From: Chloroflexota bacterium
GTDB lineage: Bacteria; Chloroflexota; UBA6077; FW602-bin22; JAMCVK01
NCBI GenBank assembly: GCA_023475225.1
Contig: JAMCVK010000019.1
Location: forward strand, 1-64,000
DNA length: 64,000 nt
Direction of reading: 5' to 3'
Shown: piece after piece, positions 1 through 64,000 of the stretch
Layout of the letters: every line of letters begins with the position of its first letter
How positions within the stretch are numbered: the first letter of the stretch is position 1
Notes under the pieces: generated by a model
What the model was told of the DNA's origin: nothing
Database searches by the model: none
Seen by the model: the letters and a program-made list of their open reading frames with translations, nothing else
Position numbers and translations under genes: made by a program

Positions 1-2
1 TC

Positions 3-1634
3 GGTGGCCGAGGATTGATAGCGCAGGTATTGCTCGATGAGGTGAATCCTGCCTGCGATCCTCTAGGTGCAAGCAATAAGTTAATCGTTGCTCCCGGTTT
101 GCTTGGTGGCACACCCGTTTCCAGCGCGGGAAGGTTGTCGGTCGGCGCTAAGAGCCCCCTCACTGGTGGCATTAAAGAGAGTAACGCTGGTGGTGTCCTG
201 GGACATAAGCTGGCACGGCTTGATATCCACGGCATTATCGTTGAAGGCACCCCTAAGACAGATCGAATGTATCTGCTCTTCCTAAGCAAGGATAGGGCCG
301 AATTGCAACTGGCTGATGAGCTGAAAGGACTGGGTTGTTATGCCGTAGCCGAGCGGTTACGGTCACGCTACGGAGAAGATATTGGACTGGCTATAATTGG
401 CCCCATTGCCGAGCTGGGTGGGGCAATCGCCGGTGTAGCTATCACGGATATCGAGGGCAGACCATCACGTTACGCTGCTCGTGGTGGGCTCGGTGCAGTT
501 ATGGCCGTTAAAGGATTGAAGGCTATCATTGTCGACGACCGTGGTGGGCACAGCCCATCCCTGGCAGATAGAGAGGCTTTTCGCCAGCTCAACCGGGAAT
601 TAGCCCGCTTGCTGCGGGAAAATCCGATCACCGGCGAATCCTATCCCAAATATGGTACGGCCGGTGTGCTCAGCTTAGTGAACGAGCGGGGCGGCTTACC
701 GACACGGAATTTCAGTCAGGGCCGCTTCGAGCAAATGGAGCAGATCTGTGGCGAGACCCTGCACGACCTCATCCTCCAGAGGGATGGCGAAGGGCTGACT
801 ACGCACGGCTGCATGCCCGGCTGTATCATTCGCTGTTCCAATGTGGTTCCCGATGGGGATGGAAAGGAATCTATCTCCCCCCTTGAATTTGAGACACTGG
901 GCATGTTGGGGAGCAACTGTGGCATAGGCGACATCGATGCTATCGCCGAACTGAACTATATTTGTAATGATCTCGGCATTGACACGATAGAGACAGGGGC
1001 AACCATCGGACTGGCCATGGAGGCAGGGGTAAGCAGGTTTGGCGATGTTCAGGGGGCCAAGTGGCTGCTCGAAGAGATAAGAAAGGGGACTACCCTCGGG
1101 CTGGTGCTACGCCAGGGGGCGGCCGTCACCGCTAAAGTCTTTGGGGTCAAGCGCATCCCAGTCGTCAAAGGACAGGCGATGGCCGCTTACGATCCGCGTA
1201 CTATAAAGGGCAACGCCGTAACTTACGCCACCTCACCTATGGGCGCGGACCATACCGCCGGCAACACCATCCGCTTGAGGTGGGAGGGGCTGACAGCGAC
1301 GGAGATCGTGGCTATGTCACGCAAGGCCCAGATAGCGGCGGCGGCTTACGACTCCCTCGGACTCTGTGTGTTCGTCGGGCCAGTCCTGAGCTCCCGTCCT
1401 GAGCTGACGATGGGCTTGTTCAAGGCCCGCTATGGTCTGGAGGTGGGGCCCGACTACTTCACTGATCTAGGGAAGCAGGTGCTTCGGATGGAGAAGGAAT
1501 TCAACCGCCAAGCCGGACTCACGGCCGATGGACTGCCGGAGATCTTCACCTCTGAGCCGCTGCCTCCACTCAATGTGGTGTTCGACATTCCACCTGAGGA
1601 GCTGGCCAAGACGCTAGCCTTCACAGAAAGCTAG
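3..1634 (+). CDS. Aldehyde:ferredoxin oxidoreductase, tungsten/molybdopterin family (5' partial)
   Basis: Predicted to oxidise aldehydes to carboxylic acids with ferredoxin as acceptor, in the cytoplasm, using a tungsten or molybdenum bis-pterin cofactor and one [4Fe-4S] cluster. The frame is open to the window edge: in-frame codons for GGRGL precede the first internal TTG at 15, so the N-terminus is missing. Counting from 15, C266, C270 and C274 form CxxxCxxxC, and a fourth cysteine lies in SLGLC near residue 451; these should hold the cluster. MGADHTAGN near residue 410 is a family signature. The first spacing is CxxxC rather than the CxxC of the Pyrococcus enzyme, so this is a side branch of the family and its substrate is unknown. 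A palindromic repeat follows the stop. Confidence 0.9.
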   Translation, partial: GGRGLIAQVLLDEVNPACDPLGASNKLIVAPGLLGGTPVSSAGRLSVGAKSPLTGGIKESNAGGVLGHKLARLDIHGIIVEGTPKTDRMYLLFLSKDRAELQLADELKGLGCYAVAERLRSRYGEDIGLAIIGPIAELGGAIAGVAITDIEGRPSRYAARGGLGAVMAVKGLKAIIVDDRGGHSPSLADREAFRQLNRELARLLRENPITGESYPKYGTAGVLSLVNERGGLPTRNFSQGRFEQMEQICGETLHDLILQRDGEGLTTHGCMPGCIIRCSNVVPDGDGKESISPLEFETLGMLGSNCGIGDIDAIAELNYICNDLGIDTIETGATIGLAMEAGVSRFGDVQGAKWLLEEIRKGTTLGLVLRQGAAVTAKVFGVKRIPVVKGQAMAAYDPRTIKGNAVTYATSPMGADHTAGNTIRLRWEGLTATEIVAMSRKAQIAAAAYDSLGLCVFVGPVLSSRPELTMGLFKARYGLEVGPDYFTDLGKQVLRMEKEFNRQAGLTADGLPEIFTSEPLPPLNVVFDIPPEELAKTLAFTES

Positions 1635-1679
1635 TACCCCTTGGGCGCGATAGGGTTAACCCCTTCGTTTTGGCCCGGA

Positions 1680-1707
1680 GTAGGGGCGAGCGGCCGGTCG
1701 CCCCTAT
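1680..1707. repeat. Palindromic repeat, family A
   Basis: Inverted repeat TAGGGGCGA / TCGCCCCTA around an 8-nt GC centre, between two convergent genes. The same core recurs at 63597-63630, with related palindromes at 25514-25546 and 58574-58602. It has no T-tract, so it is not a standard intrinsic terminator, although the stem could still act at transcript ends. Confidence 0.65.
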
Positions 1708-1711
1708 CCTG

Positions 1712-2455
1712 TTAGCCGAGCATTCCCTGAGTGCGGCGGCTGTACACCTCGTCCAGAGCGCTACTCAAGTCACGTAGCTGGCTGGCACGTTCTTGTAGCT
1801 CAGCCGTCGCCTGCCGTATCCTATCTCCCTTGAGATCTCTATTAGCAATGACGAGTTGTACATTGGAGTAGAGACTGCTCATCTGGGCCAAGGTAGTCTC
1901 GATGGAGGCGGCTATGTCCTTCATCAGGCTGTCCAGCTTATCCAGGTCAGCCAGTTGCTGCTCTTGTGCGGCAGTCAGCTCCTCCTGCCCTCGTATTCTG
2001 GCCTCCAGGTGTAATCTCTCCCGGTCACCTTGCAATAGCGTATCGGTCTGGTAGCTCTCCAGGCGTTTGACCAGGCCAAAGATGGCCGCTACAGATTCAT
2101 CCATCTGGCTGGTGATGGCCGCCAGGGTAGACTGTAATTCAGGCGAAGTCACCTGGCGGATCGCTCGACGGATGGCTGTCTGATAGGAGAGGGCACGATC
2201 GATCGTCTGGCGCATGCGACGAGTACGCAGCTGGCTGAGATCAATGCCAGCCGAGAGAGCCTCACGCATTCTCTCGGTGCTCTTGAAACTGTCGAACAGC
2301 ATCAGGCCAACGGCGATCGTTCCAAAGATGAGCAAAGTGGTGAGGCAGATCAGATTTCGCTGGAAGAAGAACAGGGTGACCATAAGTCCCAGAAAGGTGA
2401 TGAGGAGTGCGGTCAGCGTCTGCCAGCGCCGCAGGGCATAGAGAAAGACAGCCAT
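1712..2455 (-). CDS. Two-helix membrane protein with coiled coil, PspA neighbour
   Basis: Function not recognised. The 247-residue product starts with two hydrophobic segments (about residues 14-30 and 35-54), followed by a long charged, Leu- and Gln-rich stretch (about 85-240) typical of a coiled coil facing the cytoplasm. The start is supported by GGAGG six bases before the ATG. It lies 61 bp downstream of the PspA-like gene on the same strand and is probably cotranscribed. By analogy with other psp loci, where small membrane proteins recruit PspA, it may be the membrane anchor or sensor for that protein. That role is inferred from position and topology only. Confidence 0.7.
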   Translation of the reverse strand: MAVFLYALRRWQTLTALLITFLGLMVTLFFFQRNLICLTTLLIFGTIAVGLMLFDSFKSTERMREALSAGIDLSQLRTRRMRQTIDRALSYQTAIRRAIRQVTSPELQSTLAAITSQMDESVAAIFGLVKRLESYQTDTLLQGDRERLHLEARIRGQEELTAAQEQQLADLDKLDSLMKDIAASIETTLAQMSSLYSNVQLVIANRDLKGDRIRQATAELQERASQLRDLSSALDEVYSRRTQGMLG

Positions 2456-2516
2456 CGGAACCTCCGTTGTTCAATGGTCTCGAAGAAGAAAGTTTGTTCT
2501 CCAGGTAGCCCGAAGC

Positions 2517-3200
2517 CTAGGCCTTCTTTAGACGCGCTTCCCTTTCAGCCAGCTGAGCCTCAATCTCATCGCTCTCCAGCAGGGCAGCGATGCGAGCATC
2601 GGTGGCGGTAGCAGCAGCCTCAACCCTGCCCTCGGCCAGCTCTGCCTCCTGCCGCGCCCGCTCCAGCATCTCTTCGGTGCGGGTGGTTCCAGGAGTGACC
2701 ATATGGACACCCGCCTGGGCTTTATAGCGCAACTCGGCCGCCCGCTTTTGCTCCAGCAGCACCACCAGCTCTTCCCGCTTCGCCTTGGTCACCTCGATTT
2801 GAGTTTCCAGCCTGGCCCGCGCATCGGCCAGCTTTTGGACCTCGCCCTGCGCCTGCGCCAGATTCTCCTTGAGGTCCTCCAAAAGGCGTCTCTTGGTGTT
2901 GAGAAGCCCTTGCCTGGTCGCCGCCAGGCCCCGCTCGTTCTTCTCGAGGAGCCGATCGACCTCGCCGTCCAGATTAGCGCATTCAGCCTCCAGCTCCCCG
3001 ATCTGGCGGGCGAGGGTCTTGACCCGTCCTCGCTCAACGCCCTCGGCCATCACCAGCGCATCCAGGGAGCCATTCATGCGATTGACGTACTCGTCAAACA
3101 CAGCCACGCTGTTCAGGCTCAGGGCACGATCCAACAGGCTATTAACGTTGGCACTGACAAAAATACCGACCTTGTCCAAGATTGATTGATACGCTGGCAT
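2517..3200 (-). CDS. pspA: PspA/IM30 (ESCRT-III-like) family protein
   Basis: Predicted peripheral membrane protein that binds and remodels stressed membranes. The 227-residue length and all-helical make-up fit PspA/IM30. The N-terminal stretch KVGIFVSANVNSLLDRA matches the amphipathic helix 1 and helix 2 start of the family. Residues 60-190 are a continuous charged coiled coil rich in Glu, Arg and Ala. The N-terminus is more divergent than in E. coli PspA, and the phage-shock regulator PspF is absent here. AGGAGGAGG precedes the ATG. A near-consensus promoter lies about 95 bp upstream, and the two-helix membrane gene follows in the same operon. Confidence 0.8.
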   Translation of the reverse strand: MPAYQSILDKVGIFVSANVNSLLDRALSLNSVAVFDEYVNRMNGSLDALVMAEGVERGRVKTLARQIGELEAECANLDGEVDRLLEKNERGLAATRQGLLNTKRRLLEDLKENLAQAQGEVQKLADARARLETQIEVTKAKREELVVLLEQKRAAELRYKAQAGVHMVTPGTTRTEEMLERARQEAELAEGRVEAAATATDARIAALLESDEIEAQLAEREARLKKA

Positions 3201-3296
3201 CTTGCCTCCTCCTCTTGAGAACTATTAATCGACCATCTTGCGCTAAGCCGCTGCGCTCCCACAACCGAGGGCGATAAGAGGATTATTCTAAGCCCC

Positions 3297-3325
3297 AATA
3301 TAAATCACTAAAGGGGCTTTGTCAA
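3297..3325 (-). promoter_or_regulatory. Sigma-70 promoter of the pspA operon
   Basis: On the minus strand TTGACA (3320-3325) and TATATT (3297-3302) are separated by 17 bp, directed toward the PspA-like gene. The match is near-consensus, so this looks like housekeeping rather than sigma-54 control. Confidence 0.65.
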
Positions 3326-3359
3326 AGAAGAAGTTGAATATCTTCATAATGGACTGACC

Positions 3360-3389
3360 TTGACAGGGAGGGGACGAGCTGATTATAAT
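3360..3389 (+). promoter_or_regulatory. Sigma-70 promoter of tRNA-Lys
   Basis: TTGACA (3360-3365) and TATAAT (3384-3389), both perfect matches, 18 bp apart. The -10 ends 21 bp before the mature tRNA. Confidence 0.75.
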
Positions 3390-3410
3390 TGTAATTGCTG
3401 AAGGGAGAAT

Positions 3411-3486
3411 GGGCCGCTAGCTCAATTGGCAGAGCAATTGACTCTTAATCAATCGGTTGCAGGTTCGAGTCCTGCGCGGCTCACCA
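3411..3486 (+). tRNA. tRNA-Lys (anticodon CTT)
   Basis: Full cloverleaf. Acceptor GGGCCGC pairs with GCGGCTC (one G-T), D stem GCTC/GAGC, anticodon stem ATTGA/TCAAT around loop CTCTTAA (anticodon CTT), five-base variable loop, T stem GCAGG/CCTGC around TTCGAGT, discriminator A and a genomically encoded CCA. It decodes AAG. It stands alone, directly before a stretch of decayed mobile and toxin-antitoxin genes. Confidence 0.97.
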
Positions 3487-3617
3487 AACGTAGAATTCAA
3501 GAGGAAAAGGCTGACCAGGCCTCTGGAAAGCCGCTAGTCAGTTGGTCTCTTATCCAGCCCCATCTTCGTTTCTTACCCCCTTTTTGCCAAGCTGTCAAGG
3601 TTTTTGTTGTCGCCCAG

Positions 3618-3835
3618 GTGGAATGATACCTTAAGTGTGCAGCAGAAATGATACCGTAAGCCCGATGGTGTAGCATCTCCATTAAAGGAGGTGCTGCTTT
3701 GTGAAGGAAAGAGATTGGCTCAAGGTGTTAGAGAGGCACAAGGTGCTTACATCGGCCAGGGAGAGACGGATAACTTAGAGACAAGCGGTGGAGAGCCTGT
3801 GCCCTTCCCAACGAGAGCCAATGGCAGATAACCTT
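3618..3835 (+). mobile_element. Insertion-sequence relic (end plus transposase N-terminus)
   Basis: Two direct copies of AATGATACC(T/G)TAAG (3622-3635 and 3647-3660) look like an IS end. AAAGGAGGTG then precedes a GTG at 3701 that begins VKERDWLKVLERHK, resembling the N-terminal helix of ISNCY-type transposases (typically KERDWLKVL...). The frame stops at 3776 after 25 codons and no transposase body follows. No opposite end was found. I infer an old, truncated insertion; the family assignment is tentative. Confidence 0.45.
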
Positions 3836-3921
3836 TTAAATTCCAAAAACAATGGCTTTAAGGTATAATGAGCTCATAAATAGAGTGCAAGGTGCTATCT
3901 GACTTTGCGAAGAGATATTCA

Positions 3922-4311
3922 ATGGCGACTCAAACAAAAGCTTATCAAAAATCAATTGAGCAACTGAAGAGGGAAATACTGTCCCGCATAGGCGATAGAA
4001 TAGATTCCATCGTGCTGTACGGCTCTGCCGCAAGAGGTGAGTATCGCCCTCTGGAGAGCGACATAGACATCCTTGTCATTGCTGAGGATGATAACAGTTC
4101 TCTAAAGGCCGAAATCTCTTCGGTGATAGGCGAGATAGATCTGAGAAATGCAACAGCTACCAGCCTTGTTTACCTTTCCAGAAGCAATTTCAGGAGCTAC
4201 CTTGGATGGGGCTCTCCTCTCCTTGAAAGCGTACTCGAGGAGGGTGTCATCCTCTATGACAACGGAACCTTCGAGCTAGTTCGTAGAAGCCTCGTTAAAG
4301 CGAGCAAATGA
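3922..4311 (+). CDS. Minimal nucleotidyltransferase (MNT/MntA-type antitoxin)
   Basis: Small polymerase-beta-fold nucleotidyltransferase of about 129 residues. GSAARGEY followed by DIDIL gives the family signature GSxxxG...DxD that holds the catalytic Mg2+. Such proteins are usually paired with a HEPN protein and, as MntA antitoxins, silence it by transferring AMP to a tyrosine. The partner follows with a 4-bp ATGA overlap at 4308-4311. ATG at 3922 is preferred (GAAGAGA upstream); an in-frame GTG at 3892 has no ribosome site. TATAAT at 3865-3870 may be its -10. The transferase looks intact. Confidence 0.8.
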   Translation: MATQTKAYQKSIEQLKREILSRIGDRIDSIVLYGSAARGEYRPLESDIDILVIAEDDNSSLKAEISSVIGEIDLRNATATSLVYLSRSNFRSYLGWGSPLLESVLEEGVILYDNGTFELVRRSLVKASK

Positions 4312-4690
4312 AGCTTTAAGGGGCGCAAGAATCCTGCTCAATGATGGTGAGCTTTTCGGAGCAGTATCAAGAGCCTACTATTGCGTTTTCCATGCGGCCA
4401 AGGCTGTCCTCTTTTCCAGAGGCATCACTGCCAAGAGCCACCCCGCTGTCAGGTCTCTGTTCGGCGAACACATCGTCAAACCCGGCATAATGGACAGGCG
4501 ATTTGCCGACACACTAAGAGATGTTTTTAATGCGAGACAGCTTGGCGATTACGAGGTCTACGCTGAATTTGGCAGAGATGAGATCGAAGCACTTGTAAAC
4601 CGTGCTGAGTACTTCCTGAACGCAGCCACCGATGTCTTAAAGAAAAGGGGACGAACTGCCAGAATCAGGTTCGTCTGGGGTCACCACTGA
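4308..4690 (+). pseudogene. HEPN-domain protein, frameshifted just after its start
   Basis: The 4280-4690 frame encodes a clear HEPN domain: EALRGARILL, AVSRAYYCVFHAAKAVLF (R-x6-H), SHPAVRSLF, and DTLRDVFNARQLGDYEVYAEF. The expected start is the ATG at 4308 inside the antitoxin stop, but that frame reads Met-Lys-Leu-stop. The HEPN frame has no ATG, GTG or TTG before the internal ATG at 4490, which would drop half the domain. Losing one base between 4311 and 4313 would explain this. Either the gene is dead, or it uses an unusual start (CTG in ILL) or recoding, or the base is a sequencing error. HEPN partners of MNT proteins are usually RNase toxins. Confidence 0.75.
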
Positions 4691-4801
4691 TGAGGACCCG
4701 CTTAAGGCTTTGGATGGGAGATTACCTGAGGTGGGATGGATCGCTGACCGTCAACCGAAGGAATTCCAGGGCTGAGCGAAGTATCCAGTTAATGATGTCA
4801 T

Positions 4802-5842
4802 TTATTGGGTATGACAGGGCAGGGTGAAACGGAAACAACTACCCTGCCCGGGCCGACTTTCCACCTCAATCCTTCCCCCCTGCATCTCCACCAGGTTCTT
4901 GGTGATGAAGAGGCCGAGCCCAACCCCCTCGATCACCCTGGTGTCCGACAAGCCAACACGGGAGAATGACTCAAAAAGTCTGGGTAAATCTTCCGCTGGA
5001 ATGCCGATGCCCTGGTCGCAGACGCTGATTTCCACAAACGCCCCACTGTTCCCCAAACTCATGCCAGGCGGGAAGTCGGTTAGGGGACGAGCCATCACCG
5101 TTACCTCGCCCCCGGCCGGTGAATACTTGATGGCGTTTCCCACCAGATTGGTGAGGATCTGGAAGAGCCTGTCTTTGTCGGCCAAGACCAGGGGCAAATC
5201 CCCTGCTAAGGTAGCCTTAAGGGTATGCTTATCCGTCTGAGATCGAAAGACCTCTACGCAGCGATTGATAAGCGGCCGCAGGTCGAGTGGCTCTTTATGG
5301 AGCTCCACCTTGCCCGCTTCGAGGCGAGAGATATCCAGTAGATCGTTGATGATCCTAGTGAGTTGCTGCGCTTCCTGATGAATCGTCTCCAGCCAGAGCT
5401 GTTGTGTCTCCGCTGAGACCTGGCGCGTGAGTAAGAGTTCGCTGAAGCCGTTGATCACGGTCATGGGGGTGCGCAGCTCGTGGGAGACGATGGCCACGAG
5501 GTGATCTTTCGTACGGTTGAGCTCCTGGAGATAATGCTTGTGCGCCTCCTCTTTTATCCGCTGCTGCTCCATCTTGTACAGGAAATACAGGATCAGCATC
5601 GTGACTAGCGCTGTGGGTGCCTCGGTCAGGTCATACAGGAAGGTAAGGATGAGGGAATCGTGGGATAGAAAAACCCCCACCGCGGTATGGATGAGAAAGA
5701 ATACTGGTATCAGGAGGAAGATAAGTTTGAACCCGGCGCTGCCTGCTCGTCTCAGCTTGAGATAGAGCCACAAGCCCAATCCAAGAGAGGCGAAACCTAC
5801 TACCAGGTTCGCCAATTCGATCAGGTCTTGGGCATCATCCAT
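4802..5842 (-). CDS. Membrane sensor histidine kinase (orphan)
   Basis: Two-component sensor kinase. Three hydrophobic helices (about residues 8-30, 38-60 and 63-90) carry almost no outside loop, so it probably senses something within the membrane. Then come the HisKA helix with phospho-acceptor H121 in VSHELRTP and the ATP-binding boxes NLVGNAIKYSP (N), DQGIGIP (G1), FESFSR (F) and GVGLGLFI (G2). All catalytic motifs are intact. No response regulator is adjacent, so its partner must lie elsewhere. ATTATA at 5884-5889 on the plus strand reads as a TATAAT -10 upstream of its start, with a poor -35. Confidence 0.93.
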   Translation of the reverse strand: MDDAQDLIELANLVVGFASLGLGLWLYLKLRRAGSAGFKLIFLLIPVFFLIHTAVGVFLSHDSLILTFLYDLTEAPTALVTMLILYFLYKMEQQRIKEEAHKHYLQELNRTKDHLVAIVSHELRTPMTVINGFSELLLTRQVSAETQQLWLETIHQEAQQLTRIINDLLDISRLEAGKVELHKEPLDLRPLINRCVEVFRSQTDKHTLKATLAGDLPLVLADKDRLFQILTNLVGNAIKYSPAGGEVTVMARPLTDFPPGMSLGNSGAFVEISVCDQGIGIPAEDLPRLFESFSRVGLSDTRVIEGVGLGLFITKNLVEMQGGRIEVESRPGQGSCFRFTLPCHTQ

Positions 5843-5982
5843 TTATGGATTATCTCCCTCTATCGAGTCCGGCTTTTAGTAAGATTATACATCTTTCGCC
5901 ATTAACCTTCTATAGGTTAGCGTTGCGGAATATTTTAAGGGCTTGCCAGAAGAGGTTCTCCCTAGACTCTTCCAGTTTTATC

Positions 5983-6011
5983 TTGCACGGGAAGATAGCT
6001 AGTTGTATACT
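5983..6011 (+). promoter_or_regulatory. Sigma-70 promoter
   Basis: TTGCAC (5983-5988) and TATACT (6006-6011) are 17 bp apart and directed to the small membrane protein at 6054. A terminator follows that gene at 6301, so this promoter may drive a single-gene transcript. Confidence 0.55.
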
Positions 6012-6053
6012 ACTGGATAGGGGAAGAGAGACCTGGATAGTCTGTAGGTAGCG

Positions 6054-6260
6054 ATGCGTACCTTCAACTTGACTGTTGGTTTGATCTCGTCACTCATTGG
6101 GGTGGCTATGATTGTCGCCGTCCTTCATTATCAGCAACACTGGGGGCTGGCGCTTGGCTTTGTTTTGGCCGCAGTCTTTCTCGTCAACGGGCTGGTACGC
6201 CTGTGGAATGTCCGGCGGATGAGTCGGACGGATGAAGAGACGAAACGAGGGCGCTTGTAA
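6054..6260 (+). CDS. Small two-helix membrane protein
   Basis: Unrecognised 68-residue protein. Two hydrophobic helices (about residues 7-25 and 30-50) are followed by a basic tail (RRMSRTDEETKRGR), placing both ends in the cytoplasm. Support for a real gene: a promoter at 5983, a ribosome-site-like TAGGTAG just before the ATG, and an intrinsic terminator after it. No function can be assigned. Confidence 0.6.
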   Translation: MRTFNLTVGLISSLIGVAMIVAVLHYQQHWGLALGFVLAAVFLVNGLVRLWNVRRMSRTDEETKRGRL

Positions 6261-6300
6261 GGGTACGTTAAGGGCAAGGAGCGAGAGACGATGGCTCAAG

Positions 6301-6330
6301 GGCAAAAGGATAGAAACCTTTTGCCTTTTA
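6301..6330 (+). terminator. Intrinsic terminator
   Basis: GGCAAAAGG (6301-6309) pairs with CCTTTTGCC (6317-6325), loop ATAGAAA, followed by TTTTA. It separates the small membrane protein gene from the universal stress protein gene. Confidence 0.7.
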
Positions 6331-6373
6331 TGGTTTGGGCTGGGACTATCCTCAGTAGGGGGGAGGATGAACG

Positions 6374-6811
6374 ATGAAGGTACGTAGGGTTCTCGTGCCA
6401 GTCAGCGGAAATAGGATCGATGCTGAAGTAGTGCGCACGGCCTGCAACATGGCTAAGAATAATAAAGCTCATGTTTATGTGATCTATGTGATTGAGGTGA
6501 ACCGGGCACTACCCCTTGACGCCGAGATCGAGCCGGAGAGTCAAAAGGGAGAACAACTTCTGGATCAGGCTATGCAGATCGCTGAGGAGGCAGACTTCGA
6601 CGATATAGACACAGAGCTTCTCCAGTCTCGTGACGTCGGTTCGGCGATAGTGGACGAAGCAGCGGAGAGGAGTGCTGACATCATCATCATGGGCATCCCT
6701 TATAAGAAACGCTTTGGTGAGTTCAGTATTGGCCGAACGGCGAACTACGTTTTGAAAAACGCTCCTTGCTATGTTTGGGTCCTGAGAGAACAGATCAGTG
6801 AGTTGGAATAG
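6374..6811 (+). CDS. Universal stress protein (UspA family)
   Basis: Single Usp domain of 145 residues. It starts with the beta strand RRVLVPVSGN, typical of the family, and ends with IIIMGIPYKKRFGEFSIGRT and VLKNAPCYVWVL, corresponding to the nucleotide-binding loop and last strand. The glycine spacing of the ATP loop is only a loose match, so ATP binding is uncertain. It precedes two TrkA-type regulators by 75 bp on the same strand; Usp proteins often accompany ion-transport genes, which suggests a link to potassium or membrane-energy stress. Confidence 0.9.
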   Translation: MKVRRVLVPVSGNRIDAEVVRTACNMAKNNKAHVYVIYVIEVNRALPLDAEIEPESQKGEQLLDQAMQIAEEADFDDIDTELLQSRDVGSAIVDEAAERSADIIIMGIPYKKRFGEFSIGRTANYVLKNAPCYVWVLREQISELE

Positions 6812-6886
6812 ATGGTCCACCGAAGCCGACCTTTGTTTATCCAGGTTTGTTTATCCAGGACTGTCTCGGGTTAAAGGAGGGATAAA

Positions 6887-7315
6887 GTGCGTATAATTAT
6901 ACTTGGTTGTGGAAGGGTTGGCGCCAGGCTGGCTGCCATGTTGGACAGTGAAGGACACGACGTGACCATCATTGATATGAATAGCGAGGCCTTCCGCCGC
7001 TTAGGACCAGGCTTCGCAGGCAAAGCTATCGTCGGCATCGGCATCGATGAGGATGTGCTCAAGCGGGCTGGCATCGAACACGCTGATGCCTTCGTGGCGG
7101 TCACCAATGGCGATAATACAAATATTATGGCCTCTCAGATGGCCAGCCTGATCTTCAAGGTGCCGAAGGTGGTCACGCGCATCTATGATCCCATTCGCGA
7201 GGACACTTATCACACACTCGGATTGGAAACAGTCTGTCCTACAACTATCGGCGCCAACGCTTTTAGGGAAGCCATCCTGAGTTCCTCTCAGCAACAACAG
7301 GGGATGAATGGTTAG
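6887..7315 (+). CDS. TrkA-N (RCK) NAD-binding protein, potassium channel regulator
   Basis: A lone RCK Rossmann domain of 142 residues. GCGRVG after the first strand is the dinucleotide-binding GxGxxG, and D31 in IIDMNSE ends strand 2 for the ribose. It lacks the C-terminal TrkA-C ligand domain that the next gene has. AAAGGAGG before the GTG start gives good support. With the neighbouring protein it would form the cytosolic gating ring of a Trk/Ktr potassium uptake system, but no TrkH/KtrB membrane subunit is in the window. Confidence 0.9.
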   Translation: MRIIILGCGRVGARLAAMLDSEGHDVTIIDMNSEAFRRLGPGFAGKAIVGIGIDEDVLKRAGIEHADAFVAVTNGDNTNIMASQMASLIFKVPKVVTRIYDPIREDTYHTLGLETVCPTTIGANAFREAILSSSQQQQGMNG

Positions 7316-7341
7316 ATGCAGTCGCGTTTAAGGAGGTCACC

Positions 7342-8004
7342 TTGTATATCATAATCGGTGGAGGGGGAAAGGTAGGTTATTACCTGGCTAAGGCCCTGAT
7401 AAATGAGGGTCATGAGGTACTGGTGATTGAAAAGAATAAGAGGAAGTGTGATTGGATCGCTGATGATTTAGGCAGTGTTGTGTTACAGGGTGACGCCTGT
7501 GAGGCACGGACCCTGGCCGAGGCAGGCACGAACCGAGCCGATGTCGTTGTCGCCGTCACCGGTGATGATGAGGATAACCTAGTGATTTGCCAGATGGCCA
7601 AGAAGAAATTCAATGCGCCGCGGGCAATCGCTAGAATCAATAATCCCAAGAACGAGCAGATCTTCAAGATTCTCGGCATCGATGCCACGGTCAGTAGCAC
7701 AGAATTGATCAGGTCTCAAATTCAGGAGGAGATACCCCGGCCGTCCCTACTTCATTGCCTGAAGCTACGACACGCCGATCTGGAAGTTGTAGAGGCCACC
7801 GTGTCGCCCCATTCCCTCTCTGTCGGTAAGTCTCTGCGTGAATTGAGGTTATCCCAGGATTTCGTGGTTCCCTTACTTATCAGAGATGGTCAGCTAATTT
7901 TCCCCACGGGGCAGACAATCCTTCAGGCCGGAGACGAGGTCATCGTCTTCACCAAGACGGGAGGGGAGGGACTCATCCGGCGTTTACTAACAGAGGGGAC
8001 GTAG
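7342..8004 (+). CDS. TrkA-type potassium uptake regulator (TrkA-N plus TrkA-C)
   Basis: Cytosolic regulatory subunit of a potassium transporter. The RCK Rossmann domain (residues 1-130) has GGGGKVG and E30 at the end of strand 2, so it should bind NAD(H) or another nucleotide. The TrkA-C domain (about 140-220) includes VSPHSLSVGKSLRELRL and AGDEVIVFT. It starts with TTG, supported by AAGGAGG seven bases upstream. It sits 26 bp after the TrkA-N gene, and the two are probably subunits of one complex. Confidence 0.92.
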   Translation: MYIIIGGGGKVGYYLAKALINEGHEVLVIEKNKRKCDWIADDLGSVVLQGDACEARTLAEAGTNRADVVVAVTGDDEDNLVICQMAKKKFNAPRAIARINNPKNEQIFKILGIDATVSSTELIRSQIQEEIPRPSLLHCLKLRHADLEVVEATVSPHSLSVGKSLRELRLSQDFVVPLLIRDGQLIFPTGQTILQAGDEVIVFTKTGGEGLIRRLLTEGT

Positions 8005-8023
8005 AGTTAGCGGGATACAGAAG

Positions 8024-8563
8024 TCAATTGCTAGCCATCTCCCATTCAGGGATGAATTTTTGCCACTCAACATTGAGCTGCAGGTAAGGACGCAAGACGT
8101 AGTAAACTGATGCCCGGGGCTGATAGGGCAGGCGCAGGAGGCGCATCCTGGCCTCCTCCAACGTCTTTGAGCCCTTACGATGGTTACAGAACTTGCAGGC
8201 GCTGACCAGGTTCTCCCAAACGTGCTTGCCACCCCGATTGCGGGGGACGACGTGGTCGAGGGTTAGATCCCTGGTCTTTGTTCCACAATATTGACAGGTA
8301 TAGTTATCCCGCAGGAAAACCTCCCGGCGGGATAGTTTTACCTTAGGTCGCGGTCGTTTAATCATATAGACCAACCTGATCACCGAAGGACGGGGGAACT
8401 CTCGCGAGGGCGTACGCAGCACGCCCAAGCCATGCTCAAGAACCTCCGCCTTGCCCCGGTTGATCAGGACGATCGCTCGCCTTGTGTTACAAATATTGAG
8501 GGGCTCATAATTTTGGTTGAGAACCAGAACCGATGAACCTATTTCACTGAACCCTATGGACAT
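8024..8563 (-). CDS. HNH endonuclease family protein
   Basis: 179-residue HNH protein. CQYCGTKTRDLTLDHVVPRNRGGKH holds the first zinc CxxC and the catalytic histidine; the following WENLVSACKFCNHRKGSKT supplies Asn, the second CxxC and the last His. The N-terminal part (VLVLNQNYEPLNICNTRRAI) belongs to a widespread stand-alone HNH family found in cyanobacteria, actinobacteria and Chloroflexota. No intron, prophage or restriction genes are nearby. The biological substrate is unknown. It converges with the TrkA gene and diverges from tldD. Confidence 0.9.
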   Translation of the reverse strand: MSIGFSEIGSSVLVLNQNYEPLNICNTRRAIVLINRGKAEVLEHGLGVLRTPSREFPRPSVIRLVYMIKRPRPKVKLSRREVFLRDNYTCQYCGTKTRDLTLDHVVPRNRGGKHVWENLVSACKFCNHRKGSKTLEEARMRLLRLPYQPRASVYYVLRPYLQLNVEWQKFIPEWEMASN

Positions 8564-8667
8564 AGCAGTTCTCCTCGCTCATAATGATATTCGTTTCCCC
8601 AAGCCGCTGTCAAGAGGGTTTCAGCAGAAATTATGAACTTGATCATATGTGAGGTACAATAGCGACG

Positions 8668-10044
8668 ATGCATCTGGAATCCTTGAACTCTTTCCTGCCT
8701 GAGCTCATTACTGAAATAGAGCAGAGCGTTCCCTACGCAGCTGCTCTGGCGACGGCCATTTCCGGCGTTAACATCTTTGTCGATAACCACGAGCAGCGCG
8801 TGACCCAACGTGATCCAACGAAGGGGATTGTCCTTACAGTTTATAATGGCCGCTATTTCCAGGAGTACGCTACCACCACCCTGGATAAGGATGCTTTGTG
8901 GCGAGAGGCCAGGGGCTGGGCCAAGGGACTGACCAGATTCGACGATGGCCCACCACTTGCCCCTGCCTCTTCCCTCAACCATCATTATGTTTCGCCAATC
9001 GAGACCGACCCGGCCAGCGTTGCCTTGTCGGAGAAGTTCGCTTTCGTCGTCGCCTACCAGGCCAGAGCCAGGGAGGTTGACCCGTGCCTCATTAACGCCC
9101 AGGTGTCATATAGGGAGGCTGCGGAGGAGAAGGTCTTCGCTGACCGTACCAGGCTCTTATCCCAGGTCTTGAGCCGCACGCTCCTCTCAACGATGCTCTT
9201 CGTCAGCGATGGGGTGCGCACGGAGTATGATTGGCGTGTGACTGGTGGGACGGTCGGCTACGAGATCACCCGAGGTCAGGAGGATAAAATAGGGGAACTC
9301 AAAGAGTCGGCGCTGGCTCTCCTCTCGGCCGAGCGGATCGAGCCGGGTCTTTACGAGGTCATCGCCTCCCCCGATGTGGCCGGGTTGATCGCGCATGAGA
9401 GTTTCGGGCACGGCGTTGAACTGGACATGTTTCTGAAGGGCAGGGCCAGGGCTCGCGAATATATAGGGAAAATGGTCGCCTCACCTTTGGTTGATATGTT
9501 CGATGATCCCACCCTAGCGGGGGCCTACGGCACTTACCATTTTGACGACGAGGGGCAACTGGCCAGCCCGACCCAGATCATTCGCGCTGGCATTTTAGAA
9601 AGAGGCATCAGTGATCTACATTCAGCCCTGGTGCTCGGTGTACCGCCGACCGGCAATGGTCGGCGGGAGAGCTTCGCTCGCAAAGCTTATGCCCGTATGT
9701 CTAATACCTATTTTGCCTCCGCTCAATCAAAGGTTGAGGAGATGATAAGGAGCATCGATAAGGGTGTCTATCTCTGTCGGGCCCACAGTGGTATGGAGGA
9801 TCCTAAGGATTGGGGCATCCAGCTGGTGGTTCACTACGGCCGGGAAATAGTGAATGGGCAGTTGACCGGCAGGGTCTTCTCCCCCATTGTGGTCAGCGGT
9901 TATGTGCCTGACATGTTGCAAAGCATCTCGGCCGTCGGCGATGATTGCACCTTGAGCAGTGGTCTCTGTGGTAAAGGACATAAGGAATATGTCCCTGTAA
10001 GTTCAGGAGGCCCCCACTTGAGGTTGAAGGTGAGGTTGGGTTGA
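8668..10044 (+). CDS. tldD: TldD family metalloprotease
   Basis: Zinc protease subunit that with TldE degrades unfolded peptides and, in some bacteria, processes modified peptides and microcins. The active-site motif HESFGH is at residues 243-248 (HExxxH), and the C-terminal half has the family pattern SGLCGKGHKEYVPVSSGGPHL. At 458 residues it is full-length. It starts at ATG 8668, shortly after a possible TACAAT -10. It overlaps tldE by one base, so the two are translationally coupled. No peptide substrate gene is adjacent. Confidence 0.93.
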   Translation: MHLESLNSFLPELITEIEQSVPYAAALATAISGVNIFVDNHEQRVTQRDPTKGIVLTVYNGRYFQEYATTTLDKDALWREARGWAKGLTRFDDGPPLAPASSLNHHYVSPIETDPASVALSEKFAFVVAYQARAREVDPCLINAQVSYREAAEEKVFADRTRLLSQVLSRTLLSTMLFVSDGVRTEYDWRVTGGTVGYEITRGQEDKIGELKESALALLSAERIEPGLYEVIASPDVAGLIAHESFGHGVELDMFLKGRARAREYIGKMVASPLVDMFDDPTLAGAYGTYHFDDEGQLASPTQIIRAGILERGISDLHSALVLGVPPTGNGRRESFARKAYARMSNTYFASAQSKVEEMIRSIDKGVYLCRAHSGMEDPKDWGIQLVVHYGREIVNGQLTGRVFSPIVVSGYVPDMLQSISAVGDDCTLSSGLCGKGHKEYVPVSSGGPHLRLKVRLG

Positions 10045-11339
10045 TGCTGGAGAGGATTAAAGGTGTTCTGGCTCAACGGGCCGATGTACACGACTGGACG
10101 CTCCGCTGGCAGATGAAGAAGGGCATCCAGCTCTACCTTGTTGGTGATCAGACGGAGAACCTGCGGAGCATCAGCACAGAACGCATGGTTTTGGACGTCC
10201 ATCACGACCACAATGGCTTTCGGGGCTCCTCGAGCTTCATCATATTGCCGGGCGAGCTGGACACGCTGGCGGCCAAATTGGACGAAGCCGTCTTTATGGC
10301 CTCGCTCAGTCGGAACCCTCCCTATACCTTGCCGAGGCCGGCCGCCTGCCCAGATGTAGCCACCCTTGATGAGAGCGTCGTCGCTGATCCACTGGCCGCA
10401 GCCTGGACGATTCGGGATTCATTACTAGAGGCGTTGGCGACGGGGCCCAGGGTGAAGGTAAGCAGCATTGAGCTCTTCCTCAATCAGGTGGATACTCGGC
10501 TGCACAATAGCCAAGGGATTGAGGCCATCAAAAGCGGCACCGAGGTGATGGTAGATTTCGTTCTCATCGCCGCGAACGGCCACGTTGAATCAGAGGTGCA
10601 CCTCGCCTTAGAGCGCCGCCAAGTGGCGGATCTGGATCTTGAGCATATTGCCCGACGCTATGCTCAATATGCTCACGATAGTCTGGGAGCCGTTCTACCG
10701 AAGACCGGACGCTATGCGGTGCTTGTCAGCGATGAGACCCTGGAGAACCTCTTTGAACCCTTCCTTTTTCATGCCTCGGCCGCGGCTAAATATCGGCAAA
10801 TGAGTCGCTTCGCCTTGGGGGAGAGTATCTTTGGGGATCGCATGGTACGGGGAGATAAGTTGACCCTGACCAGCGATGCCACCATACCCTATGGCGTGCG
10901 CACCAGATCCTTCGATGATGAGGGTGTAGCTGGTCAGCAGGTCTGCCTGATACGCGCTGGCCTCCTAGAAAGATATTGGGCTACCCAGCGTTATGCTGAC
11001 TACTTGCAGATAGCGGCTACGGGACAGCTGGGCAACATTGTCGTTGCGCCCGGAAGCGTGCCCTTCGCCGAACTGCGAGAGGGCGAAGGGACCCTTTATC
11101 ATATCGTAGCCTTTTCTGACCTCCAGCCCGATCCAGTCACCGCTAACTTCGCCGCGGAGATCAGGTTGGGCTATCGGATCGATGGCCATAGCGTGGAGGC
11201 GATCAAAGGTGGATCGGTGAGTGGTAACGTCTTTGAGGCCTTCAGCGACGCCCATCTTTCGTCAGAGACTATCATGGTTGGCGCCTATAAAGGGCCGAGG
11301 GCGATCAGGTTCAGGGACCTCACTGTTGCCGGCGTGTAA
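10044..11339 (+). CDS. pmbA: TldE/PmbA, inactive partner of TldD
   Basis: Second subunit of the TldD/TldE heterodimer. The 431-residue protein keeps the fold (NSQGIEAIKSGTE; late VEAIKGGSVSGNVFEAF) but lacks the HExxxH motif, as expected for the non-catalytic subunit that shapes the substrate tunnel. ATG at 10044 overlaps the tldD stop by one base (TGATG); a TTG one codon earlier is possible. The operon appears to be these two genes only; a perfect 19-bp palindrome follows at 11382. Confidence 0.92.
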   Translation: MLERIKGVLAQRADVHDWTLRWQMKKGIQLYLVGDQTENLRSISTERMVLDVHHDHNGFRGSSSFIILPGELDTLAAKLDEAVFMASLSRNPPYTLPRPAACPDVATLDESVVADPLAAAWTIRDSLLEALATGPRVKVSSIELFLNQVDTRLHNSQGIEAIKSGTEVMVDFVLIAANGHVESEVHLALERRQVADLDLEHIARRYAQYAHDSLGAVLPKTGRYAVLVSDETLENLFEPFLFHASAAAKYRQMSRFALGESIFGDRMVRGDKLTLTSDATIPYGVRTRSFDDEGVAGQQVCLIRAGLLERYWATQRYADYLQIAATGQLGNIVVAPGSVPFAELREGEGTLYHIVAFSDLQPDPVTANFAAEIRLGYRIDGHSVEAIKGGSVSGNVFEAFSDAHLSSETIMVGAYKGPRAIRFRDLTVAGV

Positions 11340-11381
11340 GCTGTGGTCAATACCGCTCGCAGAGTCTTCGACCTAGCAAAT

Positions 11382-11422
11382 CCCCCTTCTCCCGTCCTTC
11401 TCCGAAGGACGGGAGAAGGGGG
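11382..11422. repeat. Palindromic repeat, family B (perfect 19-bp stem)
   Basis: Arms 11382-11400 and 11404-11422 are exact reverse complements around TCC, with core CTTCTCCCGTCCTTC. Close relatives are at 24679-24717, 24880-24919, 34948-34980 and 58645-58677. It is a dispersed intergenic element and could also act as a transcript-end hairpin for tldD-pmbA, but it has no T-tract. Confidence 0.85.
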
Positions 11423-11532
11423 TAGGAGGGATGAGGGTCTCTTTTGGCCAGATTGTTGACCGCCGCCTCTTTATGTTAAAATTCGTCTGCTTGTATCCCA
11501 AATATAGAGATCAGATTTAGGAGGATCGATTG

Positions 11533-12792
11533 ATGGCTGCAGTCAAACCATCTGAGAGCGCTTTCGATATCGCCCAGCAGCAGTTCGACATGGCCGCGGA
11601 TTTGCTTCACCTGGATCCCAACTTTCGTCATGTTTTGCGCGTTTGTAAAAGGGAGCTCACTGTAAACTTCCCCGTCAGGATGGATAATGGGGATATAAAG
11701 ATATTTACCGGTTATCGCGTCCAGCATAATATCAACAGGGGGCCGGCTAAGGGGGGTATCAGGTACAACCCAGATGTAACCCTCGATGAGGTCAAGGCGC
11801 TAGCCATGTGGATGACCTGGAAGTGTGCGGTGGTCGGCATCCCCTTCGGTGGAGCTAAGGGCGGGGTGGTCTGCGATCCCAAGAAGATGTCCCTGGCTGA
11901 GCTGGAAAACCTCACGCGCCGTTACACTACCGAGATCGCGCTTCTCTTGGGCCCAGATAGTGATATCCCGGCGCCAGATGTGAATACCAACCCGACTGTT
12001 ATGGGTTGGATAATGGATACCTACTCCATGCATAAGGGTTACTCTGTGCCGGCCGTAGTCACCGGCAAACCCATCTCTATCGGTGGATCCCTCGGTCGGA
12101 ACGAGGCTACGGCGCGAGGCTGCACCTTCGTCATCCGTGAAGCGGTCAGACACCTGGGGATGCAACTGGAGGGAGCACGGGTGGTGGTGCAGGGCTATGG
12201 AAATGCTGGCTGTATAGCGGCGCAGCTATTAAATGCAGAAGGATGCAGGATTATTGCCGTAAGCGATTCCCAGGGCGGTGTCCACAATCCGAAGGGTCTG
12301 GACCCGAACAAGGTGCTGCACTATAAGAAAGAGACTGGATCGGTGGTGGGTTTTCCGGGTGCTGAAGTGATCACCAATGCCACATTGTTAGACCTGCCGT
12401 GTGACATCCTTGTGCCAGCGGCCATCGAGGGACAGATTACGGGGCGTAATGCTGACGGCGTCAAGGCCAGGATCGTTGCCGAAGCCGCCAACGGTCCTAC
12501 CAGCCCCGATGCCGATAGAATTCTGGATGAGCGGGGCATCTTCGTCATCCCAGACATTCTGGCCAACGCCGGTGGGGTGACAGTATCCTACTTCGAATGG
12601 GTGCAAGGCTTACAGTCCTTTTTCTGGTCGGAGGATGAGGTCAACGAGAGGCTCAAAGAAATCATGATCAGGAGCTTCTACGACGTGCTCCGCTCCTCTG
12701 AGTCCAGGAAAATCAATATGCGCATGGCCGCCTACATGCTGGCTATCTCGCGCGTGGCCGAGGCCACCAGAATTCGGGGGATCTATCCCTAG
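11533..12792 (+). CDS. gdhA: Glutamate dehydrogenase (hexameric type)
   Basis: Catalyses reversible oxidative deamination of glutamate to 2-oxoglutarate and ammonia with NAD(P). Motifs: KGGIRYNPDVTLDEVKALA (substrate loop), PFGGAKGGVV with the catalytic lysine, PAPDVNTN, and the nucleotide-binding VQGYGNAG near residue 216. The 419-residue length fits hexameric bacterial/archaeal GDH. ATG at 11533 follows AGGAGG by eight bases; an in-frame TTG directly before it is less likely. A weak promoter (TTGACC 11456, TAAAAT 11477, only 15 bp apart) may lie upstream. Cofactor preference cannot be read safely. Confidence 0.96.
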   Translation: MAAVKPSESAFDIAQQQFDMAADLLHLDPNFRHVLRVCKRELTVNFPVRMDNGDIKIFTGYRVQHNINRGPAKGGIRYNPDVTLDEVKALAMWMTWKCAVVGIPFGGAKGGVVCDPKKMSLAELENLTRRYTTEIALLLGPDSDIPAPDVNTNPTVMGWIMDTYSMHKGYSVPAVVTGKPISIGGSLGRNEATARGCTFVIREAVRHLGMQLEGARVVVQGYGNAGCIAAQLLNAEGCRIIAVSDSQGGVHNPKGLDPNKVLHYKKETGSVVGFPGAEVITNATLLDLPCDILVPAAIEGQITGRNADGVKARIVAEAANGPTSPDADRILDERGIFVIPDILANAGGVTVSYFEWVQGLQSFFWSEDEVNERLKEIMIRSFYDVLRSSESRKINMRMAAYMLAISRVAEATRIRGIYP

Positions 12793-12844
12793 TCTCCCCT
12801 GAAGCCTCCCCCGTATGTCCTCTCCCCTTGGGTGTAGCCTTGGC

Positions 12845-12883
12845 AAGGCGGGTTCGGTCGAATTCTTCGACCGAACCCGCCTT
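12845..12883. terminator. Perfect 18-bp hairpin after gdhA
   Basis: Arms 12845-12862 and 12866-12883 are exact reverse complements with loop TTC (core GGCGGGTTCGGTCGAA). The position, 53 bp after the gdhA stop and before the dnaE promoter, fits a terminator. No T-tract follows on either strand, so it may be factor-dependent or act as an RNA 3' stabiliser. The sequence is unlike the other palindromes in the window. Confidence 0.55.
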
Positions 12884-12939
12884 CATAAAAATAGCCCAAG
12901 ACGACATAATTTTTGTCTTCTTCACCACTGTCTCTATGT

Positions 12940-12945
12940 TATAAT
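12940..12945 (+). promoter_or_regulatory. -10 element of dnaE
   Basis: Perfect TATAAT 34 bp before the dnaE ATG. No good -35 is seen at 17 bp; TTGTCT at 12913 is too far upstream (21 bp). Confidence 0.4.
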
Positions 12946-12978
12946 GCCTGAGAGCAAGGCTATCCCCAGGAGCGTTTT

Positions 12979-15900
12979 ATGGCTGATTTCGCCCACTTGC
13001 ATGTCCATTCAGAATACTCCCTGCTCGATGGTCTCGGACGAATTGACGCTCTGTTAAAACGAGCCAAGGAGTTGGGTATGGAGGCCATGGCCATCACGGA
13101 CCATGGCGCGATGTATGCAGCGGTGGACTTCTACTCCGCGGCGAAGGGGCTGGGCCTCAGACCCATCATCGGGTGCGAAGTTTACGTTGCTCCTCATAGC
13201 CGTTTCGATAAGCGCTCTAAGCTGGACGCTAATCCCTATCACCTGGTACTCCTGGCCATGGATCACCTGGGGTATCACAATTTATTACAGCTGGCCACCA
13301 AGGCCCAGCTGGAGGGTTTTTACTATAGGCCGCGTGTTGATAAAGAATTACTGGCTCAACACAGGCAGGGACTGGTGGCCCTCAGCGCCTGCGGCTCAGG
13401 CGAAATTCCCCGTTATCTCCTCCAGGGAGATACTAAAGCAGCCTACGAAGCCGCCGCCTGGTACAACGAAGTATATGGAGCAGGCAATTTCTATCTCGAG
13501 CTACAAGAACATGATGTTCCGCAGCTGACAGCGATCAACAAGGAGCTAGTGCGACTCGGTCACAAGATGGGTATACCGTTAGTGGCTACGAATGATGTCC
13601 ACTATGTCTACCCTGACGATGCCTATGCTCAGGAGATTCTGCTTTGCATCCAGACCAACACTACTATAGAGGATCCCAAGCGGATGCGTTTGGTCGGTAA
13701 CTCCTACTATGTGCGCTCGCCTGAGGAGATGATAGCCATCTTTGCTGAGGTGCCTGAGGCGATCATCAATACCCGGGCCATCGTGGAACGTTGCGATCTC
13801 CAACTGCTGTTCGGCCGTCTTCACCTGCCGGAGTTCCCCATTCCGGAGGGATACACGCCAGATACTTATCTGGAGCAGCTTTGTCGAGAGGGTTTGCGCC
13901 GGCGTTACCAGCAAATCACCTCGCAGCTCGAAGAGCGTCTGCGCTATGAGCTCTCAGTTATCGAAAAGACGGGATTCGCCTTATATATCCTTATCGTAGC
14001 CGATTTTGTCGCCTACGCTAGAGAGCATGGAATCCTTTTCGGCCCGCGGGGATCAGCGGCGGGCAGCATTGTCTGTCACTGCCTGGGCATCAGCGATATC
14101 GACCCGGTGCAGAATAATCTGGTCTTTGAGCGCTTCCTCAATATTGAGCGTAAAGAGATGCCTGATATTGATATGGATTTTGCCGATGATCGGCGAGACG
14201 AGATGATCGAATATGTTACCAAAAAATATGGCCGTGACCACGTGGCCCAGATCATCACCTTTGGTACCCTCGGTGCTAAGGCAGCTATTCGAGACGTAGG
14301 ACGGGCTCTAGGTATGCCCTATGGTGCGGTAGATAATATAGCTAAATTGATCCCCCCATTGCCGGTAGGCATCACTATTGAGCAGTCTCTGCGGGAGAGC
14401 CGCGAGTTGCAACAACTCTACGAAACCGACGAGTCCATCAAACAGCTGGTGGATACGGCGCGTAGTCTGGAGGGTGTTGCCCGTCATGCCTCTACCCATG
14501 CGGCTGGCATCGTTATCTCGCGTGACCCCCTTATCGAGCATGTCCCTCTCCAGCGGGCGGGCAAGGGTGATAGCACCATGATGACCCAGTACTCTATGAA
14601 TAACCTGGCCAAGATTGGGCTGCTGAAGATGGACTTTCTGGGGCTAGCCAACCTGACGATCCTGGGGCGGACGACGGAGATCATCAAGCAGGTCAGGGGC
14701 ACCCAGGTTGATCTACGTGAGATCCCCCCCGATGATAAAAAGGTTTTCGAGATGTTGAGCAGCGGGGAAACGATGGGTATCTTTCAGCTGGAGGGTGCCG
14801 GCATGCGTCGGTACATCAAGGAATTGAAGCCGACGAGCATTGACGATCTGGCGGCGATGGTGGCCCTCTATCGCCCCGGTCCGATGGCCCATATTCCCCG
14901 CTTCATCCGCAGCAAGGCTGGATTGGAGCAGATAGAGTATCCCCATGCGGCGCTCGAACCTATCCTGAGAGATACCTATGGGGTCATCGTCTACCAGGAG
15001 CAGGTCCTGCAAATCGTGCAGGCCATCGCTGGCTATACTTTGGGACAAGCCGATATCCTGCGGAAGGCCATGGGGAAGAAGATCGCCGAGGAGATGCGGA
15101 AGCAACGCGGTAATTTCATTGAGGGGGCGAAGAAAAGAGGGATCGATCGAGAGACAGCGGCCAGGATCTTCGATCTCATTGAGCCGTTCGCCGGCTATGC
15201 CTTCAATCGGGCCCATGCTTATTGTTATGCGATGGTTGCCTATCAAACTGCCTATCTGAAGACCCACTATCCCATAGAGTATATGGCCGCGGTCCTGAGT
15301 ACGAGCATGGGCAACGCTGAGAAGGTGGCCGCAGCCATCGCCGAGTGCCACCGTATGGGGATAAAGGTGCGTCCGCCAGATATTAACCGAAGCATGGCAG
15401 GCTTCACTATTGAGGGTGACCAGCATGGCCGAGCCATCCGCTTCGGCCTGGCGGCTGTAAAGAATTTGGGCGAAGGTCCCACCCAGGCCATCATTGCTGC
15501 CAGAAACCAGGGTGGACCATTTAAGGCGGTGGATGATTTCTGTCAAAGAGTTGATACACACCTGATCAATAAACGAGCGTTGGAGAGCCTGATCAAGGCG
15601 GGAGTGATGGACTGTCTCGGGCGGCGCAGCCAGCTGCTGGCGGTTCTTGATCGGATGATCGGGGTTGGTCAACAGGCGCAGCGGGCCGTTCGGAATGGGC
15701 AGACCAGCCTCTTTGCTCTTCTGGGAGACGCCGGTGCAGTGGGTATCCTCTTACCAGATATTCCTGAGGTACCGATCAAAGAGAGGTTGGCCGGGGAGAA
15801 GGAGCTACTTGGCGTCTACATAACTGAACATCCGATGCAACGGGCAGCTATGGATTTGCAGGATACCATTACGGCCTTCTGTGGACAGATCAATGAAGAG

Positions 15901-16644
15901 TTCGTTGGACAGCGGGTCACCGTGGCCGGGGTCATCAATGGTGTAAGAACGTTACTGACGAAGAAGCGCGAGAGAATGGTGACTGCCAGGCTTGATGACC
16001 TCCAAGGTAGCATCGAGGTAGTCGCCTTCCCTAAGGTTTATGAGCGGACGCAGGATCTCTGGCAGGAAGATAACGTTGCTATCGTGCGGGGCCGTGTTGA
16101 ATCCAGGGGTGAACGCATCCAGATAGTCTGTGAAGCAGTATCACTACATCAGCCTCAGGAAACCCAGGAACCGAGAGGGGCAGAGCCTCAAGCAGTGAAG
16201 ACGAGCGATAACCAACTTACCTCTGTGGACCGGCAAATTTCAGCTGAAGCGGCATCGTCGTTGCTGTCAGAAAGCCTGAAGGCGTCTTCAACCCTGTCTG
16301 CGCGCAACACACAGGCGGGTGATGTTTCTGAATGGGCTCCTGCTCCGCAGAGGGATAGTCAAGGGGTGGATCGCCCCCGTTATCGATTATCGATAACTAT
16401 AATCCGCAGTGGGGATAACGAACGTGATTTAAAGCTGCTCCAGGAGGTCTATGCGCTGCTGGAACACTACAGTGGTGGGGCGGATCAAGTGCACCTTTGT
16501 ATTGCTGCCAATGGGCACGAGCGGGTGGAGCTTGAACTACCTAGCTTGACAATCAGATATAGCAATCAATTGCTGAACAAATTGAGCGGGTTGCTGGGAC
16601 GTGAGTCCTTAATCATCGAGAAGATCGAAGCGGACAAGGGCTAG
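12979..16644 (+). CDS. dnaE: DNA polymerase III alpha subunit
   Basis: Replicative DNA polymerase of the C family. The N-terminal PHP domain has HLHVHSEYSLLDG and AITDHGAMY. The palm has PDIDMDFADDRR near residue 400 with the catalytic aspartates. Then come the fingers, tandem helix-hairpin-helix segments and an OB fold (VTVAGVINGVRTLLTKKRERM near 980). The 1221-residue length is normal. Residues about 1055-1135 are a low-complexity Ser/Glu/Gln-rich linker before a small C-terminal domain. Its -10 is TATAAT at 12940. The small membrane gene at 16682 follows on the same strand. Confidence 0.97.
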   Translation: MADFAHLHVHSEYSLLDGLGRIDALLKRAKELGMEAMAITDHGAMYAAVDFYSAAKGLGLRPIIGCEVYVAPHSRFDKRSKLDANPYHLVLLAMDHLGYHNLLQLATKAQLEGFYYRPRVDKELLAQHRQGLVALSACGSGEIPRYLLQGDTKAAYEAAAWYNEVYGAGNFYLELQEHDVPQLTAINKELVRLGHKMGIPLVATNDVHYVYPDDAYAQEILLCIQTNTTIEDPKRMRLVGNSYYVRSPEEMIAIFAEVPEAIINTRAIVERCDLQLLFGRLHLPEFPIPEGYTPDTYLEQLCREGLRRRYQQITSQLEERLRYELSVIEKTGFALYILIVADFVAYAREHGILFGPRGSAAGSIVCHCLGISDIDPVQNNLVFERFLNIERKEMPDIDMDFADDRRDEMIEYVTKKYGRDHVAQIITFGTLGAKAAIRDVGRALGMPYGAVDNIAKLIPPLPVGITIEQSLRESRELQQLYETDESIKQLVDTARSLEGVARHASTHAAGIVISRDPLIEHVPLQRAGKGDSTMMTQYSMNNLAKIGLLKMDFLGLANLTILGRTTEIIKQVRGTQVDLREIPPDDKKVFEMLSSGETMGIFQLEGAGMRRYIKELKPTSIDDLAAMVALYRPGPMAHIPRFIRSKAGLEQIEYPHAALEPILRDTYGVIVYQEQVLQIVQAIAGYTLGQADILRKAMGKKIAEEMRKQRGNFIEGAKKRGIDRETAARIFDLIEPFAGYAFNRAHAYCYAMVAYQTAYLKTHYPIEYMAAVLSTSMGNAEKVAAAIAECHRMGIKVRPPDINRSMAGFTIEGDQHGRAIRFGLAAVKNLGEGPTQAIIAARNQGGPFKAVDDFCQRVDTHLINKRALESLIKAGVMDCLGRRSQLLAVLDRMIGVGQQAQRAVRNGQTSLFALLGDAGAVGILLPDIPEVPIKERLAGEKELLGVYITEHPMQRAAMDLQDTITAFCGQINEEFVGQRVTVAGVINGVRTLLTKKRERMVTARLDDLQGSIEVVAFPKVYERTQDLWQEDNVAIVRGRVESRGERIQIVCEAVSLHQPQETQEPRGAEPQAVKTSDNQLTSVDRQISAEAASSLLSESLKASSTLSARNTQAGDVSEWAPAPQRDSQGVDRPRYRLSITIIRSGDNERDLKLLQEVYALLEHYSGGADQVHLCIAANGHERVELELPSLTIRYSNQLLNKLSGLLGRESLIIEKIEADKG

Positions 16645-16681
16645 CTGAAAGATTAGCTCTAGTCACCATCGGAGGAGAGTC

Positions 16682-17026
16682 GTGCAAGGGCTGCTACTGC
16701 GTTGGCTCATCAATTTTGTGGCGGTGCTCATCGCGGCTTGGCTGTTGCCTGAGAGCATTCGCTATGCGAATTGGCAGGGCGTAGCCATCTTTGCCGCAGT
16801 ACTGGCCTTACTCAACGCCTTTGTGAAGCCGGTAATCGCCTTGATAACATGCCCCATCAACCTGTTGACCTTGGGATTATTTACTCTGGTGATCAATGCC
16901 CTGTTGTTCTGGCTGGCGGCCTATCTATCGCGGGGCTCACTTGACGTCAGCGGTTTTGGGGCCGCCTTTTTGGGAGCACTCATCGTCAGCGTTGTCAGTT
17001 TTGTGATGACTCGAACGATCAGGTGA
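16682..17026 (+). CDS. Small membrane protein, phage holin family 4 / YvlD-like
   Basis: 114-residue protein with four hydrophobic helices covering most of its length. The pattern RWLINFVAVLIAAWLLP, NAFVKPVIALITCPINLLTLGLFTLVINALLFWL matches the YvlD (holin family 4) group, widespread chromosomal proteins of uncertain function. It is not evidence for a prophage. GTG start with GGAGGAG just upstream. The 37-bp gap after dnaE suggests read-through. Confidence 0.8.
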   Translation: MQGLLLRWLINFVAVLIAAWLLPESIRYANWQGVAIFAAVLALLNAFVKPVIALITCPINLLTLGLFTLVINALLFWLAAYLSRGSLDVSGFGAAFLGALIVSVVSFVMTRTIR

Positions 17027-17092
17027 AGATGAATGGTACTTTTTTCCTATTAATTAGTTTCAATTTCTCTTCCCAGGGCTCAGTTTATCTGT

Positions 17093-17243
17093 TATAATGG
17101 GGAACGTTCCGTAAGGTAGGGAGGCGCTTCCCTCCAGACGGAGGCCGCAGACGTAAGGTCAGCCTACGCCACAGATAGCTCTTCGGCCTGCCGTGAACCT
17201 TTCCAACATCTTCAATCCGGGATCAAAACGAGTGAGGGGATAG
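17093..17243 (+). promoter_or_regulatory. Possible promoter and leader of yvcK
   Basis: TATAAT at 17093-17098 is a perfect -10 with only a poor -35. The roughly 140-nt leader that follows holds a GGAACGTTCC palindrome and a hairpin AGGGA/TCCCT around 17118-17133, then GC-rich stretches. No known riboswitch class is recognised. Confidence 0.35.
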
Positions 17244-18593
17244 ATGAGCTTTTTGAAGTGGCTCTACCCAGGCATGCACATCAAGCGCTGGTTGCTGCTA
17301 CTACTACTCGGGATAACCTTCATCAGCCTGGGCATCGCCTATCTGATGGCTCATTTGTATCGTTCGCAACCATTTCCAGAATTTGTGGCCGTCCTAACCT
17401 TGCAGTTCATCGATCGTCCGATTCGGGGCCTGCTCTTTATCGGCATTGGACTCCTCATCGCTGTTCTGGCTTTTCTGCGGCTCAATCGTTCTATGCTCTC
17501 GGCCCTTCTCCCGGACAGCAGCGAGCACATCGTTGAGAGGATCTATCAACACCATTATCTGAAACGTGGCCCGCGCGTAGTGGCCATCGGTGGGGGCACT
17601 GGGTTGTCTACGCTCCTGCGGGGGCTTAAGGAGTACACGGTTAATCTGACCGCTATCGTCACTGTCGCCGATGATGGGGGGAGCTCTGGTCGCTTGCGAC
17701 GAGAGCTAGGTGTCTTGCCACCTGGCGACTTCCGCCAGTGCATCGTAGCTTTAGCCGATGTTGAGCCCCTGATGACGAAGCTTTTTCAATACCGCTTCAG
17801 CGAAGGGTCGGATCTTCAGGGACATAGCTTTGGTAACCTCTTCATCGTCGCTATGATGGCTATCACGGGGAGTTTTGAGCGAGCCATACGTGAGGTGAGC
17901 CGCGTTCTGGCCGTGCGTGGTCGGATTTTGCCCTCTACCCTGTCTGATGTCACCCTCTGCGCCGAATTGGAAGATGAGGCGCTGGTGGCGGGTGAATCTC
18001 AGGTCGGCCAGAGCCAGAAGCCGATTAAGCGCGCCTTTCTGCAGCCGCATCATGTGGCTGCCTATCCCGAGGCGATCCGAGCCATTCTTCAGTCTGAGAT
18101 GATCGTTGTTGGTCCGGGTAGCCTACACACGAGCATTCTACCGAACCTGTTGGTCGGGGATGTCGTCGAGGCGATTAAGTCCTCTAAGGCAGTCAAGGTG
18201 TACGTCTGCAACGTAGCTACGGAGAAGGGTGAGACTGATGGGTTCTCGGCCAGCGATCACCTGCAGACCTTAGTCACTCATCTGAATGACAACATCTTCG
18301 ATTACGTAATCGTCAATGACAACTTCGCCATTCGAACTTCGGCAGAACAGGAAGTCGATCTGGTAAGGCTGAATGGCGAGCTCGTCGGTGATCACTATAA
18401 GGTCCTGGCCGCGGATGTGATCGATGTGCATAATCCTCTGCACCACGACCCCAAGAAATTGGCTCGTTCTCTGATGCGCATTTATTACGATAGGGCCAAC
18501 GTTCAAAATGGCCGCCGTAACCAGAAGGACAATGCAGCGAAGAAGGGATCGCCCGGAGAACGGAGCAACACGGGCAAGTCCCCTAGCCAATAA
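17244..18593 (+). CDS. yvcK: YvcK family gluconeogenesis factor with N-terminal membrane anchor
   Basis: Member of the CofD/YvcK superfamily. YvcK binds UDP-sugars and controls carbon flux to the cell wall. The Rossmann start VVAIGGGTGLSTLLRGLK (about residue 113) and ADDGGSSGRLRRELGVLPPGDFRQCIVALA are diagnostic. The first about 95 residues carry two membrane helices (about 15-35 and 65-85), placing the domain at the inner membrane face; B. subtilis YvcK is shorter and lacks them. The usual neighbours RapZ and WhiA are absent. The start at 17244 is backed by GAGGGGATAG. The C-terminal 30 residues are basic and disordered. Confidence 0.92.
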   Translation: MSFLKWLYPGMHIKRWLLLLLLGITFISLGIAYLMAHLYRSQPFPEFVAVLTLQFIDRPIRGLLFIGIGLLIAVLAFLRLNRSMLSALLPDSSEHIVERIYQHHYLKRGPRVVAIGGGTGLSTLLRGLKEYTVNLTAIVTVADDGGSSGRLRRELGVLPPGDFRQCIVALADVEPLMTKLFQYRFSEGSDLQGHSFGNLFIVAMMAITGSFERAIREVSRVLAVRGRILPSTLSDVTLCAELEDEALVAGESQVGQSQKPIKRAFLQPHHVAAYPEAIRAILQSEMIVVGPGSLHTSILPNLLVGDVVEAIKSSKAVKVYVCNVATEKGETDGFSASDHLQTLVTHLNDNIFDYVIVNDNFAIRTSAEQEVDLVRLNGELVGDHYKVLAADVIDVHNPLHHDPKKLARSLMRIYYDRANVQNGRRNQKDNAAKKGSPGERSNTGKSPSQ

Positions 18594-18625
18594 GCCATGT
18601 CCCTCCCCATTCAGCACCAAGCTGA

Positions 18626-18826
18626 TCAGGCCAACCTGATCGCTTTCAAGGGACAATGGGCGATGCATTTAGAGCAGCCGTGACAGCGCAATGGATCGGT
18701 AGTGGGCGGTGCATACGGCTCCTCCTGGTAAATAGCCCTGGTTGGGCATGTCCGCTTGATAAAGCAGATACCCCCATAGCACTGTTCCGGCCGACACCTG
18801 GCTGGATCAATGATCGCTTGAGGCAC
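18626..18826 (-). CDS. Small two-[4Fe-4S] ferredoxin-like protein
   Basis: 66-residue iron-sulfur protein. The second cluster motif is classical (CHGCSKCIAHCPLKAI). The first is unusual: CRPEQCYGGICFIKRTCP (Cx4Cx4Cx5CP), reminiscent of the N-terminal ferredoxin domain of RLI/ABCE1 rather than bacterial ferredoxins. The GTG at 18826 is chosen because AAAAGGAGGA lies five bases before it; an upstream ATG (18850) has no ribosome site. It is last in an osmC-tlpA-ferredoxin operon, so it may supply electrons for a thiol or sulfur reaction; that is inference. Confidence 0.8.
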   Translation of the reverse strand: MPQAIIDPARCRPEQCYGGICFIKRTCPTRAIYQEEPYAPPTTDPLRCHGCSKCIAHCPLKAIRLA

Positions 18827-18868
18827 CGATTCCTCCTTTTGTCCCCTCATGAGGCAATGCCAAGATCT

Positions 18869-19387
18869 TTAAGATTTAGCTCCTTCCCCAAGCAGCTTGG
18901 AGAAGCGCCCCACCATCTCGCTCTGGCTCATAGCGCCTGTCTTTACCCCTCGAATGACCCCGTCTCTATCAATGAAGAACGAAGTGGGGATGGCCTCAAC
19001 GCGATACACATCGCCCACTTTCCCCGTTGTGTCCAGAAGCACGGGAAAGGTGAGGTGACGCTCAGCAACAAAGCTGGCCACCTTAGAGCGATCCTCACGT
19101 AGGTTCACAGCTAGAACGACCACACCTTTATCCCTGTACTCGCTGAAGAACGCCTCCAGGTCCGGCGTTTCAGCCCGACAGGGTGGACACCAGGTCGCCC
19201 ATACATTCAGGAGGACGAGCTGGCCCTTGAAATCGCTCAAGCGCACCAATTTACCATCGAGGCTAGATAGAGCAAAATCAGGTGCGGCCTGGCCGACTAG
19301 CGGTCCCCTATCGACCTGACAGGAGATGACGAGAAGCACGATGCCAATAAGCACTGTTAGGAGGAGATAGTTATACTTCATGGTCAT
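18869..19387 (-). CDS. TlpA/ResA-type thioredoxin-like lipoprotein
   Basis: Extracytoplasmic thiol-disulfide oxidoreductase. A hydrophobic leader (residues 8-22) ends in VISC, giving a lipobox cysteine at C23. The AhpC/TSA-type fold follows with active site WCPPC (C67, C70), LLNVWATWCPPCRAE, and the cis-proline region EAIPTSFFID. It is a peroxiredoxin-like reductant used in cytochrome c maturation or thiol repair outside the membrane. Its ATG overlaps the osmC-family stop by 4 bp (ATGA), so the two are translationally coupled. Confidence 0.92.
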   Translation of the reverse strand: MTMKYNYLLLTVLIGIVLLVISCQVDRGPLVGQAAPDFALSSLDGKLVRLSDFKGQLVLLNVWATWCPPCRAETPDLEAFFSEYRDKGVVVLAVNLREDRSKVASFVAERHLTFPVLLDTTGKVGDVYRVEAIPTSFFIDRDGVIRGVKTGAMSQSEMVGRFSKLLGEGAKS

Positions 19388-19833
19388 TCCTCATCTGATT
19401 GTTCAGATGGTTCCTCGATGATACGGTATCTGGTGGTGATATGGGCAGACTTGCCTAACGTGGCCATGCTGGAGCAGTATTTGGTGTTAGAGAGCTCGAT
19501 GGCCTTCTTTACAGCCTCCTCCGCTACCCTTTTGCCGCGGATCACGTGCTCGACAGTGATGTCGGTATAGCGATGAGGATGCTCTGTGGCCTGTTCACCT
19601 TTAACTATAAGCTCATAGCCGCTGATCTCCTGTCGCATCCTGTGCAGAATAGAGATCACATCCATCCCTGTGCAGCCACCGAGAGATACTAGCAGCAACT
19701 CCATTGGTCGGAAGCCAGCGTTTTGGCCGCCCACCGCGGGGGCGGCATCCATCAAAAGGGAATGGCCCGAATGCGTGGCTATCCCCTCAAATTTCATACC
19801 CTCAATGAGCTTGACTCTGGCCTCATGTGTCAT
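19384..19833 (-). CDS. OsmC/Ohr family protein
   Basis: Peroxide- and thiol-handling protein of the OsmC family, about 149 residues. RPMELLLVSLGGCTGMDVISIL carries the first conserved cysteine and helix, and SNTKYCSSMATLGKSA the second. The YhfA-like subgroup it resembles often occurs with sulfur-transfer genes. Start: ATG at 19833 has GGATGGAG at a good distance; ATG 19845 and a longer frame to 19938 are possible, but the latter would run through the promoter. Transcription starts near 19900 from a promoter overlapped by a palindromic operator. Confidence 0.9.
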   Translation of the reverse strand: MTHEARVKLIEGMKFEGIATHSGHSLLMDAAPAVGGQNAGFRPMELLLVSLGGCTGMDVISILHRMRQEISGYELIVKGEQATEHPHRYTDITVEHVIRGKRVAEEAVKKAIELSNTKYCSSMATLGKSAHITTRYRIIEEPSEQSDEE

Positions 19834-19887
19834 TTTGGTCTCCATCCTTTCTGAAATTGGGGCTGTTCTGTGCCCAAAAATCCTTGA

Positions 19888-19938
19888 CATACGGATACCC
19901 CGTATGGTATTATAAACATTGTTCACCTTGGGTGTCAA
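19888..19938 (-). promoter_or_regulatory. Consensus promoter with overlapping CsoR/CstR-like operator
   Basis: On the minus strand TTGACA (19933-19938) and TATAAT (19909-19914), 18 bp apart, both perfect, drive osmC-tlpA-ferredoxin. Inverted repeat ATACC-N6-GGTAT (19895-19910) overlaps the -10 and start site. A second palindrome, CATACGG-N5-CCGTATG (19888-19906), is interleaved with it. ATACC/GGTAT half-sites resemble operators of the CsoR/CstR family, and a CsoR-family gene lies 0.6 kb away at 20535. A plus-strand TTGACA (19884) and TATTAT (19908), also 18 bp apart, could fire divergently from the same site. Confidence 0.7.
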
Positions 19939-20023
19939 TATAAATCAAAAGTAAGCCCTTTGGCAATTGTTTCAGGGTGCCAGTGGTGCTTGAGCATGCG
20001 GTTAATGGCGAGAGGTGGAGCCT

Positions 20024-20151
20024 GTGGAACTGAGATTGACGGTTGGTTTGCTTGCAGGGGGAGCGTCTGAACGCTGACCTGCAATCCCTATGTCGGTGCT
20101 CTCTACGGGGCAGCCATAGGGTTGCTTATGGCCCTGGGTCAGGGTCATTGA
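20024..20151 (+). pseudogene. Possible relic of a small membrane transporter gene
   Basis: GTG at 20024, preceded by AGAGGTGGAG, opens MELRLTVGLLAGGASER then a stop at 20075. A second frame (20071-20151) continues with NPYVGALYGAAIGLLMALG. Joined by one frameshift they resemble part of a small hydrophobic Gly/Ala-rich protein; YeeE/YedE-type sulfur transporters have such segments. Too short to identify. The whole 19939-20181 stretch has no other gene. Confidence 0.2.
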
Positions 20152-20181
20152 ACAGCGAAATTAATGAAGGAGGATAAGGGC

Positions 20182-20373
20182 ATGCCTCTTTATGAATACA
20201 AATGTATGAATTGTGGGCAAAGGTTTGAGAGGGTTATCCGAAGCAACGAACCGGTCAAGATTGAATGTCCCGACTGTGGGAGCGAACGCGTACAACGGTT
20301 GGTCTCTGTTTTTGGCCGTTTCGGTTTCTCCACGCCCTATTCGGGCAATTGTAGCCCACCAACTGGTGGCTGA
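20182..20373 (+). CDS. FmdB-type zinc-ribbon protein
   Basis: 63-residue zinc ribbon of the FmdB/CxxC-CxxC-SSSS family. MPLYEYKCMNCGQRFE gives the first CxxC and IECPDCGSERVQRLVS the second; together they bind one zinc. ATG at 20182 has AAGGAGG at suitable distance, and the protein then starts with the invariant MPxYEYxC; an upstream ATG at 20164 overlaps that ribosome site. Function of the family is not settled (putative regulatory protein). Confidence 0.88.
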   Translation: MPLYEYKCMNCGQRFERVIRSNEPVKIECPDCGSERVQRLVSVFGRFGFSTPYSGNCSPPTGG

Positions 20374-20422
20374 GGGATTTAGAGGGAAGACAGGTCGTCT
20401 TCCGCACTAGCCATCGAATCCA

Positions 20423-20527
20423 CCTCCCCCGCAGGCAGGTCAAGGAGGGTGCCCCTCCTTGGAGGGTCCTAGGGCTCCGCCCTCGCCCCTACTTTCGCAT
20501 TGCGGGAGAGGGGGATGAAGGGGGTGA
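20423..20527. repeat. Composite intergenic repeat, partly decayed
   Basis: Contains AAGGAGGG-TGC-CCCTCCTT (20442-20460), a CTAGGGCTCCGCCCTCG hairpin relic and a GCGGGAGAGGGGG half of family B. The same modules in another order fill 24653-25257. It lies in the 160-bp gap before the CsoR-family gene. Confidence 0.55.
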
Positions 20528-20534
20528 GGACACT

Positions 20535-20789
20535 TTGCCATCAACCACAGAAATCAAAGAGAGATTGAAGAAGATTGAGGGACAGGTTAAGGGCTTGCAG
20601 AGGATGATCGATGAGAGGCGGCCGTGTGAGGAGATTCTAACGCAGTGCCTAGCAGCCTGTGCGGCACTGGACCAGGTGGCTGCTCAGGTCGTTTTGAATC
20701 ACATCGAAGACTGCTTGGCTAATCGCCCTCTTGAGGAGGCCAAATCCTCTATAGGGCGTGCCCTTCAACTGCTCCGTCGGTTCCCTTAA
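20535..20789 (+). CDS. CsoR/DUF156 family metal- or thiol-sensing repressor
   Basis: All-helical DNA-binding repressor of 84 residues. IEGQVKGLQRMIDERRPCEEILTQ is the family core. C31, H56 and C60 have exactly the spacing of the Cu(I) ligands C36, H61 and C65 of M. tuberculosis CsoR; two further cysteines (C38, C42) are extra. The Cys-His-Cys set favours copper over the His-less persulfide sensor CstR. No copper exporter is nearby; the only candidate operator seen is at 19888-19910, before osmC-tlpA. Starts at TTG with GGTGAGG upstream; no nearer ATG exists. Confidence 0.88.
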   Translation: MPSTTEIKERLKKIEGQVKGLQRMIDERRPCEEILTQCLAACAALDQVAAQVVLNHIEDCLANRPLEEAKSSIGRALQLLRRFP

Positions 20790-20951
20790 CCTGTCAGCCG
20801 AATCTGCCTTTAGGGTGCGCCGTGGCGCTCCAACAGGCATTTTGTCGCTATCTTCACCCCTAATACGCCGCACAAGGCCTAGATCCTCGACTTGTGTCTC
20901 GAGAACTGGTGCAGGTACGAAGCTTAACTAGAATAGCTCCTTTGCCTGCAT

Positions 20952-21551
20952 CTAGGGAATCGAGGGCCTGTCCCAGTCGACCGCTATCTCCTCCCAGAAG
21001 GCGTTGGTGGTGGGCAGGCGTAGGGCCGGAGCGAGGGGTAGGCGTAAATAATGACACTTGATGACCGTGTTGGTCACTTTATGGGCAACGATGCAGATCA
21101 ACTGTTGGTGATGCTTAGTGATGATCTCCTCTATAGCGGCGAGCACTCTTGCCTGTAGCTCAACCACGCTCTCTCCTCCGGGCAGATGGGTGTTAACCGG
21201 ATCGCTGATCCAGCGTTGATAGAGGGCCGGGTAGCGGTCGATGATCTCCTCAAAGCGGAGTCCTTCCCATTCCCCTTGATTGATCTCATTCAGTCGTTCA
21301 TCCTGGATCACTTCCAGGCCATGGGGGGCGGCGATGATCCTTGCTGTCTCATAGGCTCGTGCCAGGGCGCTGGAATAAACAGCGGCTATGGGCTGCTCCT
21401 GGAGCTGTTTGGCCACGCTGATGGACTGCTCTCGCCCCATTTCGTTCAAGGGTATGTCAGTCCGACCTTGATAACGGCCGGCCACATTCCAATCAGTCTG
21501 GCCGTGACGTACGAGTAGCAGCCGCGCCGCGTAATGCTTTGCGTCGCTCAC
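20952..21551 (-). CDS. Histidine phosphatase family protein, probable glucosyl-3-phosphoglycerate phosphatase
   Basis: Phosphoglycerate-mutase-like phosphatase. LLLVRHGQTDWN holds the phospho-accepting histidine; QGRTDIPLNEMG, YSSALARAYETA and the late IVAHKVTN complete the active site. In mycobacteria the GpgP phosphatase that dephosphorylates glucosyl-3-phosphoglycerate is of this family, and here the gene directly follows a GpgS-type synthase, so that role is likely. Alternatives are cobalamin (CobC) or mutase functions. GTG at 21551 gives a 59-bp overlap with the upstream gene; the first ATG (21596) would overlap by 104 bp. Confidence 0.85.
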   Translation of the reverse strand: MSDAKHYAARLLLVRHGQTDWNVAGRYQGRTDIPLNEMGREQSISVAKQLQEQPIAAVYSSALARAYETARIIAAPHGLEVIQDERLNEINQGEWEGLRFEEIIDRYPALYQRWISDPVNTHLPGGESVVELQARVLAAIEEIITKHHQQLICIVAHKVTNTVIKCHYLRLPLAPALRLPTTNAFWEEIAVDWDRPSIP

Positions 21552-23406
21552 GATATTCGCGCAGGGTGATGATGGGTGGCCGCTCGTAATCAGCAATTTC
21601 CTTCACTTCCAGGAAATAATCAGCTTCAGTCAGGGAACGAATCAGCTTCATGCTCTTATGGATATCCTCTAAGAGGCGCAGGCGATGTTTATCCTCCAGA
21701 CGCTTGACAAGGATCTGAATGATGGCGAAAGACATCTGGCTCAACGCCGCCAGGGACTGGTTGCGATGAATCCGCTCCTGAAGATCGGATTGGGCGATGG
21801 CCTGCAGCCCGAACTTACTGAAGATATCGAGCAACAATCCGGTTTCCACACCATAGCCGGTAAAGAAGGGGACTCTCTCCAGAACAGTACGTCGTCCGGC
21901 ATATTCCCCGGAAAGGGGCTGGATGATGCCCGAGAGCTCAGGGAAGAACAGGTTGAATAAGGGCCGGGCGGTAAGCTCAGTGACCCGCCCGCCACCCGTG
22001 GCCCAGACCTTTCGCCCATACTTAAGGGGACGGCGGTAAAATCCCTTCACAAAGCTGATCTTAGGCTCCTTCAGCAAAGGGCCAATGATGCCATAGACGA
22101 ATCCAGGGTGGATGTTCTCAATATCCGTATCTATCCAGGCGATGATGTCCCCCTTCAATATGTAGAGGCTCTTCCAGAGGGCTTCGCCCTTCCCCCGATA
22201 GGAGCCATATTCGGACAGTATATCCTGGTGTAGGTAGACAGGAAGGCCAAGACGGGTGGCGATGCGCACAGTAGCGTCAGTGGAGCCTGAATCGATGACG
22301 ACGATCTCATCAAGGAGGGGATACCTCTCCATGAACTCGCTTTTCATCGTGTGGATGATGTTCCCGATCGTTTTCTCCTCGTTAAGCGCTGGCAGGCCCA
22401 GACTAATGGTCAGTCCCTGCTTCTGTTTGAGCTCAATTAGGCGGGAGATGTCGCTGAATTCTCGGCTGTGGAAGGTATTTTCGGCAAACCACTTATCAAC
22501 CATCGTGGATAGACGTTGTCCGGCCGATTGCGCTGCTTCGGTCTGCTCGACCCGCCGGCGATAGATGGCTAAATCCAGCGGCCGACGCGTCTTGACGATC
22601 AGGATAGGCTTATCTGTGCGGCGGGCGACTGTTTCGGCGATCGGGCCCAGAGCGGAGGGGGTATGGCCAAAGCGGGCGGTAGCCCCCATGATGATGATGT
22701 CATGGTAGCGTGCTTCCTCCAGAATATCATCCTCGATGGAGCCAGTGGTGGATGGCCTGGCCCGCATCTCGACGGGTAGGTCTCTCAACAGCTCACGGAA
22801 GGCCAGGAAGGGCTGGTCACCGAATGTTTGTCCTATGGCTTCCCCGGCCGGCCCACCGACCGTATGCGTTATGGTGATCCTAGCGGAAAACTTGGATGCC
22901 AGAGCGATGGCCAGGCGAAGGGACAGCTCGGCGTAGGGGCCGCCTCTCACCGGGAGGAGTATTTTGCGACACGATGCCAGCCCCTTGCCCTTAACTACGA
23001 CGACGTCGCAGGGAGGGTTTCGCATGATCTCATCTATGGTAGTTCCGTAGATCTTTTCTGGCGTGGTCGTGAATCCTCGCCAGCCTAGCAGTAGCAATTG
23101 GCAACCCTCTTCGATGGCCGTGTCAACGATGCCCTGCCAGATCTGATGAGAGACACGAACCATCAGGCGGAGGTCAACTTGATCCTCCAGCATCTCTATT
23201 ATTTTATCGAGTGAAGCCCTGTATTCACGGGCCAGAGCAGCGCCTTCGCTGAGCGATTTCTCCTCCGGTACTTCTACTATCCCCAGCGCCAGTATGCGGC
23301 CCTGCCGTCCTTGAAGCATAGCCGTAGCCACGGCCAGGAGCTCCGGGGCCATCTGGAGGTCAGCGATGGTCACTAATATGCGGTAATCATCGCTCTTCTG
23401 TAGCAC
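21493..23406 (-). CDS. UspA-UspA-glucosyl-3-phosphoglycerate synthase fusion
   Basis: 637 residues in three parts: Usp domain 1 (about 8-140), Usp domain 2 (147-273, with GATARFGHTPSALG like an ATP loop) and a GT-A glycosyltransferase (about 330-600). PALNEEKTIGN (339-349), DSGSTDATV (372-380), YRGKGEALWKSL and the metal-binding DTD (426-428) are those of glucosyl-3-phosphoglycerate synthase (GpgS), which joins glucose from an NDP-glucose to 3-phosphoglycerate. Free-standing GpgS is about 300 residues, so the stress-protein half is an addition. It overlaps the GT4 gene upstream by 20 bp and the phosphatase downstream by 59 bp. Confidence 0.9.
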   Translation of the reverse strand: MLQKSDDYRILVTIADLQMAPELLAVATAMLQGRQGRILALGIVEVPEEKSLSEGAALAREYRASLDKIIEMLEDQVDLRLMVRVSHQIWQGIVDTAIEEGCQLLLLGWRGFTTTPEKIYGTTIDEIMRNPPCDVVVVKGKGLASCRKILLPVRGGPYAELSLRLAIALASKFSARITITHTVGGPAGEAIGQTFGDQPFLAFRELLRDLPVEMRARPSTTGSIEDDILEEARYHDIIIMGATARFGHTPSALGPIAETVARRTDKPILIVKTRRPLDLAIYRRRVEQTEAAQSAGQRLSTMVDKWFAENTFHSREFSDISRLIELKQKQGLTISLGLPALNEEKTIGNIIHTMKSEFMERYPLLDEIVVIDSGSTDATVRIATRLGLPVYLHQDILSEYGSYRGKGEALWKSLYILKGDIIAWIDTDIENIHPGFVYGIIGPLLKEPKISFVKGFYRRPLKYGRKVWATGGGRVTELTARPLFNLFFPELSGIIQPLSGEYAGRRTVLERVPFFTGYGVETGLLLDIFSKFGLQAIAQSDLQERIHRNQSLAALSQMSFAIIQILVKRLEDKHRLRLLEDIHKSMKLIRSLTEADYFLEVKEIADYERPPIITLREYRERRKALRGAAATRTSRPD

Positions 23407-24652
23407 AATATCCTTCCCGAACCAAAGGTTCGATCCTCTCGCGGAAGATCACTGACCAATTATAGCCTTGTCTCACCCGCTTGGACAAGCGTTGGGATTG
23501 ATCATCTTTGACGAAAGTGATGAGGCGCTCGGCGATGGCTTTGGGGTCATCATTCAGGGCGAAGTAATAGACATCGTTCTGTCCGACTTCTTTGAAAGGG
23601 GCGATATCCGAGCAGAAAACGGGTAGGCGAACCAGGCCCGCCTCCAGGATAGGGATGCCGAAGCCCTCCTGGGCACTGGGGAAAAAGAGGAGATCGGCGA
23701 GGGCGAAGAGATCGCTCATCACTCGATCGCTCACGGCCAAAGGCCGACCTCTGGCATCCTTCTCTTCGCAGAGAAAGACTACCTCCGCAGTCAGCCCCAG
23801 ATCGTGCCGTAGGGAACGCAGGGACTCCAGGTAATCGGTCGAGCGCACGTTATGCGGTCCAGGCGGCCCGGTGATGAGCATCTTGGCCCGGTATCCCAGG
23901 GACTTGATGGCGGCCATCACCTTGATAGCCAGCTCGATATTCTTGCGTTTGGTGATACGGGCGGGCAAAAGGAGTACCAGGTCCTGGGAAAGGAGATGGT
24001 GATTCTCCACGATCCGTTTGGTGGTTGCTCCTAACTTGAGAAACCTGGCCGGGTGAACACCATTGGGCACGAAGTGCAGACGTTTGGATTCGACGCCGAA
24101 TAGTGCGGCCAATTGCTCCAGCCGCTGTTTGGAGACCACTGCGTAGGTAACGCCTTTCCAGGGACGTTTGAGGAGGGTCCAGGGGAAGGCCTCCCGCATC
24201 AGGGGGATATAGAGTGGATTCATCCAGGAGAGGTCATGGCACCAGCCGATGAGGCGTGGTTTGCCTTGTTCCTCATTGATGGCATGTAAGGCCGCGGTCA
24301 GGGGCAGGTTGAAGTGTAGAGAGAGCGCATTGTGCACGATGCAAACATCCAAGTCGGCCAGCTCGCCTTTTAGGATGGAGTGTATTTGCCCTTGTAACTG
24401 CTCAAAACGGGCGCTGACAATTCCTTCTTGAAGCTCCTCGTTGATTTGGAGCAGCGTGGGATACTTAGAATCGAGTTCTGGGATTAGATTCAGGGGTATT
24501 TGGGGATGAAATGGCCTGCCCCGTCCGGCGTAGACCCTGACCTGATAGCTGTGAGCGGCGAACAATTCAGCTGTAGCCTGTATGACCGCTTCTACCCCAC
24601 CAACGATTGGTGGACTTGTGTAGTGGAGGATACCGATGGTTGGTTTATACAT
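23387..24652 (-). CDS. Glycosyltransferase family 4 protein
   Basis: GT-B glycosyltransferase of 421 residues. N-terminal domain with HYTSPPIVGGVEAVIQ (sugar-acceptor loop) and a C-terminal nucleotide-sugar domain with LLPARITKRKNIELAIK and FPSAQEGFGIPILEAG, the family E-x7-E. It is first in an operon with the UspA-GpgS fusion and a phosphatase. In Petrotoga a GT4 enzyme (MggA) adds mannose to glucosyl-3-phosphoglycerate, so a mannosylglucosylglycerate pathway is possible; the substrate is an inference. Confidence 0.88.
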   Translation of the reverse strand: MYKPTIGILHYTSPPIVGGVEAVIQATAELFAAHSYQVRVYAGRGRPFHPQIPLNLIPELDSKYPTLLQINEELQEGIVSARFEQLQGQIHSILKGELADLDVCIVHNALSLHFNLPLTAALHAINEEQGKPRLIGWCHDLSWMNPLYIPLMREAFPWTLLKRPWKGVTYAVVSKQRLEQLAALFGVESKRLHFVPNGVHPARFLKLGATTKRIVENHHLLSQDLVLLLPARITKRKNIELAIKVMAAIKSLGYRAKMLITGPPGPHNVRSTDYLESLRSLRHDLGLTAEVVFLCEEKDARGRPLAVSDRVMSDLFALADLLFFPSAQEGFGIPILEAGLVRLPVFCSDIAPFKEVGQNDVYYFALNDDPKAIAERLITFVKDDQSQRLSKRVRQGYNWSVIFRERIEPLVREGYCATEER

Positions 24653-25257
24653 CTTGGGTATACCCTCACCCCCTGTATCCCCCTCTCCCGTCCTCCTTAG
24701 GAGGACGGGAGAGGGGGACTAGAAACTAGGGCGGAGCCCTAGAACCCTCCAAGGAGGGAGTGCCCTCCTTGACCTCCCCTCGCTTGCGAGAGAAGGGGGG
24801 TGTTAGGCTAGGGCGGAGCCCTAGAACCCCTCTTGACCTACCCCTTACTCCTCATGCGAAGAGACGCCCTCACCCCCTGCCCCCTCTCCCGTCCTTCCGT
24901 GGAAGGACGGGAGAGGGGGGAATAAAGATTTGGGGATACCCCAAGCCCCAGCAGAGGGGCCTTGTCCCTCTGCACACCCCATCCTATGGGAGAGGGAAAG
25001 GAGTCCAGAGCGAAGCCCTAGTTGCGGGATCAAATGACCCTCTCGGTATTGTGGTGTAGTGGTGTAGGGGCAGCCCCATGTGGCTGTCCAGAACGGCCTA
25101 CCCAATGGCACCCCTACGCTACATCATTCCCAAAGACCTCAATTGTGAGTGCCCTAGAACCCTCCCAGGAGGGCGCGCCCTCCTTGTGACCCTCCCCACG
25201 GAAGAGAAATTCACGGCTAAGGATGTCCCCTGCTCACCCTGACCCGGCGACGCCGTA
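24653..25257. repeat. 600-bp repeat-filled intergenic region
   Basis: No credible gene. Contains two family B palindromes (arms 24679-24696/24700-24717 and 24880-24898/24901-24919), two copies of a CTAGGGCGGAGCCCTAG hairpin (near 24727 and 24809), and AAGGAGGG/CCCTCCTT hairpins with the linker TTGACCT (near 24757 and 25157). Open frames across it are proline- and arginine-rich by composition only. It separates two same-strand operons. Confidence 0.75.
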
Positions 25258-25491
25258 CTAATCGATCACCAAACAGGTGAGGGTCTCGTGCACACCAGGA
25301 ATCGTCTGGAGTTTCGTCACTACCGTCTCTCCGATGGTGACCAGGTCTGGTGCCTCAATCATTGTGATGACATCGTAAGGGCCGGTTAGGGCGTGGGTAT
25401 GCTGGGTGTACTTGATCTGGGAGATCGCCTGGGCCACTTCCCTGGGCTTGCCAGGGGCAACTTTTATGAGAACATAAGCGGCAACAGCCAT
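25258..25491 (-). CDS. Stand-alone RAM (Lrp/AsnC ligand-binding) domain protein
   Basis: 77-residue protein: the RAM domain of Lrp/AsnC regulators without the DNA-binding helix-turn-helix. AAYVLIKVAPGKPREVAQAI and HALTGPYDVITMIEAPD show the beta-alpha-beta fold and ligand loop that binds amino acids at dimer interfaces. ATG at 25491 has GGAGGATGATATT before it. It follows the glutamate-synthase-like gene with a palindrome between, so it may sense an amino acid for that enzyme or act on another regulator; this is inference. Confidence 0.88.
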   Translation of the reverse strand: MAVAAYVLIKVAPGKPREVAQAISQIKYTQHTHALTGPYDVITMIEAPDLVTIGETVVTKLQTIPGVHETLTCLVID

Positions 25492-25513
25492 AATATCATC
25501 CTCCTTAATTATT

Positions 25514-25546
25514 TGTAGGGTCGGGCCAGCCGCGCCCGACCCTACA
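25514..25546. repeat. Palindromic repeat, family A-like
   Basis: TGTAGGGTCGGGC (25514-25526) pairs exactly with GCCCGACCCTACA (25534-25546). It lies in the 65-bp gap between the glutamate-synthase-like and RAM genes, and could separate their transcripts. Confidence 0.7.
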
Positions 25547-25556
25547 TTCAGCCGCA

Positions 25557-27161
25557 TTAGAAATCGAGAATTGTCTCCATCGCGTCTCTATCGGCCTCCT
25601 GGACGGTGGGGATGCCGGTAACTTGGCTGGCCCATTCGGTTAGGGCGACGATGTCGCTGCGATCGAGCAGGTCGAGGCGCCACTTCCTGGCACCGGCCAG
25701 CAGTTGTTTTAGTCCGATCCCAATCCTCTCTATAAAGTAAGTATATAGCCCTACAGCTGACCAGGGTATTGTTTTGCCGAGACCATCGCCGCTAATGCTT
25801 CTTAAGTCGCTGGCGGAGATGAAGAATTGCTCAGGGCTGGAGCCGTAGAGGTCGGCGAAGCTGCGCGGCAGTTTGCCCTGGGCAGCCAATTCGGTAAAAT
25901 ATTCTGACTTCATAACGGCCAGTAAGGGTGCCCTGGACATACCGATCGCCTTCACATAGGGGCCGTGTCCATCACCGAGGTTACTCATGGCGATGGCCTT
26001 AAATATTTGCGCTTCGTTCACGAAGCCACCGGCGATCGCGATATCCGGTATGAACCTGCCCTTCTTCTTGAGTAGGCGGATACAGTCCAGCACCTGGGCA
26101 AGGAGGTAAACGGTGGGGGTGCTGCATTCATTCATCATCGGCACAGGGCTCATCCCGGTTCCCCCGCCGGCGCCATCGAAGGTGACCAGGTCTATCTTAG
26201 CCAGAGAGGCGCATTTCAGTGTGAAGGCCACCGCAGCAGCGTTGTAGGCCCCGGTCTTCAAGAAGACCTTTTTAGCCCCTTGGGCCCGCAGCCAGGCGAT
26301 GTCTTCCACGAAACTCCTCTCCTCGGGCATCCCTACCCGGCTGTGTCGCTCAAAGGTACGGAAGGCCCCTTTGCGGAAAGCTTCCTGCACTGTCTCATCT
26401 TCCGGGTCCGGCAGCACGATGTAGCCTCGGCCTTTCAGCATTAGGGCCCTTTCCAGGGAATTGACCCTCACCTCACCACCAATGGCTTTAGCGCCTTGTC
26501 CCCACTTCCTCTCAATGATGTTTACTCCCAGTTCCTTAAGGGCGTAGAGGTCAACCCCAAACCTCGTATCCTCGACGTTGGTCTGTACGGCGATGTCACC
26601 ATGGCGGCCATCCCAGTACTGGCGGAACTTGTTAACCCTATAGGACAGGTCCTTGGAATAGGTGACCTTCCCATCGCTGTTGAAGCGAGCCTCAGGGTCC
26701 ATCCCACAAACGTTCTCACCGATTGCCTGGATCACCCCTGATAGGGCGGCGCCCATGGCCAGGCCATCCCAATTTCTCTTGGCCACATCGGTTGAACCCA
26801 GGGCACAGATGATCAGCGGTACCTTCAACGGTACTCCCCCGGCTACGCTGGACACATCGACGTTGGGGAAGATGGCCTTATCCGGATTCGCCTCGATCCC
26901 TTCGGCCCCTCTGACCTCGACCTGAATCTGAAAGTGTGACCAGTCCAGGAAGTATTCCTTGTTGGAGGCCTGAGTGCTTTGTCCGAATTCCTCCGGACTG
27001 GGATAGAGCACCTCTCTGCCCCTGAAGGCCGACTTGCCCACTTCACACATATGGGCGCACTGTTTGATACAGATGGGACACATGCCACTGACGGGGGAGA
27101 CATCCTTTAAGCGTGTTGTGGTCCCCGTCGTTGATCTGGCGTTCTCCAGAACTCCTGACAT
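25557..27161 (-). CDS. FMN-binding glutamate synthase family protein (central GltB-like domain)
   Basis: Flavoprotein corresponding to the FMN/iron-sulfur barrel of glutamate synthase, as found alone in archaea and some anaerobes. A cysteine-rich N-terminus (CPICIKQCAHMC, residues 28-39) probably binds a cluster. The barrel shows KTGAYNAAAVAFTLKCASLAKIDLV, TFDGAGGGTGMSPVP and DIAIAGGFVNEAQIFKAIA. At 534 residues it lacks the glutaminase and GXGXG domains, so ammonia would have to come from a partner, or the reaction differs. Its start is backed by AGGAGG. A promoter, structured leader and intrinsic terminator lie upstream, so expression is probably attenuated. Confidence 0.88.
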   Translation of the reverse strand: MSGVLENARSTTGTTTRLKDVSPVSGMCPICIKQCAHMCEVGKSAFRGREVLYPSPEEFGQSTQASNKEYFLDWSHFQIQVEVRGAEGIEANPDKAIFPNVDVSSVAGGVPLKVPLIICALGSTDVAKRNWDGLAMGAALSGVIQAIGENVCGMDPEARFNSDGKVTYSKDLSYRVNKFRQYWDGRHGDIAVQTNVEDTRFGVDLYALKELGVNIIERKWGQGAKAIGGEVRVNSLERALMLKGRGYIVLPDPEDETVQEAFRKGAFRTFERHSRVGMPEERSFVEDIAWLRAQGAKKVFLKTGAYNAAAVAFTLKCASLAKIDLVTFDGAGGGTGMSPVPMMNECSTPTVYLLAQVLDCIRLLKKKGRFIPDIAIAGGFVNEAQIFKAIAMSNLGDGHGPYVKAIGMSRAPLLAVMKSEYFTELAAQGKLPRSFADLYGSSPEQFFISASDLRSISGDGLGKTIPWSAVGLYTYFIERIGIGLKQLLAGARKWRLDLLDRSDIVALTEWASQVTGIPTVQEADRDAMETILDF

Positions 27162-27320
27162 TTTTCCTCCTTTTCTCCTTAGAGCAAAAAATAAAAGATG
27201 ACCTATCTAGTTTATTTTGGATAGGTCATCTTTGATTGACTACAGGCGCATAGATGAGCGATCATCTTCTGCCTCTCCTGGGGCACTGGCCAATAGAACA
27301 GCGCTGTCTCTAATTTGCTT
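27162..27320 (-). ncRNA. Structured leader RNA, candidate riboswitch or attenuator
   Basis: Expected 5' leader of about 160 nt. In transcript order: GGGGC ... GCCCC closing a region with an inner hairpin TAGAGACAGC/GCTGTTCTA (near 27295-27313); then AGATGA-TCGC-TCATCT (near 27249-27264) flanked by AGGC/GCCT; then a 14-bp terminator hairpin. The 6-nt sequences AGATGA and TCATCT occur in both the middle hairpin and the terminator, so alternative, mutually exclusive pairing is possible. I could not match it to SAM, glycine, TPP, FMN, cobalamin, glutamine, ZTP, guanidine or T-box patterns by eye. Confidence 0.55.
27181..27233 (-). terminator. Intrinsic terminator/attenuator in the leader
   Basis: Arms 27194-27207 and 27220-27233 are exact 14-bp reverse complements, loop 12 nt. 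On the minus strand the stem is followed by TTTTATTTTTTGC. It lies about 20-30 nt before the start codon of the glutamate-synthase-like gene and downstream of its promoter, so it would stop transcription before the gene unless the stem is prevented from forming. Confidence 0.8.
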
Positions 27321-27326
27321 AGCCCC

Positions 27327-27355
27327 ATTGTAATTAGGGGTAGGGCCATTGTCAA
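27327..27355 (-). promoter_or_regulatory. Sigma-70 promoter of the glutamate-synthase-like gene
   Basis: TTGACA (27350-27355) and TACAAT (27327-27332) on the minus strand, 17 bp apart. It predicts a start near 27320, giving the leader described separately. Confidence 0.75.
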
Positions 27356-27517
27356 GCCACGATTTTGGCATTACATACGATAGCCAAGCCAGATCGATAC
27401 GGCCCTGGGGGAGTGAGCAAGGCTTACTTGTGATAAGTCTGTTATCGTGCTACTATGAGACTGGAATGATGCTCTAGGTCTTATGATGATGAGCTACTAA
27501 AGGGCACCGTTAGGGGA

Positions 27518-28177
27518 ATGGAAGCCTCGCGCGCTAGCTTGATCCAACACCTCCAGCGAGAGGGGATCAGTGATGAGGCTGTACTAGCAGCTATGGGCAA
27601 GGTGCCTCGTGAGCTATTCGTGCCCCCTTCAACCCAATATCTCGCTTATGCCGACATGCCCTTGCCCATTGGGCAAGGGCAAACCATCTCCCAGCCGTAT
27701 ATTATCGCCTTAATGACCCAGGCCCTGGCCCTCACTGGTAAGGAAAAGGTCTTGGAGATAGGTTGCGGTTCTGGCTATCATGCGGCTATTCTCGCTGAGT
27801 TAGCCGCCTGGGTCGTATCCCTTGAGCGCTTGGAATCGCTGGCTAGCCAGGCCAAACGACTGCTAGACAGATTAGGATATAGGAACATTGAGATCCACGT
27901 GGCTGATGGTACCCTTGGTTGGGAAAGGGAGGCTCCCTATGAAGCTATCATCGTCACCGCCGCTGCCCCTGCTGTTCCTCCACCTCTACTCGACCAGCTA
28001 GCTGACGGTGGGACACTGGTCATCCCCGTGGGCTCACTCTATAGCCAATCACTGTATGCGATCAGCAAAAGAGACCGGAAGATCCAGCGCAGGGACCTGG
28101 GATCCTGCCGCTTCGTGCCTCTGGTGGGCCAATTTGGCTGGTCGGAAGAGGAAGTGGCTGAGTGGGAAGGCTACTAA
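27518..28177 (+). CDS. pcm: Protein-L-isoaspartate O-methyltransferase
   Basis: Repairs isomerised aspartate in aged proteins by SAM-dependent methylation. PLPIGQGQTISQPYIIALMTQAL is the family signature and VLEIGCGSGYHAAILAELA the SAM loop; IIVTAAAPAVPPPLLDQL and GTLVIPVG complete the fold. The 219-residue length is normal. ATG at 27518 follows TTAGGGGA. It diverges from the leader and promoter of the glutamate-synthase-like gene; the 160 bp between the two promoters' regions holds no other gene. Confidence 0.95.
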   Translation: MEASRASLIQHLQREGISDEAVLAAMGKVPRELFVPPSTQYLAYADMPLPIGQGQTISQPYIIALMTQALALTGKEKVLEIGCGSGYHAAILAELAAWVVSLERLESLASQAKRLLDRLGYRNIEIHVADGTLGWEREAPYEAIIVTAAAPAVPPPLLDQLADGGTLVIPVGSLYSQSLYAISKRDRKIQRRDLGSCRFVPLVGQFGWSEEEVAEWEGY

Positions 28178-28229
28178 GAGGCTACGCCCCCCTTGGAACC
28201 CCCGTTGCTCGATAGTCTACATCCTCTAG

Positions 28230-28259
28230 TTTACTTTTGCTGTGCTCCTATGCTATACT
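28230..28259 (+). promoter_or_regulatory. Probable sigma-70 promoter
   Basis: TTTACT (28230-28235) and TATACT (28254-28259), 18 bp apart, 41 bp before the pseudophosphatase gene. It would also drive tsaD. Confidence 0.45.
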
Positions 28260-28300
28260 CACAGCCAACAAGGAAGTGAGTCAAACAACAGGAGAGCGAG

Positions 28301-30418
28301 ATGGGTGGTAAGCTGAGGGCTATTGTCAGCCAGATCTGCCTCGTTGATGGCCTCCGCCAAGACTATGATCAATGCCCCAGCGTGATGCAGCCAACTTCCC
28401 CCCAGCGGATCAAGGCAAACAAGGGTCGCCTCTACCTGATCTTGGAAGCCGATGGAGGTGATTCTTTCTCCTATAGGATGGTCCGCGAGACGATCGCTGC
28501 TGAGTATTTTGCTGATCCATCGCTCTCCGTCACCTCCGGTCTGATGCGCGCTATTCATACGGCAAACCGTAGGCTCTACGAGGAGAACACCAGCTCCTTA
28601 CCTCAGCGACGCGCTCTCTTCGGCATCAGCTGCGCGGTGCTGCGTGATAACGATCTCTACCTGGCCCAGGTCGGTCCTTCTTTGGCTTATATCCTACACG
28701 GGGGTCAGCTGCAGCGCATTGGAAAACCGAGCAGTGAGCGGGGAAAGACAACCATTCCCAGCGATGTCCTGGGGGTGAGCCACACTGTAGAGATCAGTTT
28801 TGCCCATAGTCCCCTCGCTCCAGGAGATGTCATCGTCCTTTGCTCTAGTAGTTTCGCTTCAATGGTGACCGAGTCCCAGATGGAGGATGCCCTCTATCGT
28901 CAAAGTGCCAGTAGCGTGACGGAGAACCTTTACTATCTCTATCAAGTGAGTGAGAATCCACAGGACTTTGCCGCGGTCGCTCTCGAGATGGTAGGAAGGG
29001 CTGCTACGGAGCCAGCACCCATTCGTAATGCCCTGAGGGAGATGGCTCTCGCTACGTCAGCCAAAGCCCCAGCTGCTACCCCAGCTGTTGAACAAGATTA
29101 TGAGGAGCTGGAAGAAGCGTGGGGTTGGAGCGAGGAGTCTGAGGTTGGCACGCTTCTTCCAGAGCGCTTGCTGAGCTTCCTCAAAAGGGTCACCTCTAAG
29201 ATGGAGAGGGCTGAGACGGCCACCGAGCGCCCCGCTCACAGGACTGGACGTCCATTTAGTCTATGGTTGTTAGCTATCGTGACCTTGATCGCAGCCCTGT
29301 TGATGCTTGTGTTAGCGATGCGCTTCTGGCAGGGTCAGGAGCTGGCTGCCAATGCTCGTCAACTGTTGCAGAAAGCTGAGTCATACGAAAAGGAGGCTTT
29401 GGGAGCTGGTGATGCTACTGCGAAGCGCAGACTGTTGGCTGAAGCAGATAGATTGGCCAGCCGGGCAGTGGTGGCTCTGGACAATGACAAATATGCCCTG
29501 GACAGCAGGGCACGTATCCGCGAAGAGTTGGATAAGCTCGATAATGTAGTCAGGCTGCGGAAGGCCACTAAACTGGTTGACCTCAGCAATGAGGCCTGGA
29601 ATAGCGATCCTTCTCAGCTTATCCTAGATGGGAACAACCTTTACATACTGGATAAGAAGGCCAATCGTGTCTATAAGTACTTGCTCGATGATTCCGCTGA
29701 GGCGATCCTACCTAATCCCAACCCAATCTTAGTGCGGAAGGGAGATAGGTTGGGGGATGAAACGGTGGGCGATTTGCTATCCCTCACCTTCATGCCCAGC
29801 GGCGGTGCCCGCTTAACCAGTGCTCTGCTCATCCTCGACAGCAGCGGTCGCCTATTCGCCTATGACCCCTACAAGGGGATCACTCCTTTGAGGATTAAGG
29901 CCGATGGCTCTTGGGATCAGGTGAAGTCCACGGCCGGTTACGCCGGCAATCTGTATCTGCTTACCTCAAAAGGCGAGCAACTATTCTGGTACCCTTCGAC
30001 ACCTGGCGGCTACGATCGGGCCATCTATCCATATGTCAATCCGGAGGCGAGGATTGACTTGAGCACGGCCATCGCCCTGGCTGTGGATGGAGACGTATAC
30101 ATCCTGCATTCGACCGGCAAGATAGACAAATTCTCCATCGGTCGCCCCCAACCCTTCGCCGGTGTGCCACCAGATGTTCCTCTACACAAGGCGACAGCTC
30201 TCTTCACCACTCCAGGCAGCAAATCGCTCTATGTGCTTGATGGTGGAAATAAACGGCTGGTCGAGTTCGACAAGGACGGACGCTACACGCGGCAGTTTCG
30301 TTATGAGGGGAAGGAGGACCTCTTCGCCGATCTGCGGAGCATATCCGTGGACGAGACAAGGGGTAGATTGTATGTCCTCAGTGGGAGGGGGGTCTACCTC
30401 TTGACTCTTGGAAAATGA
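28301..30418 (+). CDS. PP2C-like pseudophosphatase with membrane helix and beta-propeller
   Basis: 705 residues. Residues about 1-230 have a PPM/PP2C-like pattern ([63 protein letters not shown]), but the usual GDSRAY is GPSLAY, so a metal ligand is lost and catalysis is doubtful. A membrane helix (about 324-347, [20 protein letters not shown]) is followed by a coiled stretch and about six propeller-like repeats ([32 protein letters not shown]). The propeller should face outside. It overlaps tsaD by 4 bp. Function unknown; a signal-relay or envelope-sensing role is inference. Confidence 0.75.
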
Positions 30419-31467
30419 ACGTATTGGGCATCGAAACTTCCTGTGATGAGACAGCCGCTGCGGTAGTGGCTGATGGACATTGTATCCTGGCCAATGTCGT
30501 CGCCTCCCAGGTGAAGATGCATGCCGCTTTTGGCGGCGTCGTGCCCGAGGTAGCCTCCCGCCAACATCTTCTCTGGTGCATTCCGGTCCTGAAAAGAGCC
30601 CTGGCCGAGGCCCAGGTGCATTTGTCCGACTTAAGCGCCGTGGCCGTTACACAGGGCCCGGGCCTGGCCGGGTCTTTGTTGGTTGGCGTCAATCTGGCGA
30701 AGGCTTTGGCCTTCGCCTATCACCTCCCCCTGATAGGCGTGAACCACCTGGAAGGACATCTTTACGCTAACTGGCTAACCGAGAGCGAGCCATCCTTCCC
30801 TCTACTCTGCCTGATCGTCTCCGGGGGGCATTCAGACCTGATCCTGATGACCGACCACGGAAAATATCAGCGGCTGGGTCGCACTCTGGACGATGCTGCC
30901 GGGGAGGCTTTCGATAAAGTGGCCCGTATTTTGGGGTTAGGTTACCCCGGCGGGCCAGCCATCCAGGCTGCAGCCAAAAGTGGAGATGCGACGGCCTATC
31001 GTTTCCCCCGAGCTTGGCTCGGCCAGAGTTATAATTTCAGTTTTAGTGGGCTGAAGACGGCTGTCCTTCGCCTGATGGAAGCCCGCGCTGTTGAGCAGCA
31101 GGGCTCAGGTGGGGGGATCAGCCCTCAAACAGGGCGGGTTGGGGGTAAGCGATCGCTAGCCGAGCTATCGATCGCTGATCTGGCGGCGAGCTTTCAGGAG
31201 GCGATAGTCGACGTCCTGGTGGAGAAGACAAGACGCGCCGCTGTGGAGCATCGGGTCAGACAGGTCGCCCTGGGTGGTGGTGTGGCCAGCAACGTGCGCC
31301 TACGCCAGCGGATGAGAGAGCGGATTGAGGTAGCGGTGATCTATCCCCCACCCCTCCTGTGCACGGACAATGCGGCTATGATCGCTAGCTGTGGCTACTT
31401 CCGCTGGCGGATGGGCCGAGTGGATGGCCTGGACCTGGATGTGATCCCTAACCTCAGATTCACTTAG
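30415..31467 (+). CDS. tsaD: tRNA N6-threonylcarbamoyladenosine synthase subunit TsaD
   Basis: Transfers the threonylcarbamoyl group to A37 of ANN-decoding tRNAs, with TsaB and TsaE. ASKHA fold with [16 protein letters not shown] at the start and HLEGH (metal ligands H111 and H115). [10 protein letters not shown] and [14 protein letters not shown] follow, and NAAMIA comes at the end. At 350 residues it is slightly long because of a Gly-rich insert (about residues 225-245). It starts inside the preceding stop (ATGA), so translation is coupled to the pseudophosphatase gene. TsaB and TsaE are not in the window. Confidence 0.97.
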
Positions 31468-31469
31468 CC

Positions 31470-32573
31470 TTAACCTGCTCCCTCCAGGACCTGGAGCGTT
31501 TCCTCCGCACACCTCTGCCAGGAGAAAAATTTGGCCCGTTCCAGGCCATGTTGCTTGAGCTCAGCACGTAAGGCAGCATCGTTCACCACTCGGGCCATAG
31601 CCTCGGCCAGAGCAAGGGGGTCGTGGGGATCAATGAGGATGCCAGCCTCGCCAATTACTTCCGGCAATGAGGAGGCATTTGAGGCAACGACGGGTGTGCC
31701 GCAAGCCATCGCCTCCACGGCTGGGAGACCGAACCCCTCATAGAGAGAAGGGAGCACAAAGAGGGTAGCGGCGCTGAACAGGCTGGGGAGGTCGTCATCC
31801 GCCACATAGCCGGTAAAACAGACCCTTGCCTCTAAATCTAGATCTTTGACCTTCTGCCAGACGGTTTCCGCTGACCAGCCTGGCTTGCCGGCGATGACCA
31901 GCGTGTGCTCCAGTCTCATCTCTCGCTTCAAGATAGCGAAGGCTTCCAGTAAGCCGGCAACATTTTTGCGGGGCTGTAGGGTACCCACATAAAGCAGGTA
32001 ATCACCTCGTATTCCATAGCGGGACTTGATGTTCTCCAGGAGGGTGACGTCCGTCACCGGGCGAAAGGCCTCAGCGGGGGCTAGATAGACGACGCTGATC
32101 TTCTGTGGCTCAATGCGATACCATTTGATGAGATCTTCCTTAGTCACCTCCGAATCGACGATGACGCTCGTGGCCACTCTAGCACTGTAGTAGGTAGACA
32201 GGTGGAGATAACACCAGTTCAAAAAGGGATGCGCTTCCCTGTAATACAGGTAACCCAGATCGTGCAGGGTAACGACCGTCCGTTTTGGATGGTAGAGGGG
32301 GATGACATGGGCTGGCACGAAGAGAAGGTCAGGGGAGTGAGCGATCATCTCCCAAGATAGCCGTAGGTGTGTCCAGAGCCGAGGAAAGGGTATAACCCGT
32401 ATTTGCAGGTTCTGGCGCGGGGGAAACAAGCCTGAAGCAGGGGGGCGGTCGAAGTATAGTGTATAGCGATGGCGGCCAAGGCGCAGCAGCTCCTGGATGA
32501 GACGCAAGGAGTAGGTCTCCGTTCCCGTCCGTTGCCTGCGCCTGGCGCGACTGGCATCGATCCCGATGTGCAT
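31470..32573 (-). CDS. Glycosyltransferase family 4 protein
   Basis: GT-B glycosyltransferase of 367 residues. MHIGIDASRARRRQRTGTETYSLRLIQELL is the usual N-terminus of mannosyl- or rhamnosyl-type GT4 enzymes; YVGTLQPRKNVAGLLEAFAIL and LPSLYEGFGLPAVEAMACGTPVVAS form the donor site with E-x7-E. It converges with tsaD, two bases apart. No polysaccharide cluster surrounds it, so donor and acceptor are unknown. The 160 bp between it and the groE promoter is AT-rich and holds no gene. Confidence 0.92.
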   Translation of the reverse strand: MHIGIDASRARRRQRTGTETYSLRLIQELLRLGRHRYTLYFDRPPASGLFPPRQNLQIRVIPFPRLWTHLRLSWEMIAHSPDLLFVPAHVIPLYHPKRTVVTLHDLGYLYYREAHPFLNWCYLHLSTYYSARVATSVIVDSEVTKEDLIKWYRIEPQKISVVYLAPAEAFRPVTDVTLLENIKSRYGIRGDYLLYVGTLQPRKNVAGLLEAFAILKREMRLEHTLVIAGKPGWSAETVWQKVKDLDLEARVCFTGYVADDDLPSLFSAATLFVLPSLYEGFGLPAVEAMACGTPVVASNASSLPEVIGEAGILIDPHDPLALAEAMARVVNDAALRAELKQHGLERAKFFSWQRCAEETLQVLEGAG

Positions 32574-32735
32574 AAGGAGCCGCTCTCCAGAGAGATTTGA
32601 AGCTATCGACTCCCCTTAATATAACATTGAAGCAGAACATAAGCAATACTGAGACTAATTAAAAGAAAAAGAGAGAAAAAGATAGCAAATTACATTTAAA
32701 TGCCCTTAAACGTCCTACAACTGTTCTAAACATAT

Positions 32736-32764
32736 TTGCCCCTGGGTTAACCCTCTATTATGAT
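32736..32764 (+). promoter_or_regulatory. groES-groEL promoter
   Basis: TTGCCC (32736-32741) and TATGAT (32759-32764), 17 bp apart, immediately before the CIRCE operator. Confidence 0.6.
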
Positions 32765-32773
32765 GGGCGCGGA

Positions 32774-32800
32774 TTAGCACTCTCGGGGTTAGAGTGCTAA
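32774..32800 (+). promoter_or_regulatory. CIRCE operator (HrcA site)
   Basis: TTAGCACTC (32774-32782), nine-base spacer, GAGTGCTAA (32792-32800): an exact CIRCE element at the expected start site of groES-groEL. It predicts heat-shock control by HrcA, whose gene is not in the window. Confidence 0.97.
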
Positions 32801-32866
32801 TGAATTGCTGGGCAGGGTCGTTCACACCCCAAAATAATCCGCGGATGGAAGGAGGTATTGATCAGT

Positions 32867-33166
32867 ATGACTACGCATCTCAAACCACTTGGTGACCGGG
32901 TGGTGATTAAACCTTCGCCACGTGAGGAGGTTACCAAAAGCGGCATCATTCTGCCAGACACAGCCAGGGAGAAGCCCCAGGAGGGAACGATCATTGCCGT
33001 AGGTACCGGTAAGCTACTCGATGATGGCAAGCGGCTCCCTATGGAGGTCAAGGAGGGTGATAAGGTCATTTATGCCAAGTATGCCGGCACCGAACTGAAG
33101 ATGGATGATGAAGAGCTGTTAATCCTCAAGGAATCGGATATCCTGGCTATTGTTAGCCGAAGCTAA
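32867..33166 (+). CDS. groES: Co-chaperonin GroES
   Basis: Ten-kilodalton lid of the GroEL folding chamber. [33 protein letters not shown] covers the conserved N-terminal strand and mobile loop; [32 protein letters not shown] closes the domain. ATG at 32867 is chosen because the protein then begins [11 protein letters not shown] like its family, with GGAGG 11-12 bases upstream; a TTG at 32858 is too close to that site. Confidence 0.97.
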
Positions 33167-33236
33167 ATGACAGAAACGATGTTTGTCGGCTATTCTGTGA
33201 TCCAATGGAGACTAAATCTAACGGAGGAGGAAACAT

Positions 33237-34868
33237 ATGGCTAAACAACTCATATTCGATGAGGAAGCGCGTCGCTCCCTGAAGAAGGGCATTGATATGA
33301 TGGCTGAGGCGGTAAAGACCACCCTTGGCCCGAAGGGGCGCAATGTAGCCCTGGACAAGAAGTTTGGGGCGCCAACAGTGACCCATGATGGGGTGACGGT
33401 GGCCAAGGAGATCGAGCTGAAGGACCCCTTCGAGAACATGGGGGCGCAGTTGTTGAAGGAGGCTGCCACCAAGACCAACGATGTGGCTGGTGATGGCACA
33501 ACCACGGCCACGGTGCTGGCCCAGTCCATCGTTACCGAGGGTTTGAAGAACGTGGCTGCGGGGGCCAACCCGATGCTGCTGAAGCGGGGGGTTGAGAAGG
33601 GAGTCCTCGCTGTGGTGGGGGAGATCCGGCGGATGGCCAAGCCGGTGGAGAGTCGGGATGATGTGGCCCACATTGCAGCTATCTCGGCCAACGATCAGGA
33701 GATTGGAGAGCTTATCGCCGAGGTGATGGACAAGGTAGGCAAGGATGGCGTGATCACCGTTGAGGAATCGAAGGGCTTGCGTTTCGAGACCGAGTACGTG
33801 GAGGGGATGCAGTTCGATCGGGGCTACATCTCCCCCTACTTCATCACCAATCCGGATCGGATGGAGACGGTGTTGGAGGAACCTTACATCCTGATCACAG
33901 ACAAGAAGATCACCGCCATCGCCGACATCCTGCCAGCACTGGAGCGGATGTTGCAGGTGACCAAGAACTTGATGATCATTGCCGAGGATGTGGATGGGGA
34001 GGCGTTGGCCACACTGGTAGTGAACAAATTGCGGGGGACACTGAACTGTCTGGCGGTGAAGGCCCCTGGTTTTGGGGATCGGCGTAAGGCCATGCTGGAA
34101 GATATCGCCATCCTGACGGGAGGTAAGGTGATCTCTGAGGAGATCGGGCGCAAGTTGGACAGCGCCACCGTCGCCGATCTAGGACAGGCGCGCCGCGTGG
34201 TGGCGAACAAAGATGAGACGACGGTCATCGAGGGGAAGGGCTCTGAAGAAGCGATCAAGGGACGTATCAAGCAGATCAAGGCCCAGATCGAGGAGACAAC
34301 CTCGGACTATGACAAGGAGAAGTTGCAGGAGCGCCTGGCCAAGTTGGCTGGTGGGGTGGCTGTGATCAAGGTTGGAGCAGGGACGGAGGTGGAGCTCAAG
34401 GAGAAGAAACACCGTGTGGAGGATGCCCTCTCGGCCACCAGGGCGGCGGTAGAGGAGGGAGTTGTCCCCGGTGGAGGCGTGGCCCTGCTCAATACCATCA
34501 CCTCCCTGGGTAGCGTGCAGATCAGTGGCGATGAGGCCACCGGTCTCAACATCCTGCGGCGGGCCCTGGAGGAGCCGATGCGCCAGATCGTGGAGAACGC
34601 CGGGCAGGATGGCTCCGTAGTAGTGGAGGCGGCGCGTCGTTTGCAGAAGGAACAGAAGAACCTGAACATCGGCTACGATGTCCTGGGCAACGAGTATGGG
34701 GATATGGTATCCAAGGGAATCATTGACCCGGCCAAGGTGACGCGCTCGGCCCTGGAGAATGCGGCCAGTATTGCGGCCATGATCCTCACCACAGAGGCTC
34801 TGGTCACCGATATTCCGGAGAAGGAGAAGGCACCGGGCATGCCCCCTGGTGGGATGCCAGAGTACTAG
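33237..34868 (+). CDS. groEL: Chaperonin GroEL
   Basis: ATP-driven folding chaperonin, 543 residues. [32 protein letters not shown] and the nucleotide loop [17 protein letters not shown] are near-identical to the family. The C-terminus carries the short Gly/Met-rich tail ending [18 protein letters not shown] precedes the ATG. It lies 70 bp after groES under the same CIRCE-controlled promoter and ends before a strong terminator. Confidence 0.98.
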
Positions 34869-34882
34869 AAATATCTGACTCG

Positions 34883-34917
34883 AAAGCCCTCGTTCCCTGC
34901 CAACGGGGGCTTTTTTA
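34883..34917 (+). terminator. Intrinsic terminator of groES-groEL
   Basis: AAAGCCCTCGTT (34883-34894) pairs with AACGGGGGCTTT (34902-34913, one T-G) and runs into a T-tract. Confidence 0.9.
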
Positions 34918-34947
34918 TTAGATTGAAAATGCCCTCATCCCCCCTTA

Positions 34948-34980
34948 CCCCCCTTCTCCCGCTCCGCGGGAGAAGGGGGG
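34948..34980. repeat. Palindromic repeat, family B
   Basis: Arms 34948-34962 and 34966-34980 are exact 15-bp reverse complements around TCC. It is followed by decayed module C (AGGCTAGGGCTG ... CTCCTTGACCTCCCC). It sits in the 250-bp gap between groEL and the sigma factor gene, which holds no other feature. Confidence 0.8.
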
Positions 34981-35121
34981 AATAGAGGCTAGGGCTGTGC
35001 TCTCCTTGACCTCCCCCGCTGTTTATCAGTCTCTAAGAGCCCCTATTTTTGACGATGCATCTTCAGCTATGCTAACATTTCTTATCTGGCCGTATCCTCT
35101 CACCTCTTTCGGTGTTCTCTA

Positions 35122-35727
35122 ATGAGAGGCACTTTAACAGGACTGGCCAGGGAAAGGACGTTTCCCGTGACGCTCTCTGAGCCGGATGAGATTCTGGTGG
35201 AACGAGCCAAACAGGATATAACCGTTTTTGGGCTCCTCTACCAACGACATCTGCACCGCATCTACAATTATGTTTTCTACCGAACAGGCAATGTAAATGA
35301 CGCTGAGGATCTTACGGCGAAGACGTTCTTTCAGGCATTGAGTCATCTGGGAGGCTACCAGGTCAGGAATGTTCCTTTCTCTGCCTGGCTCTTCCGTATC
35401 GCCCACAATTTGGTGGCCAACTGGCATCGTGACCGCCACCGTCATCAGACAGTGCCCCTGGAGGAGATGGGCCGACCGGGGAGGGTCGCTGAAGAGACGT
35501 CCACCTTAGAGGAACAGGAGCAACGTCTGGCCATACGGGCGGCCATGGCCAAACTGCCGCTTGAGCACCAGCAGCTGCTGATCCTCAAGTTCGCCGAGAG
35601 AATGAGCAATGCTGAAATCGCCACCACTATGGGCCGCAGCGAAGGGGCAGTGAAGGCCATGCTGCATCGTACGCTTTTGTCCCTTAGAAAGGAGCTCTCC
35701 CGTCATGAAAAAGATAAGATACGCTAA
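35122..35727 (+). CDS. ECF-family RNA polymerase sigma factor
   Basis: Alternative sigma factor with sigma region 2 (FGLLYQRHLHRIYNYVFYRTGNVNDAEDLTAKTFFQAL, and WLFRIAHNLVANWHRDRHR for -10 recognition) and region 4 (LPLEHQQLLILKFAERMSNAEIATTMGRSEGAVKAMLHRTLLSLRK). Region 3 is absent, as in ECF factors. ATG at 35122 gives 201 residues; GTG at 35167, with GGAAAGGAC seven bases before it, gives a shorter product starting at the conserved domain and may be the real start. The next gene probably encodes its anti-sigma factor. Confidence 0.92.
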   Translation: MRGTLTGLARERTFPVTLSEPDEILVERAKQDITVFGLLYQRHLHRIYNYVFYRTGNVNDAEDLTAKTFFQALSHLGGYQVRNVPFSAWLFRIAHNLVANWHRDRHRHQTVPLEEMGRPGRVAEETSTLEEQEQRLAIRAAMAKLPLEHQQLLILKFAERMSNAEIATTMGRSEGAVKAMLHRTLLSLRKELSRHEKDKIR

Positions 35728-35817
35728 CAATGGGGTCAGGTCACCAAACAGGAAGATGCCCTTCCTAAAGCCTCAGGGTAGATATGCTGAGGATCATACC
35801 GAAACGAGGGGGTAACG

Positions 35818-36195
35818 ATGAATCAAAATAAATTGGCTGAAGCACTAGCCCAATACATAGATGATCTACTGGATATCAAGAAGAGCAAGGTGGCCCCATC
35901 GCCATTGCTACCCCCTGACCTGCAACGTGCCCTCGGGCCACTCTTCGATCTGGCCAGATACCTTCGGCGTGCCCTCGCTCCCGTAGAACCAGCCGATGCT
36001 TTTGTCCAAGACCTCGCTACCCAGCTGCTGGCGGCGCGGCCCGAAACGAGCCGGACGAAGACGCTCGTCCGAAGCGGCTGGCTGAGCCGAGGCCTGCTCA
36101 TCCGGACGGTGGCTGTGTGTTCCCTCGTGTCCGCCGCAGCCATCGTGGCTATAGTTCGCGCCCGCTCTAACCCTCAATCCAAGTCGGCTGCTTAA
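35818..36195 (+). CDS. Probable membrane-bound anti-sigma factor
   Basis: 125-residue protein with a helical N-terminal region (ALAQYIDDLLDIKKSK, then DLQRALGPLFDLARYLRRAL) and one C-terminal membrane helix (about 94-112). Size, topology and position 90 bp after an ECF sigma gene fit an anti-sigma factor. It lacks the HxxxCxxC zinc motif of ZAS anti-sigma factors, so it would belong to a different class. AGGGGGTAACG precedes the ATG. The end overlaps the convergent dgkA by 4 bp. Confidence 0.65.
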   Translation: MNQNKLAEALAQYIDDLLDIKKSKVAPSPLLPPDLQRALGPLFDLARYLRRALAPVEPADAFVQDLATQLLAARPETSRTKTLVRSGWLSRGLLIRTVAVCSLVSAAAIVAIVRARSNPQSKSAA

Positions 36196-36563
36196 GGCGT
36201 CGTCAGCAACCGCTGGATGTTAGAGCCAAAAATAATGATGCCCACCAGCGTGGCCATAACAGCTGTCACCAACACCGCCCCGGCACTAACGTCCTTAGCC
36301 ACTTTAGCCAGGGGATGATACTCGGGTATATTGAGATCCACCAGGGCCTCGATGGCGGTGTTGAACAATTCACTGACGAATACCAGGGCGATAACCACGC
36401 AGATGAGAGCGATCTCCCCCAGGCTAAGCCTCAGCAACAGGGCTGCCAGGAGGACCACTACGGCCGCTAGGAGATGAATCCGGGCATTGGGCTGCGTTTG
36501 GAGAAGGTGCCATAAGCCGGCAAAGGCTGCTCGAAAACTATCCACCAGGTTTCGACTTTTCAT
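36192..36563 (-). CDS. dgkA: Undecaprenol/diacylglycerol kinase (DgkA family)
   Basis: Small integral-membrane lipid kinase. Three helices (about 30-47, 50-70 and 93-112) and the active-site pattern SELFNTAIEALVD ... HPLAKVAKDVSAGAVLV define the family. In Gram-positive-type bacteria it phosphorylates undecaprenol for wall synthesis. The N-terminal helix (FRAAFAGLWHLLQTQPNARIH) is amphipathic as expected. Its ATG overlaps the ybeY stop by 4 bp, and the ybeY-dgkA order is common. Confidence 0.95.
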   Translation of the reverse strand: MKSRNLVDSFRAAFAGLWHLLQTQPNARIHLLAAVVVLLAALLLRLSLGEIALICVVIALVFVSELFNTAIEALVDLNIPEYHPLAKVAKDVSAGAVLVTAVMATLVGIIIFGSNIQRLLTTP

Positions 36564-37015
36564 CGAGGCAGGTCCCTCAGGGATGTCTCCTCCTTGGCCC
36601 GCATCTGCGCTTGCTCCTGTCCCTCCTCATGATCATAGCCTAGTAGATGAAGCAGTCCATGAACGGCCAGATAGCTCAATTCCCGATCCAGGGAATGGCC
36701 ATAGTCTGCTGCTTGCTCTGCGGCCCGTGGAAAGGAGACGACCACATCCCCCAGATGTAGAACGCCATCAGGAGGCTCGACAAAATCGGCTGTGCTTTGT
36801 TTCAGAGGGAAGGCTAATACATCGGTCGGACGGTTCACCCCTCGATAGGTAGCATTCAGGCGTTGAATCTCTTCATCATCGGTGATAACAACACTGACCT
36901 CAGATTTACCCTCCAGTCCTTCGTCAGCCAGGGCCCTCTTTATAACGCTGGAAAGCATAACCCGGTCAACCTGAGGCACAAAGCGGGGATCAATCCGAAA
37001 GTTGATTTTTACCAT
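36560..37015 (-). CDS. ybeY: Endoribonuclease YbeY (rRNA maturation)
   Basis: Metal-dependent RNase for 16S rRNA 3' processing and ribosome quality control. The zinc site HGLLHLLGYDH (H119, H123, H129) is intact; RGVNRPTDVLAFPL is the other conserved stretch. ATG at 37015 gives a 151-residue protein that starts like its family (MVKINFRID). GTG codons at 37033 and 37042 overlap or abut the pgpH stop and could serve by coupling, adding six or nine residues. Confidence 0.94.
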   Translation of the reverse strand: MVKINFRIDPRFVPQVDRVMLSSVIKRALADEGLEGKSEVSVVITDDEEIQRLNATYRGVNRPTDVLAFPLKQSTADFVEPPDGVLHLGDVVVSFPRAAEQAADYGHSLDRELSYLAVHGLLHLLGYDHEEGQEQAQMRAKEETSLRDLPR

Positions 37016-37034
37016 CAGACAGCGCTTAGCCACT

Positions 37035-39155
37035 CTATTCACCTAGCACCCTATCCAAGACCGGCTCGGCCGCTGCATCTGCCATAGGCCTGGTCATCTG
37101 TGGATACTCGATGCGGGGATGATAGATGCCTTGCAAGATGCTACTGAAGGCACGCCTGATGCGATCCAGATCACGCAGACTCAGGTCGCATTCATCGAGT
37201 TGTCCCTCGGCCAGACGCTCGCTGATGACCTTCCGAATCAACTGATCGATGTGTTCTGGTGAGTGGTCACTACTGCAACGTGTAATCGCCTCGACGCTAT
37301 CAGCCAGCATAACGATCGCTGCCTCCTTGCTTTGCGGACGTGGGCCCGGGTAGCGGAATTCCTCCTCATCCGGAGGCTCGCCAGCGGCGCCGACTGTGGC
37401 CCGATGGAAAAAATAGGTGATAAGACCGTTCCCATGATGCTGAGCGATGATATCCCGCACCTTGCTGGGCAAGCCATGCTTCCGGGCTAGTTCCAATCCC
37501 TCCTGCACGTGGCTGGCGATGATTTGAGCGCTTGTCTTGGGATCAAGCTGGTCATGGACATTCTGCCCCTCAATCTGGTTATCAACAAAGAAATAGGGAC
37601 GAACAACCTTACCTATATCGTGGTAGTAGGCTCCCACCCTGGCCAGGAGAGCATCAGCCCCAACCGCCTGGGCAGCCCTCTCGGACAAATTGGCGACAAG
37701 GACACTGTGATGATAGGTACCAGGCGCGTCCAATAACAGGCGACGGAAGAGGGGTTGATTAGGATGGGCCAGTTCCAGCAGGCCAAGCGTCGTCGTTATG
37801 CCGAAGATGTGTCCCAAGAGTGAGAAGGTACCCAAGGCGAGAGCGGCGGAGAGGGCCCCGTTGACCAGGGCAATGAAGGCCAACATTGCTACCCGCTGGG
37901 GTTCCAGATCACCGCTGAACAGGCGGAAACCTATGATAACCAGGAAGTTGGCCACGGCCACGGCCGCTCCGGCGACGAAAATGGTATTAAGACGCTCGAT
38001 GCGCCGCACCCCAAGTAAGCCCACCAGCCCGCCTACCAGGGAGAGCGTGGTCAGCTCAAGTGAGGCGTTGGCTATTAGACCCAGGCAAAGAGCCACAATG
38101 ATGGCCGCTAGGACAGCCAACTGTGTATCCAAGAGGGCAGCTACCAGCATCGGCACCACCGCTGCTGGAAAGATATAGGCGAAGATGTCACGTCCCGGGA
38201 TGGTCAATTTGGCGGCCAGAACGGCTACCACGATAATAAAACCAAGAAGGAGTAAGCGTCGCGGGTTGGCCACCAGATTACTCTGAAACAGGTAAAGGTA
38301 GCTGGCCAGGATAAGAACCAACATGCCCGTGACCAGGGATACACCGATGATATCCGGCCATTTCAGCTGCGGGTTGCGCAACCCCACCACCTCCAACTTT
38401 TCCAGATCAGTGGCCTTGACTATGTCTCCATCACGGAGGATCGTTTCCCCCTTCTCTATCGTATAGCGAACTGGTTGAACGCTGTCACGAGCCTCCCGCT
38501 TGGACTTCTCTGTTGCCTCCGGGTCATAGGCGTAGTTCTCCTTGATAAAGGATTGCGCCAGTTGCATGATGACTGCTGTCTGTCTCTCATCCAGGTCAGC
38601 ACTGACCAGGTTGCCGACCCCATTCTTGACTTCGGCCAACTGATCACTGCTGATCCTGCTCCTCATCACAATGCCGAGGATGCGGACGGTTTCGTTAACG
38701 ACCGCCCGCCAGCTGGGTTCATCAAAGGAAAGGATGTACGAGACGATATGGGGGGGCAGGCTCAGTGCGGGAATCCTTTTAATAGACTCCCGCTTCTGCT
38801 CTGTCGTTGTTGGGTCCTGCCTGATCTCGGTGATGCGGCGGGTCACCTCGATGGCCTTTTCGCGCTGCTGAGTTACGACATTGGGATCAAAGGTATAGAC
38901 CGGCCCCACCGCCGCCACCGCCCGTTCTCGCTCCTCCCTGGTCTTAACCTGGCTGATATAGGAGACCTTTTGGGGTGACTTAATGTTATAGACGGAGACG
39001 TCCCCCTCATTTAAGTCATAACGACTGGGCAAGAACTGGAAGGTGAGGATAAGCACCAGAGAAGAGAAGAGGATGAGCGCAAAAAGGGTCAGGCCAGCCA
39101 GCCGCCGCCAATCCTCCCTATTCAAAATGGGCCATCGCTTTTCCTGGTCAATCAC
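37035..39155 (-). CDS. PgpH-type 7TM-HD c-di-AMP phosphodiesterase
   Basis: Integral-membrane cyclic-di-AMP hydrolase. One N-terminal membrane helix (about 18-40) is followed by a long extracytoplasmic 7TMR-HDED domain (about 45-265). A seven-helix bundle (about 270-480) and a cytoplasmic HDIG-type domain come next, with HHSVLVANLSERA and YYHDIGKVVRPYFF near residue 511, and IIAQHHG. All metal ligands are visible. The gene order pgpH-ybeY-dgkA is conserved in many bacteria. It starts with GTG preceded by GGTGGAA. Confidence 0.93.
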   Translation of the reverse strand: MIDQEKRWPILNREDWRRLAGLTLFALILFSSLVLILTFQFLPSRYDLNEGDVSVYNIKSPQKVSYISQVKTREERERAVAAVGPVYTFDPNVVTQQREKAIEVTRRITEIRQDPTTTEQKRESIKRIPALSLPPHIVSYILSFDEPSWRAVVNETVRILGIVMRSRISSDQLAEVKNGVGNLVSADLDERQTAVIMQLAQSFIKENYAYDPEATEKSKREARDSVQPVRYTIEKGETILRDGDIVKATDLEKLEVVGLRNPQLKWPDIIGVSLVTGMLVLILASYLYLFQSNLVANPRRLLLLGFIIVVAVLAAKLTIPGRDIFAYIFPAAVVPMLVAALLDTQLAVLAAIIVALCLGLIANASLELTTLSLVGGLVGLLGVRRIERLNTIFVAGAAVAVANFLVIIGFRLFSGDLEPQRVAMLAFIALVNGALSAALALGTFSLLGHIFGITTTLGLLELAHPNQPLFRRLLLDAPGTYHHSVLVANLSERAAQAVGADALLARVGAYYHDIGKVVRPYFFVDNQIEGQNVHDQLDPKTSAQIIASHVQEGLELARKHGLPSKVRDIIAQHHGNGLITYFFHRATVGAAGEPPDEEEFRYPGPRPQSKEAAIVMLADSVEAITRCSSDHSPEHIDQLIRKVISERLAEGQLDECDLSLRDLDRIRRAFSSILQGIYHPRIEYPQMTRPMADAAAEPVLDRVLGE

Positions 39156-39175
39156 TGTTCCACCAAGGGCTGGGG

Positions 39176-39625
39176 TTACGTCTTGGTCAGAAGCTGACGC
39201 ACGATCTGGTTCGCCAGGCGTCCATCAGCCCGCCCCTTGATTGCAGCCATCAATTTGGGCATCACTCGACCGATATCGCTGAGCCCTTTCGCCCCAACCT
39301 CAGCAATGATGCTGCGGGCCAGGGCTTCGATCTCCTCTGTTGCCATCTGTGGAGGAAGATAACCCTCCAGTATCTCTAGCTCCGCCTGCTCCTTAGCTAC
39401 CAGATCCGACCGTTTGGCTTTGTCGAACTCGGTGATAGATTCGTGTCGCTGCTTGATCTCTTTACTGATAAGGCGCAGGACATCATCATCGTCAAGGGGG
39501 CGTCCCTGCTCGATCTCCGCATTCTTGATGGCTGCCCTCGCCAGACGGATAACAGAACGACGCCGCTCATCACCACGTCGCACAGCCTCCTTCAGGTCCT
39601 CCATCAGCCGTTCTTGAAGATCCAC
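39176..39625 (-). CDS. GatB/YqeY domain protein
   Basis: 149-residue stand-alone YqeY domain, related to the tRNA-binding tail of GatB. The pattern LKEAVRRGDERRRSVIRLARAAIKNAEIEQGRPLDDDDVLRLI and YLPPQMATEEIEALARSII is typical. Proposed to act with tRNA or in transamidation; not experimentally settled. Starts with GTG. It sits between rpsU and pgpH, an arrangement seen in many bacteria. Confidence 0.93.
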   Translation of the reverse strand: MDLQERLMEDLKEAVRRGDERRRSVIRLARAAIKNAEIEQGRPLDDDDVLRLISKEIKQRHESITEFDKAKRSDLVAKEQAELEILEGYLPPQMATEEIEALARSIIAEVGAKGLSDIGRVMPKLMAAIKGRADGRLANQIVRQLLTKT

Positions 39626-39731
39626 TTGCTTCTATCCTCTAAACTGACGCTCCTTGTGACGCCTTTGCTACATAGACGTCTACCAAGGAGCGTCTCTACC
39701 GTACCTATTTGGATCGATTTTCTTTGACCGT

Positions 39732-39917
39732 TCAATGATTGAGGCTGCCACTCTTCCGTCTCTTGGCGGCCTCCTTTTTCTTTCGCCTGACACTGGGCTT
39801 CTCATAGTGTTGCCGCCGCCGGGCTTCAGCAAGGATTCCCTCCTGCTGTACTTTCTTATTGAAACGTCGCAAGGCGTTCTCAAAAGTCTCGTTTTCGCCT
39901 ATGATGACCTCCGTCAC
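39732..39917 (-). CDS. rpsU: 30S ribosomal protein S21
   Basis: 61-residue basic ribosomal protein needed for initiation. [51 protein letters not shown] is clearly S21. GTG start with GGGAGGGA upstream. First gene of the rpsU-yqeY-pgpH-ybeY-dgkA run; about 100 nt of leader separates it from the promoter. Confidence 0.97.
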
Positions 39918-40021
39918 ATGTTTCCCTCCCTTCTTCCCAGTTGCTAGCCATTAGAGAAGGGGCAATCGCCTAACCACCCTTATAACATCATTTCTTGGCT
40001 ATAACTGTTATTTTCGGGTCA

Positions 40022-40051
40022 ATTATACTGCCGAGGGCCAGGGGGTGTCAA
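40022..40051 (-). promoter_or_regulatory. Consensus promoter of the rpsU operon
   Basis: TTGACA (40046-40051) and TATAAT (40022-40027) on the minus strand, both perfect, 18 bp apart. Predicted start near 40015. Confidence 0.8.
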
Positions 40052-40150
40052 TGTTTTTGCTGAGGCCAGATCCTGTCCCGCCAGCTTGCTTCCTTGATTA
40101 ATTGATTGAGATCTGCTATACTATCCTTACCCGGGGAGGGGATGAATACT

Positions 40151-40447
40151 ATGGCAAGAGGACTAAGACCAATCGATATTAGCAACGTACCCGAACTATT
40201 GCGCATTGTCGAGGAGGTACGAAGAACCGACGAGGCCCGCGTCCTTAGACGAGATGATGAGGACCTGGCTATTTTGATGCCAGCCAAACCTGGTTCCAAG
40301 CATAAGCCAAAGCCGATCAAAACAAGGGCGGACTATGAAGCTTTCTGTTCGGCCTTCGGAGGTTGGAAAGGTATTGTGGATGCCGATACCCTGAAGAGGG
40401 ACTTGGCTTCCGCACGCGGCTCCGATCGACCCCCGGTTAGGCTATGA
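40151..40447 (+). CDS. Probable antitoxin of a VapBC-like pair
   Basis: 98-residue protein, MARGLRPIDISNVPELLRIVEEVRRTDEARVLRRDDEDLAILMPA, with the look of small Phd/VapB-like antitoxins that pair with PIN toxins; the C-terminal half is basic and disordered. Its stop overlaps the PIN start by 4 bp (ATGA), the typical toxin-antitoxin order. ATG at 40151 has GGGGAGGGG at good distance; ATG 40142 is too close to it. The specific family is not certain. Confidence 0.7.
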   Translation: MARGLRPIDISNVPELLRIVEEVRRTDEARVLRRDDEDLAILMPAKPGSKHKPKPIKTRADYEAFCSAFGGWKGIVDADTLKRDLASARGSDRPPVRL

Positions 40448-40852
40448 GCTATCTCGTTGATACGGATTGGGTTGTTGACTATCTCACAGGACAGAAAGCA
40501 GCTGATGATCTTTTTACAAAGCTCTTGCCAAGCGGTATCGCTATTAGCATCGTCTCCTTCAGCGAAATTTACGAAGGCATCTATGGCAGTCACGATCCCA
40601 ATCTTGCTGAAGCCGCTTTTCGCGCTTTCTTAAGACAGGTTACTGTGCTTGGGATAAGCTGTGGCCAAACGGAATGGCCAAATCCGCGGGGAACCACGCC
40701 GTCAACGTCGTCAGATCACACAGCGGGCTTTTGATCTTCTTATCGCCGCCACTGCCCTGGAACACGACCTGACCCTGGTTACCCACAACTTCGACGATTA
40801 CTCCGATATTCCCAACCTCAAGCTTTACAAAGAAGACAAGGCTGCTAACTAA
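40444..40852 (+). pseudogene. PIN-domain (VapC-like) toxin, frameshifted
   Basis: The first frame (40444-40660) encodes MSYLVDTDWVVDYLTG and ISIVSFSEIYEGIYG, giving the first PIN aspartate and the glutamate. The domain continues one base out of phase from about 40661: [35 protein letters not shown], with the remaining acidic residues and end. One extra base between about 40652 and 40664 explains the break. Unless it is a sequencing error the toxin RNase is dead, while the antitoxin gene is intact. Confidence 0.85.
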
Positions 40853-41195
40853 GGCGCTAAACAACGTGAGGCGATATGATCAGCGGGCGAAGATAAAGGG
40901 TGTGCTCGTACAGGAAAGGAAAGGGCAGCAAGGCAGTCGGCACCCTGGCGGTTTTGAGATCCTACCATCTGCAATAGCTGGCGTGCTCTTTGCCCATATT
41001 GTTTATAATTAAGTGTTGTGCCTCAACCTCACGCCGATGATCACACTCCTGCGCATCTTACCGGGAAACGCTAAGGATAATATCATCTACTGATTTGCTC
41101 AATGTCCAGGTCAGCGAACAACGACTGCTGCACTATCCATCCGGATAGATTACATTGTCCTCGCACTAATCAGGCAACCATCCAAAGAGGATTTT
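40853..41195. other. Intergenic, no feature recognised
   Basis: 343 bp between the broken VapC gene and the end of the SDR gene. Open frames are short and lack ribosome sites. No hairpin with a T-tract was seen to end the sugar operon. Confidence 0.6.
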
Positions 41196-41930
41196 TCACT
41201 GGTGACCTTCCTCGACCATGGGGTAAACAATTATCTCGGTCACGCGGGAGTTCTTGGGCTGGGTTACGGCAAACAGCACTGCATCTGCTATAGTTTCCGG
41301 CTTTAACCGATCCAGACCTGCTACCTGCTCCTTCTCTAGGCCGGTTCCGATGGCCCAATCAGTGTCCACTCCTGCCGGACAGATTGCACATACTTTAATG
41401 TTATGCTCCCTGAGCTCCAAGTCTAGTGAGCGTGAGAAACCGATGACGGCAAACTTTGACGCACAATACACACTTGCCCGAGCGAATCCTTTTAACCCAC
41501 TGATTGAAGCGATATTCACGATATAACCATTGTGTTGGGCAATCATTGATTTGACTACGGCACGTGAGAACAGAAAAGTACCCTTCATATGGGTGTCCAT
41601 AGTTAGGTCATAGTCCTTTGTGGACAAATCCCCTAACAAGGCGAGAATACCTATCCCTGCGTTATTGACGAGAATATCTACTTTCCCGAATTCTCTAAGT
41701 GTTTCGGACACAACTCGTTCCACATCGGCTTCGACAGTTACATCGCCGGGAATCGGCATTGCCATGCCCCCAAAGCTTCTGATTTGTTCCATCAGCTCGT
41801 CCAACTTGGACTTCGTTCGGGCCATGCAAACTACGGCAGCCCCTTCCCGAGCTAAGGAAAGCGAAATTGCACGACCTATTCCCTTGCTTGCGCCGGTTAC
41901 GATTGCAACTTGGTCTTGTAGCTTCATCAT
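41196..41930 (-). CDS. Short-chain dehydrogenase/reductase, possible polyol dehydrogenase
   Basis: Classical SDR of 244 residues. TGASKGIG binds NAD(P), NNAG stabilises the sheet, and the catalytic triad is Ser in NIASISG with YCASK (Tyr-x3-Lys). It ends the sugar ABC operon that begins with a xylulokinase-like gene, so oxidation of a pentitol to a ketopentose for that kinase is a reasonable guess. ATG at 41930 follows AAAGGAA; the frame extends 57 codons upstream into the intergenic and SBP region, but that part is low-complexity and not SDR-like. Confidence 0.9.
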   Translation of the reverse strand: MMKLQDQVAIVTGASKGIGRAISLSLAREGAAVVCMARTKSKLDELMEQIRSFGGMAMPIPGDVTVEADVERVVSETLREFGKVDILVNNAGIGILALLGDLSTKDYDLTMDTHMKGTFLFSRAVVKSMIAQHNGYIVNIASISGLKGFARASVYCASKFAVIGFSRSLDLELREHNIKVCAICPAGVDTDWAIGTGLEKEQVAGLDRLKPETIADAVLFAVTQPKNSRVTEIIVYPMVEEGHQ

Positions 41931-42018
41931 TCGATTCGTTCCTTTCGGAAGAGTTATTGCGCGTGTCAAGGTCGAGGGAGGGGGGCGAAGCCTCCCTCCC
42001 TCTAGCAAAGGCGGAGAC

Positions 42019-43056
42019 TTACTTGGGGAAGATTTTATCGATGGTATCCTTCCAGACGAGCTTGAAAGGAATGTCAACGATAGGAGGAACTTTCTCCCCA
42101 TTCAGAACTTTGAGCGCCGTCCGCACCGCTTCACGGCCCTGGGCGTCGGCATCCTGAAACACCGTGGCGTTTATGCCACCCTCCCTAAAACTTTTGACAG
42201 CATCCGGCGTCGCATCGACACCCATGATCACCTTGAATTCGCTTTGACGCCCGGCTGCCTGAATTGCGGACAGCGCACCAAGTGCCATTTCGTCACTTTG
42301 AGTGACGACTGCCTGGACCTCGTTGGGCTTATACTTCGTAAGCAGGTTCTCCATGATGGTCTTAGCTTCGGCCCTGGAGCCGTGGGCTTCTAGTTCTGTG
42401 ACTATCTTTATCCCCGGGTAGTCACGAATTACTTCTGTGAAGCCCTGTTTGCGGAGATTTGTCGAAGCACCACCATATTGGCCGACAAGGTAGATCACGT
42501 TCCCTCGACCATTGAGCTCCTTCACCAAGAAGGTACCTTCGATCCTGCCAGCGGCCACATCGTCCGACCCCACATACGTGACGAACTTCCCGCCTTCGGC
42601 TTGAAAACTGGGGGAAAGCTTTGTATTGAGCAAGATCAGAGGAATGCCCGCCTGGTTTACCTTCTTTGCCGCAGCAATGCTTCCATCCACATCGACAGGG
42701 ATCATGATGATCAAGTTGACCTTTTGGGTGATGAGGTTCTCAATTTGACTCAGCTCGGTGTCCGTCTTCTGCCGCGGATCAAGCGAGATCAAGTTGACCC
42801 CAAGCTTCGAGGCCTCATCTTTCATCGACTCGCCGACTGTTACCAGGAATGGATACTGTAGGCTCAGAAGCGTGACTCCAATGGTGTACTTGCCGCCGGT
42901 GCGTGCAGCTGGTGCGGCTGTAGGAGCGCTGGGCGCCGCTGTAGGAGTAGGAGCACTAGGAACGCAGCCCACCAACAAGGTGAATACCGCTAGCAACAAG
43001 ATGCATGCTAGCAAAACAGAGCTCAATGAACTCAAACGCTTTCTTCTGTAGAACAT
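42019..43056 (-). CDS. Sugar ABC transporter substrate-binding lipoprotein (RbsB-like)
   Basis: Periplasmic-binding-protein family 1 lipoprotein. The signal segment (about 12-30) ends in LLVGC, lipid-anchored at C31, followed by a Pro/Ala/Thr-rich linker. The binding fold starts at KYTIGVTLLSLQYPFL and has IIMIPVD, GIPLILLNTKL, YLVGQYGGAS and the hinge VVTQSDEMALGAL, as in ribose/xylose/polyol binders. Strong ribosome site AAAGGAGAG. Substrate probably a pentose, pentitol or related sugar, judged from the kinase and SDR in the operon. The 170 bp upstream to the permease gene holds no gene. Confidence 0.93.
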   Translation of the reverse strand: MFYRRKRLSSLSSVLLACILLLAVFTLLVGCVPSAPTPTAAPSAPTAAPAARTGGKYTIGVTLLSLQYPFLVTVGESMKDEASKLGVNLISLDPRQKTDTELSQIENLITQKVNLIIMIPVDVDGSIAAAKKVNQAGIPLILLNTKLSPSFQAEGGKFVTYVGSDDVAAGRIEGTFLVKELNGRGNVIYLVGQYGGASTNLRKQGFTEVIRDYPGIKIVTELEAHGSRAEAKTIMENLLTKYKPNEVQAVVTQSDEMALGALSAIQAAGRQSEFKVIMGVDATPDAVKSFREGGINATVFQDADAQGREAVRTALKVLNGEKVPPIVDIPFKLVWKDTIDKIFPK

Positions 43057-43229
43057 GGTTAACTCTCCTTTAAATTCTTCATTCTGTCTTCGGTTTCTGA
43101 ACCTCCGTCCAGCTAGAGTAGGCTGAGTGACCTCTCATGCCTCCTTTGGCTTTAGACCTGATAAAGGGACACTACCGGCATTTCATCATCCAAAACTACC
43201 CCCCTTTCTGCGATATTTGGACCTCTACT

Positions 43230-44252
43230 CTATTGTGACTTCCAGCGATCCATGATTACGGCGGCGACCAAGATGAGACCCTTGATGATCTGATGATAGT
43301 AGGAGGAAACATTCAAGAGGTCGAGTCCATTAACGACCATTCCAAGAAGCAGGACACCTAAGACAGTGCCCCACACTGTGCCGACCCCACCGAAAAGACT
43401 TGTCCCACCAATGACCGTTGCCGCAATTGCATCGAGCTCGTAGCCCGTCCCTGCCAAAGGATCGGCGGCGTTCACTCGGGAAGTCAATACAACACCCGCG
43501 AGGGCAGTGAGTAGCCCACTGATCAGGTAGACCTTGAGCTTTACTACTTGCACCTGTATGCCAACAATGCGCGCTGCTTCTTCGTTCCCGCCGACCGCGT
43601 ATACATGTCGACCGAACTTAGTCCTAGACAACAGGAACCCCGCGACGATAGCAACCGCCAAAAAAATCAAGATGGGAATCGCAACGCCATTGAAAGAACC
43701 CTGTCCAATTAGTAGGAATGAATCGTTCAGTCCGATGACCGGGTATCCTTGTGTGTAGATAAGGGTTACGCCACGGACTGTAGCCAACATGGCCAAGGTT
43801 GCCAAGAAAGGAAGAATATGACCTTTAATGACTAGAAAAGAATTGACCAATCCTACTAGGATGCCGACACCGAGTCCTACTAATAGGGGCAAGGCCCACC
43901 CATGGAGGGCCGACTTGGCGACGGTAGCTGCGATCGCCCCCGCGAACCCCGCGACTGCACCCACAGACAAATCGATGCCAGCTGTAATCATGACAAATGT
44001 TTGCCCGATTGCGATAAGCCCGATTATCGAGGCCTGTAGCACGATGTTCATAAGGTTCCGGGGAGTAAGGAAGACATCAGATGTTACGGACATGAATACA
44101 AAATAGGCGGCAAAGATCACAAGCAATCCATAGTCTCCCAGAAAGGTAAGAGCTAATCTCTTACGTGAACGGCGATGGGCTATGACCTGGTCCAGATCGG
44201 CTGGGTCAGCAGGATTGTGCGTTCGGTTGACTCGTTGGGAAGGATCATGCAT
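43230..44252 (-). CDS. Sugar ABC transporter permease (RbsC-like)
   Basis: Integral-membrane subunit of 340 residues with about 8-10 helices. LVIFAAYFVFMSVTSDVFLTPRNLMNIVLQASIIGLIAIGQTFVMITAGIDLSVGAV is the hallmark of the ribose-type permease family, and the coupling region reads YAVGGNEEAARIVGI. It overlaps the ATPase gene by 8 bp. Only one permease gene is present, so it probably works as a homodimer. Confidence 0.95.
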   Translation of the reverse strand: MHDPSQRVNRTHNPADPADLDQVIAHRRSRKRLALTFLGDYGLLVIFAAYFVFMSVTSDVFLTPRNLMNIVLQASIIGLIAIGQTFVMITAGIDLSVGAVAGFAGAIAATVAKSALHGWALPLLVGLGVGILVGLVNSFLVIKGHILPFLATLAMLATVRGVTLIYTQGYPVIGLNDSFLLIGQGSFNGVAIPILIFLAVAIVAGFLLSRTKFGRHVYAVGGNEEAARIVGIQVQVVKLKVYLISGLLTALAGVVLTSRVNAADPLAGTGYELDAIAATVIGGTSLFGGVGTVWGTVLGVLLLGMVVNGLDLLNVSSYYHQIIKGLILVAAVIMDRWKSQ

Positions 44253-45003
44253 CTATCCGCCCCCCTTCCACGATGAGACGCCTCACATGAGATTGAGTGA
44301 CCTCCTTAATCAGAAAAGTTCCAACGTCCCTGCCCTCTTTCATTACGGTCACGTGATCCCCTATTTCGAAGATCTCATCTAATCGATGGCTGATGATGAT
44401 GACAGCAACATTCAGCTCCTTCAAACGTCTGACAAGTGCCAAAAGTTTTCCCACCTTTCCCACTGCTAGACTGGCCGTAGGTTCATCCATAATGACCAGC
44501 TTGGCGTCAAATGCGACCGCCCGACCTATTGCCACAGCTTGTCTCTGTCCGCCTGACAATCGACGAACCTTCAACCTCGGATTGATCTCAAGATCCAAGA
44601 GATCGAGAACTCGCAGCGACTCCTCTTCCATCTTGCGATTGTTGAGGACCCTGACTAGCCCTCCAAAGTATCGCCTTTCTATCTCCCTGCCCAAGAAAAT
44701 ATTAGATCTGACGTCCAGGTTTTCGGCCAGCGCGAAATCCTGATAAATCATCTCAATTCCATGCCTGCGCGAATCCATGGGCTCACGGAAGTGCAAGGGC
44801 TTTCCTTCGAAATAAATATGTCCCTCATCGGGCTGGTATACTCCTGTCAACACCTTCATCATGGTTGACTTCCCCGCGGCGTTGTCGCCAACAATTCCAA
44901 GGACTTCGCCGGGCAGGACCTCACAACTCGCTCCACGGAGCGCTTGTACCGCTCCGAAACTCTTGTAGATATCCTTCATTCTTACTAGCGGTTGTATCTG
45001 CAA
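44245..45003 (-). CDS. Sugar ABC transporter ATPase, single-domain type
   Basis: ABC ATPase of 252 residues. Walker A is GDNAAGKST (asparagine in place of the usual first glycine stretch), signature RLSGGQRQAVAIGRA, Walker B LVIMDEPTASLAV, and switch histidine ISHRLDEI. Related RbsA/XylG proteins carry two fused ATPase domains (about 500 residues); this one has a single domain, as in FrcA-type systems, and must dimerise. TTG start with GGAGGGG six bases upstream. Confidence 0.94.
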   Translation of the reverse strand: MQIQPLVRMKDIYKSFGAVQALRGASCEVLPGEVLGIVGDNAAGKSTMMKVLTGVYQPDEGHIYFEGKPLHFREPMDSRRHGIEMIYQDFALAENLDVRSNIFLGREIERRYFGGLVRVLNNRKMEEESLRVLDLLDLEINPRLKVRRLSGGQRQAVAIGRAVAFDAKLVIMDEPTASLAVGKVGKLLALVRRLKELNVAVIIISHRLDEIFEIGDHVTVMKEGRDVGTFLIKEVTQSHVRRLIVEGGRIDA

Positions 45004-45029
45004 TTGCTACCCCTCCAAAATTGGGGCGT

Positions 45030-45785
45030 TCAAAATGGCTCGCGGATGAGGCTCATGCGAAATTCGTATTGATTCGGGTTGTACACTGACCGAACTGCCT
45101 CCACAGGAGTGCTGTCGGCCAAGAAGGCAATCCTGTTTCGAACTATAACTGGTATACTAGAGTGCATTGCGAGAATCTTTCTCTCAAATTCTACGGGGAC
45201 ATGCGCAAAGAGGAAATCGCTAGCCTGAGCTATAAAGATCCCAAACTTGCTCTCAAGAATACCATAGAGGGATTGGGAAAGATCTTCCTCAAGTAGCCCT
45301 CTACACAGCTTCTCTGGAAACCACTCGGTTTCCAAAATAGCTGGTTCCGAATTGATAAGCCGTAGACGAACCACTTCAACAACCTTCTCCCCCGGGTTCA
45401 GCTCCAAACCCTCACGGACCCACTCGGGTGGTTCGTTGAGTGCCTTGGAAATAGTCCTGGTTTCAGGCCTTAGCCCGGCGTGCCGTATGGTTGCGGTAAA
45501 GCCATCGAAACTTTGGGTGTTAACTACTACTTTTCTCTTGCTGACAAAGAGCCCCTTCCCTCGCACTTTATAGCAGTAGCCCGCGCGAGACAGCTCCCTC
45601 ATTGCTTGGCGAACGGTCATTTTACTAACGCTCAGCTGTTCGCTCAATTCTCGCTCGGATGGTAATCTGTCGCCTACCTGGAACTCGTTGGCTTCTATCC
45701 GCTCCCTGACAGCATTCATGATTTGACGATAGATCAGCGAGGGGGACCTCGCATCCAGAACGAAATTCAAGTTTCTACCTGCCAT
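45030..45785 (-). CDS. GntR-family (HutC/UTRA) transcriptional regulator
   Basis: 252-residue repressor. The N-terminal winged helix-turn-helix (YRQIMNAVRERIEANEFQVGDRLPSERELSEQLSVSKMTVRQAMRELSRAGYCYKVRGKGLFVS) is followed by a UTRA effector domain (about 85-250) with VVEVVRLRLINSEPAILETEWFP. It sits between the kinase and the ABC genes, so it most likely binds the large palindrome in the operon promoter (47274-47311) and is released by the sugar or its phosphate. ATG 45785 has GGAG at nine bases and overlaps the kinase stop by 11 bp. Confidence 0.93.
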   Translation of the reverse strand: MAGRNLNFVLDARSPSLIYRQIMNAVRERIEANEFQVGDRLPSERELSEQLSVSKMTVRQAMRELSRAGYCYKVRGKGLFVSKRKVVVNTQSFDGFTATIRHAGLRPETRTISKALNEPPEWVREGLELNPGEKVVEVVRLRLINSEPAILETEWFPEKLCRGLLEEDLSQSLYGILESKFGIFIAQASDFLFAHVPVEFERKILAMHSSIPVIVRNRIAFLADSTPVEAVRSVYNPNQYEFRMSLIREPF

Positions 45786-47250
45786 GTCTCGGATCTCCGT
45801 GCAGTTGTCCAAGTCCCCCCGCTAGCAACTCGTAAAAGTCGACGTAACGGCGGTAACTTCCCTCATACTGCTCTGCCAAAGACAACACTGGCTCCTCTCG
45901 CTCACCAAATGAGGGATTTGCTTCATAGCCATCTTGTACGGACTTCCACCAGCCGACACCGACCCCTGCAAGCAACGCCGCACCAAAAGATGCCTCTCTA
46001 TCTATTCTTTCTATTGGCAGATTCAGAATATTGGCCATGATGCTCCGCCAGAGGTCACTCTTAGAGCCTCCTCCCGACATGCGCACTTCTTCAACCATCA
46101 TCCCCTGTTTGATCCATGCATTGAGCATACGCCGAAACTCAAATGCCACCCCCTCCAGTAGAGCCCTAACAAGGTGACTGCGATCGTGTCGAACACTTAG
46201 GCCAGTGTAACCCGCGGGCACCGAAGAGCCGATCGATTCCCGCCCTCCGAGAAGGAAAGGGAGAAAAATAAGACCAGAACTTCCCGGCGGGGCGTCTATT
46301 GCGAGAGAAACCAAATCATCGTATGAGACCTCGGGCAGAAAGCTCTCGCGATACCAGCTAAGACAGAGGCCAGCTGCGTACACTGAGTTTAGCTGAAGCC
46401 ACCGGTGACTTATGGCATGGCAGAACGAGCCAACCACTGGTGAAGTTTGAGTCATCATAATGACACCGGATGTTCCGATTGTGATACCAAGAATCGCAGG
46501 TACTGTTGCGCCCATAGCGACCGCTTGTGCAGCTTGGTCCCCAGCCCCGCCAACTACAGGGATTCCCGGTACTAAACCTAAATCTTCGCCTGCAGCGCTC
46601 ATCAGCAATCCAGTTATCTCCGTTGAGGAGACACATGGCGGCAGCCAGTCCAGAGGTATGCGTAGCAGCTTCAAGATCTCTGGAGACCAGGTGAGGTTTG
46701 TAACGTCAAACATAGCTGTCCCGGAAGCATCAGACGGTTCTGAGAAAAGTTCGCCCGTCATGCGGAACCTGATGTAGTCTTTAGGGAGAAGTACCCAGCG
46801 GATTCTGCTGTAGACCGATGGCTCATTGTCTCGGACCCAGAGCAACTTTGGAAGGGTAAAGGCGGGTATTAGACTGTTCTTAGTGATTGATTCGATTGTA
46901 GGTAATTGACGAAGAGTATGATGGCATTGCTGAGACGAGCGATGGTCGCACCAAAGTATAGCTGGCCTGAGGAGTCGGTAGTCGTCGTCTAACAAAACCA
47001 GCCCATGCATCTGTCCGGATAACCCAATGGCTGCCACATCTCGCTCTCCACAGCCTGCCAATTCGATTGCCCGCCTTACTGCTTGCCTGACCGCGCCCCA
47101 CCAGTCGTCAGGGTTTTGCTCGGCCCATTGATCCTGAGGAGTATGTAAAGAATAGGGGTCACATTCAGCCGACAAGGCCTGTCCGTCGGATGAGAGTAGT
47201 GTCGCCTTGCAGGTTGATGTGCCGAGATCAATGCCTAGCAAGTACTGCAT
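45775..47250 (-). CDS. xylB: FGGY-family sugar kinase, xylulokinase-like
   Basis: Phosphorylates a ketopentose, most likely D-xylulose, with ATP. GIDLGTSTCKATLLSSDG is the first phosphate loop, AIGLSGQMHGLVLLD is the diagnostic xylulokinase stretch, and ILWCDHRSS follows; the second domain has GITIGTSGVIM and SGGGSKSDLWRSIMANIL. At 491 residues it is full-length. First gene of the operon xylB-gntR-ABC ATPase-permease-SBP-SDR. No xylose isomerase is present, which favours entry as a pentitol through the SDR. Confidence 0.9.
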   Translation of the reverse strand: MQYLLGIDLGTSTCKATLLSSDGQALSAECDPYSLHTPQDQWAEQNPDDWWGAVRQAVRRAIELAGCGERDVAAIGLSGQMHGLVLLDDDYRLLRPAILWCDHRSSQQCHHTLRQLPTIESITKNSLIPAFTLPKLLWVRDNEPSVYSRIRWVLLPKDYIRFRMTGELFSEPSDASGTAMFDVTNLTWSPEILKLLRIPLDWLPPCVSSTEITGLLMSAAGEDLGLVPGIPVVGGAGDQAAQAVAMGATVPAILGITIGTSGVIMMTQTSPVVGSFCHAISHRWLQLNSVYAAGLCLSWYRESFLPEVSYDDLVSLAIDAPPGSSGLIFLPFLLGGRESIGSSVPAGYTGLSVRHDRSHLVRALLEGVAFEFRRMLNAWIKQGMMVEEVRMSGGGSKSDLWRSIMANILNLPIERIDREASFGAALLAGVGVGWWKSVQDGYEANPSFGEREEPVLSLAEQYEGSYRRYVDFYELLAGGLGQLHGDPRHGR

Positions 47251-47273
47251 GGACTCATTGTCCTATCGCGCTT

Positions 47274-47340
47274 GTGGTATAGTGGACAAGTGGACTAGTC
47301 CACTATACCACATTATAACACGCTCGGTGGGAGATGTCAA
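47274..47340 (-). promoter_or_regulatory. Consensus promoter and GntR operator of the sugar operon
   Basis: On the minus strand TTGACA (47335-47340) and TATAAT (47312-47317), perfect, 17 bp apart. Directly downstream lies inverted repeat GTGGTATAGTGGAC (47274-47287) / GTCCACTATACCAC (47298-47311). A nested perfect palindrome GTGGACTAGTCCAC occupies 47290-47303. Covering the start site, this is a typical repressor operator, most likely for the operon's own GntR protein. Confidence 0.85.
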
Positions 47341-47378
47341 TAACTCAACGAGGGTTTTTTTGTTGATGTTCTACGATT

Positions 47379-47905
47379 TTGACAGGGCTTAAGTGTTCAG
47401 CGAAAATATCACCCTATGGAAGAGAGGGCGACATTGAACAAGAAGTAACAGAAGAAGATTATGGTCCTGAATTCGGTTATCGGTGGGCCTATGACAGCCA
47501 ATCCAACATCGTTTCCATAATTGAACACGGAGGGATCCCCATGATTCCCTTGAACCCTCGTAACGAGAAGGAGCCACCCGGAATTACCAACACCCTGGGC
47601 ACGCCCCTGTGCCCCATCGGCCTGCCGATGATGTTCTGGGGTCGGGACGGGCACTACCTGAAGTATCGTTGCCCAGAGAAGTTCGAAGAATCTTCGATCT
47701 GGCCTGTTCTGCTGCCTCGTAGAGCACAAGAGGACAGTACGCCGGACTATGGCCTGGTAGTCAAGCTCAATATGAGTGATGATCCTTGCCGTTACGTCCC
47801 TGTCCCTTGGGAGACTAAGAAGTAGAAGCGCCTGTACAAGATGAGAACAGCACACTCCCACCACGGCTCTCGAGCATCTTGCCGAACTCCAACCCATCAT
47901 TATGC
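47379..47905 (+). pseudogene. Decayed DDE transposase
   Basis: Residual transposase. RWAYDSQSNIVSIIEHGGIPMIPLNPR resembles the DDE-domain segment in which a catalytic Asp lies in D-x-AYDS; the stretch GITNTLGTPLCPIGLPMMFWGRDGHYLKYRCP follows, and the last part is KLNMSDDPCRYVPVPWETKK. The frame stops at TAG (47823) where relatives would read Trp before KRLYKMRT, and that continuation is visible in frame after the stop, then lost. The N-terminal half is missing. No inverted repeats were found at the edges. Confidence 0.65.
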
Positions 47906-47926
47906 AAGAGGCCCGGCCGACCGATG

Positions 47927-47956
47927 TTGGCGCCAGACGGCCTTTTCTGCTATCAT
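47927..47956 (+). promoter_or_regulatory. Probable promoter of the acyl-CoA operon
   Basis: TTGGCG (47927-47932) and TATCAT (47951-47956), 18 bp apart, 75 bp before the thiolase gene. Moderate match only. Confidence 0.4.
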
Positions 47957-48030
47957 AGAACGGTGTGCTTGCCTAAGGTTGAGCCGATACTCCTTAGGAG
48001 CAACTCTATCAGGATGAAGGTGAGGCCGCC

Positions 48031-49224
48031 ATGTCCCCGGAACATGAGGTAGTCATCATCAGCGCGGTGCGTATCCCTACCGGCAAGTTTCTCGGAGCAC
48101 TTTCTCCCTTTTCCGCTACCCAACTGGGCTCCATTGTGATCCGTGAGGCGGTCAGACGGGCCGGGATCAATCCCCAACAGGTGGACGAAGTGATCATGGG
48201 CAACGTCGTCTCCGCCGGCTTAGGTCAAGCCCCGGCCAGACAGGCCGCTATTCACGCCGGGATACCCCCCGCAGTCCCAGTCCTCACCATCAATAAGGTG
48301 TGCGGCTCTGGACTGAAAGCCGTGATGTTGGCCGCCCAGGCAATCAAGGCCGGGGATGCCCGATGCCTCGTTGCCGGAGGGATGGAGAGCATGAGTAATG
48401 CCCCCTACCTTTTGCGTAATGCCAGAAATGGCTACCGCCTCGGAAACGGGGAGTTGGTTGATGCCGACATCTGCGATGGGCTGTGGTGTTCGTTCGAGAA
48501 CTGGCATATGGGCGATGCCGCCGAGTTCATCGCCGCCCAATTCGGTATCAGTCGGGAGGAGCAAGACGAGTTCGCCCTGGAGAGCCACCGTAAGGCTCTA
48601 ATGGCCAGTGAGAGTGGTAAGTTTAGGGACGAAATAGTTCCCGTCGAGGTGCCCCACAAGAAGGGCACGATCATCTTCGATACCGATGAGACGCCCCGGG
48701 CAGATACCAGCCTTGAGGCCCTGGCCAGGCTTAAGCCGGCTTTCCAATTCAATGGAACGGTTACACCTGGCAATGCACCTGGACTCAGCGATGGGGCCGC
48801 TGCCCTCGTCGTAATGGAGGGCAAAGAAGCGGAGCGCAGCGGACGGCCACCCTTAGCACGGATCACTGCTTACACGGCGGTGGGCATCGAGCCCAGGTTC
48901 ATCTTTGCCGCACCACCCCTGGCCATCCGAAAACTGCTGAGCCAAACAGGGCTCTCACTAGCCGATTTCGACCTGATCGAGGTCAACGAGGCCTTCAGTG
49001 CGCAAATCCTGGCCAACGGCAAGGAGCTGGGGTGGGATTGGAACAAGATAAATGTAAATGGCGGAGCGGTGGCCCTTGGGCATCCTATCGGAGCCAGCGG
49101 CGCCCGCATCCTAACAACCCTAATCTATGCCTTGCGCGCCCGTGGGGGAAAGAGAGGATTAGCCTCCCTCTGTCTCGGCGGTGGTAGCGCCATAGCTATG
49201 AGCATTGAGGTGATAGAGCGATGA
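48031..49224 (+). CDS. Acetyl-CoA C-acyltransferase (thiolase)
   Basis: Condenses two acetyl-CoA or cleaves 3-ketoacyl-CoA. The nucleophile C91 lies in [39 protein letters not shown] and [11 protein letters not shown] supply the catalytic histidine and second cysteine. The 397-residue length is standard. First gene of a roughly 13-kb same-strand run, overlapping the next gene by 4 bp. Together with the hydroxyacyl-CoA and acyl-CoA dehydrogenases it forms part of a short-chain beta-oxidation or butyrate-type module; an enoyl-CoA hydratase is missing. Confidence 0.95.
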
Positions 49225-50072
49225 AAGAGACGGCTAAGGTGGGTGTGGTAGGGGGAGGCACGATGGGCAACGGTATCGCTCAGGTCTTTGCCCAAGCAGG
49301 CTTTAGGGTGACCCTGGTCGATGTCGATCAAAGACAGTTAGACAAAGCCTTAGCGACCATCAGCCGGAATCTGGCCCGCGGTGTGGAGAAAGGACGTCTC
49401 ACCGAGGAGGAGAGTGAGGCTACCCTGCGGCGAATCACGACCTCGCTCGAGCTCAACGATCTCGCCGAATCGACTATCGTGATCGAGGCCATCATCGAGG
49501 ATGCGGAAGCAAAGATGGACCTCTTCCGCAGGCTGGACAGTCTCTGCGCCCCGCAAACCGTCTTAGCCTCAAATACCTCATCTATCTCTATCACGCAGTT
49601 GGCGGCGGCCACAAAGCGAGCCGATAAGGTCATCGGCATGCACTTTATGAACCCGGTGCCGGTGATGCAGCTGGTTGAGGTTATTCGAGGAATGTCTACC
49701 AGCGAGGAAACGACCGCTTTCGTCAAAGCCCTGGCTACGAAACTCGGCAAGATAGCGGTTGAGGTGAACGATTACCCGGGTTTCATCTCCAATCGTATCC
49801 TGATGCCGATGATCAACGAGGCCATTTATGCCCTTATGGAGGGCGTAGCCAAGCGCGATGATATTGACACCGTGATGCGCCTGGGCATGAATCACCCCAT
49901 GGGTCCGCTACAACTAGCAGACCTGATCGGACTGGACGTCTGTCTGCACATAATGGAGGTGCTCTACGCTGGCTTTGGCGATTCGAAGTATCGGCCCTGT
50001 CCGCTCCTTCGCCGTATGGTCCAGGCTGGTCATCTTGGCCGTAAGAGTGGACAGGGGTTCTATAAATATTAG
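49221..50072 (+). CDS. 3-hydroxyacyl-CoA (3-hydroxybutyryl-CoA) dehydrogenase
   Basis: NAD(P)-dependent oxidoreductase interconverting 3-hydroxyacyl-CoA and 3-ketoacyl-CoA. VGVVGGGTMGNGIAQVFAQAGFRVTLVD is the Rossmann loop; SNTSSISITQLAAATKRADKVIGMHFMNPVPVM contains the catalytic histidine, and NDYPGFISNRILMPMINEAI begins the C-terminal domain. At 283 residues it is the stand-alone Hbd type. ATG overlaps the thiolase stop by 4 bp. Confidence 0.95.
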   Translation: MKETAKVGVVGGGTMGNGIAQVFAQAGFRVTLVDVDQRQLDKALATISRNLARGVEKGRLTEEESEATLRRITTSLELNDLAESTIVIEAIIEDAEAKMDLFRRLDSLCAPQTVLASNTSSISITQLAAATKRADKVIGMHFMNPVPVMQLVEVIRGMSTSEETTAFVKALATKLGKIAVEVNDYPGFISNRILMPMINEAIYALMEGVAKRDDIDTVMRLGMNHPMGPLQLADLIGLDVCLHIMEVLYAGFGDSKYRPCPLLRRMVQAGHLGRKSGQGFYKY

Positions 50073-50083
50073 GGAGGAAGGAC

Positions 50084-51223
50084 GTGGATTTTGAACTGAC
50101 TGCCGATCAGCGCCTGATCCGCGATACTGTGCGTGGTCTGGCCACGGCCCAGTTACAGCCGATGGCGGCGCGCTACGATGAGGCCGAGGAGTACCCCTAC
50201 GAGAATCTGCGGAAGTTGGCGGAGCTGGGGCTGATGGGCACGTTCGTCCCCGAGGAGTACGGTGGTGCTCACATCGATACAGTAAGTTACGCTCTGGCAG
50301 TGGAGGAGATCTCCCGCGCCTGTGCCGCGACCGGATTGATTATGTCCATTCATAACTCTTTAGTTTGCCATACCATCCTCCTCTTTGGTAATGAGAAGCA
50401 GAGACGACGCTTCTTACCGACGTTGGCCCGAGGGGAGAAGATCGGCGCTTTTGCCCTCACCGAGCCCAACGCTGGATCTGACGTGGCCTCCATGGAGACA
50501 ACAGCTGTGTCGGCAGGTGAGCAATGGGTCATCAATGGTTCTAAGATATTCATTACCAGCGGAGCCGTAGCCGATGTCCTCATCCTGTTCGCCTCCACAG
50601 ATAGATCACTTGGGGCCAAGGGCATCAGCGCTTTCATCATTGAGAAGGGCACTCTTGGCTTTTCCATAGGATCCAGAGTACGTACCATGGGGATGCGAGC
50701 CTCCGGCACTGCCGAGCTCGTTTTCCAGGACTGTCGTCTGCCGAAAGAGAATCTTCTGGGGGAACCTGGAGGTGGTTTTCGGCTGGCTATGCAGGCTTTG
50801 GATTGTGGCCGAATAGGCATAGCCGCCCAAGCAGTGGGCATCGCTCAGGCCTGCTTCGAAGATTCAGTCAAGTACGCTAAAGAACGGCACCAGTTTGGAA
50901 AACCGATCGCCGAATTTCAAGCCATCCAGTGGCCACTGGCGGAGATGGCTACCGAAATAGCCGCCGCTCGTCTGCTCACCCTGTACGCTGCTAGCCTGAA
51001 GGATAAGGGACAACGCTTCACCAAAGAGGCAGCGATGGCCAAGCTCTGTGCTTCGGATACAGCTATGCGGGCGGCGACCAGGGCCGTCCAGATCCATGGT
51101 GGCTACGGCTACGCACGTGAGTACCCTATTCAGCGCTACTTCCGTGATGCGCGCATCACTCAGATCTATGAGGGCACCAATGAGGTGCAACGTATGGTTA
51201 TTGCGGCCAATATCCTCAAATAG
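50084..51223 (+). CDS. Acyl-CoA dehydrogenase
   Basis: FAD enzyme oxidising an acyl-CoA to the trans-2-enoyl-CoA. FALTEPNAGSDVASMETTAV and QWVINGSKIFITSGAVADV are the two family signatures. The catalytic glutamate is in IYEGTNEVQRMVIA near residue 365, where short-chain (butyryl-type) enzymes have it. GTG start with GGAGGAAGG upstream. No electron-transfer flavoprotein genes follow here, so the acceptor must be encoded elsewhere. Confidence 0.95.
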   Translation: MDFELTADQRLIRDTVRGLATAQLQPMAARYDEAEEYPYENLRKLAELGLMGTFVPEEYGGAHIDTVSYALAVEEISRACAATGLIMSIHNSLVCHTILLFGNEKQRRRFLPTLARGEKIGAFALTEPNAGSDVASMETTAVSAGEQWVINGSKIFITSGAVADVLILFASTDRSLGAKGISAFIIEKGTLGFSIGSRVRTMGMRASGTAELVFQDCRLPKENLLGEPGGGFRLAMQALDCGRIGIAAQAVGIAQACFEDSVKYAKERHQFGKPIAEFQAIQWPLAEMATEIAAARLLTLYAASLKDKGQRFTKEAAMAKLCASDTAMRAATRAVQIHGGYGYAREYPIQRYFRDARITQIYEGTNEVQRMVIAANILK

Positions 51224-51268
51224 TTAGCGTTTTTTTAACGGCAGAGAGAGGAGAGGTATTATCTTACC

Positions 51269-52816
51269 ATGATAGAAGCCAAAATTGAGCGACTGCGCCA
51301 GATGTGGCAGGAAGCCCTCCTGGGGGGTGGCCGAAGAAGGATAGAGGAGCAACACGCTAAGGGCAAATTGACCGCTCGGGAGCGTCTCGACCTTCTCCTC
51401 GATGAGGGCAGCTTTCAAGAGTTGGATGCCTTCGTCACGCACCGAGCTACTGAATTTGGCCTGGAGAGACGAAGGTTCTTGGGAGACGGCGTCGTTAGTG
51501 GCTATGGCCGGATCGATGGCCGTCTCGTCTATGTCTACGCCCAAGATTTTACGGTCTTCGGCGGGTCCCTGTCTGAAACTCAGGCAATGAAGATCTGCAA
51601 GATCCTCGATATGGCCCTGAAAAATGGCGCACCGGTCATCGCTTTGGCCGACTCGGGCGGGGCGCGTATCCAAGAAGGGGTGGATAGCCTGGGAGGCTAT
51701 GCCAGCATCTTCCTGCGTAACACCCTGGCCTCCGGTGTCATCCCCCAGATATCGGTCATAATGGGGCCATGCGCGGGGGGGGCCGTCTACTCACCCGCCT
51801 TAACCGATTTCATCTTTATGATTAAGGGGACAAGCCATATGTTTGTCACCGGCCCCACAGTGATTAAGGCCGTCACGCACGAGGATGTTACTTTTGAACA
51901 CCTTGGTGGGGCAATGACACACAATGCCATCAGTGGCGTGGCTCACTTCGCCGCCGAGAGCGAAGAGGAATGCCTATCATTGGTCAGGCATCTGCTCAGT
52001 TTCATCCCTCAGAACAACCTGGAGGATCCACCGGCTGTTGAAACCTCCGATGACCCGGCCCGCGTAGACGATGGGCTGAATATGATCATCCCTGATAACC
52101 CTATCAAGCCTTACGATATGAAGGAGATTATTCGCCTGGTCTTTGACAACGGCCAATTCTTTGAGATCCAGGAGCACTTCGCCCAAAATATTATCATCGG
52201 CTTCGCCAGGCTGAATGGCCGCTCTATAGGCATCGTCGCTCAGCAGCCCAGCGTGTTAGCCGGCGTGTTGGATATCAATGCCTCAATAAAGGCAGCCCGT
52301 TTCGTGCGCTTCTGCGACTGTTTCAATATCCCTATCATCACCTTCGAAGATGTGCCCGGCTTTTTACCCGGCGTCGCCCAGGAACATGGTGGCATCATCC
52401 GCAACGGAGCCAAGCTGCTCTACGCTTACTGCGAGGCCACTGTGCCCAAAATCACGGTGATCACGCGCAAATCTTACGGCGGCGCCTACTGTGTCATGAA
52501 CAGTAAGCACGTTCGCGGCGACATAAACTATGCCTGGCCATCAGCGGAGATAGCCGTGATGGGACCCGAGGGTGCGGTGGATATAATCTTCAAGCGAGAG
52601 ATCGAGAGAGCAGCCGACCCCGAGGCTATGCGACAACAGCTTATTGAAGAATACCGCGAGAAGTTCGCTAGCCCCTACATTGCGGCCGCCCGCGGCTACA
52701 TCGATGAGGTGATCGAGCCAAGCCAGACTCGTCCTAAACTGATCGTTGCCCTGGAGATGTTACAGAATAAGCGTGATAATAACCCACCCAAGAAACACGG
52801 TAACATACCTCTATAA
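51269..52816 (+). CDS. Acyl-CoA carboxylase/methylmalonyl-CoA carboxyltransferase 12S-type subunit
   Basis: Carboxyltransferase beta subunit that moves CO2 between carboxybiotin and propionyl-CoA. [22 protein letters not shown] is the acyl-CoA oxyanion site, [21 protein letters not shown] the N-domain core, and [46 protein letters not shown] the carboxybiotin half. At 515 residues it matches PccB or transcarboxylase 12S. Followed by 5S-like, biotin-carrier and biotin carboxylase genes, so it could serve in propionyl-CoA carboxylase, transcarboxylase, or both. Confidence 0.95.
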
Positions 52817-52830
52817 TTGTGGAATCTGCT

Positions 52831-54321
52831 ATGAAAGAGAATCCGGTCAAAGTAACGGACACCGTCCTCAGAGATGCTCACCAATCCCTCCTGGCCACAC
52901 GCCTGCGAACCGAGGACATGCTCCCCATCGCCACCCGCCTGGACGAGGTCGGCTATCACTCCCTTGAGGTTTGGGGGGGAGCAACATTCGATACCTGCCT
53001 GCGCTTCCTCCACGAGGACCCCTGGGAAAGACTGCGCCAGATTAAGTCCCATATTCGCAAGACACCCCTTCAAATGCTGCTGCGTGGCCAAAACATCGTC
53101 GGTTACCGCCATTATCCCGATGACATCGTCGAGCGCTTTGTCGCCAAGGCGCGCCAGAACGGCATCGACATCTTCCGCATCTTCGATGCTCTGAACGATA
53201 TCCGTAATATGGAGTTGGCGATGAAGGTCGCCTGCCGAGAGGGGGCTCACGTCCAGGCAGCCATCTGTTACACCCTCAGTCCCGTACACAACATTGACCT
53301 GTACGTTCAATTAGCCAAGCAGTTAGAATCCCTGGGAGCTCATTCTATTTGTATCAAGGATATGGCCGGCATGCTCGCCCCCTACGAGGCCTACGAGTTA
53401 ATAACGAGACTTAAAGAGAGCCTCGACCTACCGATCCAGTTGCATTGCCACTATACCAGCGGTATGGCGCAGGCGACCTATCTTAAGGCCGCGGAGGCGG
53501 GCATCGATATCGTTGATACGGCCATCTCCACCATGGCCCTGGGCAGCTCACAACCACCAACGGAGAGTTTCGTGAGCATGTTAAGGGGCACTCCTAGAGA
53601 TACAGGGCTCGACCTGACCTTGCTCTCCGAGATTGCCCAATATTTCGCTGAAGTACGGAGGAGATATCGAGCCTTCGAGAGTGAGTTTAGCGGGGTAGAT
53701 ACGAATGTGCTCGTCTTCCAAATACCCGGAGGCATGATCTCCAACCTGGCCGCTCAACTTCAGGAACAGGGTGCGCTGGATAAGATGCCTGAGGTGCTAC
53801 GGGAGGTGCCACAGGTGCGCCAGGAATTGGGTTATCCGCCACTAGTCACCCCATCCAGTCAAATCGTCGGTACACAGGCCACACTGAATGTTCTGCTTGG
53901 AAAGCGCTATAAGGTCATCCCAAAGGAGGTAAAATCCTACATCAAGGGTCTCTACGGCCGTCCGCCAGCACCGGTAGATGAGAGGATCAGGCGGCTGGCG
54001 ATCGATGATGAGGAAACCGTGGAGCAGAGGCCAGCTGATTTGTTGCCTCCTGAATACGCCCAAGCGGCTAAGGAGAGCGCAGCATACAGCCGGAGCGAAG
54101 AGGATGTGCTCTCCTATGCCCTCTTTCCCTCCATAGCCCTGGAATTCTTCAAGGGGAGAGCGGCTGGGGAGCAGCTGGAGCAGGAGGTTGTGGCAGCCAT
54201 CGCGGCAGCTATCAGCCACTCAAGTGGGCCGAAACCTCCCACTTCGGCCGACCGTTCACTATGGAGAATGACCGGGCGCCTTCGTTCAACGGCCCTTGAT
54301 GAGTTGCGCTGGATCAAATGA
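52831..54321 (+). CDS. 5S/PycB/OadA-type carboxyltransferase (pyruvate-oxaloacetate)
   Basis: Carboxyltransferase handling pyruvate and oxaloacetate. TDTVLRDAHQSLLATRLRTEDML gives the metal-binding Asp; KDMAGMLAPYEA has the carboxylated lysine; QLHCHYTSGMA provides the His-x-His metal pair; and the C-terminal PYC-type helical domain follows (about 300-470). It has no biotin domain of its own (about 496 residues); the carrier is the next gene, overlapping by 4 bp. ATG 52831 (GGAA upstream) is preferred over GTG 52819, which lacks a ribosome site. It could form pyruvate carboxylase with the biotin carboxylase, or transcarboxylase with the 12S subunit. Confidence 0.93.
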   Translation: MKENPVKVTDTVLRDAHQSLLATRLRTEDMLPIATRLDEVGYHSLEVWGGATFDTCLRFLHEDPWERLRQIKSHIRKTPLQMLLRGQNIVGYRHYPDDIVERFVAKARQNGIDIFRIFDALNDIRNMELAMKVACREGAHVQAAICYTLSPVHNIDLYVQLAKQLESLGAHSICIKDMAGMLAPYEAYELITRLKESLDLPIQLHCHYTSGMAQATYLKAAEAGIDIVDTAISTMALGSSQPPTESFVSMLRGTPRDTGLDLTLLSEIAQYFAEVRRRYRAFESEFSGVDTNVLVFQIPGGMISNLAAQLQEQGALDKMPEVLREVPQVRQELGYPPLVTPSSQIVGTQATLNVLLGKRYKVIPKEVKSYIKGLYGRPPAPVDERIRRLAIDDEETVEQRPADLLPPEYAQAAKESAAYSRSEEDVLSYALFPSIALEFFKGRAAGEQLEQEVVAAIAAAISHSSGPKPPTSADRSLWRMTGRLRSTALDELRWIK

Positions 54322-54791
54322 AATTAAATATAGATGGCAAAGCATACTATGTTCAGTTGAATCAGGATACGGTCAGCGTTGATGGGAACTCCTTTAAGGT
54401 GCAAGTGCGAAGGGAGGATTCCCAATTCACGATCCAGGTCAACGGGCGCCCCTATAAAATAGAGCTTCAGGGACGCACCGTACTGGTCAATGGAAAAGCC
54501 TATCGGGTGGAGACGCTAGGAGCAGGCGTGAGGACCCCTACTCCACTTGCCCCCAAAACCGTGCCCAGGGTGCCTGACTTTGGCGTCGTGAAGGCACTTA
54601 TGCCCGGTAGGGTCATCTCTATCAGGGTAAGAGAAGGAGCTGAAGTAAAAGAGGACGCCGTCTTAATGATCATCGAGGCGATGAAAATGGAAAACGAGAT
54701 TCGTGCCCCACAGGGCGGGATGGTGAAGAGGATCGCTGTTGCTGAGGGTACGACCGTTAACAACAGTGACGTGCTGATAGTGTTAGAATAA
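54318..54791 (+). CDS. Biotin carboxyl carrier protein 1
   Basis: 157-residue biotin carrier. The C-terminal biotinyl domain (about 85-157) has [14 protein letters not shown] with the biotinylated lysine. The N-terminal 65 residues are short beta repeats (NIDGKAYYVQL, VDGNSFKVQV, VNGRPYKIEL, VNGKAYRVET), an internally repetitive scaffold that probably docks the carboxylase subunits. It directly follows the 5S-like subunit and is most likely its partner. Confidence 0.93.
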   Translation: MKLNIDGKAYYVQLNQDTVSVDGNSFKVQVRREDSQFTIQVNGRPYKIELQGRTVLVNGKAYRVETLGAGVRTPTPLAPKTVPRVPDFGVVKALMPGRVISIRVREGAEVKEDAVLMIIEAMKMENEIRAPQGGMVKRIAVAEGTTVNNSDVLIVLE

Positions 54792-54795
54792 GGTC

Positions 54796-56301
54796 ATGTT
54801 TCGCAAGGTACTAGTGGCCAATCGAGGGGAAATAGCCGTCCGTATCCTACGAGCCTGTGCTGAACTGGGCATCTCTACCGTAGCGGTCTACTCAGATGTA
54901 GACCGCAACTCGCTCCACGTACGCTATGCCGACGAGTCCTACCCAATTGGTCCAGCGCTGGCGAAGGACAGCTATTTGCGCGCGGATAAGATTATCGAAG
55001 TGGCCAGGCGATGCCAGGCGGAGGCCATCCATCCCGGTTACGGCTTTCTAGCCGAAGATGCCACCTTTGCCCAGTCCTGTCTTGACGCAGGGATCATCTT
55101 TATCGGCCCACCACCACAAACGATCTTGGCTATGGGCGACAAGATCACAGCCCGCCGGACTATGCAGGCAGTGGGCATCCAGGTTGTTCCCGGTAGCTAT
55201 GCGGAGCTACGTGATGCAGACGAAGCTGCGGCTGAAGCAGAACGTCTCGGCTTGCCGATAGTGATCAAGTCTGCCGCCGGTGGTGGAGGAAGAGGGATGC
55301 GCATCGTGCGGCATCTAGAGGACCTACCTGCGGCCTTCGACTCTGCCTACCGGGAGTCCATCGCTGCTTTTGGGCGAGCCGGTCTCTACCTGGAAAAGCA
55401 TCTTGATGGCGTCCGTCATATCGAATTTCAGTTACTGGCTGATCGCTATGGCAATATCGTCCATCTGGGTGAACGCGAGTGCTCCATACAGCGTCGACAT
55501 CAAAAGCTGATCGAGGAGGCGCCCTCAGCTGTGGTTGACGAGGAGCTACGCCAGAGGATGGGAGAGATGGCAGTGGGGGCAGCCAAGGCGGCCCACTATG
55601 AGAGCGTCGGCACGGTTGAGTTTCTGCTGGATAAGGATAAGAACTTCTACTTCCTGGAGATGAATACACGCCTCCAGGTCGAACATCCGGTCACAGAATT
55701 GGCAACCGGGGTCGATATCGTCCTGGAACAGTTGCGTATGGCCGCAGGACGCAAGCTACGTTACGCCCAGGAGGATATCAAGATCAAGGGCTGGGCCATC
55801 GAGTGTCGCATCGCCGCCGAGGACCCCTATAACAATTTCCTACCCTCCATAGGACGGGTGACGGCTGTTTACGAACCGAGTGGATCTGGTGTGCGTCTGG
55901 ACAGTGGTATTTACGATGGCTTTGAGGTATCGCTATACTACGATCCTTTGATCGCCAAGCTAGCTGTCTGGGGGGAGACGCGTGGACAGGCTATCCTGAG
56001 GATGAGAAGGGCCTTGCGTGAATACAAGATCATCGGCATCCAGACCAATATTCCCTTTCATCTAAGCGTGATGGATACGGCCAGTTTCATCGGTGGTCGG
56101 TATGATACCAGCTATTTAGATAGCCGTCCCCCCACTGCGGATGAAGCGGAGAGAGACCAACAACGCCATATTGCCGCGGTGGCCGCCGCGGTTATAGCCC
56201 ACCAGAACAGACAGAAGGCTTTTGTCAGGCACCATGCGGAGAGGTTAGGGTTCATAGGCTGGAAATCGGCAGCCAGACGGGAAGGGCTGAGGCCAAAGTG
56301 A
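54796..56301 (+). CDS. Biotin carboxylase subunit (acetyl-/propionyl-/pyruvate carboxylase)
   Basis: ATP-grasp enzyme that carboxylates biotin with bicarbonate. FRKVLVANRGEIAVRILRACAELGI starts the family; VIKSAAGGGGRGMRIV is the glycine-rich ATP loop; ECSIQRRHQKLIEEAPS and EMNTRLQVEHPVTEL form the catalytic core. At 501 residues it lacks fused biotin or carboxyltransferase domains. Only one such gene is present for two carrier proteins and two carboxyltransferases, so it may be shared. Overlaps carrier 2 by 4 bp. Confidence 0.96.
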   Translation: MFRKVLVANRGEIAVRILRACAELGISTVAVYSDVDRNSLHVRYADESYPIGPALAKDSYLRADKIIEVARRCQAEAIHPGYGFLAEDATFAQSCLDAGIIFIGPPPQTILAMGDKITARRTMQAVGIQVVPGSYAELRDADEAAAEAERLGLPIVIKSAAGGGGRGMRIVRHLEDLPAAFDSAYRESIAAFGRAGLYLEKHLDGVRHIEFQLLADRYGNIVHLGERECSIQRRHQKLIEEAPSAVVDEELRQRMGEMAVGAAKAAHYESVGTVEFLLDKDKNFYFLEMNTRLQVEHPVTELATGVDIVLEQLRMAAGRKLRYAQEDIKIKGWAIECRIAAEDPYNNFLPSIGRVTAVYEPSGSGVRLDSGIYDGFEVSLYYDPLIAKLAVWGETRGQAILRMRRALREYKIIGIQTNIPFHLSVMDTASFIGGRYDTSYLDSRPPTADEAERDQQRHIAAVAAAVIAHQNRQKAFVRHHAERLGFIGWKSAARREGLRPK

Positions 56302-56807
56302 AATATTTCGCCCAGGTGGATGACGAAGAGATCGAAATCGACATCGGTGAAGAGAAGGGTGGCATTGTCCAGGTTAAGGTCACCGATCGCCCGCTGATCA
56401 TAGATCTGCAACAAGTGGCTGATACCTCCCTCTATTCCCTAATCGTGGATCAACTATCCTATGAGGTGTTCGTTGAACAGCAAGAGGGCGAATATACCGT
56501 CATCATTGGCGGGCAATTATACCGGGTGCAGGTACAGGACGAGCGAGCCAAGCGGCTTTCGGCCGTGGTGAGGAAGGAAAGAAGAGAGGAGGGCGAGCTG
56601 GCCCTAAAGGCGCCGATGCCTGGCTTGATCGTCCGGCTGGACGTTCGTTCCGGCCAACGGGTGGCTAAAGGCGAGCGGCTGCTCGTGCTCGAGGCGATGA
56701 AAATGGAAAACGAGCTGCGCTCGCCGCGGGATGCGACGGTGAGAGCCATTTACGTTCAAAAGGGGCAGAAAGTAGAGCACGGAGGCCTTTTGCTTTCGCT
56801 AGCCTAG
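56298..56807 (+). CDS. Biotin carboxyl carrier protein 2
   Basis: 169-residue biotin carrier. The N-terminal about 90 residues form a beta-rich domain ([47 protein letters not shown]) like those found in propionyl-CoA carboxylase carriers. The biotinyl domain (about 98-169) has [14 protein letters not shown]. Its N-domain differs from carrier 1, suggesting a different partner; placed next to biotin carboxylase and the mutase gene, it is the likelier carrier for the 12S subunit. That split is inference. Confidence 0.93.
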
Positions 56808-56827
56808 CGCTAAAGGGGAGAAGGAAT

Positions 56828-58507
56828 ATGTCAACACCCGCTGATCTGGCAGCCAAGGAAAGGGGAAGGTGGGAGAAGGAAACGGTCGGGCCAACTGTGC
56901 AACGTTGTCCTGAACGCCAGGAGCATTTTGCCACCTCTTCCCAAATCCCCATTCAACGACTCTATGGCCCGGACGATACGGCCCAAATGGATTACCTCTC
57001 TGACCTCGGCTTTCCAGGCGAATATCCCTTCACCAGGGGGGTACAACCGACTATGTATCGGGGGAGACTCTGGACGATGCGTCAATACGCCGGTTATGGT
57101 ACCGCCGAGGAGTCCAACCGGCGCTACCGCTATCTCCTCGAAGAGGGGCAAACAGGGCTTTCGGTAGCCTTCGACCTACCAACCCAGCTGGGCTATGATT
57201 CCAACCATCCCTTAGCTCTGGGTGAAGTAGGCAAGGTCGGCGTAGCCATCGACTCCCTAGAGGATATGGAGCGTCTTTTTGACCAGATCCCCCTTGATAA
57301 GGTCAGCACCTCGATGACGATCAATGCCACAGCAGCGATAATCCTCGGCATGTACATCGCCGTGGCTAAGCGCCGAAGCATCACCTCAGCGCAGCTTATG
57401 GGTACCATTCAAAATGACATCTTAAAAGAATACATCGCCAGGGGAACCTATATCTTTCCCCCGAAACCATCGTTGCGCCTGGTGACCGATCTGATCGCTT
57501 ACTGTAGCGCCCACCTGCCCCGTTGGAACTCCATTTCCATTAGCGGCTATCATATTCGGGAGGCCGGGGCGACGGCCGTACAAGAGCTGGCCTTCACTCT
57601 GGCCAACGCCATCACCTACGTCGAAGCAGCCTTGGCGGTGGGACTGGACCTCGATGACTTTGGGCCGCGCCTCTCCTTCTTTTTTAACGCCCATAATGAC
57701 CTCTTTGAAGAGGTGGCCAAGTTCAGGGCAGGGCGACGGCTTTGGGCGAAGATTATGCGCCATCGCTTTGGGGCTAAGGATCCCCGCTCCTGGATGCTCC
57801 GTTTCCACGCGCAGACAGCCGGCTCCACCCTGACGGCCCAACAGCCGGAGAACAACATCGTCCGTACCACCATCCAGGCCCTGGCGGCTGTATTGGGTGG
57901 AACACAGTCCTTACACACTAATTCCATGGACGAGGCTCTGGCCTTACCCTCAGAGAAGGCTGTGCGCATCGCCTTGCGCACCCAGCAAATCCTCGCCTAC
58001 GAAAGTGGGGTGGCTGATACCATCGATCCTCTGGCTGGTAGTTATTACTTAGAGGCGTTGACCAACGAGATGGAGAGAAGGGCCCAGGAGTACCTGAGTC
58101 GAATCGAGGCCATGGGTGGCACTCTGGTGGCCCTCGAGAGGGGATTCTTCCAACGCGAGATTCAGGAAAGCGCCTATCGTTATCAGCAAGAGGTGGAAAG
58201 GGGACAGCGGACGGTAATCGGCGTCAACAAATTCGCCACTTGGAGGGGCGAGGTGACCTCGCCCCTACTATGGCAGACTGATCCTCAGATCGCATTAGAG
58301 GCGACAAGAAGGCTGGCCGATCTGCGCAGACGCCGCGACAACGAGCTGGTCAATTCTCTCCTAGGCGAGCTGCGGGAAACAGCCCGCGGCTCCGATAATC
58401 TGGTACCAGTGATCCTGCGTTGTGTGGAAAACCTCTGCACCCTGGGAGAGATATGCGACGTGCTACGTTCCGTTTTCGGTGAGTACAAAGAGACGTTGGT
58501 AATTTAG
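56828..58507 (+). CDS. Methylmalonyl-CoA mutase, large (catalytic) subunit
   Basis: Interconverts succinyl-CoA and (R)-methylmalonyl-CoA by a B12 radical mechanism. [39 protein letters not shown] includes the active-site Tyr; [16 protein letters not shown] and [17 protein letters not shown] line the CoA tunnel. The 559 residues contain the barrel only; the B12-binding domain is a separate gene at 59645, as in archaea and some anaerobes. The gene follows the carboxylase operon by 20 bp, and a repeat-rich 190-bp gap comes after it. Confidence 0.96.
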
Positions 58508-58536
58508 GCTGGGGTTTGGGGTATCCCCAAACCCTT

Positions 58537-58680
58537 ATTCCCCCCTCTCCCGCCGGGGCGAGGGGAGGTCAAGGTAGGTGCAACCGCAAGGGTTGCCCCT
58601 ACGGGGAGGGTCCTATCCGCCTTCGGCGGACGCCCTAACTATTCTCCTCCTTCTCCCGCAAGGCGGGAGAAGGAGGATAC
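58537..58680. repeat. Composite palindromic repeats inside the mutase operon
   Basis: A CCCCTCTCCCGCCGGGGCGAGGGGAGG hairpin region, a family A-like palindrome (GTAGGTGCAACC 58574-58585 / GGTTGCCCCTAC 58591-58602) and a perfect family B palindrome (58645-58659 / 58663-58677). It interrupts an otherwise tightly packed gene run; whether it alters read-through is unknown. Confidence 0.75.
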
Positions 58681-58701
58681 AGGAGGATGAGGGTATCTAA
58701 A

Positions 58702-59103
58702 ATGATAAAGAGAGTCAATCATGTGGCTGTGGCCGTAAGGGATACCGAAGAGGCACTGCGGTTCTACAAAGAGGTCCTGGGACTGCAACCTTCTGAATCG
58801 AAGGCTGCGCCTGAGCAAGGTCTGAAGATTACGTTCCTCCCCATCGGGGATGGGGAGATCGAGTTCCTTGAGCCCATCAGTGAAACGAGTACGGTGGCCA
58901 AGTTCCTGGAGAAGAGGGGTGAAGGGCTTCACCATATTTGCCTTGAGGTGGATGATATCGAAGCAACCCTGCACTCCTTAAGCGAACGTGGCGTACCGTT
59001 AGTAGACACGATACCCCGCGTCGGTGCGCATGGCACAAGGATCGCCTTCATCCATCCGGAGGCAGCCCATGGCATCCTCATCGAGCTCAGCGAAACGAAA
59101 TGA
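58702..59103 (+). CDS. mce: Methylmalonyl-CoA epimerase
   Basis: Interconverts the (S) and (R) forms of methylmalonyl-CoA, linking carboxylase and mutase. Vicinal-oxygen-chelate fold of 133 residues: RVNHVAVAVRDTEEALRFYKEVLGL, FLPIGDGEIEFLEP and GLHHICLEVDDIEATLHSL supply the metal-binding His, Glu and His; the end reads THPEAAHGILIELSE-like (IHPEAAHGILIEL). ATG 58702 is preferred, with GATGAGGG at eight bases; ATG 58687 is too near its own GGAGG. Confidence 0.95.
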   Translation: MIKRVNHVAVAVRDTEEALRFYKEVLGLQPSESKAAPEQGLKITFLPIGDGEIEFLEPISETSTVAKFLEKRGEGLHHICLEVDDIEATLHSLSERGVPLVDTIPRVGAHGTRIAFIHPEAAHGILIELSETK

Positions 59104-59635
59104 GCTTAGACAAGGGACCAACCTGGGACTAGTGCATGTTTATACCGGCGATGGCAAGGGCAAGACTACGGCGGCCCTCGGTTTGGCCCTCCGCGCTGTC
59201 GGCCAGGGTCTACGGGTGCACATCGTTCAATTCCTGAAAGGCGTCGCCTACGGTGAGGTCAAGTCTCTAGCCCGGTTACCTAACATCAGCCTGGTACAGT
59301 TTGGCTCCGCTGAATGGGTGCATCCGGAAAGGATCACTGTGAAGGATCGACGGCTGGCTTTGGGCGGACTAGAACACGCCCGAGAAGCCATTCACAGTGG
59401 ATACTATGACCTGGTTATCCTTGATGAGATCAATATCGCTGTGGCATGGAACCTCTTGCCCCTGGAAGCAGTGCTGGACCTGATCCGTGCCAGACCGAAA
59501 GGCGTCGAACTGGTTCTGACCGGGCGTCAGGCACCACCCGAGGTCATCGAACTAGCTGATCTGGTGACGGAGATGAAAGAAATCAAACATCCCTTTGGAC
59601 GGGGGGTTATGGCTCGCCGTGGTATCGAGTTCTAA
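59069..59635 (+). CDS. cobO: Cob(I)alamin adenosyltransferase (CobA/BtuR type)
   Basis: Makes adenosylcobalamin, the mutase cofactor. GLVHVYTGDGKGKTTAALGLALRAVGQG is the P-loop of the CobA/CobO family; QFLKG, LVILDEINIAVAWNLL and VELVLTGRQAPPEVIELADLVTEM complete it. ATG 59069 lies inside the epimerase gene (35-bp overlap) but has a perfect GGAGG six bases before it; the frame offers no ATG between 59103 and the P-loop. Placement between the mutase genes links B12 activation to its use. Confidence 0.94.
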   Translation: MASSSSSAKRNELRQGTNLGLVHVYTGDGKGKTTAALGLALRAVGQGLRVHIVQFLKGVAYGEVKSLARLPNISLVQFGSAEWVHPERITVKDRRLALGGLEHAREAIHSGYYDLVILDEINIAVAWNLLPLEAVLDLIRARPKGVELVLTGRQAPPEVIELADLVTEMKEIKHPFGRGVMARRGIEF

Positions 59636-59644
59636 GGGGGTCTT

Positions 59645-60064
59645 ATGACTGGAGAGAGGAAAATAAGAGTACTGATAGCCAAGCCAGGCCTAGACGGCCA
59701 CGATCGTGGGGCAAAGGTGGTGGCACGGGCCCTGTGCGATGCTGGCATGGAGGTCATTTACACTGGCCTGAGGCAAACGCCAGAGATGATCGTTGAGGCG
59801 GCCATCCAGGAGGATGTCGACGTCATTGGGTTGAGCATCCTCTCAGGGGCCCATATGGTGCTCATTCCCCGCCTAATGGAGCTGCTTAAGGCACGGGGGG
59901 CGGAGGATATCCCGGTCATTGTGGGGGGCATCATCCCTGATGGGGATGGGCCAGTTCTGAGGGAGATGGGAATTAAGGACATCTTTGGGCCTGGAACGCC
60001 TATGCCAGAGATCGTCGCTTTCCTGAGAGACAACATCCGCCAGATAGGGCCCGCTAGGCCGTGA
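59645..60064 (+). CDS. Methylmalonyl-CoA mutase, small (B12-binding) subunit
   Basis: 139-residue cobalamin-binding subunit that pairs with the catalytic subunit at 56828. [22 protein letters not shown] holds the DxHxxG motif whose histidine replaces the lower B12 ligand; GLSILSGAH and [11 protein letters not shown] follow as in other B12 domains. It ends in the start of the MeaB gene (4-bp overlap). Confidence 0.96.
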
Positions 60065-61008
60065 AAGAGATCGTGGAACGTCTCCTGCAAGGGGACCGGC
60101 GCGCCCTATCCAGGCTCATTACGATGATCGAGAACCGAACACCGGGGACCCGTGAGGCGCTACGCCAGCTTCACCCTCACACTGGCCGGGCTCATATCAT
60201 CGGTATCACCGGCGCACCGGGGACAGGCAAGAGCACTCTGGTCAATCAGTTGGTGAGGGGGTTTCGTCAACTAGGCCGGAGCGTCGGGGTGATCGCGGTC
60301 GATCCGACCAGCCCCTTCACTGGTGGAGCCCTTCTGGGCGACCGCGTGCGCATGACGGAGCTCAGCTCCGACCCAGGCGTTTTCATCCGCAGCATGGCCA
60401 CGCGTGGTCATCTCGGCGGCCTGGCCGAAGCGACGGCTGCTGCGGTCAGGGCCTTAGATGCCTTCGGCTGTCAACTCGTCATCGTAGAGACCGTTGGGGT
60501 AGGGCAAGATGAGGTGGAGATAGCCAGCACGGCACATACCGTCGTCGTGGTCACAGTACCCGGACTTGGCGATGAGATCCAGGTCATCAAGGCTGGCATC
60601 TTAGAGATCGCCGACCTCTTCGTGGTCAATAAGTCCGATAAGGAGAATGCAGCGCGGTTGGTCTCTGAGCTCGAGATGTTGCAGACCCTTCGGCCGAGAG
60701 ATGAGTCCTGGACACCACCTATTCTGCAAACCGTAGCGACGACTGGTCAGGGGATTGGTGCCCTGATCGAGACCATCCAGCAGCACAAACAGTATCTGGA
60801 AGAGAGTGGCCTCTTACCGCAACGTCTCCGCCAGAGGGCCAGGGAGGAGCTGATCGAGGCCATCAAGGAGGAGTTTGGTCGGCGGCTTTTCCAGACGAGC
60901 GAGTCCCATCTAGAGATGCTCGTCGAGCAGATAGCCACGGGGCAACTCGATCCCCACACGGCGGCGGAGCGTATTTTAAACCGGTCTACGGTGAGGCCAA
61001 TAAAGTGA
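60061..61008 (+). CDS. meaB: MeaB/ArgK-type GTPase, mutase chaperone
   Basis: G3E-family GTPase that loads and protects adenosylcobalamin on methylmalonyl-CoA mutase. Walker [10 protein letters not shown] is at residues 51-59; then [32 protein letters not shown] (switch) and [10 protein letters not shown] (NKxD guanine motif). The 315-residue length is standard, including the C-terminal dimer arm. GTG start. Last gene of the operon; 120 bp without features separates it from the glycosyltransferase gene. Confidence 0.96.
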
Positions 61009-61129
61009 ATTCAGCAAAGGTCTGTCTCAATCCACTCCCCTCTATGCTGCTTACCCTGGACTTCCGTCCGATCCCCCGCATCTATGATAACGTCATCGGT
61101 AAGGGACAGAAAGGAGATCGACATCGGCT

Positions 61130-63586
61130 ATGCCAGAACGCCCCGATTATGGTCCGATAGGGCCTCTGAGAGAAGGTTGGGGGCTGCGATTCGAGCTTCT
61201 CCTAGTGGGGCTGACCCTCGCCCTTGCCACTTATCTGCGGCTGGCATATCTCGACTTTGGCCAGTTCCGCCCCGATGATGCCAATCTGTGGGAGATAGCG
61301 CGCAACGCTTTCGACCAACATAGGCTCCTCGATCGTGGCATGGTCTCCTCCATAGGCGTGCCCAATGGCCCCTTCCAAGCCTATCTCCTCATGCTGGCCA
61401 TGCCCTTCACCTCGCGGCTCATTGGGCCCTACATTGTGGTGGCCCTGCTCAATGTGCTGGCCGTGGCCGCTTGTTGGGGTTTCACTCGGGCCTACTTCGG
61501 TCGTGGGATTGCCTTGATTGCGGCTCTACTCTTTGCAGTCAACCCCTGGGCCGTGGTGTTCTCGCGGCGGCTATTGGGCAACGACATGATGCCCCTATTC
61601 ACGGTCCTGCTGGTGTGGTCATTGTGTGACCTTATCACCAAGGGCCGCCGTCGCGACGGTGTCCTACCCTTCTTATGGCTAGCCATCCTCACCCAGGTTT
61701 ACGTTGTGGCCCTTGTCCACCTGGTTACGGCCGCGGTGGGCTTCGCCCTGGGACTCAGCAGGGTACCTAAACGATGGTTCCTAGGGGGCGTGGCCCTATT
61801 TGCTCTTTTAGCTACGCCTTACCTGTTTGGTGCGGTGCTTCCCAATCTAGGCAACCTGCGCAACGTGACGGAGCCTAGCCCAGGCACGCTGGCTTATCTT
61901 TCTTCCAGAGTGGATCTCGATAGCCTGCGGGCTGCCTTCCTCATCGTGGGCAATGAGGGGTACCAGGCCTATGCTAATCAAGGAGGTCAGGTGCTGGATG
62001 CAACAAGGGGCGTACCCGATGCCTTCAGCCTCTTTGCGCGGTTCTTGATGGCCTTGGGCATCTTCTTCTCGCTGACCCGTGTTATAGGGTTGTCCAAAAG
62101 GCGAGAATTCAGGGCAGCAGCTCCCTACTTACTATCACTGCTGACAATCTTTCTGCCCGTGATGTTTTTAGTAGACCACGCCAGCCCGGTATATCCCAAC
62201 TACCTGTTAGCAGGCTATCCTATGCAATTCCTTATGATGGGTATCGGGGTAGCTGAGGTTTATAAGCGGCTACGCAGTTTACTATCCCCCCTTTTGCCGT
62301 TAGGTTTGGTGACCGCCTTGGCGGCTCTCGTTGTGATTCAGCTGCTGCTGGCCAGGGTCTTTTTCCAGGTCATCCCCGAGTACTGGGTCAAAAGCGACTA
62401 CGGTCTGCCCCTGGCTTATGCTGAGAATGTGCTGACTCTGACTCAACGAATGATAAAGGAGCGTCAGTTGGAACGGGTCTATGTAGCAGGGGCCGGCGAG
62501 AGAGATGTTATAGTGTATCAGCTACTACGACACAATCTTAAGAATGTCTTTCATTTCAGCACAGCGGATACCTTTGTGGTGCCGCGGGAGGGAAGCGGCC
62601 CTGTAATGTATTTAGTCTCGGAGAGGGAGAGCCCTGGGGCCAAAGTGCTATGGTCGAATTTTCCTCGCTCTGAGATCGCTTCCCTCGAGATGCCAGGAAG
62701 TGGGGTAGAGTTCTCATTTTTCCGGATAGACGCTAAGGATATGCCTAAAGCCCTCCAGCCCCTGGTTCAAAAGTCAACAGCGGCGGACTTTGCGTTCGAG
62801 AAGGTAGTGCGACTGAATACCTTCAGCGTAGAGCGAGATCTTCAGCCAGGAACTACTTCGACGATAGCCCTTCTGTGGACAGCGCCGGGCGATGCTACTT
62901 CTAAGCGGTACAATATCTCCATCCACTTGATAGATAGTGAATATGTGGTCTACGAGGGAAGGGATATGCCCTTCTATTTCTCCAGCCAGTGGTGTCAAGG
63001 GGACCATATCGTTACCTGGATCACCATGTCTCTTCCTCTTGACCTGACACCAAGGGCTTATTGGTGGCTGATCAAGGTCTACAGGACGACTTCGCTCACG
63101 GACTTTCGCAACTTGCTCGTCACAGACGCCACTGGTAATCCACTGGGTGACGGCGTCAGGTTGGGGCCTCTGTTAGTTCCCCAGAAGGGGATAGGGGAGC
63201 CCGAGTTTCGGGTGAAGGCTGATTTTGGGGGTAAGGTGGTCCTCTGGGGCTACGATCTGGACCGGGATACGTACCATCCGGGAGACGAGGTGAACATCCA
63301 ACTCTACTGGCGGGCACTAACAGGGATCGAGCGGGATTACACCGTTTTCGTACACCTTCTCGATGGACAGGGAAAGATGATAACCCAACACGATGGCTAT
63401 CCAGACCAGGGGAGGTTTCCCACCACAGCCTGGCAGCCGGGCAGGACAGTGCTCGATAGGCACAGCCTCACCCTGCCCCATAGCACCCCACCAGGCACTT
63501 ATACGATCGAAGTCGGACTGTACTACCTGCCAACGGGGGAGAGACTCGGTGGTGGTGTTTTTAAGTTCCCCTTGACGGTGGAATGA
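61130..63586 (+). CDS. Large membrane glycosyltransferase (ArnT/PMT-like) with C-terminal beta domains
   Basis: 818 residues. The first about 430 hold some ten membrane helices; the early loop FGQFRPDDANLWEIARNAFD carries the acidic pair typical of GT-C enzymes that use polyprenyl-phosphate sugars. After about residue 430 come soluble segments: a Rossmann-like stretch, then two related beta-sandwich modules (about 570-690 and 700-815; IALLWTAPGDA..ISIHLID and IQLYWRALTG..VFVHLLDGQGK). Such C-terminal pairs are common in Chloroflexota GT-C proteins. Substrate unknown. Confidence 0.82.
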   Translation: MPERPDYGPIGPLREGWGLRFELLLVGLTLALATYLRLAYLDFGQFRPDDANLWEIARNAFDQHRLLDRGMVSSIGVPNGPFQAYLLMLAMPFTSRLIGPYIVVALLNVLAVAACWGFTRAYFGRGIALIAALLFAVNPWAVVFSRRLLGNDMMPLFTVLLVWSLCDLITKGRRRDGVLPFLWLAILTQVYVVALVHLVTAAVGFALGLSRVPKRWFLGGVALFALLATPYLFGAVLPNLGNLRNVTEPSPGTLAYLSSRVDLDSLRAAFLIVGNEGYQAYANQGGQVLDATRGVPDAFSLFARFLMALGIFFSLTRVIGLSKRREFRAAAPYLLSLLTIFLPVMFLVDHASPVYPNYLLAGYPMQFLMMGIGVAEVYKRLRSLLSPLLPLGLVTALAALVVIQLLLARVFFQVIPEYWVKSDYGLPLAYAENVLTLTQRMIKERQLERVYVAGAGERDVIVYQLLRHNLKNVFHFSTADTFVVPREGSGPVMYLVSERESPGAKVLWSNFPRSEIASLEMPGSGVEFSFFRIDAKDMPKALQPLVQKSTAADFAFEKVVRLNTFSVERDLQPGTTSTIALLWTAPGDATSKRYNISIHLIDSEYVVYEGRDMPFYFSSQWCQGDHIVTWITMSLPLDLTPRAYWWLIKVYRTTSLTDFRNLLVTDATGNPLGDGVRLGPLLVPQKGIGEPEFRVKADFGGKVVLWGYDLDRDTYHPGDEVNIQLYWRALTGIERDYTVFVHLLDGQGKMITQHDGYPDQGRFPTTAWQPGRTVLDRHSLTLPHSTPPGTYTIEVGLYYLPTGERLGGGVFKFPLTVE

Positions 63587-63596
63587 AAACCCTCGC

Positions 63597-63630
63597 AACG
63601 TAGGGGCGACCGGCTGGTCGCCTCTACGTT
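63597..63630. repeat. Palindromic repeat, family A
   Basis: AACGTAGGGGCGACC (63597-63611) pairs with GGTCGCCTCTACGTT (63616-63630) with one mismatch. Same core as 1680-1707. It lies between two convergent genes. Confidence 0.75.
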
Positions 63631-63713
63631 CTGTTCCACCCTCGCGAGGGGTGATATCCAACCCTTGGGAACCGAGAAGCCGATAGAGGGTCTGGGGAAA
63701 AGCCCTCTGCGGC

Positions 63714-64000
63714 TCAGAAAGAGGGTTGGAAGATCAAAGGCAGGGAGCGCTTGTGCCTCGAGCGCTCATACATGCCCTGCACCACGGCGATAACCGCCGG
63801 GTCGCAGCCAGAGGCGCCGCCCCGCTCGATGGCCTCGATGGCCTTATCAAGGTCCTCATAGGTTATCCCCAGCTCACCCTCATCTGTCTGTCCAGCCCAT
63901 AGACCGGCGCTAGGTGGTCTAGCGATGATTTCCTGAGGTATGCCCAAATCTCTGGCCAGCTGTCGTACCTGTGTCTTCAACAGCCCCCCAAGAGGCAGAA
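63714..64000 (-). CDS. nadE: NAD synthetase, C-terminal part (cut by window edge)
   Basis: End of NadE, which amidates nicotinate adenine dinucleotide to NAD. PLGGLLKTQVRQLARDLGIPQEIIARPPSAGLWAGQTDEGELGITYEDLD is near-diagnostic. The C-terminus RSRHKRSLPLIFQPSF matches the ammonia-dependent form. The frame runs past 64000, so the start and ATP loop are outside. The unusual acceptance of ammonia or glutamine cannot be judged from this part. Confidence 0.95.
   Translation of the reverse strand, partial: LPLGGLLKTQVRQLARDLGIPQEIIARPPSAGLWAGQTDEGELGITYEDLDKAIEAIERGGASGCDPAVIAVVQGMYERSRHKRSLPLIFQPSF

Follow-up and report, generated by a model that had tools for sequence, protein, structure and literature searches.

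The glutamate-synthase-like gene of the Chloroflexota bacterium studied here is probably preceded by a transcription attenuator that is not conserved, as judged from the order of the elements in its leader: a near-consensus promoter, a predicted intrinsic terminator and then the start codon of the gene itself. We analysed a window of 64,000 nucleotides (contig JAMCVK010000019.1, positions 1 to 64,000), in which an earlier note had proposed a new riboswitch or attenuator before this gene. The attenuator part of that proposal was supported by the anatomy of the leader, by the divergent orientation of the neighbouring gene and by the genome context, while for a new riboswitch class we found no evidence, be it in Rfam, in conservation or in excess folding.

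Leader anatomy and downstream genes

The promoter claimed in the earlier note was present, and such promoters are infrequent: TTGACA followed at 16–18 nt by at least 5/6 matches to TATAAT was found 67 times in 2.3 million strand-nt of the genome, which gives a chance rate of about 0.006 per 200 strand-nt of the window's genome for a promoter of such quality. The leader runs on the minus strand for about 158 nt from the promoter to the ATG at 27161, and ends at position 27162. We also observed a dyad, TACCCC-N10-GGGGCTA, that overlaps the -10 box (window 27320-27342, minus strand) and may be an operator; this pattern was found in just three places in the genome.

The perfect 14-bp hairpin with a T-tract before the start codon was likewise confirmed, together with its coordinates. 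The two arms of the stem (AAAGATGACCTATC/GATAGGTCATCTTT) enclose a 12-nt loop at 27233-27194, and the U-tract TATTTTTT follows directly after the stem at 27193-27186. Read on the plus strand, the tail of the hairpin (TTTGATTG) is a poor T-tract. The nearest upstream gene, encoding a protein-L-isoaspartate methyltransferase at 27518, is divergent, so there is no transcript of another gene for the hairpin to end, and the proposal that it terminates an unrelated upstream transcript fails.

Table 1. Features of the leader and of the genes downstream of it (window positions).
Feature	Position	Strand	Evidence or remark
Sigma-70-type promoter, TTGACA-17-TACAAT	27327..27355	-	11/12 matches
Predicted hairpin P1	27283..27304	-	-8.3 kcal/mol; not conserved
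Predicted hairpin P2, apical stem AGATGA-TCGC-TCATCT at 27267-27252	27243..27280	-	-11.4 kcal/mol
Possible Shine-Dalgarno site AGGAGAGG of the leader ORF	27272..27279	-	sequence
Possible leader ORF MIAHLCACSQSKMTYPK, 17 codons, stop in the terminator loop	27212..27265	-	sequence
Intrinsic terminator (predicted)	27186..27233	-	stem -18.1 kcal/mol
Shine-Dalgarno site AAGGAGG of the main gene, with spacer	27162..27172	-	sequence
Glutamate-synthase-like (FMN-domain type) protein, 534 aa	25557..27161	-	PF01645, 44.1 bits vs cut-off 20.4
Stand-alone RAM (Lrp/AsnC ligand-binding) protein	25258..25557	-	PF01037, 46 bits

The conservation of the glutamate-synthase-like protein extends over bacteria and archaea (about 60-73% identity), and a cluster of four Cys residues (C28, C31, C35 and C39) was invariant in the alignment. 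Neither sequence nor profile searches found a relative with a solved structure, and the protein has no NCBIfam name. The RAM gene probably starts at the ATG at 25491, as suggested by the Shine-Dalgarno sequence AAGGAGG. We rejected the RAM gene as a conserved partner, given that a similar ORF was present at just 3 of the approximately 98 homologous loci scanned, all of them archaeal. That the signal is an amino acid or nitrogen is no more than a guess, made from the identity of the gene. Between the two genes lies a strong hairpin without a T-tract (TGTAGGGTCGGGC/GCCCGACCCTACA; window 25514-25546, minus strand), possibly a processing or stabilising element.

Terminators in the same genome and leaders of homologous genes

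We read 1.15 Mb of the 2.74-Mb genome, with genes predicted by a simple script, and found an intrinsic terminator within 100 nt of the 3' end of only 14 out of 856 genes. Of the 186 genes whose upstream neighbour is divergent, 10 had a terminator in their upstream region. The terminators found in front of genes include those of trpE, valS, leuS and ileS, all with T-box-like sequences, that of a universal stress protein gene and that of the glutamate-synthase-like gene; two further genes share one terminator hairpin that adjoins a c-di-AMP riboswitch (RF00379, 99.5 bits). The leuS T-box scored above the Rfam threshold, the trpE leader, searched alone, reached 41.8 bits (under the gathering threshold of 93; E 3.7e-8), and valS and ileS were assigned to T-boxes by inspection of their sequences. 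In this genome, then, terminators placed directly before genes usually serve regulation, which raises the odds that the terminator of the glutamate-synthase-like leader is regulatory too. Taken together, the order of promoter, terminator and gene, the divergent neighbour and the regulatory terminators elsewhere in the genome argue for an attenuator.

Several other leaders came up in the same reading. The T-box-like leaders below the Rfam gathering threshold were those of trpE (L129 7738-8000, minus strand), valS (L138 about 6210-6352, plus strand) and ileS (L173, minus strand), and T-boxes may be under-counted in Chloroflexota. The gene of the universal stress protein, at 6374 of the window, is preceded by the terminator-like hairpin AAGGGCAAAAGG...CCTTTTGCCTTT (window 6298-6328, plus strand). 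Finally, a leader about 200 nt long (L157 2162-2380, contig C34 of the same genome), which holds several helices and a terminator-like hairpin of 14 pairs, precedes the ATPase gene of an ABC (ECF-type) transporter. Not even a relaxed Rfam search matched it, and it is a better riboswitch candidate than the glutamate-synthase-like leader.

Homologues of the glutamate-synthase-like gene were taken from GTDB genomes and from relatives in the class and the phylum. A close orthologue was found in just one genome of the same order (G007, locus L024; 70%), and its leader comprises a TATAAT box as well as a hairpin that resembles a terminator, with about 17 pairs, two mismatches and TTCTATT after it. 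This terminator-like hairpin before the gene adds support to the attenuator reading. Pairwise alignment of the two leaders gave no meaningful similarity; a likeness in the arrangement of P1, P2 and terminator can be drawn, but the two sequences cannot be aligned. Two orthologues from other Chloroflexota (L018 and L020, 71-73% identity) have leaders of about 80 nt without a terminator. Both facts count against the attenuator: L024, the one other leader that has a terminator, cannot be aligned with that of the window, and the remaining Chloroflexota orthologues lack a terminator.

The searches with the window leader returned no relatives. At the DNA level, 400 genomes of the phylum yielded only the leader itself and short chance matches. 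The single-sequence covariance model matched only itself across 36 sources of homologous loci, and itself plus one match at chance level (E 0.41) in 29 genomes of the class. An Rfam search of the homologous leaders found nothing. The outcome that the earlier note had named beforehand as refuting its proposal, homologous leaders that show the terminator but no conserved structure upstream of it, is thus what these sparse relatives show. What several of these leaders do have is a dyad directly after the -10 box (approximately tACGGCAa-N4/5-tTGCCGTa), present in L018, L020, L006, L007, L099, L105 and L109; it is carried by the two orthologues above and by several homologues at 46-52%. This dyad looks like an operator for a protein; the strict pattern was absent from the window's genome.

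Leader folding and a possible leader reading frame

The whole leader folds at -46.1 kcal/mol against -34.3 +/- 4.0 kcal/mol for shuffled sequences (z -2.95). The 86 nt upstream of the terminator showed no excess folding over shuffles (z -0.37), and the stability excess of the leader thus comes from the terminator. The several helices that the earlier note described upstream of the terminator were accordingly not significant. AGATGA and TCATCT are, as had been noted, common to the upstream hairpin and the terminator, the apical stem of P2 repeating part of the terminator arms. A 6-mer shared with a terminator arm anywhere in the upstream part was present in 32% of shuffles, while a perfect 6-bp hairpin carrying the shared 6-mer was present in only 0.09%; this sharing is unusual. 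The mutually exclusive pairing states that had been proposed on its basis did not hold: pairing in the alternative way is less favourable by 5.5 kcal/mol in the nascent prefix, which still lacks the 3' arm, and by about 13 kcal/mol once the leader is complete, and the minimum-energy fold contains the P2 hairpin and the terminator together. By themselves, the two hairpins are not exclusive states, and according to the folding energies the leader holds no terminator/antiterminator pair of comparable stability.

We consider the chances slightly better than even that the leader is a cis-acting transcription attenuator. The anatomy, in which an intrinsic terminator stands between the promoter and the start codon of its own gene, is shown, whereas termination and its regulation are inferred; it is most economical to read the terminator as acting within its own leader. 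RNA polymerase would start near 27320 and transcribe about 135 nt. By default it would stop at the 14-bp hairpin and U-tract, and only polymerases that read through would express the glutamate-synthase-like and RAM genes.

A possible trigger, absent from the account of the earlier note, is a short leader ORF with a suitably spaced Shine-Dalgarno site (codons ATG ATC GCT CAT CTA TGC GCC TGT AGT CAA TCA AAG ATG ACC TAT CCA AAA TAA). If a ribosome trailing the polymerase got as far as the UAA in the terminator loop, the 5' arm would be covered and the hairpin blocked, leading to read-through; should initiation be poor, or the ribosome stall at the early Leu-Cys-Ala-Cys codons, the 5' arm would stay free and termination would follow. 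Translation of this 17-codon ORF comes first among several weakly supported options for the trigger, and we propose it only tentatively. The L024 leader has no ORF with a canonical start and a Shine-Dalgarno site. A link between the Cys codons of the leader ORF and the invariant Cys cluster of the enzyme is speculation.

The pyrBI operon of Escherichia coli is controlled by a ribosome-mediated attenuator whose leader ORF reaches into the terminator. The same arrangement is described for bmrCD of Bacillus subtilis (PMC4191407). Like these two, the window leader combines a short ORF, led by a Shine-Dalgarno site and ending in the terminator, with a strong terminator just before the main gene. 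Unlike them, it is a predicted element that is not conserved, and its ORF is within chance: a comparable ORF reaching the terminator was present in 14% of shuffles when only ATG was allowed as start, and in 25% with ATG, GTG or TTG.

Alternative explanations and significance

In a new riboswitch class, the 86-nt stretch preceding the terminator would serve as the binding site of a small molecule (an amino acid, a nitrogen signal or a flavin) and switch the terminator. Riboswitches and T-boxes of the same genome use the same layout, and the P2 apical hairpin that repeats the terminator arm adds to the case. Against this, neither the gathering nor the relaxed thresholds of Rfam gave a match, and the relaxed setting does recover the weak trpE T-box. 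In addition, the upstream part lacks excess folding, it has neither a DNA relative in the phylum genomes nor a structural relative in the class genomes or homologous loci, and its alternative pairings are unfavourable; a new class is very unlikely. We found no conservation of an aptamer across the homologous leaders, a result that is weak with respect to a lineage-restricted class given the few close relatives. Such a lineage-restricted RNA sensor, in which a small-molecule aptamer within 27319-27234 would control the terminator of the glutamate-synthase-like operon in Chloroflexota, we regard as highly improbable. The glnA and Downstream-peptide glutamine riboswitches and the gltD candidate motif are likewise tied to glutamate-synthase-type genes; unlike the glutamine riboswitches, the window leader has no Rfam match. 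Reports of the gltD motif are limited to Selenomonadales and Veillonellales, and it is described as preceding an RBS-occluding hairpin (PMC8632094), in place of the terminator of the window leader. The T-box leaders of the same genome (RF00230; leuS and trpE, and by inspection valS and ileS) also have their terminator close before the Shine-Dalgarno site; they differ from the window leader, which has just 86 nt before its terminator. A T-box was rejected, as the leader contains no T-box sequence (UGGN in the antiterminator) and no Stem I, and RF00230 was unmatched at E values up to 10 (trpE control, E 3.7e-8).

Control by a protein has to be weighed as well, either at the terminator or at the promoter. 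In the former case, an antitermination protein such as an ANTAR regulator would bind two hexaloop hairpins and prevent the terminator from forming. The window leader does contain two A1/G4 hexaloop hairpins, UAGAgAC[AGCGCU]GUUCUA (with one bulge) and AGAUG[AUCGCU]CAUCU, and at least two such hairpins were present in only 0.6% of shuffles. An A1/G4 hexaloop hairpin overlaps the terminator in L024, in whose genome a histidine kinase and an ANTAR regulator adjoin a glnA-like gene (the glnA and kinase names were assigned by reading the sequences). ANTAR regulators often control nitrogen genes, and their targets include glutamate synthase genes (PMC3369931). The window leader thus shares with the known target RNAs (PMC3369931, PMC8934654) a pair of such hairpins ahead of a terminator and nitrogen-type gene. 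It departs from them in that the second hairpin stops 18 nt short of the terminator instead of overlapping it, and in that the linker of 26 nt is longer than the spacing that worked in published tests: eutP induction was impaired already at a linker of 14 nt (PMC3369931), and antitermination was lost upon an extension by 20 nt (PMC8934654). Furthermore, no ANTAR domain was found in the window's genome, an absence that is provisional because the genome is 96.9% complete, compared with 23 of the 29 class genomes that have one, L024 lacks a matching first hairpin, and the kinase-ANTAR-glnA operons show no clear motif. With no ANTAR protein found, no terminator overlap and a long linker, the ANTAR explanation was not upheld, and antitermination by a protein is on the whole unlikely. 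In the latter case, the terminator itself would be unregulated (acting as a fixed damper of expression, left as a relic or ending a small RNA) and the gene would be controlled by a DNA-binding protein at its promoter. This agrees with the lack of conservation of the leader, with the operator-like dyads of the other Chloroflexota orthologues, which suggest that the gene may usually be controlled by a DNA-binding protein, and with the dyad over the -10 box of the window's own promoter. Chance, however, is unlikely to have maintained a perfect 14-bp stem and its U-tract, the genome has few terminators, and most of the others lying close before genes are regulatory. We regard an unregulated terminator as a real possibility, if a rather doubtful one.

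The attenuator, if it works, would be one more case of its kind in a phylum where leader regulation has been little studied, and would identify as regulated a glutamate-synthase-like enzyme that is divergent and of unsolved structure. The case is local, since a leader without relatives defines no new RNA class, and the broader pattern of terminators may be more useful than this single leader. In the sampled part of the genome, intrinsic terminators are rarer at the ends of genes than before them, which makes leader terminators a good guide to regulatory RNAs there.
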